A DNA stretch of 64,000 bases from NCBI RefSeq assembly GCF_037392515.1, contig NC_090291.1:43889001-43953000 (forward strand). The letters are read 5' to 3'. Position numbers and translations under genes: made by a program. Shown here piece after piece: positions 1-64,000 of this stretch. The stretch is from Haliotis asinina (taxonomy: Eukaryota; Mollusca; Gastropoda; Lepetellida; Haliotidae). The notes beneath the pieces are model-generated. The model ran no database searches and was not told the origin of the DNA. It was given only the letters and a program-made list of their open reading frames with translations. The stretch's first letter is position 1; each line of letters begins with the position of its first letter.

Positions 1-683
1 GATTTAGGAATTTCTAGATAAACGAATCACAGATACGTAATAATATACTTGGTAGTTTACCGCCCTTGCACTGATTGTCCAGAGCTTGTATTTCCAGATT
101 GACAGGGTTCGGAAAAGAAAGGTTCACAGTATCTCAGTTTGCTTTATTGAAATATACATATGTATCAACAAATTTCTTTCCATCACATATTACTTTATTA
201 GATATTTTGGGGATAATATTGGAGACACACTTCATAGTAATAGTAAAATTAGACTTAATTTCACATAGTTTTGAAATTAGTAAATGAATGTTCAATACAA
301 TAGTATGTTTAAACGTTATGCATTTATATGTAGTATTTGCATTGAGACGAGGTAAGGAATGCATGTGATTCTGTAACGGCGTGTGCGGATTAACAATTGG
401 TAGTGACATCCTTTCACTTAATCCATAATCCTAACGTTCTGAAAAATTATGGATACTCACCAACGCACAAAACAAATAAAGGTCAAATATGTTATTGATG
501 CACAAAACCGTACACATCCCCCAACCCATGTCAGTATTTACCTACATATACCGATGTCCATAGTAGACGCCTTCCCTGTAATAAACAATGCTTGTCATGG
601 AAATAACTGCAATTTAGAAGAGAATCGTAATTTTATTAAAGTGTATTGACATTATGCAATAATCACCAGTCGTGATTAGGAAG

Positions 684-776
684 CGGGTGGCCAAGAGGTA
701 ATAGCACTGCTAAGAGTCCTGGTTCGATTCGCAAAATGACACATGAAACCAGTTCTTGATATTCTGGGAGGAATTT
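684..776 (+). repeat. SINE B head, degraded
   Basis: TGGCCAAGAGGTAA and GGTTCGATTCG mark the tRNA-like head. Confidence 0.4.
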
Positions 777-984
777 TAAGGGAGTTTTAATTATGATTAT
801 TTCCTTTTTAAATTTAAATGCTTATGAGTTTCTTATCTTAACTGGAAGGGGGTTCGGTGGGGTAGATCTGTGTGCATTGTAAAGTCACCTTGGCGATAAA
901 TGTCGCTTTACATCGCGATTGCCATGACAAGTATTGTATTAGATACACACTGTCCTGTTTGCAGTGGGGCGTGGCACCACTTTT

Positions 985-1070
985 GTATGTATGTATGTAT
1001 GTATGTATGTATGTATGTATGTATGTATGTATGTATGTATGTATGTATGTATGTATGTATGTATGTATGT
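985..1070. repeat. (TATG)n microsatellite
   Basis: About 21 TATG units; overlapping frames of Cys-Met-Tyr-Val or His-Thr-Tyr-Ile repeats are repeat-made. Confidence 0.95.
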
Positions 1071-1713
1071 TCGTTTGCGTGCGTGCATACGTGCGTGAGT
1101 GAGTGCTTCCCTTCGTATGTAAACATATATCGCTTGAAATGTATAATGGAATATACACAATATATCGGTATGTAGTTTGAAATTAGTTTTAGCACTAAGG
1201 ATACTGTACATAGATATAGATTTGCACTTCCATCTACGTTGAATAATCGTCATTTGAAAAGAAGTAAACTTCATTAAGTACTTTGTGTAAGACGTTATCT
1301 ACAATCAAACTTATTGCATGTTGTGGATTCATGCCAGTTTTTTAAAATGCTTTAAATATTATACTGTTTTCCTAACGAGTTCATTCCATAGTATTGTTAA
1401 AGTAACATTCTTCACTGTTTAACCGTTGTTGCTTCATGAGTTCAGCCCAGTTTTTGCACTAACGTCAGCTTTCTGCATTAAAATAAGTCAACGAGAATAT
1501 ATCGAATATGTCAGGGACCTGGGCACAGCAGGAGTTTCCAGAAACTACCGTCATCCATTGTCATTTCAAGAACGTTTCATGTTACACGGTAAAGCCTTTA
1601 CAACACCGGTAGTGTGATTTGTAAAACATATTTTTGATGACTTGGCATCTTGGTCAGACACACGACCTTGACACTGACAGTTGATTTCCGAGTTTCTGGA
1701 ACTAGCAATGTCA

Positions 1714-1930
1714 TGACGTCACCCAAAGCATATGACGTCACCTATTGTGCTATACCTTGACAGAGCCAATACGGTATGCCCCCAAAACAGCCCGTCTCCG
1801 AACTGAGGAGGAGATTGAGGCGCACCGTGTGTAGGAGCCGAGGCGATCCCAACTATTACAGGGACCGGGAGTAAAGCCACGTGCAACACACGTGTCTAGT
1901 CCCTTCGGGAGGGTAGGTATCCATAGCAAC
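1714..1930. promoter_or_regulatory. CRE pair and X-box cluster
   Basis: Two palindromic CREs (TGACGTCA at 1714-1721 and 1733-1740, 19 bp apart), then a GC-rich stretch with CACGTG and ACACGTGT, then GTATCCATAGCAAC (1917-1930), an RFX-type X-box. A third TGACGTCA is at 2443. No gene start was identified next to them. Confidence 0.35.
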
Positions 1931-2080
1931 GGACGGGCTTGCAGTGAAACACCTTACAGTGATGCTCCGAATACACAAACCTTACATCCTACCGGATTCC
2001 TGCAAGATATTGTACACTGAGTGACCCCTGTGCCAGTAGCCCCAACGAATGTAGTATCTGTAATGTCTCTGGGACAGTTA

Positions 2081-2243
2081 GGGAGTGAGTTTAGTTTTAC
2101 GCCGCTTTTAGCAATATTCCTGCAATAACACGGCTGCGAATACCACAAATGGGCTTCAAACATTGTACTCATGTGGGCATTCGAACCCGTGTCTTCGGCG
2201 TAAATAGCGAACGCTGTAACCACTAGACTACACCACCGCCCCG
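2081..2243 (-). repeat. SINE B, near full length
   Basis: On the minus strand a tRNA-like head with A box TAGTCTAGTGGTTA and B box GGTTCGAATGC, then body and shared tail GCGGCGTAAAACTAAACTCA. Confidence 0.75.
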
Positions 2244-2469
2244 GTTCTCAACGAACCCAACACAGTGGTAAGATTGCGACCAGATGAACCGGATGATGAG
2301 ACGCAATTACCCGGCTGATTGTGTGTGATCATACCCCTCTATTGTGGAACGTTGTTCATAATATCACTAGTTTATCTGGCCCTGACCTTCCACAATAGAA
2401 CGTTTCAAGTTACTTCCTACTCATAAAACCCGTACCCAGAAATGACGTCATTATCCAGAATTAAACCCA

Positions 2470-4260
2470 GTGATGGTTTATAAACAAATCTGCAAATTGC
2501 TTCGCTGCTTTTAGTGGGCAAGCTGCAGTAAAGCGAATGCATAAACGACACACCAGGTTTGAATTTGGACTAAACATCCAAATGTTACAAATTCTTATTT
2601 TCAATAAACCTCGGATGTTTAACTTCCGGTACATGGCCGCCATGTTGGTTGTCATCCGGGTATGCGGATTACTGCAAGGCGATGGTTAGACGTGTTGGTG
2701 GATCTGATACCTGATGCGTCGTTTATTCGTTTGTTGTTTTATCTATCTATTTATTTATCTAACACGGTGACTGACACAGTTCCGCTGTTGTTTGTGTTCC
2801 CATTGCATGACGACCCCTTGGTGTTCCAAGTAATGATCACATGTCGCGGTCACGTGTCGTTGTGGTAACCAATCAGTGGAATAATCATAAGTTCTTTTGT
2901 CAGATAACTTTCTGAATCACATAATGAGTTATCTCAACCTAATTTGGCTCAATCAGTTACGGTTATTATGAAATATTATGTAATTAATAATATCTAACCA
3001 TTTATACCATTTCTTAAATTCGGTGGAAAATGAAACAAAAATGTATCATGTTTTGCTTTTTTAATATTATTATTATTATTATTTCAGTTTTCTTTAATAT
3101 GCCTTAATTTCACATTTCAGAAGAAGTATTAGAGTGAAGTAGGGCGTCCCAGTCAAGTTGGTGTCTGGTCAGGGAGCATACCAGACTGTTTCTTTCATCG
3201 AAGCATCGATTGGAGATTTTGTACATTTTGTTTCGATTAGAAAAGCTTTTCTTCCGGTTTTGGTACAACTATTTTACTATCCCACGTTACAGCGTATGCT
3301 TTATGGTGACTTTGTTAATGCGTCTCACTCTACTCTGCGAACTCAATCAGCTTCCATTGCTGAAACTGCGCCTTGGTGAAACAGAATCGAATGCTGAAAC
3401 AGTTTAAAACGAAGCCATAAAGCGCGCACTTGCTGTACATGTGTATGTCCAAACTGTTGACAAAAGTAAGGAATATTTCATATTTGTTATTTATTTGCAT
3501 ATATTTATTTAAAGGCTAACTTAAAGCATTTGGTTGTTATAACAAGTGTTATATTCGCAACAGCTAGGCATAAAAAGGGTTTGAAAATCAACCGAGGGAA
3601 GAAACCGATTCACGTGTGATTTACTATTCCTCACTGCCATTACGATTTTTATCCCGATATATTTTCTTCCATTGTACATAAATTGATATACACTATTAAT
3701 TAGTAACAGCTCAGAATAACTACCGAAAGGAAAGACAAACGACTACGGCCACACCGGAATATACTTCTTCATTCGTGGTTGATTTTACGAGTCTGGAAAT
3801 CTGAATTGCTGCGAACTGACTCCAGTATATAATGAGGCCCAAACTGGTTACATATAAATTTCAAACTGCCTCACAAACCAGTTTCGGTGCGAGTGTGGCC
3901 ACGGCAAAGTGATGGGAAAACGTGTTGAAAAGACTGAAAAGCGTTTACTAAAAAGTGTTGAAGAAAATTTGAAAATATTTACTTGACATTTCAAGTCAGT
4001 TCATTGCTGTACAGAACGGACTTTGAGCTTTCAGAGCGGTGTGTTGTTCTCTGCGTGTTCAAGTATATATGGTCCCTCTAGCGCCACTGTTGAAACAGCT
4101 CTTGTAATTAAAAACTTCATTAAACTACCCGCCATTTGAGTCATGTCTTTATTCCTATCAGCATTACATGGATTCAGAGATAATATCGCAGGAATGAGGA
4201 GTCCGTTTCATGTTGCAGAAACGAGGGTCCGTTTCTAAAATCTAAAATTGCTCCTCAGCA
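2470..4260. other. No gene seen
   Basis: AT-rich, with a short (ATT)n run near 3065. Only short frames without family features. Confidence 0.4.
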
Positions 4261-4261
4261 A

Positions 4262-4412
4262 TCAATGCTTATCGTAAAATCGGGATCGGGTGGTCAGACT
4301 CACTGACTTGGTTCACATGTCATCGTATCAAAGTTGCACAGGTCGGTGATCATGCTGTTGATCACTGGATTGTCTGTACAAAAAAAACCCGATAATTTAC
4401 ATTGCTGAGTAA
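4262..4412 (+). repeat. SINE A fragment
   Basis: CGGGATCGGGTGGTCAGACT, GATCATGCTGTTGATCACTG and ATTGCTGAGT match the family. Confidence 0.65.
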
Positions 4413-4837
4413 ATCAAACAAACCAAATCCGTTTCACAATGCAATCTTAGGACTTAGATTAGTCTGTCGTCAGATCCTGAAACAAATATACTCAAGACAG
4501 CTCATACAAGTCTAAAATATGTTGTAAGTCCAGATTACCAAAGTTTCGGGAAATAGAACAAAAATTCCGTGTATCTTTTTCATTATAGATCATGAATATA
4601 GTGTAAGAAACGTTATGTTCTGAAAATATGTTCATTTCAAAGATGATATGTTAGTCAAGGCTAAGGTGATCGTATCTTCCATACGTTAACATTAGCCCAA
4701 AATAATCGAAGTCCAGATATTGCTTTGTAGAACGAGAGTTCCCCTACCAGTCTACTGCTTGATCCCAATGTGAAGCAAGTGATTGACTTTGTTGATTGTG
4801 TGTCATCGTACCCGATGCATGTGTAAGTGACTGCTAC

Positions 4838-4970
4838 GACGGTGGTGCAGGATACGCTCAACGTTTAACGAACGGCAGGATGGGCACAATTTGTCAAGCC
4901 CATTTCTGGTGTCCCCCACAGTGATATTGCTAGAATAGTGCTAAAAGCGGCGCAAACCCACACTCATTTA
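4838..4970 (+). repeat. SINE B fragment
   Basis: GCCCATTTCTGGTGTCCCCC, then ATTGCTAGAATAGTGCTAAA and the tail ending CACTCATT. Confidence 0.6.
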
Positions 4971-5014
4971 CAAACACAAGGTGTCATCATTTACTACAGT
5001 GAACTATGAACACT

Positions 5015-5146
5015 TGAACAACGGGGAGATTTTTGGAGATATACAACATCTTTATCATTAATATAAGCGACGTTTCAGTGTAGTTCCTTAATACCGGTGT
5101 GAGCTATGTCGAAGTTGTTTATCAATTGAACTCTCCCCGTCGTTCA
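5015..5146 (-). mobile_element. Small foldback element related to that at 14.2 kb
   Basis: TGAACAACGGGGAGA (5015-5029) and TCTCCCCGTCGTTCA (5132-5146) are inverted with one mismatch. Inside, on the minus strand, ACACTGAAACGTCGC repeats the motif at 14.2 kb, and CAAATGACACTCAAAGAAGT follows downstream. Confidence 0.5.
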
Positions 5147-5861
5147 TCACATTTCCAAATGACACTCAAAGAAGTCATAAACATGATGCAGTCGGTAGAA
5201 TAGTTCAATGGTCTCTGGGTTTTCGTATTGTGTTTTGTTATCACAATATCAACACTGGTTTGACTGGTCCAGAATCAATATTTACAGGAAATCGTGACAT
5301 AGACTGAAGAGTTAACCAACAGATATTCATACAACGTACACGCTTCTGCATGTTGAGGTATACTTCCTAGATTCATCTATTGAGACTCAAAAGTTTCACG
5401 CAATATATCTCTGTGGTTGTAGGTTCGAATCCCATATTCACCTCGGTTTTGGTCAGTTTGTCTGAGGAGTCGCATTACTGCGTACCATGACACGATGGGC
5501 GTGATACGATGGGCGTGGCACAATGGTCGTGGCGCGATGCTATGCTAGCTGCTAGGGATGACTGGCGCCTCAGACTGGACTATAGACCCTGGGTTCCACA
5601 AATAGTCATCATCTGAGAACTGCATCACTGCTACATACGACTAGCTGAGTATAGCTGTAATACATGACTCGGCAAAGAAAATCCCGATGTGCCACACCCA
5701 AATGGGATATCACATCATGACATTGTTGGAGCTTTTATGAGAGCTTACTGTCATTGTACACTTGGGTATAGACTAACAGCTAGTCTATGAAATGAACATA
5801 TTTTACTGAAAAAACGTTCATAATGAAAAACATAATATAATGAAATGGAGCCCTGACACTT

Positions 5862-5950
5862 TCTATGGAAATTTAGACTTGCCACATTTTCTAGACTTGC
5901 ATGGGCTTTCTTGGATATTTATGCTTCAGGGTCTGTACGACAGACTAACT
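5862..5950 (-). repeat. Low-copy dispersed repeat, inverse copy
   Basis: GCCACATTTTCTAGACTTGC to CTTCAGGGTCTGTACGACAG, reverse complement of 52300-52375. Confidence 0.6.
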
Positions 5951-6447
5951 TGGGTAGGCCTCGGTCAAATTCGAATCAGCTTTTCCAAAATGTCTGTGAA
6001 AATATATTGACACAAAACTTTAATAAAAACTGCAAGCACGTATCACAAAATCGTACAGTCTTGTATCAGTGACAGATCTGTCATTACTTGTTCAGCTTGG
6101 TCAATGGGTGTACAGTCTGTCATCGTGTGCTCACACCTGTCATATAGTCAACGTTGTCAGCTTGAGGACACCGACTGCTCTATCTTACAACTGCCGCTTG
6201 AAAAATACACCAGGTTCTAAAAAGTTGACAGATTAGCTTTTGTCGTGTGGAAAATCTAGAGTTCTTGAACTTCTTCTTTTGAGAGGCATATGTAACCTGG
6301 CACATTATACTCAAAGAAGTTGGATACTACAGTATGGCCACATACAAAAACAGCTATTTTCTACTGATGCCTAACTGGGAAGCACATTTCCAACCACTGC
6401 ATCTTTACGTTTTCACCATGACCATTTCCTCCCAAATTTGAAACGCC

Positions 6448-6496
6448 GCAACACATCTGGAATACTGCTAAAAGCAGCGTTCAGCCACACTCTCTA
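6448..6496 (+). repeat. SINE B tail fragment abutting gene 1
   Basis: CTGGAATACTGCTAAAAGC and the following bases match the 3' tail of the tRNA-headed SINE family seen elsewhere in the window. It lies where the promoter of member 1 would be expected. Confidence 0.6.
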
Positions 6497-6550
6497 GGTC
6501 CTGCGACGGTGACTTCAGCAGCAACTACAGTCTATACGTATACTACCGGG

Positions 6551-6838
6551 ATGTCTACACTCGCTTTGCTGAAGCTGCAACTGGCGTTAGTCGAGACTAA
6601 ACGCCGTCTCAAAAGAGCATGTGACCAAATACATCTCCTGGACGCCAGATTGGACGACATTCAGCATCGCCGCCACATCGCAAGCAGCAAACCAGCCTTC
6701 CGCTATAACCTTCTGCTCCAACTGAGAGTGACGGAGGGTATACGGAACACGTACTATGAGTACGCATGGAAGAAGGTTGAAGAAATAGCTTACCTCAAGT
6801 ATGAAATACGAAAGTCTGAACAAAGGGTTTCTTCGTAA
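6551..6838 (+). CDS. Small helical protein, family member 1 (histone-type mRNA 3' end)
   Basis: Intronless reading frame of 95 residues; no known family recognised. It shares a core with four other genes in this window: an invariant Gln (residue 26) followed by LLDARLDDIQHR, a short loop, an aromatic residue, then a second helix with G-[IV]-R and Y-x-x-Y (Gly 63). Compared with its relatives the loop is two residues shorter. The predicted fold is a helical hairpin or coiled coil, basic overall, without signal peptide or membrane segment. I chose the first ATG of the conserved frame; the open frame continues upstream without another ATG. A SINE tail fragment ends about 55 bp before the start codon and no good TATA box is visible, so the promoter may be altered. 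A histone-type hairpin follows 38 nt after the stop. Function unknown; a chromatin, sperm or egg role is only a guess. Confidence 0.72.
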   Translation: MSTLALLKLQLALVETKRRLKRACDQIHLLDARLDDIQHRRHIASSKPAFRYNLLLQLRVTEGIRNTYYEYAWKKVEEIAYLKYEIRKSEQRVSS

Positions 6839-6875
6839 ACCGGAAAAAGAAAGTTAAATCACGCTTAATTTCAAA

Positions 6876-6891
6876 GGCCCTTATCAGGGCC
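6876..6891 (+). terminator. Histone-type 3' stem-loop of member 1
   Basis: GGCCCT TATC AGGGCC: a perfect six-pair stem and four-base loop, preceded by CAAA and followed by CAAC, as in animal replication-dependent histone mRNAs. A purine-rich CAAGAAAGAAAC starts 9 nt downstream, the right place and composition for the histone downstream element bound by U7 snRNP. The loop UAUC is slightly off the usual UUUC. No AATAAA lies between the stop codon and the hairpin. Confidence 0.8.
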
Positions 6892-7211
6892 AACAAATCC
6901 AAGAAAGAAACTTTGAAAACAATGACATTATTAGTCTGGGTTCTTTTTATAATTTTAGATGTGTGTAAAAAAATTATCAAATTTAATTCCCCAGAAAAAT
7001 GTAACAATGATGAGAAAAAAGTGTTCAATTGGGTGGTATTTATTTTCATGTTTGTGACTGATACATGTTATTCATACCTTATCGTAATACGGCCACATGA
7101 ATCCTCTTTCCGATTATGTTCCGCTAAATCGCTACAATATACAGCTACTAAATATTTGTTTACATAGTTCATTGTTTATGTTATTATTACTCGGGCGCTA
7201 TATTCACAACT

Positions 7212-7214
<3 letters not shown>

Positions 7215-7275
<61 letters not shown>

Positions 7276-7280
7276 GACAC

Positions 7281-7323
<43 letters not shown>

Positions 7324-7441
7324 TACATACATACATACATACATACATACATACATACATACATACATACATACATACATACATACATACATACATACAT
7401 ACATACATACATACATACATACATGTGTGTGTGTGTGTGTG
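7215..7441. repeat. Compound microsatellite (CA)n(CAGA)n(CATA)n(GT)n
   Basis: Four blocks in order: CA to about 7270, ACAG to about 7320, ACAT to 7424, then GT to 7441. Confidence 0.97.
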
Positions 7442-9300
7442 TATTCCCAAAATACGCATAAATCATGTTACGTGTCATACAAGGAGATGGGGAGATGGAC
7501 TCACCCCTTGTTATTTTCTAAAGTACCAATCTTCGCATATTTTCTACCTAAACTGTCTGCTGTGAAAGGCAAGGTAGACATTAACGGACCACTGACAATT
7601 AGTGAGGAGACCGGGTGCTGTTAACAACTGATTCTAATATGTTGTAGCTTATTTGCATAAATGCCAACAGTACTAGTAATAGTCAGCTTTTATGGTTTGC
7701 ACATATTGGTTTCCGCTGAAAGGAACCGGGTTAGTAAACAAGTTTAAGCATACGTAAATACCCCTCTGTGACACAATGGAAGGAAGAGAAAACATGCCAA
7801 GATGAATGTACAATGTGAGTGGTATAAAATGTTGCAGAAACGAGAAATAAAACTAATCATTGTTAAACAGTATGTGTCATACAGACAATTATTTCAGGTA
7901 AAATCTGGCAGATAAATTTATAAACGAGTGCCCTAGTTAAGAGGTCTTTGTTTGCTATTGAAGAACAGTTCTGGTTTCCAAACAAAATTCATTTTAGGTT
8001 TAACCCATCAGTATAAAAACACATCAGTTGACGTATATTGTCGTAAAGAGTACATGAAAAGAAATAATGAGCAGTGTCTTCATAGGTATGGCCACACGAG
8101 GAAGATGATGATGGAGATATACATCATATGTCATATTATCATTTTGTACGCCTTAAGGTCTATACATTCAAGTCGGATTTAAGTAAAAATTACAGTAGAT
8201 GTTAGAATCGTTTGAAATTACAATTTATATCTCGATAGGGTCGGTGATTCTCAATGTTCGGCCAATAAGGAATTCCATATTTAAAACGGCATATGAAAGA
8301 AAGGATCACGCATAATTTACAGATTTACAGCTTATATAGACTAAGGGTCAGTCTCCGAATATACTCGTACATAATGTTGATAGTAACAAACAGACCCATT
8401 TTAATTTAAAAGTGGCCCCACGGAGACCAGACATTCTGAACCTGATGAAATCTAGACTTGTTTAATGCTTGCTTTAGTACTGCAGAGAAGGCTTGGCATT
8501 AGGCACAACAATGTGGTTCAGGGACTGTAAGATAGACTTACAGTGCGAAGGATTGAATCATCGCGCAGATTAGAACCAACGACATTTGAAACTCAAGGTG
8601 GAACAAGTTTACTAACATAACTTGGTGTTGTGTTATTAACAATTTTGTAAAACATGGTCATTTTATGAAAGTTTTACAACCGGTGAAAATCAGTTTCTTT
8701 GTATATTTTATGATGGCTGGCACCACGAACAGCACCACGCACAGTTCTCAGAGCGCCAAGATTGAGCTTTTCAAGTATATCTGTTTGTGGTTTGGGTACA
8801 ATTATCCCATACATGACTGCAATGATAAAAAAAGATAATATGAATTGTTTGTACCTAGTTTATAATGTTCGAACGATACTTGAGACTTCCTAAGACACCA
8901 TTGGTGCAACTGGTTTTAGTGCAGTCGTTAATGTCTTTGGTACATCAGCAATCATGCTGAATCGTAAGACTTAAATGTTTACGACTTTGAACGAAATTAG
9001 TGATGTTACCATTCATTGTTAATTAGAGTTGGTTGCTATTTACGAGTAAAGAGTATTCTGTCTTGTTGGGATTAAAAGATGCTTGCCATTTTTCTACCCA
9101 TTCCGTACATTTCTGTAAATCATTGTTTATATGGAGTTCATGCCCAGCCACAATGTCTGTTCACGGCGCTACGTACATTACTATCCCCGGTCATAGGACA
9201 CTATCGTACTTCCCGATGCTTTTTTCAACTCCATGGGGACTATACAGTCATGCTACCTGTTAGGTTCAATGAACTGCACGTTCATATTGCCAGCACATCC
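7442..9300. other. No gene seen
   Basis: AT-rich intergenic DNA between members 1 and 2; short frames only. Confidence 0.4.
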
Positions 9301-9309
9301 TCATGGTGG

Positions 9310-9455
9310 TTGAACTGAGGCATTGTGGATCTAAGTATCTTGTCCAAGGATACTACGCAAATATGCCACCTGGGGACCCGAACTTTGGTGCCTCGACCGG
9401 GGACCGAACCCTGGCCTTCAGCGTGATAGACAGGGGCCTTGTCACTGCATTATTG
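9310..9455 (-). repeat. tRNA-derived SINE-like fragment, other family
   Basis: The minus strand shows GGGTTCGGTCCCC (B-box type) after CTGTCTATCACGC, resembling a tRNA-Asp anticodon arm, followed by TCGGGTCCCCAGGTGGCAT. No intact cloverleaf is seen. Confidence 0.4.
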
Positions 9456-9849
9456 TGCTCCATCGCAAAGATATATAGAACTCACTTCTACTCATTTGTC
9501 AACAACGATAACTCCTGTATAGTAATTGAGGAGCGCCATAACATGCCGATATGATACGAATTAGGGATCATCGTGTCATAATGCAACAGTTATCAGTTTA
9601 ACAGGAAACGATTAGTGACTCGGCTAGTAAGCCTGGCCAATTTTTCGGTTTATGAAAGCAAAAACGCAAACATATTTGCATTTTGAGACATTTCATAATG
9701 CATAAACGCAGAAAAAAATGAAGTGCAATTCATTTATCAACTGATATTATTCTACAGGCTGAGGATAACGTTTAAAATGTTGAAGGTGTTGCTATAAAAC
9801 TGCCATCTCCATCAATTCAAAACTGTTCCCTAGCAACAACCATATCTAA

Positions 9850-10110
9850 CACGTTTGGTTAATTAACCAACAAGCAGTCTCTCGAACACAAAAGCGGCGT
9901 GGGCCTGATGGTATCAGGCAGAAATCCATCAGGCTTTAACCAGCCTAGCTGGAACTAATTAACACTACTCTCTTGAACGTAACAATACACGCTTGATCAA
10001 CTTAAACTGACGTTAATTAATTATGAAAACAGACTTTACGTTCTGTGATCTTAATTATCCAGTTAAAGATGGTTGTCTGGTAGTTGTAGACAATTAACGT
10101 CAATTAAGGT
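9850..10110. promoter_or_regulatory. TTAATTA-rich block upstream of member 2
   Basis: At least four TAATTA or TTAATTA sites and a TCAATTAAGG within 260 bp. The segment around AACTGACGTTAATTAATTA has a relative at 12087-12140. Confidence 0.35.
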
Positions 10111-10219
10111 AACAATGCGAGCGAGACGACACATTCTGTCACACGCTGACATAGAGTGTTTTATAGTCCTTGTTAAAGGGAAAGTTAAACATGGCATTAA
10201 CAGCCTTTCACGTGATACA

Positions 10220-10227
10220 TATAAATA
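10220..10227 (+). promoter_or_regulatory. TATA box of member 2
   Basis: TATAAATA lies 40 bp before the start codon. A possible initiator (CAGTCACCAC) begins about 18 bp downstream, giving a leader of only about 10-20 nt, similar to the compact promoters of histone genes. Confidence 0.6.
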
Positions 10228-10259
10228 CTTCAGCGCAGTCACCACATCCCATTCCCACC

Positions 10260-10598
10260 ATGGCAATCGTCTACTCCATTAACCGCGATATGCTGGAAAA
10301 CGACCTCTACGACTGTGAAGAAAGGTTCCTGAAAGCCCGCGACCAGGTTGTGCTTCTGTCACAAAGAATGAAAGAGATCAACCACCGTTACGAAAAAGCC
10401 AAATCTAACGGTCAGAGAGCGTTCGTCCTTCACCTTAGACTACGGAAGGTCATCCTGGAGGGGATGATGGGTGTGTACATGGAGTATCTAGACAGAAAGG
10501 CCAAGGACATGGTGCGCCTACGGTTCAGTCTGGTGGAGATAGAAGAAGCACAACGGAATGCCGAAGGACGCCATGAAGAGACGGAGATGGAGTTGTAA
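10260..10598 (+). CDS. Small helical protein, family member 2 (histone-type mRNA 3' end)
   Basis: Intronless frame of 112 residues starting at CACCATGG, a strong initiation context, with a TATA box 40 bp upstream. The family core is present: Gln 29, then LLSQRMKEINHRYEKA, a loop containing NGQRAF, and the second helix RLRKVILEGMMGVYMEYL (Gly 68). It has the longest C-terminal tail of the family, about 25 charged residues rich in Glu and Arg, making it more acidic than its relatives. The whole protein looks alpha-helical, with no signal peptide or membrane segment. The upstream 250 bp are rich in TTAATTA motifs. A histone-type hairpin follows 25 nt after the stop. Function unknown. Confidence 0.75.
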   Translation: MAIVYSINRDMLENDLYDCEERFLKARDQVVLLSQRMKEINHRYEKAKSNGQRAFVLHLRLRKVILEGMMGVYMEYLDRKAKDMVRLRFSLVEIEEAQRNAEGRHEETEMEL

Positions 10599-10622
10599 AC
10601 TGGAATCATCCAGGCTTAAAAA

Positions 10623-10638
10623 GGCTCTTTTAAGAGCC
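10623..10638 (+). terminator. Histone-type 3' stem-loop of member 2
   Basis: GGCTCT TTTA AGAGCC, a perfect six-pair stem with a UUUA loop, preceded by AAAAA and followed by AGC. TGAAAGATGA, a good histone downstream element candidate, begins 13 nt downstream. Confidence 0.87.
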
Positions 10639-10699
10639 AGCAATTCATCCTGAAAGATGACTTGAAAAAATGATTATGCGTGTGGTTGCCACACCCAAA

Positions 10700-11870
10700 A
10701 ATATTGTATAACTGTATGAAGGTGGCCTAGACTGGTCTAGGTCTGTACCTAATCAACTCTGGCCAAGATAATCTAGTGACTGATATGAACATCGGTGTAG
10801 GTAGAAAACCCTATTTCCCAGCATTCAGTCAGGCGGAGAACAACCGAGGCAGGGATTACTGGGTAGAGTATAGAAGTCAACATGTGCAATTTCGGTAAAT
10901 TTTTATTGAAGAGTATCGTATGTTGAAATAGGTATTAGAGTGCTGGTTAGATTAAAAAGTCGAACTCAATTGTGGAAAATACTAAAACGTAAGAAAAATA
11001 GGAGGTACCTATGACAATGATTACTTTAAGGAGAAAAGTGGTAGTACCAATGACATCAGAGAACTAACCCATACAGTGGGTATAAATGTTGTACAATGTC
11101 AGTGGGAAGTACGATCATGGCCAATCAGTAGATACGTCACATATTTATACCAACATCAAGGGGTGGTAGATACCTTTGTATGGATGGTTTTATGTAGCAA
11201 GTGGGCAAGGGGAAACGGGACGACTCGATATAATGGAAGTGCGTGGAGAAGAACTGTAAGTCCGCAGTTTCTACCCCGAATGGCATCATCACCCTGACAT
11301 CAACACCCTGACATCAACACCCTGACACTCACATCCATGTGGGAGATGAACCAATCGTTCAAGTGAGACGAAACTCACGCATTTACAACTATACAGAAGG
11401 CTTGCTGGAACGGTCGCCTGAAAAAAATCATCGAGAGGTTGCGTTTTCTGAAAGAGGGGAGAAACTGAATGAAGATTCATCTTGTTCAGTAAGGCGCCAG
11501 GCAAAGACAACCATCAATAAGGAGGAAAACATGCCGACATAGACCGCATGTTGAGGCTCTGCAACACCGACGACAGAGGGATGATGTCATCGACGTCTTC
11601 TATTACGACACAGGATGCTGTAACATCTCTTTGGTGAAGGCCATTCCGAAACTCGGACCAATAAAGTAAACATTCCCCAATGTTTCACACAACAAATGAC
11701 TGTATATTTTTAATTAACTTTAATTCTTCCCATATTGATTTTTATGGTTTTAAATATTTATTTAAGTATAAAAAATGTATTATATTCATCAAGCATTGTG
11801 ATTTATGCATTTAATAATATTTATTTTCGTGTGTGAGTGGATGCGCGAGTGTGGGTTTGTTGGCAAACCT
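10700..11870. other. No firm gene; weak short frame with poly(A) signal
   Basis: A 67-residue frame at 11339-11542 lacks an ATG at its start and matches nothing I know. AATAAA at 11660 follows. Three CCCTGACATCAACA repeats lie at 11290-11330. I do not call a gene. Confidence 0.3.
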
Positions 11871-11878
11871 TTGTGTGG

Positions 11879-12060
11879 TGAGTGAGTTTAGTTTATTCCA
11901 GCTATATCGCGGCGGTCTGAAAAAAATCGGGTCCTGGCCAGACAATCCAGTGATCAGCAACATGAGCATCGATCTGCGCGATTGGGAATCGATGCCATGT
12001 GACAACCAAGTCAACGAGTCTGATCATCCGATCCCGTTAGTCGCTTCTTACGACAAGCGA
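11879..12060 (-). repeat. SINE A, internally shortened
   Basis: GTGAGTGAGTTTAGTTTATT, then CAGACAATCCAGTGATCAGC to CGCTTCTTACGACAAGCGA. About 20 bp of the tail region and the head end are missing. Confidence 0.8.
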
Positions 12061-12069
12061 CGTTTTTGT

Positions 12070-12315
12070 AAACAAGAGGTTTTAATTAATAACAGTAGCA
12101 ATACAATGCTCGATCACTTGTAAACTGGCGTTAATTATGTACACATAGGTCTTAATCCTTCAAAATAAGCCTATCTGGTTCCTGGGACCTGGCGTCCATT
12201 ACCCGCTTATAATTAATCACAAGCGGAGAGTATCTTGGCGCTAATTAAGTTCAATGTACCCCACTCGTTAATGAAATACAGCATACAGAACTGATGCTAA
12301 TTAAAGATATATGGG
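12070..12315. promoter_or_regulatory. TTAATTA-rich block, second copy
   Basis: GCAATACAATGCTCGATCAC and AACTGGCGTTAATTATG resemble 9975-10025; further TAATTA-type sites follow. No gene of the small family follows it. Confidence 0.3.
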
Positions 12316-12319
12316 AGTT

Positions 12320-13300
12320 TCAATCAACTCAGTGGTATCAATGTATTTTAATATCACCTGATACGCGCAACATAACGACAAAAGAACCACTGGACTATTT
12401 TCAAACAGGAGGCCAGCCCTAGTTGTTTCTATATAGTGAGCATAAGAAATGCCGATTTATTGCTTCTTGTGTAAAAAGGCTATGGCCATTGTATATATGC
12501 ATGTACGTTTTACCATTTTAGTCTCCTGTTACTGCGCATGAGATGGCCTGAGAGTTTTGTGTAGTCAGTCAATACCTTCTCGTGGAACTGGGTGGCTTAA
12601 AAGACATAGTTCCAACTTGCGTGAAAACGTATATTGCAAAACAAACGCAACTCCAGTTTTTGTCAAGTTTTTCAAGAGAGGGCATTAACAAAAAACGCTG
12701 ATTTTTATGAGATTTCACTTTTTTAAACTCTCGTTTCTTCTGCTGTTCATCATATACAGAAACAAATATTACAGTATATTATCTATTGACCTGATTTGAA
12801 TTGCGGAGGATTGTGTTATACACACAGAGGAGTTCGCATACAATATAACTGGGTACACTACACGCTCATTTTTCAATATATATATCAGTAATACGTTGTG
12901 GGCAACACCGACGTATCATGTAGGTAAACGCACGTAAAAGATTGAACTCAACACCATTGACACGCGTTGTGTGAAAGAAGTCATTTAAACTGATATTACT
13001 TCACGAGAGAGAAAAATATAGTGCCAGGACTGCGAGGTAGTCCACAGGGGCGTGTCACGCTTAGAAATGGCTTTAGAAAGGCAGATGTGTGTAGACCCTA
13101 CTTGTTGTGAATGACAAAGATCTTTTTCCCCCATTCTTCCTATTAAGTTCGCATAACACATTTTTTAAAAAATAATTTAAAATATTTCAGTATCACGTCT
13201 GTGGTATGCAAAACACGAACACGCTCACAATATACCATGTATACTCAACTACAGTAGTAGCTTCTATCACGTGAGTTAAATGAGTTCTTCATGTTTACAA
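12320..13300. other. No gene seen
   Basis: AT-rich with short frames only. Confidence 0.4.
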
Positions 13301-13323
13301 AGTATTCTTTCGGGATATTTCTT

Positions 13324-13339
13324 GGCTCTGAAAAGAGCC
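13324..13339 (-). terminator. Canonical histone-type 3' stem-loop of member 3
   Basis: On the minus strand GGCTCT TTTC AGAGCC, preceded by AAAAA and followed by AAGAAA; this matches the animal histone mRNA hairpin exactly in stem and loop. A purine stretch CCGAAAGAATA (13303-13313) follows 10 nt downstream. The hairpin lies 92 nt after the stop codon. Confidence 0.9.
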
Positions 13340-13430
13340 TTTTTAAGTGAAGTTGGAAACACTCGGCTCATTCCGCCTCAGTCCAACGGAGGCAAACCGT
13401 CCGAAAGTCCGAATGAGCGAACCTCTCTTT

Positions 13431-13712
13431 CTACCAGTCTGGCGATCGGAGCGCGCTGTTCAACCTCGCCATCTCGGTGCCCTTTTCCAGTGCGTATTCC
13501 CGATAGGCGTTCCGGACTCCCTGGATGGTCGCTATGCGGATCCGGTACAGCATTCGGAACTGTCTCTGGTTGTTTCGGACAGCACGGTCGTACCGAACTC
13601 GCACGTCCTCCAGCCGAGCATCCAGTACAGCGATTTGAGTGCAGGCGGACTTAAACTTTCTCTCAGCTTCGTACAGGCTGCTGTAGAGCTCGAATATTTC
13701 ATCGGTATCCAT
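13431..13712 (-). CDS. Small helical protein, family member 3 (histone-type mRNA 3' end)
   Basis: Intronless frame of 93 residues. I chose the ATG at 13712 (context ACCATGG) over one at 13727, because a TATA-like ATATATATAT at 13736-13745 is too close to the upstream ATG. The family core is clear: Gln 26, then LDARLEDVRVRYDRAV, loop with NNQRQF, second helix IRIATIQGVRNAYREYALEK (Gly 65). The N-terminal 25 residues are acidic then basic; the C-terminus is short (SPDW). Predicted to be a soluble helical hairpin or coiled coil. It lies tail-to-tail with member 2. Function unknown. Confidence 0.75.
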   Translation of the reverse strand: MDTDEIFELYSSLYEAERKFKSACTQIAVLDARLEDVRVRYDRAVRNNQRQFRMLYRIRIATIQGVRNAYREYALEKGTEMARLNSALRSPDW

Positions 13713-13735
13713 GGTAATTGAGAACATGCTTGCGG

Positions 13736-13745
13736 ATATATATAT
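13736..13745 (-). promoter_or_regulatory. TATA-like element of member 3
   Basis: An alternating AT run 24-33 bp before the chosen start codon, the only TATA-like motif near it. Confidence 0.45.
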
Positions 13746-14159
13746 ATCACAGATGTTCAAAGACTGTTGGATATATTTCACCTGATGGATCGTTTGAGAA
13801 TCTGGATTGTTTCACTATGACCGAAGAGGACATATGATGAAATCCAATACTTGTTCGAGACCTTTATACACCCTTGTGACACTGAGGAGGAGGAAGAGGT
13901 GTCACGGGTGTCACATGCCGCACGTGACACCGGGAAAGCCCCGCTTGTACCCGTGACGCGGAGAGCCTCGTATGACACTGCCAGCTTAATGACCTGTCGT
14001 CCACCACCGGTCACTTTAACTCAGAGCAGGGATGATCACCAGCGGGTCGAGAGGTGTGAAGTTACAGATATGCTTCACAAACCACACATTCCTATTTAAA
14101 TTTCCCTCAATACTCAGTTTATATGTTTTTATTTTTGGGGGCGCTTTCATACTTTCTAT

Positions 14160-14285
14160 TTTCTCTCAGGTGATATCATCAGTTGCTTCATGACGGTGTT
14201 AGAACCTACACCGAAACGTCGCTCTCATAGCAATAAAGGAGTTGTTCATCCATGTATTGTCATCCTTCCTTACTGCCCCAACTTC
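14160..14285 (+). mobile_element. Penelope-like or foldback element end with hammerhead-like motif
   Basis: CGGTGT (14194-14199) pairs with ACACCG (14208-14213) and is followed by AAACGTC. The same layout (stem, GAAAC, GTC) occurs in hammerhead motifs of Penelope-like elements. The upstream core reads TTCATGA instead of the canonical CTGATGA, so ribozyme activity is doubtful. The tail CAACTTCAAAATGTCTCTC leads directly into the 80-bp array. Confidence 0.45.
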
Positions 14286-15495
14286 AAAATGTCTCTCAAA
14301 GAAGTCATGTATACCTTAGTTGTGCATGCGACATTAAAAAATGCAAATAACTAACAACTTCACAAATACCTCAACTCAAAGAAGTTATGTATACCTTAGT
14401 TGTGCATGCGACATTAAAAAATGCAAATAACTAACAACTTCACAAATACCTCAACTCTAAGAAGTTGTATATACCTTAGTTGTGCATGCGACATTAAAAA
14501 AGCAAATAACTAACAACTTCACAAATACCTCAACTCTAAGAAGTTGTATATACCTTAGTTGTGCATGCGACGTTAAAAAAGCAAATAACTAACAACTTCA
14601 CAAATACCTCAACTCTAAGAAGTTATGTATACCTTAGTTGTACATGTGACATTTAAAAAAGCAAATAACTAACAACTTCACAAATACCTCAACTCAAAGA
14701 AGTTGTATATACCTTAGTTGTGCATGCGACGTTAAAAAAAGCAAATAACTCACAACTTCACAAATACCTCAACTCTAAGAAGTTGTATATACCTTAGTTG
14801 TGCATGTGACATTAAAAAATGCAAATAACTAACAACTTCACAAATACCTCAACTCAAAGAAAATATATATACCTTAGTTGTACATGTGACATTTAAAAAA
14901 GCAAATAACTAACAACTTCACAAATACCTCAACTCAAAGAAAATATATATACCTTAGTTGTGCATGCGACGTTAAAAAAGCAAATAACTAACAACTTCAC
15001 AAATACCTCAACTCAAAGAAAATATATATACCTTAGTTGTGCATGCGACATTTAAAAAAGCAAATAACTAACAACTTCACAAATACCTCAACTCAAAGAA
15101 AATATATATACCTTAGTTGTGCATGCGACATTTAAAAAAGCAAATAACTAACAACTTCACAAATACCTCAACTCAAAGAAGTTGTATATACCTTAGTTGT
15201 GCATGCGACGTTAAAAAAAAGCAAATAACTAACAACTTCACAAATACCTCAACTCAAAGAAGTTGTATATACCTTAGTTGTGCATGCGACGTTAAAAAAA
15301 AGCAAATAACTAACAACTTCACAAATACCTCAACTCAAAGAAGTTGTATATACCTTAGTTGTGCATGCGACGTTAAAAAAGCAAATAACTAACAACTTCA
15401 CAAATAGCTCAACTCAAAGAAGTTATATATACCTTAGTTGTGCATGCGACGTCAAGAAAAGCAAATAACTAACAACTTCACAAATACGTCAACTC
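14279..15495 (+). repeat. 80-bp tandem (satellite-like) array, about 15 units
   Basis: The unit has the form CAACTCAAAGAAGTT..., CCTTAGTTGTGCATGCGAC, TTAAAAAAGCAAATAACTAA, CAACTTCACAAATACCT. Most units differ by a few bases; variants AAATATATAT and GTTGTATAT alternate at one site. The first unit is the tail of the adjacent element, so the array seems to have grown from it. A 91-residue open frame across it is repeat-made. Confidence 0.95.
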
Positions 15496-15862
15496 TCCAC
15501 TTTCACTAACACTCACCTATCACTACAAACACTCCTTAGCCCACTAATTAACACTCAGACCCCCGCATTCTTATCAAATTAAGCTGGTCTTTTAGATCGT
15601 TAATAACCCCATATAACCTACTGGTGCTTTCATAAATGATATCCCAAAACAAATCATAAAAGCAAGCAAAATAAATATCAACCAACCATTCCACAGGCCA
15701 TGCCCCCTACAACTTCTGGCAGTTTCAAATTCAAAATTCATACAAATTTAGTTATGCAACCCTACCACCCTTTCAGATTGTCATTGATTTAGGTCAAATC
15801 ACCTCAAACAATCGCTAAATAATGGCCTGACGGGTCCGTGTGGGGGACATCATGGCCATCAG

Positions 15863-15958
15863 ACCCGTGAAGATCTGGATTAGAATAGTTTCCTTCAGTA
15901 ACCCATGCTTGTCTTAAGAGGCGACTGACGGGATCGGGCGGTCAGGTTCGCTGACTTC
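15863..15958 (+). repeat. SINE A 5' fragment
   Basis: ACCCGTGAAGATCTGG to GGGCGGTCAGGTTCGCTGAC. Confidence 0.65.
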
Positions 15959-16790
15959 AATTCAATTCAATTTATTTCTCAAAACACCACCAGCGGTGGT
16001 ACATGAGAATACATACATATATACACTTCACGTGCTCCGTGCGGCCGTACCCCATGTGGAATTTTAAATGAATTCGCTGAAAAATATATGAATGTCCAAA
16101 AACGTCAGACTGAAATATTCCCAGAGATGTGAAATATATGGCCAGTGTTAATGGTTACAGTTGATTAGTTATACCGATATAAAAGTGTTGATTTCAAACG
16201 CCTAGCGATTCATAATTACAGTTCCTGAAACTATTGGATGCGCACGTACAATCATCACACAAGCAGTACTTACACCAATGGATTGCGATACACGCAAGGC
16301 CTGTAGGAAACCGAAACGTAACGGTGAAAAAGAAGCAAGACACGACCCATTTCAGTATTGTGTAGGGAATATGCATTGAAGAAGACTACTTTTGTAGGCG
16401 ACACATGTTAGTACATTGTACGACATTAAGGATTCAGAGGTGATATTTCAAAATAGAAACTTTGTGCTATTCGGTGGAGTACCCATTATGCTAGTCTTAT
16501 TCCTAATGCCGACAGCCAATCTGCATGCACGCATTCACGCACGCACAGGCTGTGCTTCGGGCTAAGCACTTCAACAATACAGGTCTAAATGCACCATCGA
16601 GGAAATTACAAACATGATTAAATCTCAGCGCTAGGAATCAGCGTCAGGTTTTAACAGTTAGAAGTGAAAAGGTTTCTTTATTGCTCCCCGACTACAATCA
16701 TTTTCTTTTTTTTTTCTCCTGGCTGCCGGCCTTGTTGCGTGCGGGGGTTTCTATTAGAACCACAAAAAACGTGGAATAAAGTTACTCAGG

Positions 16791-16896
16791 CTGTTGACCA
16801 CCGGTTTGTCCGGTCCAGACTCGATTATGCACAGACCGCCGCTGTATAGATGGATCATTGCTGAGTGCGGTATAAAACTAAACTCATTCACTCATT
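16791..16896 (+). repeat. SINE A 3' fragment
   Basis: GTCCGGTCCAGACTCGATTA to TAAAACTAAACTCATTCACT. Confidence 0.7.
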
Positions 16897-17241
16897 TCAG
16901 AAGTAACAAGACATGTCAACATCGACAGTAGTAAGTGAACTCAACATTGCATGGACGTCTGGGTGGCATGACATTTGTTGTAAGCAATTTGCAACAGGAA
17001 GGACTTGTATGAGAACACCCATTTGCTTATTGGAGGAGGTATGGCGCCTTTATACAGTAGTCCAAACAGGACAGACAAGCCTGTAAGATCCTTTTGAATA
17101 ATCATTCACCCCGTTTTGAAAGAATATAATACGTGTCAACAAGAATATAATACATGTCTGAACGAATATCATAAGTCTTTAGGAACAATAGCGCACAGTC
17201 GTGACATCCATCCATATTTATGGGTCAAGGTCACGTGGTAC

Positions 17242-17529
17242 AGTGAGTGAGTGAGTGAGTGAGTTTCCCCAGATTGTATTACATTGCTCCTCTAAAGGGA
17301 AAAGTTGGTTGGTTTGTCCATTAACGCCGCACTCGACAATTTTCCATGGCAGGTCTATGGCGGCAGTCTGTAAATAATCGTATCTGGAGCAGATAATCCA
17401 GATAATCCATCATGAGCAGCTGGTATATCGTGATAATTGTGGACCAAATCAGCGAGTTTGACCACCCGACCTGTCAGTCAACAAGCATGGGATGCTGAAG
17501 ACGGATTATAGTCCGCATCTTCACGGGGC
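17242..17529 (-). repeat. SINE A, diverged
   Basis: (GTGA)n start, TATGGCGGCAGTCTGTAAAT, GACCACCCGACC and CATCTTCACGGGG; about 40 bp of other sequence sits near the tail. Confidence 0.7.
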
Positions 17530-17572
17530 AGATGGTTACATATTAGCATAGCCATGAATCGGCATCAGTTAC

Positions 17573-17611
17573 GTGAATGAATGAATGAATGAATGAATGA
17601 ATGAATGAATT
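17573..17611. repeat. (GAAT)n microsatellite
   Basis: About nine GAAT units between SINE A and the 3' flank of member 4. Confidence 0.85.
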
Positions 17612-17712
17612 CAGTGTTACATGAATCTAACATGATAACACTTCTTTCAAAAGGTGTTCTTTAATGGAATACGGTTACATGTTTTCAAAGCATTCTCCTG
17701 TGGAAATTTGTT

Positions 17713-17728
17713 GGCCCTGAAAAGGGCC
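17713..17728 (-). terminator. Histone-type 3' stem-loop of member 4
   Basis: On the minus strand GGCCCT TTTC AGGGCC followed by AACAAAT. Stem and loop match the histone consensus. The downstream element is weaker (CCACAGGAGAATGC). Confidence 0.8.
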
Positions 17729-17928
17729 GTATGACCCACAGCTACATATGACGAATAGCTGACGTCCCTCTCGGTTGGTGTAATAGGTTGCAAGGGTGCA
17801 CATTCATGGGTCTCAGGTGGAATATAATTGGAAAAGATGTCACCGATGAATATGTTTGACGTTTCATTTCGAAGTGGCGGTGCCGTTCGACACACATGTA
17901 AACGTTGCAAGCATCAATCGTCTGTAGT

Positions 17929-18195
17929 TTAGCTGGCCATCTCCATCATGTCCCAGGCTATCTTCTCAGCATACTTGAAATACATGTCCCGGACACCCTT
18001 AATGACGGCCAGACGCAGCCGGATGTGGTATCGATAACTTCGACGGTTCACTGCCAGTGCTCTGTCGTATCGGACCTGCGACTCGTCCATACGTTCATTC
18101 AACAGATGGACCTGATTGACAGCCCACTGGAACCTCTTCCGTATCCTCCTCAACTTGGTCTGGCGACGTGTTCTAGACGCAATACTCATTGTCAT
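17929..18195 (-). CDS. Small helical protein, family member 4 (histone-type mRNA 3' end)
   Basis: Intronless frame of 88 residues, strongly basic, with an Arg-rich N-terminus (RTRRQTKLRRIRKR). The family core follows: Gln 28, then HLLNERMDESQVRYDRAL, loop NRRSYRYH, second helix RLRLAVIKGVRDMYFKYA (Gly 67). Two ATGs lie two codons apart (MTM); the first is used here. TTAAAA at 18250-18255 is a TATA candidate 55 bp upstream. The gene is one arm of an inverted duplication with member 5; the coding sequences differ at only three positions before the C-termini part ways. The histone-type hairpin lies 200 nt after the stop, the longest such distance in the family. The basic N-terminus would fit DNA or RNA binding, but this is inference. 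Confidence 0.75.
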   Translation of the reverse strand: MTMSIASRTRRQTKLRRIRKRFQWAVNQVHLLNERMDESQVRYDRALAVNRRSYRYHIRLRLAVIKGVRDMYFKYAEKIAWDMMEMAS

Positions 18196-18249
18196 TTCTG
18201 ATGAGTGGAATGGAAGCTGATGATATGGTTCTGAACTGTTGCCGACCGC

Positions 18250-18255
18250 TTTTAA
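18250..18255 (-). promoter_or_regulatory. TATA-like box of member 4
   Basis: TTAAAA on the minus strand, identical in position and context to that of member 5. From here to the start codon the two copies are identical. Confidence 0.4.
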
Positions 18256-18740
18256 GGGGATTTCCGTGTTGTTTGTGTAACGTCTTGATGGAAGCCAGTA
18301 GATGATGCATTGAGTAGCTGGTGCCACCCTCGGCCACAGTGACAAGTGATGTTTGTTTAATGGCGAGTTAGTGCGTGTTGTCACGCGTCAATGTCGACAC
18401 TGGCTTCCTTACTTGTTGAAACTGAAGACGTTCGCGAACCTCAAATGAACAGCATTGAATTTGTTGACATACACATCATCCACTTCCCCCCGGAAATATA
18501 CATTTTTGGGGGGTATGGTGATTTATTGCTTATTCCCACTTATTAATCATTTATTTCCCCCACCTACCCCGTCGGAGACAACTTAAAGCTTCAAACAACC
18601 GAAATGATTTTATTAATGTCTCTCCAGACAATATTTATGCGACTTGTATTTCATTGTATTATTACATAAGTACATGATATCACAAATGACATTAAACATA
18701 CAACATGCATGAATAAGAACATCTTTGGAGCCAAATCGCA

Positions 18741-20185
18741 TCTAACTGTACTACCTTATTATAGTGTCATTCTGGATATAATTAAGTATTTCTCCTGGAC
18801 AAACGGTGACACTATAATCAGGATGTACTGTATAGTGACTGAACATGACTGGTGTGTAGTATATTTTTAAATAATGTTATTACGAATGCAGACGAGCTGT
18901 ACCTGACAGTGTTATTATTGTCTAGTATGGATGGTAGTTTGTCAAACTGGGCCTGTCTTGTAAAACATTGCTTTATCTCGTGTGAATCTGCAAAATGATG
19001 GCGACACTGAACCAATCACACAAACAATCACTCAACAAATTAGAAGTGTTCATATAAAAAAGCAATTCTTCAGCATTTAATGAATCTCACAAACATTTCT
19101 TGTCTGTTAAATATTGCATCTCAAGAACGCAGAAATATCGGAAGTATGTTTTAAAAAACGGCACAGTTCAGCTTAAAAGGTGTTTTGAAAATAACATGGA
19201 ATTTTGTTGCGCAGGGGCGTAGCTACCAATATTAAAGAAGCCCCGGGCTTACACATGATTTGTGTTGTGTAAGTTGGGCAAGCCCACAATACTATCTGGA
19301 TAGATTTATTGCCAATGATTCGCGATGTGGTCATTGATATGAGGATGCACATCACTACCCTATTTATACACCCACATTATGCAGACATTCTTCATGTGAA
19401 GCTACTTCTATGTAAATGGTCACAACTTCAACACAGTATTATTTGGCAATAAGAACTTACCTAATTATGTGAAGACAAAAATAACCCAATTTGTTCATAC
19501 GTTTATATCACTAAGCAAACGCTTTACGTTAAACTATCACATTCGAAACTACTTGTGGCATTCCGGCAAGCTGGATGGCGTCTTCTTGTAGGTCACGGAA
19601 AGAGACGAGTAGTTACGAATGAAACTACCAGTGTGTGACACTAATTGTTTTCTTCATGCATGCATGTATAATAAATTCTGATGTAAACATTCTATTGTAA
19701 TATGTATTCGTTTGGGCAGAGACATTGATGTACGGGAAACGCTGTTTGTCAGTCCCACTGTACGTGCCTTAAGTACAAGAATAAATATTGTTGAAACTAA
19801 AATGGAACAATCACACAAATTAAATAAGCTGAATGGGCCTGACCGTGCCTCTATATCTCTAATCGAATGTGGATCAAATCATGAGGAAAAGTGACAGTAT
19901 TCCGACTCATCGATTAGGATAAAACATCCATGAAATGTGAAAAGTTTACAAACGTTTCATAGCCCAATTTATGCATGCCTTCGAGGACACCCGTCATTAG
20001 TTTTCAAATGCCCCAACTATGATGCTATAAGAAATTATTTATTTTATTTCAAACATGGATGTATCATAAATGACGCACTGCGTGGTTACCTATAATCACA
20101 CTGATCTGTAAATCTGATATTATCAAATCAGCACACAACTCTATTACCATTTAAAGAATATTTAATCAATCATGTGTTTTCATGA
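18741..20185. other. Spacer between inverted arms
   Basis: AT-rich sequence without a convincing gene or recognised repeat; only short random open frames. Confidence 0.5.
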
Positions 20186-20262
20186 GAGTATTTTGGCTGC
20201 ATGGGTGTTCTTATTCATGTACGTTGCATGTTCAATGTTATTTGTGATATCATGTACTTATG

Positions 20263-20525
20263 TGAGTGAGTTTAGGTTTACGTCGCACTCAGCAATATTC
20301 CAGCTATATGGCGGCGGTCTCTAATTAATCGAGTCTGGACCAGACAATCCAGTGATCAGCAGCATGAACATCGGTCTGCGCAGTTGGGAACCGATGACAT
20401 GTGCCAACCAAGTCAGCGAGTCTGACCACCCGATCGCGTTAGTGGCCTCTTACGACAAGCATAGTCTCCTTTTATGGCAAGCATGGGTTGCTGAAGGTTT
20501 ATTCTACCCCGGACCTTCATGGGTT
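20263..20525 (-). repeat. SINE A insertion with target-site duplication
   Basis: Near full-length SINE A. It is flanked by CATGTACTTATG (20251-20262) and CATGTACGTATG (20526-20537), a 12-bp target-site duplication with one mismatch. The empty site is preserved as CATAAGTACATG at 18665-18676 in the opposite arm, so insertion came after the inverted duplication. Confidence 0.88.
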
Positions 20526-20903
20526 CATGTACGTATGTAATAATACAATGAAATACAAGTCGCATAAATATTGACTGGATTGGCATTAATATAATCTTTT
20601 CGTTTGTTTGATGATTACGTTTCTCAACAATACTGCAAAAATAAATATGTTTAATCCAATGATGCATGTCAACATGGGGATGATCTGTATGTCAACAAAT
20701 TCAATGCTGTTCATTTGAGGTTCGCGAACGTCTTCAGTTTCAACAAGTAAGGAAGCCAGTGTCGACACTGACGCGAGACAACACGCACTAACTCGCCATT
20801 AAACAAACATCACTTGTCACTGTGGCCAAGAGTGACACCAGCTACTTAATGCATCATCTACTGGCTTCCATCAAGACGTTACACAAACAACACGGAAATC
20901 CCC

Positions 20904-20909
20904 TTAAAA
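20904..20909 (+). promoter_or_regulatory. TATA-like box of member 5
   Basis: TTAAAA 55 bp before the start codon, mirrored in member 4. Confidence 0.4.
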
Positions 20910-20963
20910 GCGGTCGGCAACAGTTCAGAACCATATCATCAGCTTCCATTCCACTCATCAGAA

Positions 20964-21254
20964 ATGACAATGAGTATTGCGTCTAGAACACGTCGTCAGA
21001 CCAAGTTGAGGAGGATACGGAAGAGGTTCCAGTGGGCTGTCAATCAGGTCCATCTGTTGAATGAACGTATGGACGAGTCGCAGGTCCGATACGACAGAGC
21101 ACTGGCAGTGAACCGTCGAAGTTATCGATACCACATCCGGCTGCGTCTGGCCGTCATTGAGGGTGTCCGGGACATGTATTTCAAGTATGCTGAGAAGATA
21201 GCCTGGGACATGATGGACATGGCCAGATACACCAGGCGACGTACGGACGATTGA
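20964..21254 (+). CDS. Small helical protein, family member 5 (decayed histone-type 3' end)
   Basis: Intronless frame of 96 residues, the inverted-repeat partner of member 4. Up to residue 87 the two proteins differ only by Glu/Lys and Asp/Glu exchanges. Where member 4 stops after EMAS, this copy runs on with a basic tail YTRRRTDD before its own stop. The flank between TATA-like box and start codon is identical to member 4, so the promoter is probably kept. The position homologous to the histone-type hairpin (21366-21381) holds a mismatched stem, so the transcript probably ends another way or the copy is on the way to loss. The frame itself is open. Function unknown. Confidence 0.65.
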   Translation: MTMSIASRTRRQTKLRRIRKRFQWAVNQVHLLNERMDESQVRYDRALAVNRRSYRYHIRLRLAVIEGVRDMYFKYAEKIAWDMMDMARYTRRRTDD

Positions 21255-21365
21255 AGCCCACCACGTCTACCTGTGCATCAAACGAAGGTGCAACCGCGTC
21301 ACATTCCCATGACTCGGATGGTTGAAAGTGTGGCCACGTTTAGTTCCGTTTACGGCGATTCTAAC

Positions 21366-21381
21366 GGCCGTTTTCAGCGTC
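21366..21381 (+). other. Decayed histone-type stem-loop after member 5
   Basis: GGCCG TTTTC AGCGTC aligns with the hairpin of member 4 (loop TTTC kept; AACCA and a later TTTTGAAAACGTG also align), but the six-pair stem is broken at two positions. Confidence 0.6.
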
Positions 21382-21449
21382 AACCAGAGGACATTTCTCC
21401 AGAGGACATTTTGAAAACGTGCAGCCAGCTTATGCCAGACACACAACAA

Positions 21450-22150
21450 TATTACATTTAAGAAGTTTGGAAGTGTGAAACAGCATAGTTTAAGCATCAC
21501 AGTGATGAAATCAGCATCATCAAGCGAAGCTATTTTCACCACTGCTGGTTGGAGGAAACACTAGCCAAAGCCTACCCGTGACAATGATGGATTTGGGGAG
21601 ACTTTATTGTTAATGGCTCAGAATGAGAAACTTTAACGTTAATATTAAAGATTCATCAAAGAAACACCTTTGTTTTCATTGGATAATGACAACATTACCA
21701 GTTTAATTGTCAGTTCTAGTTGTACGCTGAGCCTTGTGAATACATGTATAATTATTTCATGTTGCAGCAGTAAATTTTGGACAGCAGTGACCTTGTGTTT
21801 TGTTATGGTTATGTAGAAAATATGATTTCCCTTAAGTCTCATGGGATTCTGGAATAGAAAGGCGATTATAACAAAATTAAAGGAGACTTACCTGTAAGCT
21901 TTATTTTGATAATAATTGAAGTACTGAGGGATCACACGCTCATCCTTCCCATCCCTTGGATTTTTTGGGTTAAACTCACATTTTACTTTAAAAACTGAAA
22001 TAGCGACTCAATAGGCCAGTGGAATTATCATCAAACTCTAACTTGCACGTAAGTCTCATTCACCTTTATAACTATGTCAGAGCTGGATCGGGCACATGTT
22101 TAACTTGAGCCTAAGATGGGTTTCTGTGGCTTTATCCCTATCTTTATTGG
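21450..22150. other. Intergenic, no gene seen
   Basis: AT-rich sequence after member 5; ATTAAA near 21643 could serve as a poly(A) signal for it if the histone-type end is lost. Confidence 0.35.
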
Positions 22151-22408
22151 ACCCGTGAAGGATACAGGCTAGAATAGGCCTTCAGCAACCCATGCTTACC
22201 ATAAAAGGCGACTATGCTTGTCGTAAGAGGCCACTAACGGGATCGGGTGGTCAGACTCGGTGACCTGGTTGACACATGTCATCGGTTCCCAAGTACGCAG
22301 ATCGATGTTCACGTTGTTGATTGTGTAGGTGCAGACTCGATTATTTAGATACCGCCGCCATATAGCTGGAATATTGCTGAGTGCGACATAAAACTAACTC
22401 ACTCACTG
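22151..22408 (+). repeat. SINE A, full length
   Basis: ACCCGTGAAGGATACAGG to AAAACTAACTCACTCACTGA; a local duplication of the CATGCTT...AAGAGGC segment is present. Confidence 0.85.
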
Positions 22409-22661
22409 ACTCTTTATTCTAATGTTTCAAGATATGCCTGTAGTGTAAAATCTGCACATCCATCACCCTTAACAATGAACTGTTTGAACATGTGCAGCTA
22501 TAGTTCTGAAAAGTTTGCAGATTGTAGTTTTGACAAAATATCCACATAATTGTCAGTATATGGTCTCAGAAAAGAAATTTGCCCAAATGACTAGTTAGCA
22601 TGTTGACATTGCTATTCAAAAGGAAACGTAAACAAGAAAATCTTTACATTCCGTGACACAT

Positions 22662-22667
22662 TTTATT
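22662..22667 (-). terminator. Candidate poly(A) signal of LONP2
   Basis: AATAAA on the minus strand about 1 kb past the stop codon; it would give a 1-kb 3' UTR. Other weaker signals cannot be excluded. Confidence 0.3.
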
Positions 22668-23695
22668 GATAACAAAAACAAAGTCAGTAACAAGTAGCAT
22701 GTACTTCATAATTACACCAGTTTTCACCCATTGTGGTCAAGTCATTTCATAATACATAAGAGATGACTGAATCACTTCTCTAAATAAAATCAGAGCATTG
22801 CATCATTGGATCAAAATCATGTTCTTGAAAAGCTACAAATATACTCATTCCAAGTAATAACATTATGTGATAGTGGGTACATGTCACACTTTCTGAGACA
22901 CAGCAAGTCAATGTTTACTACACATAAACAATATATGCATTGTTATACAAACAATCACCAATGGAAATATTCAGAATATTTCACATTTCTTTCTGTTTAT
23001 AAAGCATATTTTCTTCAGTTTCATAATGCAAAAAATCTATGAAAAAAATCCACTAAACTTTGTGTTTGACCACACCCGATAACAGATATGACAAAAAGTT
23101 ATACATCTCTTCAAGCTGTCTCTTTGTAAAGGTCATCCATCCCATCCTTTGGAATGTTTGAAACCAGCCTGTCAAGAGTTGTCTACTCTGACAGTCATTC
23201 CTCCCACACCCACCCAAACATCAGTAGATATTCCTGGAAACATCATGGCAACTTCTATAGCATATAGATCTCCAGTGCTAATGTCTTGATCCCAAATTAC
23301 TAAACTGATGAATGGGTGGTAAAATCTCTTCCCATTGATCAGTTATGTCGGTCCATACTGTTACAGGATACAGCTGGATCATAGCAGGCTATGGCATAAA
23401 ACAACATTCATTCACTTCAACATGGCCAACTTGTATCAGAAACATAAGTTGCAAACACTTAACATTCACCAATACTCATTTTAATAATTCTAACTGGGCT
23501 ACAATTTTCAGAAAATATACTGATGCATTAAGGAGCAAATATATATTCACATTCATATTCACATATCCCCAAAGTAACCATCCATTTCATAAATTAAAGC
23601 ATCAAGTGTAATCTGTATATTGAATACCATATGGTAAAGAAAGATCTATGGTTGGCCAAGGCAAGGTCAAGGCCATCCTGAAAGGTTAGCTTTTG

Positions 23696-26600
23696 TTACA
23701 GTTTGCTGACATCCATCGGGGAAGGTGCCAGGGACGGGAACCCATTGTCAAATGCTGCATTGAGGACATCTTCCAGTTTACTTGCCAACACAATAGACAG
23801 ATCCTTCTGGAATATCAAAATGGCAATTATGTTCAACATGATGTTGTGACGATGTCTGTTACTAAGATAAACTGAAAACCAGTGTTGGCAAATGTATTTC
23901 AGTTCTTGGTTGTCTCTATGGTTTTCAGATGAGTCTTTGGATGACACTACTAATATGGCAATGTCTCCCCCCAACCACCAACCACCCCCACCCACTCACC
24001 CCACCCCCATCCCGCCCAATGTCCCCCTGCCCCTTAAGAAGCATGAATATCTATAACACATTCACTACTTTTCACTTTTCGGTCACATACGAAATGCGTG
24101 AAATGACTGGTGTCCGCATAATCACCCATTGTAGGCTGTTGACAAAATTGATGGCATGCAATGTTTGATGAGATTAACATAAGCTTGAAATGTGGACAAA
24201 CTGTCGTGGTAACATTGAAAATAAGATCACGGTCACCCAAAATGACTGTATGTCTGTATAATACCCTAATGTAGGCTGTCGCCAAAATTTGAAAACACTG
24301 GGTACAACAGTTCATGAGATATAGTGTTAAAAAGAGTTTTAAAAGTGCTCAAGGGTTGTGGTGACCTTTAAAATATGGTCAAGGTCACCCAAATTAACTG
24401 GTGTCTGCATGATCACCCAATGTAGACTGTCACAAAAGTTGAAGACATTGGGTACAACAGTTCACGAGATATCATGTTAACAAGAAACAGGACTTATGGA
24501 TGTACAGACGCTGCTGAATACATAGTCCCCCATTCCATGTTGCGGCGGGGTGCAACAACCCTCATAGCCAAAGCAACAAACCAATTTAAATTTGATCGGG
24601 TACCTCCTGCTGATGATCCATCTGAAGATTAATTCAGTGAGTCTGAACCTGATATATTTGGACATCCTTAAGTCCATCGTATTCCTGTCATTGCTGCATG
24701 TACATACCAGAATATTAGCTGGGATATCCTGCAAGTCCTTCTCATTTCTACGTGGTAGGATCACACGTCTAATTCCTGCTCTATGTGCTGACAGAACCTT
24801 CTCCTTTATGCCGCCGACCTAGGTAATAAGACAAAAGGTTTTTGTGAACTGAGAAACATTATTAACCTTCCCTCATTTAAAGTTCTATGCAACACATATG
24901 TTATGAATGTGTATTTTCTGTCTATCTTGTTATTAACTAAGTAATCGATTGGGTCACATGGACATTATCTGCCCTTGACTTCCTGTTTGTTTACTTCTGG
25001 GAGGTTATTCAGGGCCATTCTACCATGTTGGCGACGGCCGTAGGTGCTGGGACTTTCGGGAAATGACTGAAGGTATATATGAAGGCTAGTTGCCGTGTTG
25101 TGACGGACATTCACATCACTGGAGTTTACATCGCCAACAAATCTGTCAACGCCTGAAACTGCTGTCACACCGCTCACCGTATTACATTCTGCATGACTGT
25201 TTCTCTCTCGCACTTTGCTGAGTTTGCTATACTATATATTTTGTGACCCATTGCCTTAGATTTTGTCGCATTTGTATTGTATTTGAAACCTGTATTGTGA
25301 AACTGACTTGTGACTTTGTATAACTTGCTCTCTCGTTGCTAAATAATTTATATCTGAATATTTTAAACTTGTCTTTGTTCTGTTTTGCTGATTCACAGGG
25401 GTTTTTCTCACACTGTTTGTCACAATAAATTCATAACTGTGATACATACCATACTCCTATGCCACTGCAAAATGCTAGAAATTCATAAATGTTTCTTTCT
25501 GGACAATATCTAAGAACCTTTCATCAACATTTCCTTAAATAAGTGCTACTTCAATTTCAAATTATGCATTCCGTCAATGTGACTTTTCACAAACAAGTTC
25601 ATAACCAATTCAACACTGTTTAATACCTACTGGCAAGACAAGTCCTCTCAGAGTGATCTCCCCTGTCATAGCAGTGTCAGAGCGAACACATCGCTCACTG
25701 AAGAGTGACACCAGGACAGTTGCTATGGTAACACCAGCAGATGGTCCATCCTTGCCAACAGCACCCGCAGGGAAGTGAATGTGAAGATCAGTGTTGTCCA
25801 GAAGGTCAGACTTCATGTTCAGCTGGAGAAAAGATTTCACTGTATGTCAAAACAAAATTGTTTAAAATATCAAAATTCAATTTAAAACTGCTTCAAGCCA
25901 TAAATTCTGTGAGTTAAATAAGGCAAAAGAGCAGAGAGCAGTACAAAAATATAATATGCTTTCCATTTTTGTAAACACCACTTCGAGGGTCATGGTGCTG
26001 AGAACCAATAATTGTTTGAAATCTGAGTTTCAAATCAGCAGATCCTAGCATAGCAATGGGAGGTAGCTCCAACTATCTGCATGTCAAGCTCTTGGTTAGA
26101 ACTGGGCCTCCTTTCACAAAGCACTGTGATTGTAAGTCACTAAGGTAACCTTAGAGCAGTGATAAAGGATGGGACGTATGGTTAAGCTCGTAAAGGAGCC
26201 CCAGGTCTTCAGCAACCCATACTTGTTGTAAAAGGCAGCTAACAGGATCAGATGGCCAGGCTTGCTGACTTGGTTGACATATACTTCTAGATGGACTACT
26301 TACTCTCATTGCATTGGCCCTGACCCAGTTGAGAGCCAGGTTAGCCGACTCCTTCATCACATCACCCAGTTGTCCTGTGAGAGTTATCTTCCCTTCTCCC
26401 TCCATGCGGGTGGCCTCCACAAACATAATCTCGCCCCCCATGGCAGTCCATGCCAACCCCACGGCTACCCCTGGCTGACCGAGGCGCTCGGACATCTCTC
26501 GCTCATACATAGGAGGCTAAAACAAACAAGGATTACACAACATATACTACTGATGCTCACAAAATAATACAGCCTTTCCATATACACAGCAAATATCTGT

Positions 26601-29600
26601 ATGTATACGAAAGACTTCGCTAAGCGTTGGTCAACAATGCAAACTCTGTACTATGTGGTCTAATTACATGTGTGTTATTTACAAAACATGCATTTTCAAA
26701 TGTTTGTACCATATACATGTTTACTGAGAACAACATATTCTTTTTGTAATTTCAACATTCCAGCTTTTAATTTTTTTCTTTCTATTTCCAAACCTAAGGG
26801 GTGATACTAATAAACTTGGCCTAAAAGATTTTTCAAAAGATCTTAATTTTTTCTAAATATACTCTGCTGTGGAATTGGTAGAGGAAATATGGTGTGTGAA
26901 ATGTTGACGCATGTCATTCTATCCAAATTGCACAGATTGATGCTCATGCTGTTGATCATTGGACTGTCTATTCCAGATTGACTCTTTACAAACCACCTCC
27001 ATATAACTAAAATATTGGCATTAAACAAACTAACAAATAATAACATTCTAGTTGTGGCCACCTACCCCTAGGATGTCCTCAATGGCAGCTTCATCGATGA
27101 CTATTGGCATTTCAGGAGGGTGGGCCAGCGTGGAGGCTTCGTGAGAATCATTGGCTGACAGAATCTCTGATGAAATATCCTTCTTGTTACCCTGGGTAGC
27201 CTCCAGCTTCTCATGACGAGCTTTGGATGCTCCCTCTGCGACCCGCACAGCCACAGCTCGACAAATTGCCGCAATACGTCGCTCTAGGGTACGAACTCCT
27301 GCCTCACGGGTGTACTTAGACACTGACAACAAAAGCATCATCTCACAGCAATACTACCTCCTAAAATCACTTTACATACTTCTGTTTCGATGTTTAGGAC
27401 ATACTTCATATTACAGCAGCCTGTAAACAATCAACACTGACCAAGAAAAAACAGAGATGACATTATTATCAACGACAGGAATTACTGATCATTGCACCTG
27501 ATCATCTATTTTCGAGTTACATCTCCCCATGCGAGAAGCGACTTAAACATTCAAAGCCTGTCCCTGTTGGGCAAGGATAATATTACTTTCAGTCCTATTC
27601 CCTGCACATATCAGTGATATAAGTCAGTTTGCAGTAAGAAATAACTGGGCATTTTGTGGACATTCCAACATAGAATAGTTCTTGAATATAGAATAGTTCT
27701 TGAACATAGAATAGTTCTTGAACATAGAATTGTTCCCCAGCATAGAACACGTCCTAACCAAAGAATAACTCCTCAACTATGAAATAGTTCCTTCCACAGC
27801 ACTGAACAGAATCCCACAACTGAAAAGGTATCCAATAGCTGCATCTTAACAAAGACTATTTTCAATGGTATAGGAAACTTCCCATGCATAGAATAGGTTT
27901 CCGCAATAGAACACAGAACATTTTCCGGCATAGAACTGTTCTTGAGCATTATCTTACCTTACACATAAATGTCTCTTTCTGACTTGCTGAGCCAATCAAT
28001 GTACCCTGCTTACAAATGAGTAACATTTTCTATGTTACCCACTGGAAATGACAAATCGTTATTCATTTGGTACTCCTTGTTAGTAATGTTTTGACTGTTA
28101 CTCCAGTACTCCTTATTACGATCCAATACCGCTGCTTCAAACAGTTCAAAATTAACATTGACATGTTCATTAAGATACATAATTCACTGGTTCCTTGGGG
28201 CCCTTGGGTTTTTTGGTTCCCTGAGTCCGAAGAGGGTACATAAACCCATGTCCACCTTGTGACCAGTGAACATCCAATTAGATGACGTGTCTTGTCATGA
28301 CTTCCTTATTTACAGAGCATCATCACAACAAAACACAAACCGAGCAAGTGTGCTCACCCAGAACTTTGATGGAATCCTCGGGGATTTGTATCTGCTCTGC
28401 AGTCAGTCCATGTTCCTTAAGTTGTTTGGGCATGAGATGGCGCACCCCGATGTTGACCTTCTCTTCCTGGGTGTAGCCCGGGATCTGGATCAACTCCATG
28501 CGGTCAAGGAGGGCTGGTGGGATGGTGGACATGTTGTTTGCCGTTGCGATGAACAGCACTTGGGACAAGTCAAACGGGACATTCAGATAGCTGAACTTGT
28601 TCAGGAATAATACACATTGCTGGATTCTAAATGGGATTGCAGAGGTGTGAATCCCATTATGTTGTCCTACACATTAACAGTTATCTGCACTCTCAGCCAT
28701 GTAGATTTGTGACTTGGATAATATTCACATCCTCTTTCTTTCAAGATACTGAATCTGCCTCTGACATGTAGACATAGTTATGAAACGAACCACACACTTT
28801 TAAAATATTTTAAGGCTTTTGGGGGCATTACATCAAATTGTTGATCTCAAAAGACAGTGAAGTTTTGCCTATGGATCCAAGAGCATTTACTGGCAAACAA
28901 GGATAATTTGGATCGGCGCAGAGAATGTGTTTACTAGACCTAGGCAATGAGCAAACCCAGTTGGTTTGAGCATACCTGAGCAGATGTAGGCTAGTGTAAG
29001 TGCGGTGCATGATGATGACTATGATTTCACCCATAGCTGCATACGCCTTGTTCTTTAGACTCGGTAATATACACTACACTTGATCGTAGACATCCCGGCT
29101 CACGATGGCAAGTGCCAGTGGGCAGCACTCATACGGGTCAATTGTCAGATTGGTACTCAACTTACCCTTGTTTGCCAGTAGTTTGTAATTTTGTGTTTGA
29201 CAGCATTTGAAACTGACAGAGCATGTTGATAAACATAACAACTTTGCTATAACTGAGCAACAGATGCACAGAAATGTTACTATATGAAAAATCTGGAAAT
29301 CTTTTCTAACACCTGTACAAGTCATAATGGTTGTGGGTTAGGATACTGATCTACGAAGTTGTTGTTCTGTTCCGGGTCCAGAACCTCCAGCAGAGCAGCG
29401 GCAGGGTCCCCATGGAGACTCTTGCTCTGCAACACCAGACATGAAATGGAAGTCAGTCACTAAGGTTTCAAGTTGCTGTAAGCCATATTCCAGCTACATC
29501 ACAGGGAAATGCACATAAACCACATAAAGATCACCTCCATCAAGTTACTCCACTACCAATCAGCTACTCCAATTCAAGTTTCCCAACCCCTCCTAGTACT

Positions 29601-32600
29601 TGGGTGTGGACACCCCATCAAAGTGCGACGACCCAACTCATCTCGGTGTGACATCCCCCACACCATATTGAGGTATAACACCCCCTTAGGGTATGACACT
29701 ACATCCACCTATGACACTACATCCAGGTATGAAATCCAATCCAAGTATGACACCACATCCAGCTATGACACATCAGGTCATGACACAACATCAGGTCAAG
29801 ACACCACATCTGGTTATGACACCACATCCAGGTATATTATGACCCCATATCAAGCTATGACACCACATCAGATCATGACATCCCAACAGGTTATGATACA
29901 ACATGAGGTCATGACATCCCATCATGACACCACACAAGGATATGACATCCCATTAGCATATTACACCACTTGAGGTTAGGACACCCAATCAATGTATGAT
30001 ACAACAGTTTAGGACACCCTAATTCTAAATGACGCCCCCACAGCATACGGCACCATATGAGGTTAAGACAACCACATCCAGGTATGACACCACATGCGGT
30101 TATGACACCCCATCACCATATGGCACCACATGAGGCTATGACAGCACAACAGATGGGTTGTATTCAGCTGATTTCAACAAGTTCCACAAATAATGTCATT
30201 GTTGACTTCGTTACCTAATGAGAAATACATGCATAACATTGGTACATACCAGTTTATCTATCTCATCCAGCAGAAAGACCGGGTTGTGGGTATTGACAAT
30301 CTTCAGCCCCTGTATGATGCGTCCAGGCATAGAGCCGATGTAGGTCCGACGATGACCACGGATATCAGACTGGTCACACACTCCCCCCAGTGCTATTCTA
30401 GTAGACAAACAGAATTAAGGGGACTGTCAGAGACAGTACATTTCATGCAACCTAGTCTACTGTTTACAAAATTTAATTCAATGATTAACAACTCCAAAAA
30501 AGAGACAAAATTTACTTTGAACATATTCCTCTTCAAATGGACTAAAGGAAAAAAGCACAAAGATATCATCAATACACTACAAAAGTAATGAACGGTGAAA
30601 AGGACATAAACCTCACTAATCTAATCTAATGTAATCCCATTAATCTTAATTAATATCTATGTACAAATGTACCAAGGCCCAAAACGGCACTACTTATTAC
30701 TAACTCAATCTCACTAATCTTAATTAAGTCATGTAAAACTGCTTCAATCTGCCACAAATCTATTAACATGAAACATAAATACAGTTAAGGCATCCCAACC
30801 ACCTGACTGTGTTCAATGAAGTACTCCTTGTAGATAATACAGAGTTACCTATGAAATTCTCTGCCCAGAGTGCTGGCTATGGAGCGTCCCACACTAGTTT
30901 TCCCCACCCCTGGGGGTCCGACAAAACAAAGAATGGGACCCTTGAGAGAGTTTTTCAGCTGGCGGACTGCCAGGTATTCCAAGACACGCTTCTTCAGCTT
31001 GTCCAGGCCGTAGTGATCGGCATCCAGATCCTTCCTGCCAGGATATAGAATTTTGGGTCATCAGACAGATGACACATAAACTCAGCATAATTGTTGTTCA
31101 TCTCACTATTCTCAGTTAATAAATGTAACATGTTAAATTTGGGGTATACACACTTGCTGAATTTCTGGTGGATGAGAGGGTTAGATTGCTGACTTTGTGT
31201 GCTGGTGATCAGGTGCTATTCTGACAGTGAAGGTTCAAATCATCGAAGGGACTTCACTCCCCATAGTACATGAGTGAGTGAGTGAGTGAGCCAGTGAGTG
31301 AGTTTAGTTTTATACCACACACCAGAATATTCCAGCTATATAGCAGCAGTCCAGGGATCAACAACATGAGCATCAATCAATGCAACTGAGACACAAAGAA
31401 ATGTGCCAACCCAGTCAGCAAGTCTGACCACCCGATCCCCTCAGTCACCTCTTATGGACAAGCATAGGTTACTGAAGATCAATTCTATCTGTGATCTTCA
31501 TGGGTCACATCCACACCTCTTGCAGCTACACTGTCCTGTACATCTTGTAAAACTGTAAATAGTTGAATCATAGTCCCACAGTTGTGTCTCTCCCACAAAC
31601 TGTGGTTCACAGTCACCGTAATTCCAGAGGGTGGTATAGTAGACGTCACTGTAATGTCATCATGACCTACACAATCTGTGACATGACTGACCTGGCCTGC
31701 AAGATGTCTAGAGTGTCCTTGCTCTGCCGGGACCATGGTAACTCCACCATCAGCTCCAGGTAGTTCCTGCAATACAGGACACTCACAGTCACACATTCAT
31801 AGGACCCCACCTGCTTACTTGCAACTCTTGGCATTGCTAAGGGGGTAAAAGAAATTCACCAGGAATCATCTCAACAGCAAAACCTTCCCCTGTTCAAGCA
31901 TGTACATAATCAAGATCAATAACACTTTCCTACTTATCCAATAGACTACACATTCACACATGCCTTCTTGAAAAGAACCTTCACTGACAACCATTTATTT
32001 TCACCTGTTTACGTTTATGTTTAAGAAAGAAAGGAGGAAATATAAGTCAAACATGAACCGTTTATGATACAGCTTCCTTCCTGAGTGAATTACATGAAGA
32101 ATATCAACTCTCCATACTCAACCACAATTGCCCCATACAACACCTTTAACTTTAAGCAGCTACAGACAACCAGAGAGGTTTAATTTCAACTCCCAGGTTC
32201 AATACAGAATATCATTGTGGGAATCGTCCCTTACTACAGTATCAAATTGTTCTGAGTAAGTTTAGTTTTACTCCACACTCAGCACTATTTCAGCCATATG
32301 GTGGCAGTCTGTAAATAATCGAGTCCGGACCAGACAATCCAGTGATCAACAGGAAAAGCATTGATCTGTGCAATTGGAAACCGATGACATGTGCCAACCA
32401 ATTCAGCAAGCCTGAACACCTGATTCCATTAGTCACCTCTTACGACAAACATAGTCGCCTTTTGTGGCCAGCATGGGTTGCTGAAGTACCTTTATTCTAC
32501 CCCGTACCATTACAGGTCTGAAATTGTTCAGAGTATTGTGGACAAAAGAAATCCAAATCCTGTCAAGATAAAAGACTGATGACTACCTGATCATTGCATG

Positions 32601-35600
32601 TTCTGGCATGTGTTGTGGCATCTTCTTCAGCCTCTTTAGCTCCTTCATCGACGCCTTGTGCGCCTGCTCGGGCATGTTGGCCGCTCTGTCGTTACAAAAA
32701 CACGAACCTGTTGTAGTCTCAGAGACATCAGATAATATTCTAGTTTCAAACTGTCCTCATGGTGAGTGAGTGAGTGAGTGAGTGAGTGAGTGAGTGAGTG
32801 AGTGAGTGAGTGAGTGAGTGAGTGAGTGAGTGAGTGAGTGAGTGAGTGAGTGAGTGATCAGCAGCATGAACACTGATCTGTGCATTTGGAAACCGATGAC
32901 GTGTCAGCTAAGTCAGCAAGCCTGACCACCTGATCCCGTTAGTCACCAATTACGACAAGCATAGTCGCCTCTTGTGGCATGCATGGGTTGGTGTTGATCT
33001 ATTCCACCGCAGAATTTCACAGGTCTAATCACATATAATAGCAATAGTTGGTTGTTCAATGTTTCTCTCAGCAATATTACGACTGTATGACCAAGGTCCT
33101 TATAATAAAGACTGAACTGAACAGTCCCTTGATTGAAATTGGTCTACACAACTGGGATATGATGAAATGCTTCTACCAAGCGCATGAGTCTGACCACCCA
33201 ATCCCTCTAACTGCCTTTTACAAGCAGCATGAGTTGCTTAAGACCAATTAAAACATGGATTTTGACAGGTGTTAAAAATGGCACAAACAAAATGATAACC
33301 AAGCATACTTTATCTTCTGCTCCAGGTCAAGGTCGTCTGACTCATTGTCTCCATCCTCCTCCTCCAAGTCTGTGCTCAGCTTCCGGAACACACTCCGCAT
33401 GTTGGTTGGCCTTGACCCTTCCTTCCGGGTCACAATTTCGACTTTGCCATCTTTCCTTGCTCGTTGAAGAAGCTTGAGACCCTAGTTGTAGGAACATAAA
33501 AGACAAACTTTCTAAGAGTGGACAGCTTTCCAGTGATGATCTGCAGAGATTTATTTGTTAAGCTTGCTAGACAAAAAGAGTTGCTCCTACACATGGATTT
33601 TGTGCAGGTATCTAATGTAGCAGTCCAGAAGCCAGATCCCCCAAAATGGTGAAAATGTCATGTAGGGGCCCTTTTAAGGTGCAACATGCCAAGTCAGTTA
33701 TGGTAATAATGTAACCGATAGCTGGATGGTTCAGTTTTAAAACTCTGGTTTGGACTGGCTGATTTTCATCAAAATTGTAGTTTGGGACTGCTCAGATCAT
33801 GATTTAACATGATGTGGACAATAATAATATTACATATATGCTCATTGTAAACATATTTTGGTAAGGTCAAAGGTCAATTTTAATAGGAAGGGAAAATGAG
33901 AGAAAATGGGAAAATAGGAGCTGAATTAAACGTAATTTTTCCAAAAATAGGTTTTACTGATAGAGCTATATCATTTGAAGATCACATATTCCTTTGGATG
34001 GCACTGTATTCACATAAAAGGATTACACGGAAACACAAGTTGGTACAAGTTGGTATTTAAATCAGCACGATACTACATAATATCTTCGACATGTTTAGTG
34101 ATGCTTTGTAAAACATGAAGGTGAAATTATTTCATATTTGCTGATCTAAATACACAATACAAATGTTTGTTTCCTTGTAGTGTTTTTTATGCTGGATTAG
34201 AAAAACATAACTATTTGACTCCCAATACCATGTCAATGACTCCCTCTCATGACACTACAGTGTCATGATGACTCCCGAATTGTTATGGCTCCGGCAAACA
34301 CTGGTGGGTACAGTACCCAAATGAGGTAAATCCTACGTGGAACTATAAGAGTACCTCGATCTGCCTCATCAGCAGGGGCAGAGCCTTCTTGAACCTGTCT
34401 GTCAGATCCACCGCATCCAGCACCTGAATCTTCTCGGTGTACGAGGCTTTCACAATGGCTGCACACACATCTGGAAGATGCTGACTCGGGAGATTCTCCA
34501 GCATTTTCTGGCAATGATTGAAACTGATTTAAAATGTTTATTTCCTACAGAAATATTATTTGATGGAGACAGACTGTACATCAATGAGTTAGTGAATCCT
34601 TTAGCAAATTATACAGCATTCTGTCACCACCACAGGAAGAACAAAGCTTAAGAAAAAATGTAATTTATGCAATAAAATTGATATTTTATACTTATCCTGA
34701 CTCATGCATATCTGCTTATCTCCCCTTCCTTCTGAACAGTTAGTGCAAAGTTGAAACCCTTCAAATTTATGGATATCAACTTCTTTTTTGTTTCGGGGTG
34801 TATGCTTGCTCATGTATCGGGTGAAAAGTAAGAAGTATCAGGGAAGCGTTTTCTTATGCATTCCATTCCCCCTGATAGAATGTATTTCTATGTTAGGCTA
34901 AACTCCACACAACAGTGAGCTCAAGGTGATTACCTTCAATTTGGCGACAACTGGGATTGAGATGTCCAGCATCTCTACAAGTTTGGCAGCCTGGTCTCGG
35001 AAATTCACAGCTAAAGCAGTGAGCTCCTGGTTTTCATCCATGTCCTCTTCAATAAGAGAGGTAATAAACATAATAAACATCTGTATTTTCCGTCGTGCAT
35101 TTATCAACAGAACTTGATTACTAAAGTAAAGTACCGTCGGAAATAGTAAAAAAACTGGGTTTTTTTCCATGTTTATCTCTACAGTTTATGTAGTTGATAT
35201 GCAAAAGTGTGAAATTACAAAATAAATAAGTTAAAATAAGTTTGAAACGACCTTTCCAGTAATAGGGAGATAGGAAATGTAATAAAACATCTTTACTGAT
35301 GAGAGACTAGTAGAGAAATGAGCAATGCGGATTTTGTTCAAAGTCCACAGTGACTTGTTGGGAATGAACCATGGCTTTACGGAAATTAAGAGTGCAAAGA
35401 TATTGTATTACAAGCAGCACTTTTTAAATGTCCATTTTAAAATTAGACTAAGCTTTATCATACATGATAGCTGTCATAAAAATAATGACTTTTATGATGA
35501 AAGTGAAACTATTAAGGATGTTGCTACCATGGAGTTTCATTATTAAAAAAACAGATACGAGGGGGTCATCTCAAAAGCATGGACAGGACAGGTGAAGTAG

Positions 35601-38600
35601 ATGATGGTTGGGGTAGGGCTAGGGGGTAGAGATATCAGCTAAGACATGATAATCCAATAAGCGAAGTAAATTAGGGAAGTACATGGCATGTCCTAACATA
35701 TATAACAATATCCAGTTCTGTCAATCTTCGGGTGGTCATGCCACCTAAAGATTTTGAAACATTTGTTCTACGCTTTCCCATGGGTATCACGTATCATACT
35801 CTTTTAAGTATCTTTACATAAACTCAGATAAAATAGTAGAGACACATTCAACACACAAGAAAAAGCACAAAACGTCTTTGAGATGACCCCTTGTGCCAGT
35901 AGGTAGCGCATGCATTTCATACCAAGTGAGTTGACAGTCCATTGTCATACCTGGTTGAGCGATCTAACTGACATCTTTAGTCTGATCTATTGTTTTCAGC
36001 AGCGTAAAAACAAGTTTTTTTTGTTTCTGACAGTACTTCATCGAGTCACATATACTATCGATGCATCAATAGTTTTTAATTTCTACCAATCTAAGTGTTT
36101 TTCGCTACACTCCACCAATGAGTCTAACAAAACCTAGAAGAAGATCACGCCAGGTAACCTTTGAGCAACCTATGACGATCCAATTAAAAGCGAGATGGCT
36201 AAACTGATTTAACCAATCAGACAACGGCTACTGTCTAGGATTCGGTGTGACTTACAAAATACACCGGTCACTGACACTGATCTCTCAACAAACGAAAATC
36301 TGCATATATCTCTGATATTTGACCTGCAGTATACACACTTTTTGCTTTCAGATGACATGGTTACCATCAGCTAATATTTCCACAAGCTGACATTCTTGAA
36401 TATTGCCAAAAATGCTGTTTTCAGCAACTGTTTGCTCGCTGTTGTGGCCTGCCCCATGTCCATCATCTGGAGGCAATTGTAGGGATAATAGCATTCGGGG
36501 TTGTACGGGTACAAACCTTGTGTGGGTTAAAGTTCAAAAGGTATGTGCGAGAGTCCACTTTAGCGATTTGGTAAGCTGTGCTCTGATTGGTCAGTCTCAA
36601 AGGTTTTGTGACTAGGTTTTGTTATATCCAGTAATATGAGTATAGGAGTGTAATGAATAACACTGGGGCTAAGTTTACTTAGACTGTCATTTCTACCATC
36701 CATTAACTGCTTTTGGAGACTCAACAGCAATCCATCAGTAGTTCAATGCATTGTTTCAACCCTGCTAAATACTGTTGAAGGACAAGGCTAGAACAAAGGT
36801 GGTAATTCATGCAAAGGTTGTAAAAATGTTTTTGTATAGTTCCAGGTAGTTATACATCATATCATAGACTTCATTTCAGTGTAGTAATGGAGAATCACAT
36901 GACAAACCGCTTCTTCTTTAAGGATTCCTTTAGCAGTTATACAAGGTCCCACCTCATTTGTAATAACATCCTCGATATCTCCAAGGTATACGTTCCGATA
37001 AGTCTTCTCTATACCCTTGATGTATCTATGACTAAGCCCAATAAATTTGTTACCTCCCTTGGCTGGCTTTTTATCCAATCAGGTGTATATGCTGGGAAGT
37101 TGAGCGAACCAATCACAACACACTTTCGCTTTTTAAATTATCTAACCGATTAAACTTGGCAACACGAACTATGCACAAATTCTCTGAAAGGAGTTCTTGC
37201 ATATACTTGTTTAAATTTTCGGACCTATCAGTGTGTCTGTATGATTTCTCCTAAATCCGAGTCGCTCTGCAAACAAACCTTCGCAGTTGCAACCACTATC
37301 TTTAATGACACTGGTAAGTTCAGTTGTAACGGCAGCTTAGCTGATTGGCTGAATGTGACTGTGAGAATGCAAGCCAGCAAAGGGAGGTAATAAAATTTTC
37401 AAACCAAACCGTAGATGCATCAATACTCTGGAGATATCGAGGATGTTGGCAAATATTTAATTCAGAGAAATTATCACTTTCCAGTTCTGCAATTTTTGCT
37501 GACATTTCCTTTTGACTGAGCACCAAACACGACTGAGCACCAAATATCCCTGAGCAAGCCTAGATAAATTCCCAAGAATGGAAGAAGATATGTTTTAGAT
37601 ACATTTCACTTCTTAAATTTTACATACTAACAAATAATTCTGAACCATTTTCACCATTTTAGGGATCTAGCTTCTACACTACAGCAGGTATGATTTTTTT
37701 TGGCAATCCAGAAAATTAGTAAACCTTATTTCACGCTTTGACAGAGTTTGTATCTATTCTCTTTACACTTTGACCAAGCTGGAATAACTATTGAAACTTA
37801 CCTCGATCATTTTCAGAAAGTTTGTCCAACTGTGTAACCATTGCAATAGGATATGGTGTTTCCTGAAGTATGGACTCCACCTTGAACCGGCACAATCCAG
37901 TAACCAGTAAAGTGTATGCTGGTCTTGGCCAGTTGGTTCCGGTTATCTGAACAACAACAGCTGCTGTGCCTATTGAATGAAGTGCTGTAAGCTCATCATC
38001 CTACAAAGTGAATTAAAAGAAAAAATTGGAAAATGTCAATTTGATTATTTATCATTAACATGACGTAAATTATATATATTCACCCACACTGTGTCCAAAC
38101 CTTTCCAAACAATTATCCAAAACTTGACAGCATCAGATTCTATTGATTGAAATGTTCTATATGTACTATTATATCTAAGCTTCTTAGGCTTAACAGAACT
38201 GGACCAAGCTTTAGTGTAGTTGCAGACAGTTCCTCTACAAAATGGAAGGGAAAATGATAGCCTTACTGTCAAAAGGGACGTGATCAATGCAAATTATTTT
38301 CCTTACGTTTTCACATTCAGACTGAAACATCACTTCATTGCCTTACAAATCTCATGATGAAAATTCACAAAACATCTACTTCAGTTTGACATCCCTTGAA
38401 ACATTGTCAACTCAAACTGAATACAACTATATCACAGAAACTACACATGGTAGGACATTCAGTTGTATGTTTTAATTATGAAACCAATGTAGCAATTAGA
38501 TTGTTCGAAATAAATGAGTCCACAGCAAGGTGGAAGAGATTGTTAGCTGATGGCTTATAGACCCTGTGTAATAAAGTTGTGAATAATATTAGTACTGTGA

Positions 38601-40092
38601 TGCAGCAGGTATGGTAAGTTTTCTTTTAAATATGAACAGTACTTATGATGAAGTTGTTCATGCGTAAGACATTGGTCGTATCACAACGTGTCTTAGAAAT
38701 ACTGATGCAGTAATTTTAACTTACCAAATATGTGAACAATGTCAACTTCTGAGAGTGGAACTTTCCCATGAATATTGGAAATAGTCAACAGTGTCTACTT
38801 TTCTTTGAATGACACATACCAACTTCACAGAAGGTAATATATATTTTCTAGCCCTGTATAAATAAAAATGAAGCCACATACCTCATCATCTTTAGAAGGA
38901 ATTTTCAAAATGCTGTAACTTTCTTTGAATGACACGTAACAACTTCACAGAAGGTAATATATATTTTCTAGCCCTGCATAAATAAAAATAAAGCCACATA
39001 CCTCATCATCTTTAGCTGGATCCTTAGGTATGACACCAATGACTGTACTGCTTAGTGTATTCCGCCCAAGGAGACGGCTCTTCACCATATTCATGCTGAA
39101 ATGTTGTACAACCATGTCTATAGTCACACTATTCTCATCAGTATCCAGGACACACAGCTGTTGAATTCAACTTCCAGTGTCCTTTGACAAAGAGTATTGT
39201 ACACTTTAGTTATTAAATCTTACATAAATACTACAATATATATCATCCAGCTGTCGTATGTTAACATCCAACTACTCTGTAGTTCACTAGATGGCCCTGG
39301 CTACATAGATTTCTGCAAATTGCTATATACTTGTGTAAAGACAGCCTTTTTGAAAGTTTTATTAGCAGGCTTGGAATGAAGGAAAAAGCCTGATATCTTG
39401 CTGTGAGGACTTTCATTGCTTTCATACAGAATAAGGAAAGGGTTGAAAGCCAAAAGACCTTCATTTGAAAGTTGCACAGTTTTCAATCAAATTCATCAGT
39501 GAACCCGTTCTCTCCAAAATAGTATCAAAGAAATATCATCATTCTACCGTTATATTTAATGCTGGGATTAAAGTTATATGAACGGTGCTGCTGCAATAAG
39601 AACAAATACGTTGTTATGATAAATAAAAATAACCCATCTACTCTATAGACTTCGTAAACATTATGGAACCATTGATAAAGTCTATCTCTTTAGAAATTTC
39701 TAGAGATCTTTGACGGTCTCTTTATTCGATTATACTGGAAATTTATATTTTAAAAAAAAAATACTACATAAAGATGAGGGAAAGTGAGAATGATGATCAA
39801 TGAAGTCGATTCATGTGCATGAGCCTTTCCTTTTATTATTGAATATGGCCCTTGGATCCAGCTGACAGGCACCTGTCACGTGACAATAACAGTAACAGAA
39901 AACCTATGACGATTGAAGTGAACGGGATCATGTACACATCGTTTAGGACAAACCAAGACAACGAGTGCAACTGAAAGACACTCACTTTCTGATGTTTCTA
40001 ACAGGAATTCGCATCGAGGAACCAGGTAGTAAGACATTTTCTGCCACTAAGAGCAGGGGCACCCGTCGTGGAATAGCTATGGAGGACGCCAT
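23696..40092 (-). CDS. LONP2: Peroxisomal Lon protease homologue LONP2, 17 exons, complete
   Basis: ATP-dependent serine protease of the peroxisome matrix; 847 residues (human about 852). Exons, 5' to 3': 40092-39986, 39095-39002, 38000-37802, 35046-34934, 34507-34355, 33481-33309, 32685-32587, 31766-31692, 31034-30849, 30397-30250, 29426-29347, 28590-28358, 27322-27066, 26516-26304, 25822-25631, 24818-24708, 23806-23696. All have AG/GT borders and compatible phases. Domains: N-terminal Lon domain (about 10-220), AAA+ module with Walker A GPPGVGKT (377-384) and Walker [11 protein letters not shown] (440-449), protease domain with catalytic Ser 738 in KDGPSAGVT and Lys 781 in GGIKEK. The C-terminus SKL is a type 1 peroxisomal signal, which separates it from mitochondrial LONP1. 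An acidic stretch ([11 protein letters not shown]) lies in exon 6. The role in matrix protein quality control is known for the family. The gene is divergent from the F-box gene at 40490. Confidence 0.95.
24095..24485. repeat. Diverged tandem repeat in LONP2 intron 16
   Basis: Three related units of about 140 bp, each with CTGGTGTCTGCATGATCACC-like, TGTAGGCTGT and GGGTACAACAGTTCATGAGA blocks. Confidence 0.7.
26102..26204. mobile_element. Short MITE, GGCTCCTTTCA ends, copy 1
   Basis: CTGGGCCTCCTTTCACAAAG to TAAAGGAGCCCCAG, sharing GTCACTAAGGTAA with the copy at 63358. A SINE A fragment abuts it. In LONP2 intron 14. Confidence 0.6.
26205..26287 (+). repeat. SINE A fragment in LONP2 intron 14
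   Basis: TCTTCAGCAACCCATACTTG to GACTTGGTTGACATATAC. Confidence 0.55.
26902..27034 (+). repeat. SINE A fragment in LONP2 intron 13
   Basis: GATGCTCATGCTGTTGATCA to CATTAAACAAACTAAC. Confidence 0.6.
27671..27732. repeat. Short tandem repeat in LONP2 intron 12
   Basis: GAATAGTTCTTGAACATA repeated about four times, with degenerate relatives (AGAATAG, TAGAACA) as far as 27950. Confidence 0.7.
29630..30150. repeat. Irregular minisatellite in LONP2 intron 10
   Basis: Loose repeats of 16-19 bp around TATGACACCACATCAGG. A long frame with Tyr-Asp-Thr-Thr-Ser runs is produced by the repeat. Confidence 0.8.
31271..31507 (-). repeat. SINE A in LONP2 intron 8
   Basis: (GTGA)n tail, ATATTCCAGCTATATAGCAG, then GATCTTCATGGGTCAC; a short internal deletion. 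Confidence 0.8.
32253..32517 (-). repeat. SINE A in LONP2 intron 7
   Basis: TTTAGTTTTACTCCACACTC to CCCCGTACCATTACAGG; nearly full length. Confidence 0.85.
32762..33024 (-). repeat. SINE A with expanded (GTGA)n tail in LONP2 intron 6
   Basis: About 24 GTGA units run into GATCAGCAGCATGAACACTG; the tail-proximal body is missing. Looks like microsatellite growth from a SINE tail. Confidence 0.8.
33045..33272 (-). repeat. SINE A, old copy in LONP2 intron 6
   Basis: CTCAGCAATATTACGACTGT, GAGTCTGACCACCCAATCCC and AAGCAGCATGAGTTGCTTAA show a diverged copy. Confidence 0.6.
35562..35890. mobile_element. MITE with 14-bp perfect TIR
   Basis: GGGGTCATCTCAAA at 35562-35575 and its exact reverse complement at 35877-35890; 329 bp, no coding content. 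No clear target duplication. In LONP2 intron 3. Confidence 0.65.
36087..36686. mobile_element. Non-autonomous TIR element, copy 1 (600 bp)
   Basis: Ends CAATCTAAGTG and CTTAGACTG; the interior matches copy 2 over most of its length. If two more bases are counted at the left end, flanks TAATTTCT and TCATTTCT suggest an 8-bp target duplication as in hAT elements. It encodes no transposase and lies in LONP2 intron 3. Confidence 0.65.
36965..37447. mobile_element. Foldback element in LONP2 intron 3
   Basis: Perfect 19-bp inverted arms (AACATCCTCGATATCTCCA at 36965-36983, partner 37429-37447) plus a second inner pair near 37049-37069 and 37370-37390. No coding content. Confidence 0.6.
38800..39015 (-). 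repeat. 120-bp tandem duplication over the LONP2 exon 2 splice donor
   Basis: 38800-38895 repeats 38920-39015 with few changes, including the exon-end GATGATGAG and donor GTATGTGGC. The intronic copy therefore holds a second possible donor without the exon body. Confidence 0.85.
39875..39884. promoter_or_regulatory. Palindromic E-box (CLEAR-like) in LONP2 intron 1
   Basis: GTCACGTGAC, the full palindrome bound by bHLH-ZIP factors of the MITF/TFEB/USF type, about 100 bp inside intron 1. Use in regulation is inference. Confidence 0.35.
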
Positions 40093-40489
40093 CTTGTACA
40101 GATGAACTTTGGCCTTTGAAGCTGGTTTCTGATTCCTTTTGCGCATCCTTAACTTGCGCCACAGATTATATTGCCGTATAAGAGACTGGGCCCAGCCTAT
40201 ACTGCAAACATAGGTTATATAATAGTTTTTACTGCATGTGAGATTAATTACATGGTATTGGTGTTTAAGCGTTATTATATCTCTATCGAAGGGACTGTAT
40301 TTTTAAGTTACTTTACAAACTTAATATTTGTTTATGCAATGGTAAATCACATGACATTTCTTGTAAACAAAATGGCTGCATCGAGTCATCTGCTTGTGAA
40401 CGTGATGTCATTTGAGGTCACGATCGTATAAGCTAAACGTACACGGATATAATCAGCAAACGACATTTCATATCAAGGTTGCGCAAATT
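40093..40489. promoter_or_regulatory. Shared divergent promoter region of LONP2 and the F-box gene
   Basis: Only 397 bp separate the two start codons, so both 5' UTRs and promoters must fit here. No clear TATA box is seen at a useful distance from either gene. Confidence 0.6.
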
Positions 40490-43400
40490 ATGGCTTCAAA
40501 ACTACCAACAGAGGTGAGTAGTTAACAATGCCAGTTTGTTGTTAACTCATTCTTTGACGTTTGAAGAATGACTTGACAACTTGTGAATGAGAACAACACA
40601 GGGGCTTGATAAAGATCATGAGTCTGATGAGATAGTTTTGGGGTCATAGTTTTAAAGGACATTTTAAGTTTTACCTTTCGAAAGGCGCATATCTTTTATT
40701 TCGAAATCCTCTTAATTGTTACGTGGTTTGAAAAGGATTTAAACAGGCCAAGTGACTGCGAAATGTAATGACAGTTTTATTCACGATACTTGAAAAATAC
40801 TTTCGGTCATAATCATTGCTAGATAAGGAAAAGAGGATATCTCCCCGAGGCAGACGATGGCAAAGATGAGATGGAAATATCGAGTTTAGATACCTAATTA
40901 TCAGTCCATGTGTCAAGATGTTAAATGCTGAAAGAAAGGCGTGTATTCATGATAAACGAATGATTTATTCTTTTCACCAATTAATACTTTATGTCATTTG
41001 CAACTCATGAAAGAAGACAGCATCATTTGCTTTAATACCCTCAACATTCTCAACTAAGTGCTATGAGACATAAACAACCCAACAGAATATGTCTGTTGAT
41101 TAATTCTTAAATGTATGAGCATGCTTGGTGTGTTGTGTGTTAATGTTATGAATATATAATTAGCTTAAATAACTCCATTTTGTGAGATAAAAGACAAGAA
41201 GCAATATGATGTTCGTTATCATGATCATGCTGTTTCATGGCAGTAATGTTATGAAAACAGTCAGTCATGTTATTATATACCTTTTTTCTTCATCCAGACA
41301 ACAAGTGCTGCCAGCATCTGAAGCAGAATTTTACAACAGACAGACATAATTGTTGTGGATTTGACTTTATGCCCAAATTATTTTATGTTTTAGATATGAG
41401 TAATAACTGCAATATATTTACATATGAAATCTAATTCCAGATTGAGTGTTTAGTGCTTTTTTTTTTTCTTTGTTTATTTCCCGAATTTTGTTGTTGCATG
41501 GATTACATAACGGAATATATTTATAATAAAGGAAAATCAAGTTCTATGGACAGTCAACTTCTTTATTTTTATTGCAATGGGTGCGAAATTTCAGTATAGG
41601 TACTACTTGCTCGATAGCGGTGTTAGTATCTACGCTGAAACGATGCACCTATTGCAGTTAACATAATAGAGAAGTTGACTATCCATAGAACTTGGTTTTC
41701 CTTCATCTATACAACTTCTAAAATGTCTTTCAAAGAAAATCAGTAATAAATTGTAGTTACCATCATGAAACATAATAGTGCATCCTTTGCGTGTAAACAT
41801 GCAAACCTTCCCTTACTAGCTTGCCAGTTTTATCCGCTAGGCAACGAAGGATCTCTATGAAGAATGTGAGTGTTGTTCAGTATAAACCAAAGTAAGACTG
41901 CGGCAGAGGGAAACTGGGAGGTCTTCCTGAATTTCCTTCTGTTACAGGATTACTTTTTCCAACAAAACTGAGGAGGATGTCTGGATGCTTTACAGAAAAT
42001 GTTGCTTTAAACCTGTTGCAGAAAGAGGATTAGGAATGATTGATAGATTTGCTTACGTTGATGCACTTAAAGGGGCACTGATGCGGAGCATTTTCCGTGG
42101 ACTGGGGTAAACTTTTGTTATTGTTTTTCTCCCGTGAGTACCCGGATGATATCCCAGAATTCGTGACTGGTTCGTGAACTCTGCTGCGCAGTCCGTAAGC
42201 GCAATTGATAGTTTAATTATAGACAGATCAACTGAGGTGAAGTCAATTGTACTTCATTACAAATGTATTATGAAAACAAATGAAACACTTTGAAGGTTAA
42301 TCATCTGCCAGTGGTAGAAATGGTAAAAAACTATTAGGACGGAAAAATAACGAAGCCAATGTACGTCTCTATATTTTGTCTCATAACCCTAATTAGTTTA
42401 TTGTCATATTTGTATGATTCTGAAAATTAATAAAAGAACACACGATTTGCTTATACTCATAGTAAATTTCTAACATAACAGCAACATTTATACATTGTAT
42501 AAATTGCCGATGTGGATCCTATTTCACGCACATACGCGATCTAGTGTGTGTTTTCTGTCATATGCATTATTTGTCAAATGCAAATAATGAACGTAAAACA
42601 GACTTTTATAGCAACAGTGTCAGGCTACTACCTTGTTCAGGAATGTATCCATCAATATCCACGTAAAAGAAATCGTATTCCATTCATCTGCAGCTGGTAA
42701 ATAATCCTGCTCTGTGTCGCGTGTCTTACAACTGTCTCATTTGCGAAAAAGTATCACATCGTTTCACGTCTTTCGTTGGTGAAAACTAGATAAAGCTCTC
42801 ATTGGTCTCCCAAGATAGCACACCTGGCAACTAATTGTATGATGTCCACTATTCTAAGTAATTTAGTTGACCAATATTGAACAATCAATCAACGCAAGGG
42901 TGGTTAATTCTTTGAAGGGAGGATGTTGTTTTTGCACGCACACTTTACGACAGGGTGTAGTCATCTACACACACTGCCTTTTGACAAATCCGCTAGAAGA
43001 ACAAAAGTAATTAATCAATCAGTGTGTTATCGGTTAATCCTTTGATCGATGTTTGTTTTTGTAACTCAGGTGATAAACCCTCTTGCATCACTTACATGCA
43101 CATATTACATAACATACAATACATTTGCCATTACAGACCTTAATTTATAATGTTGAGTATTTACTCCAGACAGGAGAAATGCCAAATGGGAACCTTTGTT
43201 GAGTAACCGAAGTGGTGTTGCTACTAATTATACCTGTTATAAATTCATGAATTGACCATCAAGAGAATGATGACAAATAACACGTGTAGGTTTACAACAT
43301 CAAACGCGAGTTACAGCAAGGAAGATGTAATCTCTGTGTCGCATGCAGCCTGAAAACACTTATGGGCCGAAACTGTTTTGAGGATACCAACGGAATTTCG

Positions 43401-46400
43401 TTACATAAAGAATACACACAGGCATTTGCTGTGTATTTTGGTAAATAAGTGAAATAAGTTTTTTTGTACGTAAGACAATTTTCAGATTTCTCTACCAAAG
43501 CCAAGGTCATCGTTTTTTTTTTGTTTACGAATTCAAATAAATCAACTGTGTGTTTTTATTATCATAAAAAAATAAACCATTGTAGCTACCATAGCTACCA
43601 AAATTTACGTATGCTATTTGCTATCACAGCTCAACCAACACTCAAAACTACCTAAATATACAGCTTTGCAATCTTCCGTACTGAAACAAATGGCTTGCTA
43701 CGTGCCTGTAGACATCATATTTTCATGTAACATGATTAAATATCGAGGTTAAAAACACAGAAATAGGATCAAATTGGATTAGTAAGTATACCATCCAAGC
43801 ATCCGAAAAGAACTACACTGCTGGGATATATGGTTACGATCAGACAAGGAATACCATGGATATTTTTAAACAAATGGCATGTGATGGGCATCCGGCCTCC
43901 TGACTGTTTAAGTGAAGAAATTTTGCTAATATGGACAGGAGCCCAGTTCCTTTGTCCGTCACGGTCGAAGGAGTGGGCACTGACCAATTTGCGGTCTGCT
44001 TTCGTATTTCGACCGTTGGCGAGAAGCATTATTCGCTCCGCATCAGTGCCCCTTTAAGTTGACATCAAATGTTGTGTTGTTTGGTATTTTAGAATCATTC
44101 CACAGTGATGATATATTTGACCATTATAACCCTGTAAATAATCACGATAATTATGAAATGATAAAGATTAACTTGGCATATTACCAGTTGGGTTATGTTG
44201 CATGATGTACCTGGTTACAGAGTTATTTCATTTCATGATTTCACAATGTTTATATTGTCACTCATGTCACTTAAAATAACCACCCTGGCTTGTATACGTG
44301 TGACAGTGATAACCAAGAGTCGCTGACAGTAGCCTACAGATCCCAGACAGTCGGTACAAACTTAATATCATGGCAAAGGTATGCAAGAAAACATTTTAGG
44401 GTTAACCCTTTTTAAATTGATTTGTAAGTCTGTATTTCATTACACTATTTGTACTAGTGATCTCAAAGAAGTTTATCAGGTTTAGATGCCTGCAGGTAAT
44501 GCTGGAAATAGGGAATGCCTTTGAAACAACTTCCAACTGGGACTTTTGAAATATGTTATTGTCTGCTGTGTCTCACTAACATGGCCTTGCAGGGCAATAA
44601 TATAGCCTAGTGGTTAAAGCGTTTTGCTCGTCACGTGGAAGACCCAGGTTTGATTACCCTTATTGTCACAATATGAAGCCCGTTTCTGGTGTACCCTGCC
44701 TTGATAATGCTTGCATATTGCTAAAAGTGGTGTAAAACTAGACTCACTTGCTCACATGGCTTTGTTCATCATTCTTCTTCCACTCTTTGTATTAATAAGA
44801 TACAAAGTATCATTCACAGTCTGGAATAAATTAAGCTGGTTGTTTTTGTTGTTAAGGTGGTAACAATAGTTTGGCAATCACTTTGGTTTCACCAATACTT
44901 TGTAATAATAGAGGACTAGATATGTACCATTCACATTCCAATATGAAAACTACTGGATATTTTTATAAATAAAGTAGTAACATTAACTTGCATGAGGTTT
45001 TATCTTCAATAACCAACTTCTGAACTGGTCCATAAACCTAAGATTAAGGTCTATCATGAGCTGAGCTCACGATCTCACACAAGCTTCAGACCAGTATACT
45101 TGCAGTATGGTTGTGTTTGCTTAAAAAGTTTACTCTGTTACTTGATAGCTGTCATGTGTTTAGTTAGGCAGGGGTGGTGAGGTAGCCCAGTGGCTAGAGT
45201 ATTCCCTTGTTACACCAAAGACTGAGAGGGATTCGATTTCCCACATGGGTACAGTGAATGACAGTCATTTCTGGTGTTCCCCGAAGTGATATTGCGGGAA
45301 TAATATTAAAGTGGCATAAAACTAAACTCACTACAGGGCTGTAAGGATGCATTGAACTATTGAGTAAGTGCGTGAGTTTAGTTTTGCACCGTACTCAGCA
45401 ATATTCCAGCTATATGGCGGCGGTCTGAAAATAATTGAGTCTGGACCAGACAATCCAGTGATCAACAACATGAGCATCAGTCTACACAATTGGGAATCGA
45501 TGACATGTGTCAACCAAGTCAGCGAGTCTGACTACCCGATCCCGTTAGTCGCCTCTTACGACAAGCATAGTTGCCTTTTATGGCAAGCATGAGTTGCTGA
45601 AGACCTATTCTAACCCGGGACCTTCACGGGTACATTGAACTATTGATGGATAGCAGTTGTTGAGTCTCTTAACAAGTAATCAATAGTAGAAACAAAAAAC
45701 TATCGATGCATCAATAGTATGTGTGACTATCAATAGTTAAGTAATTGACCTCTGTTGATAAATGCGCAACACAAACTACAGGAAGTACCATATTTGTTCA
45801 CTTTGATTTAGAGTTATCCACTCCTGTTATGATCTGGGTTTCAAGTTTCTTGTCTGTTATCAAAAGAAATTTAAACTACTCTAATCTGCTTTTATTTCTT
45901 ATAAACTATGCTGCATTCATTAAGGAATTCATTTAAAGTGAGATTTTTCAATGAGAAAAAAATATTGCAATAGTATTGCCATAGTTGATTGCAATAGGCG
46001 ATCAATATCGCAGTAGTATGTTAAAATACACTATTGCTATCACAATAGTTGTTTTCCCCTCAGTAGTAACCATTAATTTTGATTGCATGAGTCAAATATG
46101 CTGACCGTAAATTTGACAAGATTATTTACTCTCTATGTAAAAAGCTTGATTTGAATAAAGTGTAACATGTCATATTTGGGATTACACTTTCCTAGTAAGT
46201 CCCAAATGTCACACGTTATATTTGACTGTGTCCTAAGGCATTGTGTAACCATTGAATAAAGAGATAGATCTGTTTTCCGTACAAAATGATTGTAACAAAG
46301 GTATTGAAACCAGTCTAAGTAAACTTATCCTCAGTACTTTTCGTTACACTCCACTACTGAGTCTAACAAAACAGGAGGTCGCGTCAGATAACCTTTGAGA

Positions 46401-49400
46401 CTGACCAATCTGAACACAGCTTAACAAATCGCAAAAGTGGACATTCGCACACACCTTTTGAACTTTTTACCTCGAAAAGGTTTGTACCCGAACAATTCTG
46501 AATACTATTTAGCGTAGGCTCGCTTCCAAGTTATGCGCACGACATATGTACAACCATGACAACAGTAAGTAAACAGTTGCTGGAAATAGTGTTTTTAGCA
46601 ATATACAAGGATGTTATCTTGTGGAAATATTAGTTAATGGTAACCATGTCAACAGAAACCCCCCCAGGATATATACTGCAGGTCAAATAACTGTGTTGCT
46701 TGCAGAGTTTTGTTTGTGGAGAGATCTGTGTCCGTGACCTGAATATTTTGAAAGTCCCTCCGATCCCTAAATAGTAGCCGTTGTCTGATTGGTTAAATCG
46801 ACTTAACCGTCTTGCGTTAGATTGGACGGTTGTCGCTCAAAGGTTTACCTGATGCAACCTTTTACTAGGTTTTGTTGACTCATTGGTGGAGTTTACTTAG
46901 ACTGATACTGAAACATTCTCAGTTTGTCTATGTTAACATATTGTTATAACAACTCTTTGAAAATACTGATAGCTCATCTTAGGATTAGGTTTGAAAATGC
47001 ATTCAAGTGACATATTCTCAGTGGAAATGAATGGATTTTATGAACTGATTTATTTCATTTCATGGTCAACAAGGAAATTGAACTGAGTTTGTGGTACATA
47101 AAACAGCGCAATTCTTTCAAGTTCCTACCATATCTCCTTGTTCTAGTGCAGCAATGCCTGTTTCTCTGATTACAGAATAGGTTTGCTTTAACATAGATAG
47201 TGAAACTGAAAGGGCATTAGTGGAAGATTGTGTGTTTGTTTGCATCATCAATAGATTTTGTTTCTTTCTACATTCTGCTTCACTGCTTTGTGAGATTTAA
47301 AACAGTTAAATTCTTCGAGCCATATTTTCTAGTGCTGCAGTCAGATTACAGAAATAGATCGGCTTGCAATTTTGTTTCACTCACCTAGTGAAACTGAAAC
47401 ACCCCTGATGGAAGGATCATGTTTGTTTATATGATCAATAGGTATTGTTTCACTGTATTGCCTAAATCACCCCTCATGTGTACAATGTATGAAGCCCATT
47501 TCTGGTGTCCCCCACTATGACATTGTTGGAATATTGCTATAAGCAATGTAAAACCTCTATCACTCACTCACCCACTCACTCACTCACACACCCTTCAGTG
47601 CCTGCATCAGACTATAGCTCCAGTATTCAAGTGCATGTTGAAGGAGCTGTAATGTAATAAGAAGGAGCTCGATGGCATCAGATGATCAGTGATTTGGTTT
47701 TATGCTGCTTGTTATATCAACCACTAGTTTGTTTGGCCCATCTTCTGCCTGAACTGGAATTATTATAGATCATCTAAATGCCAATGAATGAAAATAATGA
47801 CATCACTAGGGGGTTAAAGTTGTGTTTTTCGCGTCTAAACCCTCTAATCCGATTTTCTGTATTGTTCATATGGGTTCTGTGCATAGAAGACATTCTTGAT
47901 GCCCAGATGAGATATTACTGAAGAATAGACAAGTGTAGTGGCCATCACTGTTAGAATTTAAAGAAATATGGAGGAAGAATGGACAAATATAAATTGCCAT
48001 TTAGTCCAGCCATGAGCATTATACAAGTTATATCTTAGGAGCAGAGCAATACTTAGTACATTATTTTGCATTTGCTACTAATTTTACTTATACTGAAGTT
48101 GGATGTAAAAGTTTTTATGCTGCCACAAGGACACATCACAAAATTCCAAAATCTCAAAATTTGTGGATGTTGAGACTTAATCGCTATCAAAGATCTTTTC
48201 CATTTCTCGTTTAGGTGTCCATCAAAGAAAGAAATTTAAAACCAATAAATATTAAGGTTCCAAATAGATGTATAAACGTGCATGTTTGTGAGAGAGAGAA
48301 CAATGCGTTTTCCTTATGGCAGATACAAATTATCAAGATTTAAAATCTGTTGTGTCATGTTTCAAATTTGCTTTAATGAGTAAAAATATACTGAAATGAA
48401 ATATGGGTCTATTTTGTCAGGCTCTTGTACTGTATTGTGTGCATGGCATCGTTATGGACCTGTGGTTTTTAATGTAGTAAACAATTTATCTGATTTTTTC
48501 ACAGTGATACAAACTGCCCTGTCCTGTGTTGTGTCCCAGTAATTAGTCATGTGTTAAATATTCTGTTGTCTTCATAAGTTTATAGTCATTGAACATCAAA
48601 GCCAACAACCAACCATAATTGGTTGGAGTGTCTTAAGAAGTTTCTTCTCTTTGCAGGTCATCTCCCACTTGATGAGCTTCCTCAGTGTGTCGGACCGCAA
48701 GGAAGCTGCACTGGTCAACACATCATGGTATGAGGCCTCTATGGACCCAGCTCTACAGAGGGACATGGTAGTCAACTTCTCCGACACTAATGTAACCAAC
48801 CTGCGCACAAGGAGAAAACTGACCCACCTGGTGCTGAACCATATCGACAACTCTACCTCCTCCGTAACTGAGATGGTAAAGTTCTTTGAGTACATGAGCG
48901 AAAGTCTGACAAACCTGTCTCTCAAGGGCTCCAACATTACAGAAGGAACATTTGTCAAGCTCCTATCACAATGCAAGAATCTGACCGTTCTCGACCTGAC
49001 AAGCTGTAATTCTTTGTTTATGTCTGGCAACCTTCTTGATCGCAAGTTGGATGTTCAAACCCTCAAAGAGTCCCTGCAGCATGTCAAAAAGTTGACCTTG
49101 GCTTCAGTAAGATTTCTTTCTGATGTAAGCTTTAATCGAATTTTATCAGTGTGTCCAAATGTTGAGGAACTATCTCTTGCTCATGCTCAGATAACATTCA
49201 ACAGTGCAACCTACTACCCCCAGGGAAGCAAGGTTGGGACCAACTCGGCTGTTCTCACCTTCCATAACATCCTGGATTTTGTTGATAGACAGGGGCCAAA
49301 ACTGAAGTCACTGAACCTAAGCCGGACCACCATTGCCAACTGCCACCTCTCCGAGTTAGCCAGGTGTCAGAACATTGCTTTAGAGGAGCTTATCCTTGTT

Positions 49401-50555
49401 GGCTGTAGGGAGATCACCGACTCTGGCCTTGGTCAGTTTTGTCGCCAACAGAAGAGCCTCCAGAAGCTGGACATCAGCAGCTGCACTGACATCACCGACA
49501 GTGGCATTGCTGCTGTGGCAACCAACCTGACCCAGCTGCGATCATTTAAGGCCAACAAATGCAGGCAGATGACTGACAATTCTGTTAAACTGTTCAAGTA
49601 TATGTCTCTTCTGGAAAGCCTGGACCTCTCCGAGTGTTACGAGCTGTTCAGCCAGGGGACGATTCAGGGGTTGTGTAGTGGGATACAGAGTAAGCTTACA
49701 CACCTCAACCTTAGCTGCTGCACTGCTCTAACAGACTACTTTGTTGTGGAACTTACAAAAACTGTGCCCAGTTTGGTTCACCTTGACCTTGGCTCTCTGT
49801 TCAATATCACTGACATCAGTGTCCACGCGATCTCCAAGAGGCTGAAGCATCTGAGATACTTGCGCCTTGCATGGTGTAAGGAATTATCAGACAAGGGCCT
49901 ATTGGGGCTTGAGGAACTGGATGACTCCAGGTATGAGACTCATGTTCTTGATGGTCATAATGGACAGTGTCGCTGCACTCGCAGACATTCAGAACAAGGC
50001 TCCAACATATTCAAGAAACCATCTGGTAGTGGCGGGAAGGACAAGAAGATGTCTATTGGAGATCTTGAGGCCATGGTGAAGAATGGGGGAGAGCTCTATA
50101 GCCTCAGCAACTTGTCAGGTCTCCGAACCTTGGACCTGACATCTTGCTCCAAGTTCACAGACTTTGGTCTAAAAGAAGCCATAAAATTCAAGGAACTTAA
50201 GAGTTTATCCCTTGGGATGGTACACGGAATGACCAATGAGAGCCTTGTTGCCATAGCCCGTAACAATCCAAGCCTGGAGGATGTCCGCGTGAACCAGTGT
50301 ATCAAAATCACAGATGCAGCTGTAGAAGCTTTGACAAGTAAGTGTCCACGATTGTCCCACCTGGACGTGTCTAGCTGTGACAGATTGACCAATCACACCC
50401 TATACTATGTCCAGACCAACTGTCAACGTCTGCGTCATCTTGATGTCTCCTTCTGTAGTGGATTGACCCCAGAGGCTGTAGACAAGCTAGAGGGCACCAT
50501 GAAAGGCCTGCATACAGTACACAAGAGGCTGGTCGGAACCACCGCCACACACTAG
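40490..50555 (+). CDS. FBXL9: F-box/leucine-rich-repeat protein, FBXL9 (LRRC29)-like
   Basis: Two coding exons: 40490-40513 (MASKLPTE, donor GAG/GTGAGT) and 48657-50555 (acceptor TTGCAG), joined in phase 0 to give 640 residues. The F-box starts at residue 5 (LPTEVISHLMSFL) and runs to about 45 (ALVNTSWYEAS); in this family it binds Skp1 of an SCF ubiquitin ligase. From about residue 63 there are many cysteine-containing leucine-rich repeats (for example LQKLDISSCTDITDSGIAA), expected to form the substrate-binding arc. A less ordered insert with Cys/Arg and Lys/Gly/Ser runs lies at about 429-487. The last 160 residues, including LRTLDLTSCSKFTDFGL and the closing RLVG, resemble my memory of human LRRC29/FBXL9; another FBXL subfamily is possible. 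The intron is 8.1 kb. The 5' UTR limit is unknown. Confidence 0.9.
41531..41701 (+). mobile_element. Foldback element with 32-bp arms and hammerhead-like centre
   Basis: Arms 41531-41562 and 41670-41701 are inverted repeats matching at 30 of 32 positions. An inner pair (TGCAATGGGTGC... and ...GCACCTATTGCA) extends the hairpin, and the centre carries AGCGGTGTTAGTATCTACGC then TGAAAC, as at 14.2 kb. The tail ACAACTTCTAAAATGTCTTT follows at 41709. It lies in the intron of the F-box gene. Confidence 0.75.
44591..44757 (+). repeat. SINE B
   Basis: Head with GCCTAGTGGTTAAAGCG and GGTTTGATTACC, body CCCGTTTCTGGTGTACCC, tail to ACTCACTTGCTCAC. Confidence 0.7.
45171..45335 (+). repeat. SINE B
   Basis: GGTGGTGAGGTAGCCCAGTG head, GGGATTCGATTTCC B box, tail CATAAAACTAAACTCACTA. 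A SINE A of opposite orientation starts 34 bp away. Confidence 0.75.
45369..45631 (-). repeat. SINE A, full length, F-box gene intron
   Basis: GAGTTTAGTTTTGCACCGTA to GGGACCTTCACGGG, little diverged. Confidence 0.88.
46311..46904. mobile_element. Non-autonomous TIR element, copy 2 (594 bp)
   Basis: Perfect 15-bp inverted ends, CAGTCTAAGTAAACT at left and AGTTTACTTAGACTG at right. It shares GTTACACTCCAC, AGTCTAACAAAAC and other blocks with copy 1. No transposase. It lies in the F-box gene intron. Confidence 0.75.
47477..47590 (+). repeat. SINE B, 3' part
   Basis: GAAGCCCATTTCTGGTGTCC through a (CACT)n tail. Confidence 0.65.
47936..48290 (+). repeat. Dispersed repeat, copy 1
   Basis: GTAGTGGCCATCACTGT, ATTGCCATTTAGTCCAGCCA, GTTATATCTTAGGAGCAGAG and a GAGAGAGA end match 55266-55650. 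Class unknown. Confidence 0.75.
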
Positions 50556-51626
50556 CAGGGGATGTCAGGAACTGGCACGGACATGTTCGAATGTCCCTCC
50601 ATCTTCGTTCAATAATGCACCTGTTCTAAAGCTGTGAGACTGCTTTTGGATGTTGATAATGTTGAATGTGACAAGAGACTGAGAAATTGTACTGTTTCGA
50701 TGTTACACAGACTTTCAAGGAGATTTTGATTGTTTCTGTTTATGCAGCATGTTTGACACACTGCAGGAATATACACAATTCTGAATTTGACTGGATGGGA
50801 GTTAATTTATCCAGCACAGTTACTGTCATGTTATTGGACACTTTGGATGTGGAGCTATATCATACATGTCTTCAGACTGGTGTATGTTTTGCTCAGTGTT
50901 GACCTATTACATACGAAACTGACAATCCAGATGTGACAGTGATAAGATATTAAGCACATAGGAACCATATTTTCCATAAATCATGTGTCACTTGTTTCCA
51001 AGGGACAATGACAAGCCACCTGGCACACTAGTCATAGAAATGATAAAGATTTTTTAGTGTGCCATTAATCAGCTGAAGCTAACTGTGAGTTGTTAGAATT
51101 GGATATAACCTGAAGTGATATAATACTGTTCTTCATAGTCATGGATGTCAGTGTATGATAACTGCAATATATACATTACTAGTTATATGTACTGGATTTT
51201 TTGGAGAGGTGTCATTGCATTGAGAAGCATATCAGGAAGTAGAAGATATGCAGTATGCATAATATAGCCATATAGCAACTGTATGTAGGATGTATTCAAT
51301 GAAAGGTCCTTCAGCATTCTATATTCTCGAATTTATGAAGATTATTGTAACAGGACAATTTTTGTTAAAGTTGAAATTTGGTGTATTATCACAAGAAATC
51401 CACTGAACTTGTTGGCTTCATCCTAATCTTGAAGTTTGCCTGTCAAGAGTCTTATCCATTTCTAGATCCAGGTTTTGTACGTCATTAATAATTCCATTGT
51501 AACACATGACGGTTTGTATGCCTGTTGTGACATGTGACAAGCATTATGTGATGTTTATTCATGTTTCCTTTTTGTTGTTTTACCACATGTGCTGTGATAC
51601 ATATGTATTTAACTAACTCTTTACAC

Positions 51627-51629
<3 letters not shown>

Positions 51630-51717
<88 letters not shown>
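51630..51717 (+). repeat. (GAT)n microsatellite in 3' UTR
   Basis: About 29 GAT units with one GGT interruption. It lies inside the putative 3' UTR and produces spurious poly-Asp and poly-His frames. Confidence 0.95.
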
Positions 51718-51722
<5 letters not shown>

Positions 51723-52299
51723 GAAGTAGAAGCAATTTCGAATCAGTATCATCACTGGAATGAGCATGATGAATTGATGTAGTTGCAACAGGTACGCTGA
51801 TCAGGTGCAATGGGTTTACCATTCCATGATAGCCAAGTGAGGTTTTTGTGTTGCTGAATTAACCTCATTTGACACAGCATTTTGTCTTTTGGAAATTTAG
51901 TAGTCATAAAATTGAATGTATTCTGTACCACAATGAGTTTAATATTTATGAGCACCGGTTAATTAATAACTTATGTGTATTTTCTCACACATGAAACACT
52001 GTTCGAATTTTTCAGCCCACTTGATCAAAGTGTTTCTATGTTTATGATGAAATATTTTCATCGTGGCGAGTCATTATCGGCAATAATCAGGGATGGTACA
52101 CACACCCTTGTCAAGCATCACTTACACCATCTTGCATGACAATGGTATGTGCACCTGAACCAAAGTGTAATGGTTACCATGGTTACAGTACTGTGAAAAT
52201 GTTGTTACTCATAAACTGTCGTCAGTCAGGTAATGTGTTGCTGATTGTGGAAACTTGGCTGAGAGAACACTCCATTGATGAATATTAGCATAATCATAA

Positions 52300-52375
52300 T
52301 CTGTCTTACAGACCCTGAAGCAAATATATCTAACAAAGCCCACTTGCCATGTCTAGAAAATGTGGCTAGCATAAT
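52300..52375 (+). repeat. Low-copy dispersed repeat
   Basis: CTGTCTTACAGACCCTGAAG through GTCTAGAAAATGTGGC; inverse copy at 5862-5950 and a shorter copy at 4458-4512. Confidence 0.6.
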
Positions 52376-52857
52376 CATGATAATTGTTGTTTTAATTTTA
52401 TTAGTTTCAACTAATCCCTGTTAATGATATATAAAATTAGAGTTATTTATATTTACTTTATTGGAATGACATTCCTTTTCTTGTAGCATATTTTATCTTG
52501 GAGATGGCCTACCAATATTACCTTGACCTTCTAAACTGGTACATTTTATTTTTGGGTAATACAGGTCTATATATGTAACTGTTTTGTTGTATACATACAC
52601 GTTTATAAGTCGCTCAAGCTTTGCTATGTTAATATTCAGCCATAAGCGAAATAGTTATGCATTTTAATGAGAAGCTTTTGAAAAATACTGTTTGATTAAC
52701 AGCAACAAACGGTTAAATTTTCTTCTGCTGGATCAAATCATTGTCTGTTTTTTTCTTAATGATAACAGTATTTGTAGAAGTATACTGAACAGCAAAAGTA
52801 ACATGTTTTGAAAAATGAAATGCCATAAAAGTAAGTGTTCATGTTTATGTCTTGTCT

Positions 52858-52863
52858 AATAAA
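52858..52863 (+). terminator. Poly(A) signal of the F-box gene
   Basis: AATAAA within CTAATAAAAAC, followed by T- and GT-rich sequence. Confidence 0.5.
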
Positions 52864-52962
52864 AACTTGACAAAAAGTTGCATTTCTTTTACTAATATAT
52901 GTCAGTGGCGTATATTCACTTAAAATCATAATTTATCTACAATGTTTCAATAATTTGTGCTT

Positions 52963-53105
52963 AGGCCAGACCAATTCTATTTCTTGTTTTACGAATTTTT
53001 GTCCTCTGAAAACCTAAAGGCTTAACCTTAATTTTTTTTTTTCCTCATTCTTGAAAAAATATGGCAGGCAGATCCGTAAAACAAGAAATAAAATTGGTCT
53101 GGCCT
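52963..53105. mobile_element. MITE with 31-bp arms, copy 1
   Basis: Arms AGGCCAGACCAATTCTATTT... (52963-52993) and the inverse at 53075-53105 match at 30 of 31 positions; 143 bp in all. It lies just beyond the F-box gene poly(A) site. Confidence 0.75.
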
Positions 53106-53109
53106 TTTT

Positions 53110-55030
53110 TTGAAAAAAAGTTCTGATATACACGAACAGACACAAAAAGATATTTTGACAAAGAAGCCTTAGTGTGGAGGTATGATGTATCTTTAAATTA
53201 TATAGCACACAATTTACAGCACATGTATGCTTGCTTGCAAGGTATCAATTTTACACCAGTAATTCACATGTGTGTCATACATGCAAGGTAATGGATGAAT
53301 AAGTTCTTGTAACAATTTGGTTTTCAAGTATAAGTCAAAATGTTATGGATGTCTTTAGTGTATACATGTTTCTGGGCCATTCCTTGCCCCATAGTCAGGT
53401 GAAGGGACAAGGAACCCAAAAAGAATTCAGTTGACATCCATGATATTTTGTCTAATATAGGATGCATACTATTGAGTACCCATGAATACATCATGTTGTT
53501 ATATTCGATTGTTTGTTGTAGCAACATGGCAGTAGGATTATGAAGTGGTTGATTTTACATTTTTGCAATCTTTTTATTTCACTTGCTGCTCTCAGTGAAC
53601 ATCAATGACTCCTGCATTGCCGTTCTCAGACATTTACATTGAGTATGCGTACAGCAGTGTCATGTCATTAGCTGGCCATTTCATCCGGTTCCCATGGTAG
53701 CATCTGGTGCTGCTCATTTGGAATGTCATTCTGACTTTACGTTACAATATGATTTGAATGACTTCACCACTGTGGATGGCTCAACAAAACAATTGCTTGC
53801 GATGTTTCTACGTGTCTATACGCAGCGAATAGTCTTGAAGTTTCTGGGAATCGAATACCATTTTGTCATGTTTTTCATCCAATCAAATTACAGAACACAG
53901 TGACTTTGGGTTTACAATATTGATAAAAGGGATGGCAAAATTGATTCCAAGGACCCTTAAATGGATGGAACAAGGCGATTGCTTTAACCACTAGGCCAGA
54001 CCACACTAACCTATGGAGCCACAACAGGAATAGATCCCAAGGAACTCTCAGGAGTCAATCTGACATCAACTCTGTCTCCTGTCCAACTCATCTCTGCAGC
54101 CAACTTTTCTTAAAGGAAACGTTTACACAAAAGATGGTATATAGATATCAGGAGGAACTACTATATTTTGGGCGTTATAGTAATTCATATTTTCCACATT
54201 AACCAAGATTAACTTGAGTACTCTCCCCATGTAGTACCAAAACAAACAAACAAATTTATTCTGTAACCAGGCCCATAATATATAATATACTACATTCATA
54301 TTATCCAGCATGCATTAAGTTTCAGTTTTTGAGGATGTTTTCAGTTTTTGAGGATGATTTTATGGTGAATACTTTAGATAGATAGAGTCCCAGTTTGTAT
54401 GATACATCTTTATCAGTCGATTCCATCAAGTGTATGACATTAGTAGTTGTTGGGTAGTCTGTAAAGCAAGCTGTTAGATATTTTTTTCTCAGATGAGAGA
54501 ATTTTTTACACTTTATAAGTACATGGTATTCATTTTCCAGTCTTCATATTTTTCTCCAAACAGTAATCACAGATTCTCTCTTCATGGGGTCATCCCATAT
54601 ACATTGCCTGATTATTCAGCACCAAGGCTGAACTAGACGTCAAATAATATGAGCCATGTGCATGGGAGCCAGTGGGCTGAGATGCCACAAGTCATAAAGC
54701 TCAGTTGTGTCCCTTGAGTATTGCAGGATCAGCTGATCATACTGATAGCAGTCAAAGATCACATTTTCAGTCATCAGTCTGACAATCCCAGTTTTATCAG
54801 TGCCTCATTTATACTTGTACCATAGTGAGAACCAGTTTGGGTTTCTTTTTTTAACCTTCATTACCATGATTAAGCGTCATAAATAACTGTTTTTGTGGAA
54901 ATAGTAAATAACTTACTCCCTTCAGCATGGGTAACATATTAGACAGAGTTTAGAAACACTGGTGAAATGGACTTGACAGTAAAAGAAGACTCCATCATCA
55001 ATCATTATCTGTTCGGGGAAAACTGGGACT
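53110..55030. other. No gene seen
   Basis: AT-rich; a SINE B head remnant near 53970-54005 (GCTTTAACCACTAGGCC). Confidence 0.35.
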
Positions 55031-55033
55031 AAA

Positions 55034-58000
55034 TTATTGAAGGTAATCAGTCTTATGCGTGATCACCTCCAGTTTGACCTGGGCATCCAGCACTGTGGTC
55101 ACCTTGATGGCCATGGAGAAGAGTTCCTGTTCGTGTAGAGCAGCGTGTCGTGCAGCCACGCTTGGGCACACCTCGCTAGACAATTACAGGTACATAAATG
55201 CTTCCTTTTCTCTTTTTTTTTTTTTTTTGTGTCTGTGAGAGAGAAAGAGAGAAAGAGAGAGAGAAATGTAGTGGCCATCACTGTCAAAGAAATGTCGAGG
55301 AAAAATGGACAAATAAATTGCCATTTAGTCCGGCCATGTGTATTATGCACGTTATATCTTAGAAGCAGAGTAATACAAGCAGTACATCATTCTAACATCA
55401 TTCTACTGTGTGTACCTTCGCTACTAATTTTGCATTTTGCTTATACTTATGTTGGATGTACAACCTTTTATACTGGCACAAGGACATCACACAATTCCCA
55501 AATCTGAAAACTTGTGTACATGTTGTGACTTATTCAGTATCAAGGATCATTTCTGTTTCTCCTGTAAGTGTCCATCAGTGAAAGAAATTTAAAAACAATT
55601 AATATTAGGGTTCCAAATAAATATATAAACGTGTGTGTGTGTGTCTGTGTGTGTGGAGAAGAGAGTGTTCAGCAAATCTGACAACATAGACACTGTAAAA
55701 TCTGTAAATTCAAACACTGTCATTCTGAACAAGATCGTCTGGATTAACATGGTTAGCTCTTTTCCAGGTTAATGAATCATAAACATTAGGCAGTAACTCT
55801 CAACCGGTAAGGTGTTCTCGTATGTTTTAAGAGATGGAAGGTTTTCCAAATTAATTGTCTGGATGCCAGTATAAGTCGTTGCTCATGCTTTTTGTCACCA
55901 GTTTTTCTTGCTCAGACTTGATTGAACTGAGGCCATTGTGGTAGAACGGAAATAATGCTCTTCATTTAAGTAAGTTAGGTTGTAGGCTACTTTTAGCAAT
56001 AATCCTTCAATATCACAGCAGGCAACAGTCAAAATGGGCTTCCCACACTGTACTCTTGTGAGAAAATAAACCAAAGTCTTTAGAGTCTTTAGCGTCTTTA
56101 CCTCACCATCCCACTCACATTCTAGATGGACAACAGTATGTGGTGATGTGATTGTACATACAGTGTTCTTTTGCCTCTATCGTCATTTCTTTCAAAGGCA
56201 ACAAAAAGGTTTGGAGGGTTGGGATTAGCAGCTTGGTTGATGGACATTGTATCCTATTCATTGTGACATAATATTCATGGTGCTGGAAAAAATTTTCAAG
56301 GAAACATCAAATAATATTGCTGTTATACCTTGATGTAGGAATTATTAGTAGGCCAAGTAGAACTCAGGATCTCATTCCACATATTTTAAGGAATTTAATG
56401 ATTGTATCAAAGTTTTACATACAATGTAAGCCGCATCTTTGTTCATCATGACATGTATATATTATAAATTTTGTATGGAATAAAAGAATCTCAGTGTGTA
56501 GAAGCTGGGTATTGCTCGAAGCTGAGTACTGCCCAGGGTCAAGTGGGGAAAACACTGCAATATTAGCCGTTATCAGTCAGTGACTCAGCTATCACCCTGA
56601 CAGTCACACTATTTCCTGACCCCTTGTAGTGAACATACTTCTGTTCATACACAACGCAAACCTTGCACTGTTACTAGGTCCAGTTCCAGGTCACACCACA
56701 GCACAAGATAACTCTGTGTTGTATGAATTTTTCAGTTCAGGGGAGCCATGCAATAAGTTTAGTTTAATGCCACACTCATATTCAAGCAATATGGCGGCAG
56801 TCTGTAAATAATCCAGTCTGGACCAGACAATTCAGTGATCAACAGCATGAGCATCGATGTAGGCAACTGGCTTATAATAACGTGTCAACCACGTCACTGA
56901 GTCTGACCACCTGATCCCGTAAGTCGCCTCATACGAGAAGCATGGGCTACTGAAGACCAATTCTAACCTGGACCTTCACAGGCTATGTGATCATGTTTAA
57001 GTGATATAGATTTCATAGCTGACACAGGATGTGAACATGACATAACAGACGACAAATACCTCTGTTTCATCACAATTTATTGACTGAAAATAATTTTCAG
57101 AACTTCCTCTTTGGATGTAAAATACTGTCCGGCAAAAAATATGACAACCAACTTGTCCCCTTTCAAGTTTCTTTCCTTGTTAATAAATTTCACCTTGACA
57201 GATTCAGAATACATGATACAAGGGTATCACTGCAAAGTGTGAGAGAATAGGATACCTATTAACAATAGGCCACTTGACAATATCAGCACTGAGTCCCAAA
57301 TATAAATTACTAAATAAGCTACTTAAATTTGAGTAGCTACGACAGTTGCACTGTGTCGAAATAGAAGCTTCACACAGCTGCTGTATACAGAGAGACAATG
57401 ACATCTACACTAGGTCTGTTACAGATCCAAATTTTCTACCTGGGTAACCCTCCCTTATACCCCACCTGACCCTGATATCTGTTATGTTAATTCCTGACAT
57501 TAAATTTGTAAGAAATGGCAGCATGCTTCAGCTCTGAGGCTAACACTTCAAGGTTTTCAATATCTTTAACATGTACTATATTCAAAACAGGGGACTGAAA
57601 TTTATGTCGAAATCTTCAAAGACATCACAACATAAAGGAAAAACATATTACATTTTTAATCTATTAACTCACCTGTCCCAGGTATCCAGGTGACCCATAC
57701 CAGCCCTAATCTACTGGCAGTGGGGACACATGTAGTGTATGAGTGAGGGAGTATTAAACCCTATGAGGAGTACTACCCACAATACAGGTTTCTGAGGGTT
57801 CTTCTTCCGGTTACATGAAGGTCAAGTTCCCTACATACTGCTTGTGATACATACAGCATCATCAATCACAAACAGGGAAGTGTATTTTAGACAAAATCCT
57901 CGAGTGAGCTGGCATTGATGCCACTTTCCTTAGTACTCCAGATATTTCACATCCTGTGTGCTTCACATGGGAGGAAAGTCTCACAGTGTGTTACCCCGAT

Positions 58001-61000
58001 CTTGGAAGAAAGTGAAGGTCTCACATATTTCCCACTTTAGGGAGACTCACAAGCTAATAAGCTATGGTGCTGAGAAATCTAGATTTCGAAATTCGAAATA
58101 ATGGCCTGTCTGACCCTCCCCAGCATGGACTGCCAGTTTCTTAAATTTACCTGCTGCACAGTCAGATTTCAATTCAGACATGTATATAAAACTATGAATC
58201 ATATTTCAGTACAATAAAACATTATCAATTCACACAAAAATAAATCCAACTGGCTGAGAAACTACATCACTCGTCAAATCTAAATTATTTGTGGGCAGGT
58301 AAGTTTTGGCCAGCCTTGTGGTCTGACTGAATTTTTTCTGCGTACCATTTCCTGGATATATACAGTGGAAGCTGTCAAAATCAGCATCTGTCCAATCCAG
58401 CACTGGCATGAAATCACAGTCCCATTCACGAGTGTCTACATTTATCATCAGCTCTACAATCCGGCACATTGTCTAAACTGGATTATCTATTCAGTCCCAA
58501 TCAGTGCTGGTTTAGACAGCTTCCACTGTATTTGGGAAAATATATTTTCAAACCCATATCTATATCTTCTATGCAAAAATTAAGGTGGATGTTGAGCTCC
58601 ATATGTTCCAAATGCAAGGACTCAATGACCAGCTTTTGTAGGTTGACATATCCCCTTTGCCTTCTCCTATCAAAGGGAGTGACTTTCCTCTTTAAGACAA
58701 TGGACAGTTTATAACATCACAAAGAAAAAGTTCCGAACACTTGAAAGGCAATTAATTCACATTCAGGGCAAAGTCGAAATGGGAGAATCCAAATATGAAT
58801 AAGAAAATATTGCACTGTAACCATGGTAACATTCTCATAAAATACAAAACAACAATGATGCCAGAAAATAGCAATGCATAAGTCTGAAATTTTGGATGCT
58901 GTACATTACCTTTGATAAAGTTAAACTTTACCCAACTTATCATCACAGATATCTGTGTGTCCTTTTCAAAGTCAATGACATACTTTTAAACACATCTGCA
59001 GAAAGAATAGTTCATTGTTTAATTGGAGTGATCATCTTATCTTCAAGAGGACTGGGAGTAAGAAACTGGTGAAAAATAAGTGTTCTATACTTTGATAAAA
59101 AGCAACAAATGAAAACACATCTTGTGTTAAGAATAAAAACAAGTTTTGTCTCTTTTGACAATTAATATACAAATAACACAGTCACCTGCACGATACAGCT
59201 GTGTGAGTGAATGTTTGTGATTTTATGCCTCTTCTAACAATATTGAAGCAATGTCACAGCAGGGGCGACCAGAAATGTACCTACACTTATACCCATTTGG
59301 GGAATCAACCCAGATCTTCATTATGACATGTAAGGCTAAACAAAAAAAAGTGAAATATTTCTTGGGTATCAGCTTATAATTTTTATTTGTGCATGGAACA
59401 ATTTTCTAATGCCTTTTAAAAAAATAATTTTGACTTGGTCGCGTCCTGACCATCCAACTGTCCACTATAAGAATGAGCGTCTGTAAGAATGAGTACGACT
59501 GAATCTACAACTCATTAACACATACTAAACTTCCGAAGCTGTATTTCTGAGAGAGAGAAAATGTGCCTGTGAAACATTTAATTTTTGTTGCAGCCTAATG
59601 GTCAGTTCCTTGTTTATCAATTCTATTCTCATCACTAACATGATCCGTTATCATGATTATCATTAATTATTCTACAAAGGTACATCTCTGCCAACAGAGC
59701 ATAGGTTTATAGCACGGATACAACTCGTGGTAAAGCTATTTTGTGCTAATCTGAGATTGCTAGCAAAGCATAGATGCCATAATTGCCATGACATGTTTTA
59801 ATCAGTTGTTACTGAACCATGGCTATCTAATTTGGAAATCATTTTCAAATTGGCCATCAACATTATACACACTTACAAACACGCAAGAAATAAACATAGC
59901 AAACATTTCAACAACCTACAGCTAATGATACGGTAAGTGTTCAAAGAAAATTCAATCAGAAAATTGTTAAAGGTAAATTGTTTGACTGTACAGCATGATC
60001 AAATGCAAGCAAAACAAACCAACACTGAATCTGGCCATGTTTTCAACATTTCTAAAACCATATTGACCAGCATAAGAGTGAGTGAGTTGGGTGTTACTCC
60101 ACTTTTGGCAATTCCAGTGATATCACAGTGGGGGATCCCAGAAATGGGCTTCACACATTGTACCCGTGATGGGAATCAAACCCGGGTCATAGAGGTGACG
60201 AGCAAATGCTTTAACCACTGGGCTACCCCACCACCCGTACCAGCATAAGATGAAATACAAGTTGTGGATTAAAATTTGGCTGCATCTTTAGAATTCACAA
60301 CCAAAACTTCTCATGAGGATGTTCTTTGCATCAGGTCATTCAAACAAACACGTTACCAGACTCAAAACAAATCTCTCAGTCATTTCTTGCTGTGATGTGT
60401 AGAGTGAGTATAATTTTACGCTGCTTTTAGCAATATTCCACCAATGCCCAGCGTAAATTAGACATGGGCTTCACACACTGTAACTGTACAGGGAATCAAA
60501 CCTGGGTCTTTGGCATGACAGGTTTAACTACTAGGTTACCCCACCCTCACCTTTGGTGTAGACATGATACTTCAGCTAGAGCTCTCACTTGATTGTTTCT
60601 GGTCTGATGTTACATGGCAATGTTTTTTTCAGTATTGCCCACAACAAAATGTCACAAATTACAAAATAGGGTAGCATGATGTGATAGTGTGGTTTATACT
60701 GAAGCTTAAAGATATCACACAAAATGGAGTTAAGGTACATAGGCTATATCAAGATCATTTCGTAAATTAATGTTGGGGATGTGTTTACTGTTCAGAGATA
60801 CTCAAACTTGATTAATTTGTAAGTTACTTGGCAAGTTAGCTTCCATTTCTCATTATTCTAATCTCCCTGTATATCATGGCCAGGGTATAATACTGCAGGC
60901 AGTGGAGAATAAATAGTTTCAAAATAGAACATAAAACCAGTACAGAATCTGTTAAATATAGACAGTTACACACAGGCAGTTGCCACTATTCAGGTTCCAA

Positions 61001-63539
61001 TATTAGCTGCTTACAGACAGTTGCCTAGTTTTCATCACACGAAAGAGGCACCTGCCAATGAAACCATATTGAAGTTCTGACTGCATAGGGCTATGAATGT
61101 TTTGTCGATCAGGGCCCTGTATTTTGTATGGCATAAATTGTCTGCGACTGTTGATTGATCACACTGTTGACCTTCAGAATTATTTTCCATATTTTACAGT
61201 GTGATTATGATTACACAATGTCATTTAGTCTATTTCCATTTTACACCATGCATCATGACCAATCAGATTACTGCTTTCTCTTTGCTGCCGGAGTGCAAAC
61301 TGAACATTAATACAGAATGTTAATATAAGTGCACAGGACAAAACTACTGGTGTAAGATACAGCAATACAGTATTGTATCATGATACAAGGAGCAAGATAC
61401 AAAACATACATTCACAACTCTTGTATTGAAATACGTTATAATACATTACAAGTTATACTAAGGCCACACAAAATTTATTTCTTGTTTTATGGATGCACCA
61501 GTCATATTTTTCTCAAGACTAAGACGAAAAAAAATAAATAAATAAAAATAAAATTTCCCCGTTCAAAAATACAATTCTGATGTTTTATTGGACAATAATG
61601 TAAACTTCCATGCAAATCTTTAATTGCTTTTGCCCCATACATACCGGTACTTGATTAACTGCCGAAAGTAAACTACTTTTACTGTTCAGAAGGAATATTA
61701 CTTTGATTGGTGATTTTTTTTTCTTATTTATCACATTTTTCCCCTCTTGCTTTCAGGTTTTCTGAGAATCTGAGAAAAAAAAATCCATGAAAGAAATAAA
61801 ACTGGTCTGGCCTGATGTAAATATATGTGAAAAACAAACTGACCTACATCCAGTTTGCAGAATCTCTTGTATAGCCTGGTTGACTATAAATATCAGAATT
61901 TTCACACTGCTCCTATTATTTTTTCTTGCCTTCAATATTCCAACATACATATGATTCAGAACTGTGATTTACCAACAGAAATGAATTGAATCTGGGCCTA
62001 GATTTCCGAAGCGCTATTGGCGCTTAGATAGTCTTAAGTTAATGTTAATGTACGGCACTTACGACTATCTTAGCACTAAGAGAGCTTCGAAAATCTGGGC
62101 CCAGGATACTAACTGTATCGCACTGTATCGCATATCATTGTACACTTCCAGACAAAACACAATCAACAGATCATGGAATGCATTCACTGGAACATATCTT
62201 GGTCCTGACGTCCGGAATCATTTTATAACCTATATTTGACACGAAAGGACTGTTAGGAAAGTGAAAATACAGCAAACAGGACTCAAGATCGTCTAGCTAA
62301 ACTGTTCAACACCCTCAAATGCCAGATCTACTACCAACAACTAGCAGCATGTACTGAGTGAACATCCATATCGTGTTCCTGTATATGATTAAAAAAAAGT
62401 AGAGGATGTTGGATTTGCAAGATTGATAAGACGTAAATGATGATGCCAAGGAGGAAACAGGTGATGAAGAGAAATTAAAGGAAAATTTGACAATTCATTC
62501 CATTCCTTTGCAAATGTTTCATCAGTATGAATATATATTACTTTTTCTAATATGCAATGCTATATTTTTTTAATGGTATAGATGTTAGTGGTGTAGAACT
62601 TTTAAGCTAACATGTACACTACTAAATTTATTTACCTTCAAAGGAGAATCGAATCAATTTCAGAGGTAACTATGACAATTTTAGCATTTTTTTCATTGAG
62701 ACAAGTACTAAGATATTGTCAAATGGAGAAACCTGTTGATCAATCTCTTGACTCCCAACACTTCCCTCCTCAAAAACTCATAGCTGAAATACTGATCCAA
62801 CATGGAACATTTTAAGTGCTCCCTCAGACTTCAACTGTAAAACAAACTGTAGTTTCTCATTTGAAGGAACGTGAGCTAGCTAGTTCAGAATTTGCATTTA
62901 AGGCATAGAAACAGACATTTTCTTTATTGATGTTTGATTAATAAGCAAACTGTTTGATATATTTGGTGTCTGTCAATACATAATGTTAACATTAGGTGGA
63001 GGAACATGCGTTATCAGTTTTAGGCTGACATACAAACTTAATCAGATTATAGCTCACACTGTAACCAAAACCAGTGGTTAGGTTTGTACAGATGCATAAG
63101 GTCATAGTGGTTTGTGATGTTACATAGTTACATAGGAACTATAGATATCACGCAGTGCTCAAGCTTTAGCCAGAAAGTGTTTTTTCCATTCGAAAACACA
63201 AAACACAACTTAATCTCTTGGTCCAAATGTTTTCTTTCAAATGACAAAACATGCTGAAATGACTCGTGGTAACTCACATGTAATGCACACTCAATAAATC
63301 AGATCTTTAACTCTAATGGCTCCATCAAGTTCTGACAAATCCTCCCTGGCTCACAAATGGGCCTCCTTTCACAAAACAAACAGGTGATCGTAAATCACTA
63401 AGGTAAACTTAGTGCAGTGTTAAAGAATGGGAGTTAAGGTTAACCTTAGTAAAGGCTGTTTCATGAAAGGAGCCCCAGGTAGACATTCCAACTCACCAAG
63501 CAGCATGAAGACTTATACTGACTTCAGCATCTCTTAATA
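55034..63539 (-). CDS. Candidate last two exons of an unrecognised gene
   Basis: Exon 63539-63497 (43 nt, acceptor CTGTAG, donor TTG/GTGAGT) encodes LRDAEVSISLHAA and splits a codon TG/C with exon 55175-55034 (acceptor GTCTAG). The second exon continues EVCPSVAARHAALHEQELFS, then MAIKVTTVLDAQVKLEVITH and a short end before TAA. The join is in phase and the peptide is helix-like and composed like real protein, which is why I keep it. Upstream exons would lie beyond the window; the intron would be 8.3 kb and full of repeats. I do not recognise the family. A chance open stretch cannot be ruled out. Confidence 0.4.
55266..55650 (+). repeat. Dispersed repeat, copy 2
   Basis: Direct repeat of 47936-48290, by eye about 85 percent alike; preceded by (GA)n and ending in (GT)n. 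Confidence 0.75.
55969..56112 (-). repeat. SINE B, diverged
   Basis: CTTTTAGCAATAATCC, AAAATGGGCTTCCCACACTG and a degenerate tRNA head near CCTCACCATCCC. Confidence 0.5.
56754..56986 (-). repeat. SINE A
   Basis: GTTTAGTTTAATGCCACACT to ACCTGGACCTTCACAGG. Confidence 0.8.
56990..59200. other. No gene seen
   Basis: AT-rich, intronic if the 63.5/55.1-kb exon pair is real. A GGAAGCTGTC/GACAGCTTCC inverted pair lies near 58.4-58.5 kb. Confidence 0.35.
59206..59330 (-). repeat. SINE B, diverged
   Basis: GTGAGTGAATG tail, TCTAACAATATTGAAGC, then GGGGAATCAACCCAG from the head. Confidence 0.5.
60077..60238 (-). repeat. SINE B with perfect target-site duplication
   Basis: Complete element from (GTGA) tail to tRNA head (GCTTTAACCACTGGGCTACC). 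Flanked by ACCAGCATAAG at 60066-60076 and 60239-60249, an exact 11-bp duplication that fixes both ends and points to a fairly recent insertion. Confidence 0.85.
60401..60549 (-). repeat. SINE B
   Basis: ATTTTACGCTGCTTTTAGCA tail to the head near ACTACTAGGTTACCCCACC. Confidence 0.7.
61461..61816. mobile_element. MITE related to 52963, copy 2 (longer)
   Basis: Left end AAGGCCACACAAAATTTATT and right end AATAAAACTGGTCTGGCCTG correspond to the arms of copy 1 with more mismatches. The interior is AT-rich with poly-A/T runs. Confidence 0.5.
61992..62104. mobile_element. Short palindromic MITE
   Basis: CTGGGCCTAGATTTCCGAAG at left and CTTCGAAAATCTGGGCCCAG at right form inverted ends; the inside (GGCGCTTAGATAGTCTTAAG ... 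CTTACGACTATCTTAGCACT) folds too. Confidence 0.65.
63358..63478. mobile_element. Short MITE, GGCTCCTTTCA ends, copy 2
   Basis: Left TGGGCCTCCTTTCACAAA and right TTTCATGAAAGGAGCCCCAG are inverted; the same element occurs at 26102. Confidence 0.6.
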
Positions 63540-63815
63540 CTACAGAAATGGTCAGTTCCGATTGATCTACGAAAAATGACTGTGGCATGTCGTGTGCTTT
63601 CACACTCTGTCAATTTGGTAATTTCCAACAGAAAATTATGTCAAAATTCCATTCAGTGCTGGTATCCTACTTAAAAACCCGAAAAGCTCATTCATGGCTG
63701 CTGACTGGAGATACTGACGACAAAACTTTATGCAACTACCAGAAAGCTTCATTCCAACTGAGCCGTGAGAGCACATGCCAGGTCTCAACAGTCTAGACCA
63801 AAGTTCTGATCAAAA

Positions 63816-63960
63816 CGAGTGAGTTCAACTTCACACTGCTTTTAGCAATATTCTAGCAATATCACAAGAGGGAGACCAGAAATGGGCTTCCCGAGGAATC
63901 AAACCCAGGTCTTCAGCATAACAAGCAAATGCCCTAACCACTAGACTACCCCACTGCCCT
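63816..63960 (-). repeat. SINE B
   Basis: GAGTGAGTTCAACTTCAC tail, GAAATGGGCTTCCCG, head CTAACCACTAGACTACCCCA. Confidence 0.7.
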
Positions 63961-63971
63961 CAAAATGATGA

Positions 63972-64000
63972 GTCTGTGAGTTTGGTTTTATGCCATTTAC
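63972..64000 (-). repeat. SINE tail cut by the window edge
   Basis: GTGAGTTTGGTTTTATGCC matches the tail common to SINE A and B. Confidence 0.4.

Follow-up and report, generated by a model that had tools for sequence, protein, structure and literature searches.

Sequence evidence for histone-type 3' ends in a multi-copy family of small non-histone genes of Haliotis asinina

Processing by SLBP and the U7 snRNP ties the stability of histone messages to DNA replication. Histone messages are described as the only ones of this kind in the abstract of PMC6303110, and the discussion of PMC2781718 likewise treats them as the sole ones. The locus studied here raises the question of whether genes whose products are not histones may bear the same type of 3' end. 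It lies in a stretch of 64,000 nucleotides of Haliotis asinina DNA, referred to as the window, which corresponds to 43.889-43.953 Mb of contig C12 in a genome assembled as 159 contigs (1.143 Gb). Five genes of the window, designated P1 to P5, had been predicted from the DNA letters to form a family, four of them with hairpins of the histone mRNA form.

The first part of the original prediction, five related genes with uninterrupted frames, was borne out. The five ORFs are intact (Table 1) and were mutually detected by tblastn, with E values of 2.4e-14 for P1 and P3 and 2.5e-7 for P1 and P2; by these matches they are true paralogues. The pairwise identity of the five proteins is 25-37%, but that of P4 and P5 is 97%. 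These two genes lie in an inverted duplication of 549 bp at 98.2% identity; the duplication that gave rise to P5 is recent, and the hairpin of P5 has decayed. The frame of P2 is open already from an ATG at position 10191; since a TATAAA precedes the ATG at 10260 by 40 nt, that ATG is most likely the start, giving a protein of 112 residues. A sixth member was sought within the window by using a profile of the five proteins and none was found, the next best match having an E value of 3.2.

Table 1. Positions of the family genes and their flanking signals in the window
Feature	Position	Strand	Basis
P1, family member, 95 aa	6551..6838	+	intact ORF, tblastn
P2, family member, 112 aa from ATG at 10260	10260..10598	+	intact ORF, tblastn
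P3, family member, 98 aa	13431..13727	-	intact ORF, tblastn
P4, family member, 88 aa	17929..18195	-	intact ORF, tblastn
P5, family member, 96 aa, inverted duplicate of P4	20964..21254	+	intact ORF, tblastn
TATA box of P2 (TATAAA, 40 nt upstream of ATG)	10220..10225	+	
P1 hairpin GGCCCTTATCAGGGCC	6876..6891	+	form search, Rfam, R1 44.7 bits
P2 hairpin GGCTCTTTTAAGAGCC	10623..10638	+	form search, R1 36.8 bits; above Rfam cut-off
P3 hairpin GGCTCTTTTCAGAGCC	13324..13339	-	form search, Rfam, R1 56.0 bits
P4 hairpin GGCCCTTTTCAGGGCC	17713..17728	-	form search, Rfam, R1 41.1 bits
P5 decayed hairpin	21366..21381	+	element comparison; undetected by Rfam or R1
P1 downstream element, core CCAAGAAAGAAACTTTGAAAAC	6892..6920	+	histone comparison, R1
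P2 downstream element, core CCTGAAAGATGACTTGAAAA	10639..10670	+	histone comparison, R1
P3 downstream element, core CCCGAAAGAATACTTTGTAAACATG	13290..13323	-	histone comparison, R1
P4 downstream element, core CACAGGAGAATGCTTTGAAAACATG	17678..17712	-	histone comparison, R1

Four of the five genes are followed, on the coding strand, by a perfect hairpin with a 6-bp stem and a 4-nt loop, and the distances from stop to hairpin are 37, 24, 91 and 200 nt for P1, P2, P3 and P4, respectively. The original account is amended in that a decayed hairpin is still present in P5, at 21366. With both strands counted together, the window contains the form GGYYYT-N4-ARRRCC 8 times, at four places, as against a mean of 0.08, both strands again counted together, in 100 dinucleotide shuffles; the four perfect histone-form hairpins reported earlier are confirmed. 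The Rfam model Histone3 (RF00032) also matched the four ends, with 35.7 bits for P2, 32.5 for P4, 31.4 for P3 and 29.4 for P1 and E values of 1.1e-6 to 2.4e-4; the Rfam cut-off, a gathering score of 34 bits, is passed by P2 only.

The strongest of the tests was a search with a covariance model, R1, trained only on nine histone 3' ends from the same genome, namely those of H2A, H2B, H3 and H4 (from two kinds of repeat unit) and H1. The four window ends were detected with E values of 8.6e-13, 1.4e-9, 1.4e-8 and 2.5e-7 (scores in Table 1), the next best match having 11.8 bits and an E value of 3.1, and the four matches take in the downstream element. Chance hairpins were ruled out by the shuffle test together with this search. 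Purine-rich downstream elements had been noticed at three of the hairpins; alignment with the histone ends and R1 place them at all four.

The five window genes form a divergent, outlying group within a larger family. At least 246 family places were counted in the genome, and most of them fall in three tandem arrays, all outside the window. This number is the union of five protein searches, in each of which the best 150 of 368-482 first-look candidates were scored, after the places had been retyped and those within 300 bp merged. An array of 1719-bp units at C12:1.087-1.148 Mb accounts for at least 33 places, an array of 1709-bp units and its outliers at C12:1.436-1.770 Mb for at least 152, and C11 (16.95-17.10 Mb) for at least 55, with spacings of mostly 2070 or 2390 bp; the remaining places are one on C7 and the five in the window. 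In each array unit that was read there is a single family gene; its TATA box lies 59-64 nt upstream of the ATG, and its hairpin follows the stop at a distance of 33-46 nt. Internal stops are absent from 749 of the 750 matches in the five lists, in which many places are repeated, and the sole match with a stop inside is that of P4, where it extends beyond the stop of P4. For comparison, 25 intact matches to H3 were obtained in the same assembly; the arrays are possibly collapsed, so that the copy numbers of the family and of the histones alike are lower bounds. In a tree of 12 members, one of the nine inner branches was well supported and the window members are on long branches; owing to the weak branch support we claim no branching order.

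The histone-type ends extend to the arrays. R1 detected the ends of 24 of the 25 array copies in loci L009-L015, of 21 of the 23 distinct copies in 25 further loci (places partly shared with L009-L015), and of a dispersed member on C11. The copies lacking such an end are the array-end copy L002/L013, which is broken by other sequence, and L078, from which the hairpin region is absent. The outer stem pair of the array hairpins is A-U; the array hairpins that were read scored 28.1-29.4 bits with Histone3, under the cut-off, and the C11 copies in locus L011 were not reported by this model. In sequence and spacing, the purine-rich downstream element of the family matches that of the histone genes of this genome, and CACAAAAGAATGCT is common to the downstream elements of H2A, H4, H3 (C11 unit) and the C12 arrays.

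The two C12 arrays were compared part by part. The coding sequences are identical at 310 of 315 positions (98.4%), the 3' UTRs before the hairpin at 46 of 48, and the hairpins with their downstream elements at 47 of 48 (97.9%). Just past the downstream element the identity drops to 86 of 103 positions, and it is 83-91% in the ten 100-bp windows further on; the promoters (130 nt) are 94.6% identical. The dN/dS ratio between these arrays is 0.12. Between C12 and C11 the protein identity is 74%, with a dN of 0.22 and a saturated dS. We read these values as a sign that selection has acted on the protein as well as on its 3' end. In two closer comparisons, both small samples, the ratios were 1.65 (C11a and C11c, 7 changes) and 0.83 (P4 and P5, 4 changes), and hence no constraint is seen in these pairs.

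Pairing in the stems had been said to be kept through matching changes, and this was confirmed across seven family types, in which all 42 stem cells pair. Two of the six stem pairs vary, one between G-C and A-U and the other between U-A and C-G, with changes on the two sides in both. The observed number of paired cells and the covariation score were each matched by none of 500 shuffles, and two cruder measures among five were matched by 398 and by all 500 of the shuffles; the seven rows compared are related sequences. The R1 matches, the shared element, the paired stem changes and the drop in conservation past the element together uphold the prediction of a non-histone family with histone-type 3' ends. 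To judge from sequence, small, uninterrupted, multi-copy non-histone genes carry a complete histone-type 3' end.

The nature of the protein was analysed by profile searches. No Pfam family matched above its cut-off, and the searches of Pfam, NCBIfam, PHROGs and PDB gave weak matches only, none of which was accepted; apart from the Filament match given next, the best were PHROG 3550 (E 0.0062, 2 of 9 members) and a PDB entry (E 0.032). The intermediate filament family (PF00038) was rejected, as it matched P3 with an E value of 0.0017 and 18.5 bits against a cut-off of 40, and 8 of the 9 members showed no match. Highly diverged H2A, H2B, H3 and H4 were rejected as well, since hhalign with the histones of this genome gave a probability of at most 0.2%; by this comparison the family proteins are not core histones. 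The protein is probably a helical hairpin with helix 1 forming a coiled coil. In six members, 8-10 of 10 positions of the heptad core of helix 1 are hydrophobic, in a register chosen after inspection, and a second helix is predicted after a short loop. At the C-terminus, the array members have a short acidic tail of Ser, Asp and Glu, and such tails suggest a nuclear chaperone-like role.

The member on C7 has a more pronounced tail. Its 136-residue product is 57-59% identical, over some 97 residues, to the array copies that match it best, and consists of a core with a pI of 9.5 and a 51-residue tail with 24 Asp/Glu and no Lys/Arg; no further copies like it were found among the best 150 matches listed. 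A basic core with an acidic tail is also a feature of acidic-tailed nuclear chaperones, such as nucleoplasmin and HMGB, from which the C7 product differs in that no sequence relation to them was found.

Our proposal for the role of the protein is a tentative guess: it may be a nuclear chaperone-like or chromatin-associated factor that is needed in proportion to new DNA. The originally suggested link to S phase, oogenesis or sperm chromatin is likewise an inference. A cytoplasmic structural role is about as likely as a nuclear chaperone-like one. The protein might be a coiled-coil component that cleaving embryos require in bulk, histone-type ends merely suiting rapid division, and the heptad pattern in helix 1, the weak Filament match of P3 and the hundreds of gene copies are consistent with this; against it are the lack of that match in the other eight members searched and the combination of acidic tail and basic core in the C7 paralogue, which from general knowledge is more like nuclear chaperones. 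We regard it as unlikely that the protein is a product of sperm or spermatocytes that serves to pack or organise the chromatin of sperm. P1, P3, P4 and P5 are basic (pI 9.2-11.3; the pI of P2 is 6.3), a charge expected for sperm chromatin proteins, and the window members diverge fast, as their long branches indicate, but those array members that were examined have an overall acidic pI of 5.2-5.8 and no member is dense in Arg/Lys like protamine.

A TATA-like box is present at -40 to -64 in P2, P4/P5 and the C12 and C11 genes, and likewise in the H2A, H2B and H4 genes here; the C7 paralogue also possesses one, and no TATA match was found in the P1 promoter. A core-histone promoter motif near CTTCTCCGA-GTCCGCGCG, seen by eye, is absent from the family promoters, so that transcription of the family may be controlled differently. 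With regard to the processing factors, a gene for the SLBP RNA-binding domain was located on C15 as two adjacent matches. The U7 model RF00066 gave no match in any genome, controls included. A first U7 pattern gave 2 matches against 8 in controls, neither with a convincing 3' hairpin, and a second pattern gave 46 against 39; of two places read for the latter, one is U7-like at an Sm-like site and is without a strong 3' hairpin. The pairing energies with this doubtful candidate have z values of -0.5 to -3.6, and most window genes pair less strongly than the histones and C12; as the candidate lacks a strong 3' hairpin, they were not used as evidence.

The hairpins could be real and the messages still be polyadenylated mainly further downstream, the hairpin being an occasional or stage-specific end, and we consider this improbable. 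ATTAAA is found by +400 in 5 of the 8 copies examined, 264-390 nt past the stop in P2, P4, P5, C12a and C12b, as such an arrangement would have it. However, AATAAA is absent within 800 nt after the stop in all 8 copies, the conservation between arrays drops right past the downstream element, and the C7 paralogue, for which no hairpin was detected in the 1976 nt past its stop, has AATAAA at +502. The relation of this paralogue to the hairpin members, as compared here, resembles the split between replication-independent and replication-dependent histones. The replication-independent variants H3.3 and H2A.Z are without the hairpin and polyadenylated, and the C7 paralogue is like them in having AATAAA and no hairpin; it is unlike them in that its product is not a histone, and the likeness is an analogy.

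The top-scoring Histone3 matches in the genome, 62 in number, are located in an array on C6, where two loci that were read encode H1. Thirteen of the 75 Histone3 matches in the genome fall in an element with an adenovirus-protease-like ORF, in which two histone-type 3' ends were observed in each of 11 loci; the signal is therefore not confined to histones in this genome. In spite of these ends, it is very unlikely that the family or its 3' ends come from such a hairpin-bearing mobile element and that the arrays are selfish or satellite-like, given that the 11 element loci contain no family relative at E 1, the best family match in two other element loci has an E value of only 0.55-0.64, viral contigs are without relatives, the frames stay open and conservation between arrays is highest in the coding sequence. 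Relatives were likewise absent from the one scan made of prokaryote genomes.

Like replication-dependent histone genes, the family genes are uninterrupted, clustered and multi-copy, with a stem-loop and element of the same letters and spacing, a TATA-like box, and a separate hairpin-less paralogue. They are unlike these genes in their non-histone product (H2A, H2B, H3 and H4 compared), the lack of the core-histone promoter motif, the A-U outer stem pair of the arrays, and a copy number that greatly exceeds the one obtained for H3 in this assembly. The four window ends match RF00032 and yet adjoin non-histone genes, with P2 alone above the cut-off. We consider it likely that the family comprises non-histone clients of the SLBP/U7 pathway, an assessment that applies to the 3'-end mechanism and does not extend to the role of the protein. 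SLBP would bind the stem-loop and the U7 snRNP the downstream element, and the pre-mRNA would be cut a few nucleotides past the hairpin without receiving a poly(A) tail. A message cut in this way would follow the histone messages, and would thus be made, translated and degraded with them in S phase, or be stored in eggs and cleaving embryos. This suggests a supply tied to DNA replication, and a gene number in the hundreds points to a peak demand that is high.

It is conceivable that the family encodes a dedicated non-histone chromatin-assembly factor, produced via SLBP and U7, with the hairpin-less, acidic-tailed variant acting outside S phase. If this is true, it would be the first animal non-histone family known to make regular use of the histone mRNA pathway, and it would be made from more gene copies than the histones in this assembly. 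Among the matches listed from the open-licence literature, there is no description of this family, nor of any non-histone gene that has a histone-type end. A conserved non-histone family that is present in high copy number and bears complete histone-type ends would be an exception to the histone-only rule and would indicate a protein whose amount must track DNA replication; genes of this type would be missed by poly(A)-selected transcriptomes.

The hairpins of the core histone genes of Haliotis asinina were identical in all eight that were read, which came from two kinds of unit (L070 and L071, loci on contig C27 and at the start of contig C11), and have the sequence GGTCCTTTTCAGGACC. By-eye reading of the same two loci also revealed a motif near CTTCTCCGA-GTCCGCGCG that is common to several core histone promoters. 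Histone H1 genes are contained in a tandem array on contig C6 (42.26-42.52 Mb) with a unit of about 3.25 kb, and a 5S rRNA gene (109.7 bits) is also present in the locus read from it. Rfam microRNA matches were obtained at the long simple repeats of the window listed below; they are spurious and caused by these repeats.

Locations of features in the window and elsewhere in the genome
Feature	Location	Strand	Details
Dispersed mobile element	C1, C4, C5, C9, C11, C13		L016-L026, L084, L085
Locus from H1 array	C6:42259596-42262641		L027
Leucine-rich-repeat open frame	window 48558-50555	+	665 aa; LRR_4, E 6.4e-17
Tandem array	window 14295-15495		between P3 and P4 (small-protein genes); 80-bp unit, 15 copies, 95% matches
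CA/CAGA/CATA simple repeats, long	window 7220-7435 and 987-1059

The dispersed mobile element carries an ORF resembling adenovirus protease (PF00770, 17.0 bits, below the cut-off of 21.3). Each of the 11 full loci has two histone-type 3' ends with the downstream element (22 matches), which lie on opposite strands and are each preceded by a small Cys-rich ORF. Histone-type ends on non-histone genes of a virus-like element would be notable on their own.
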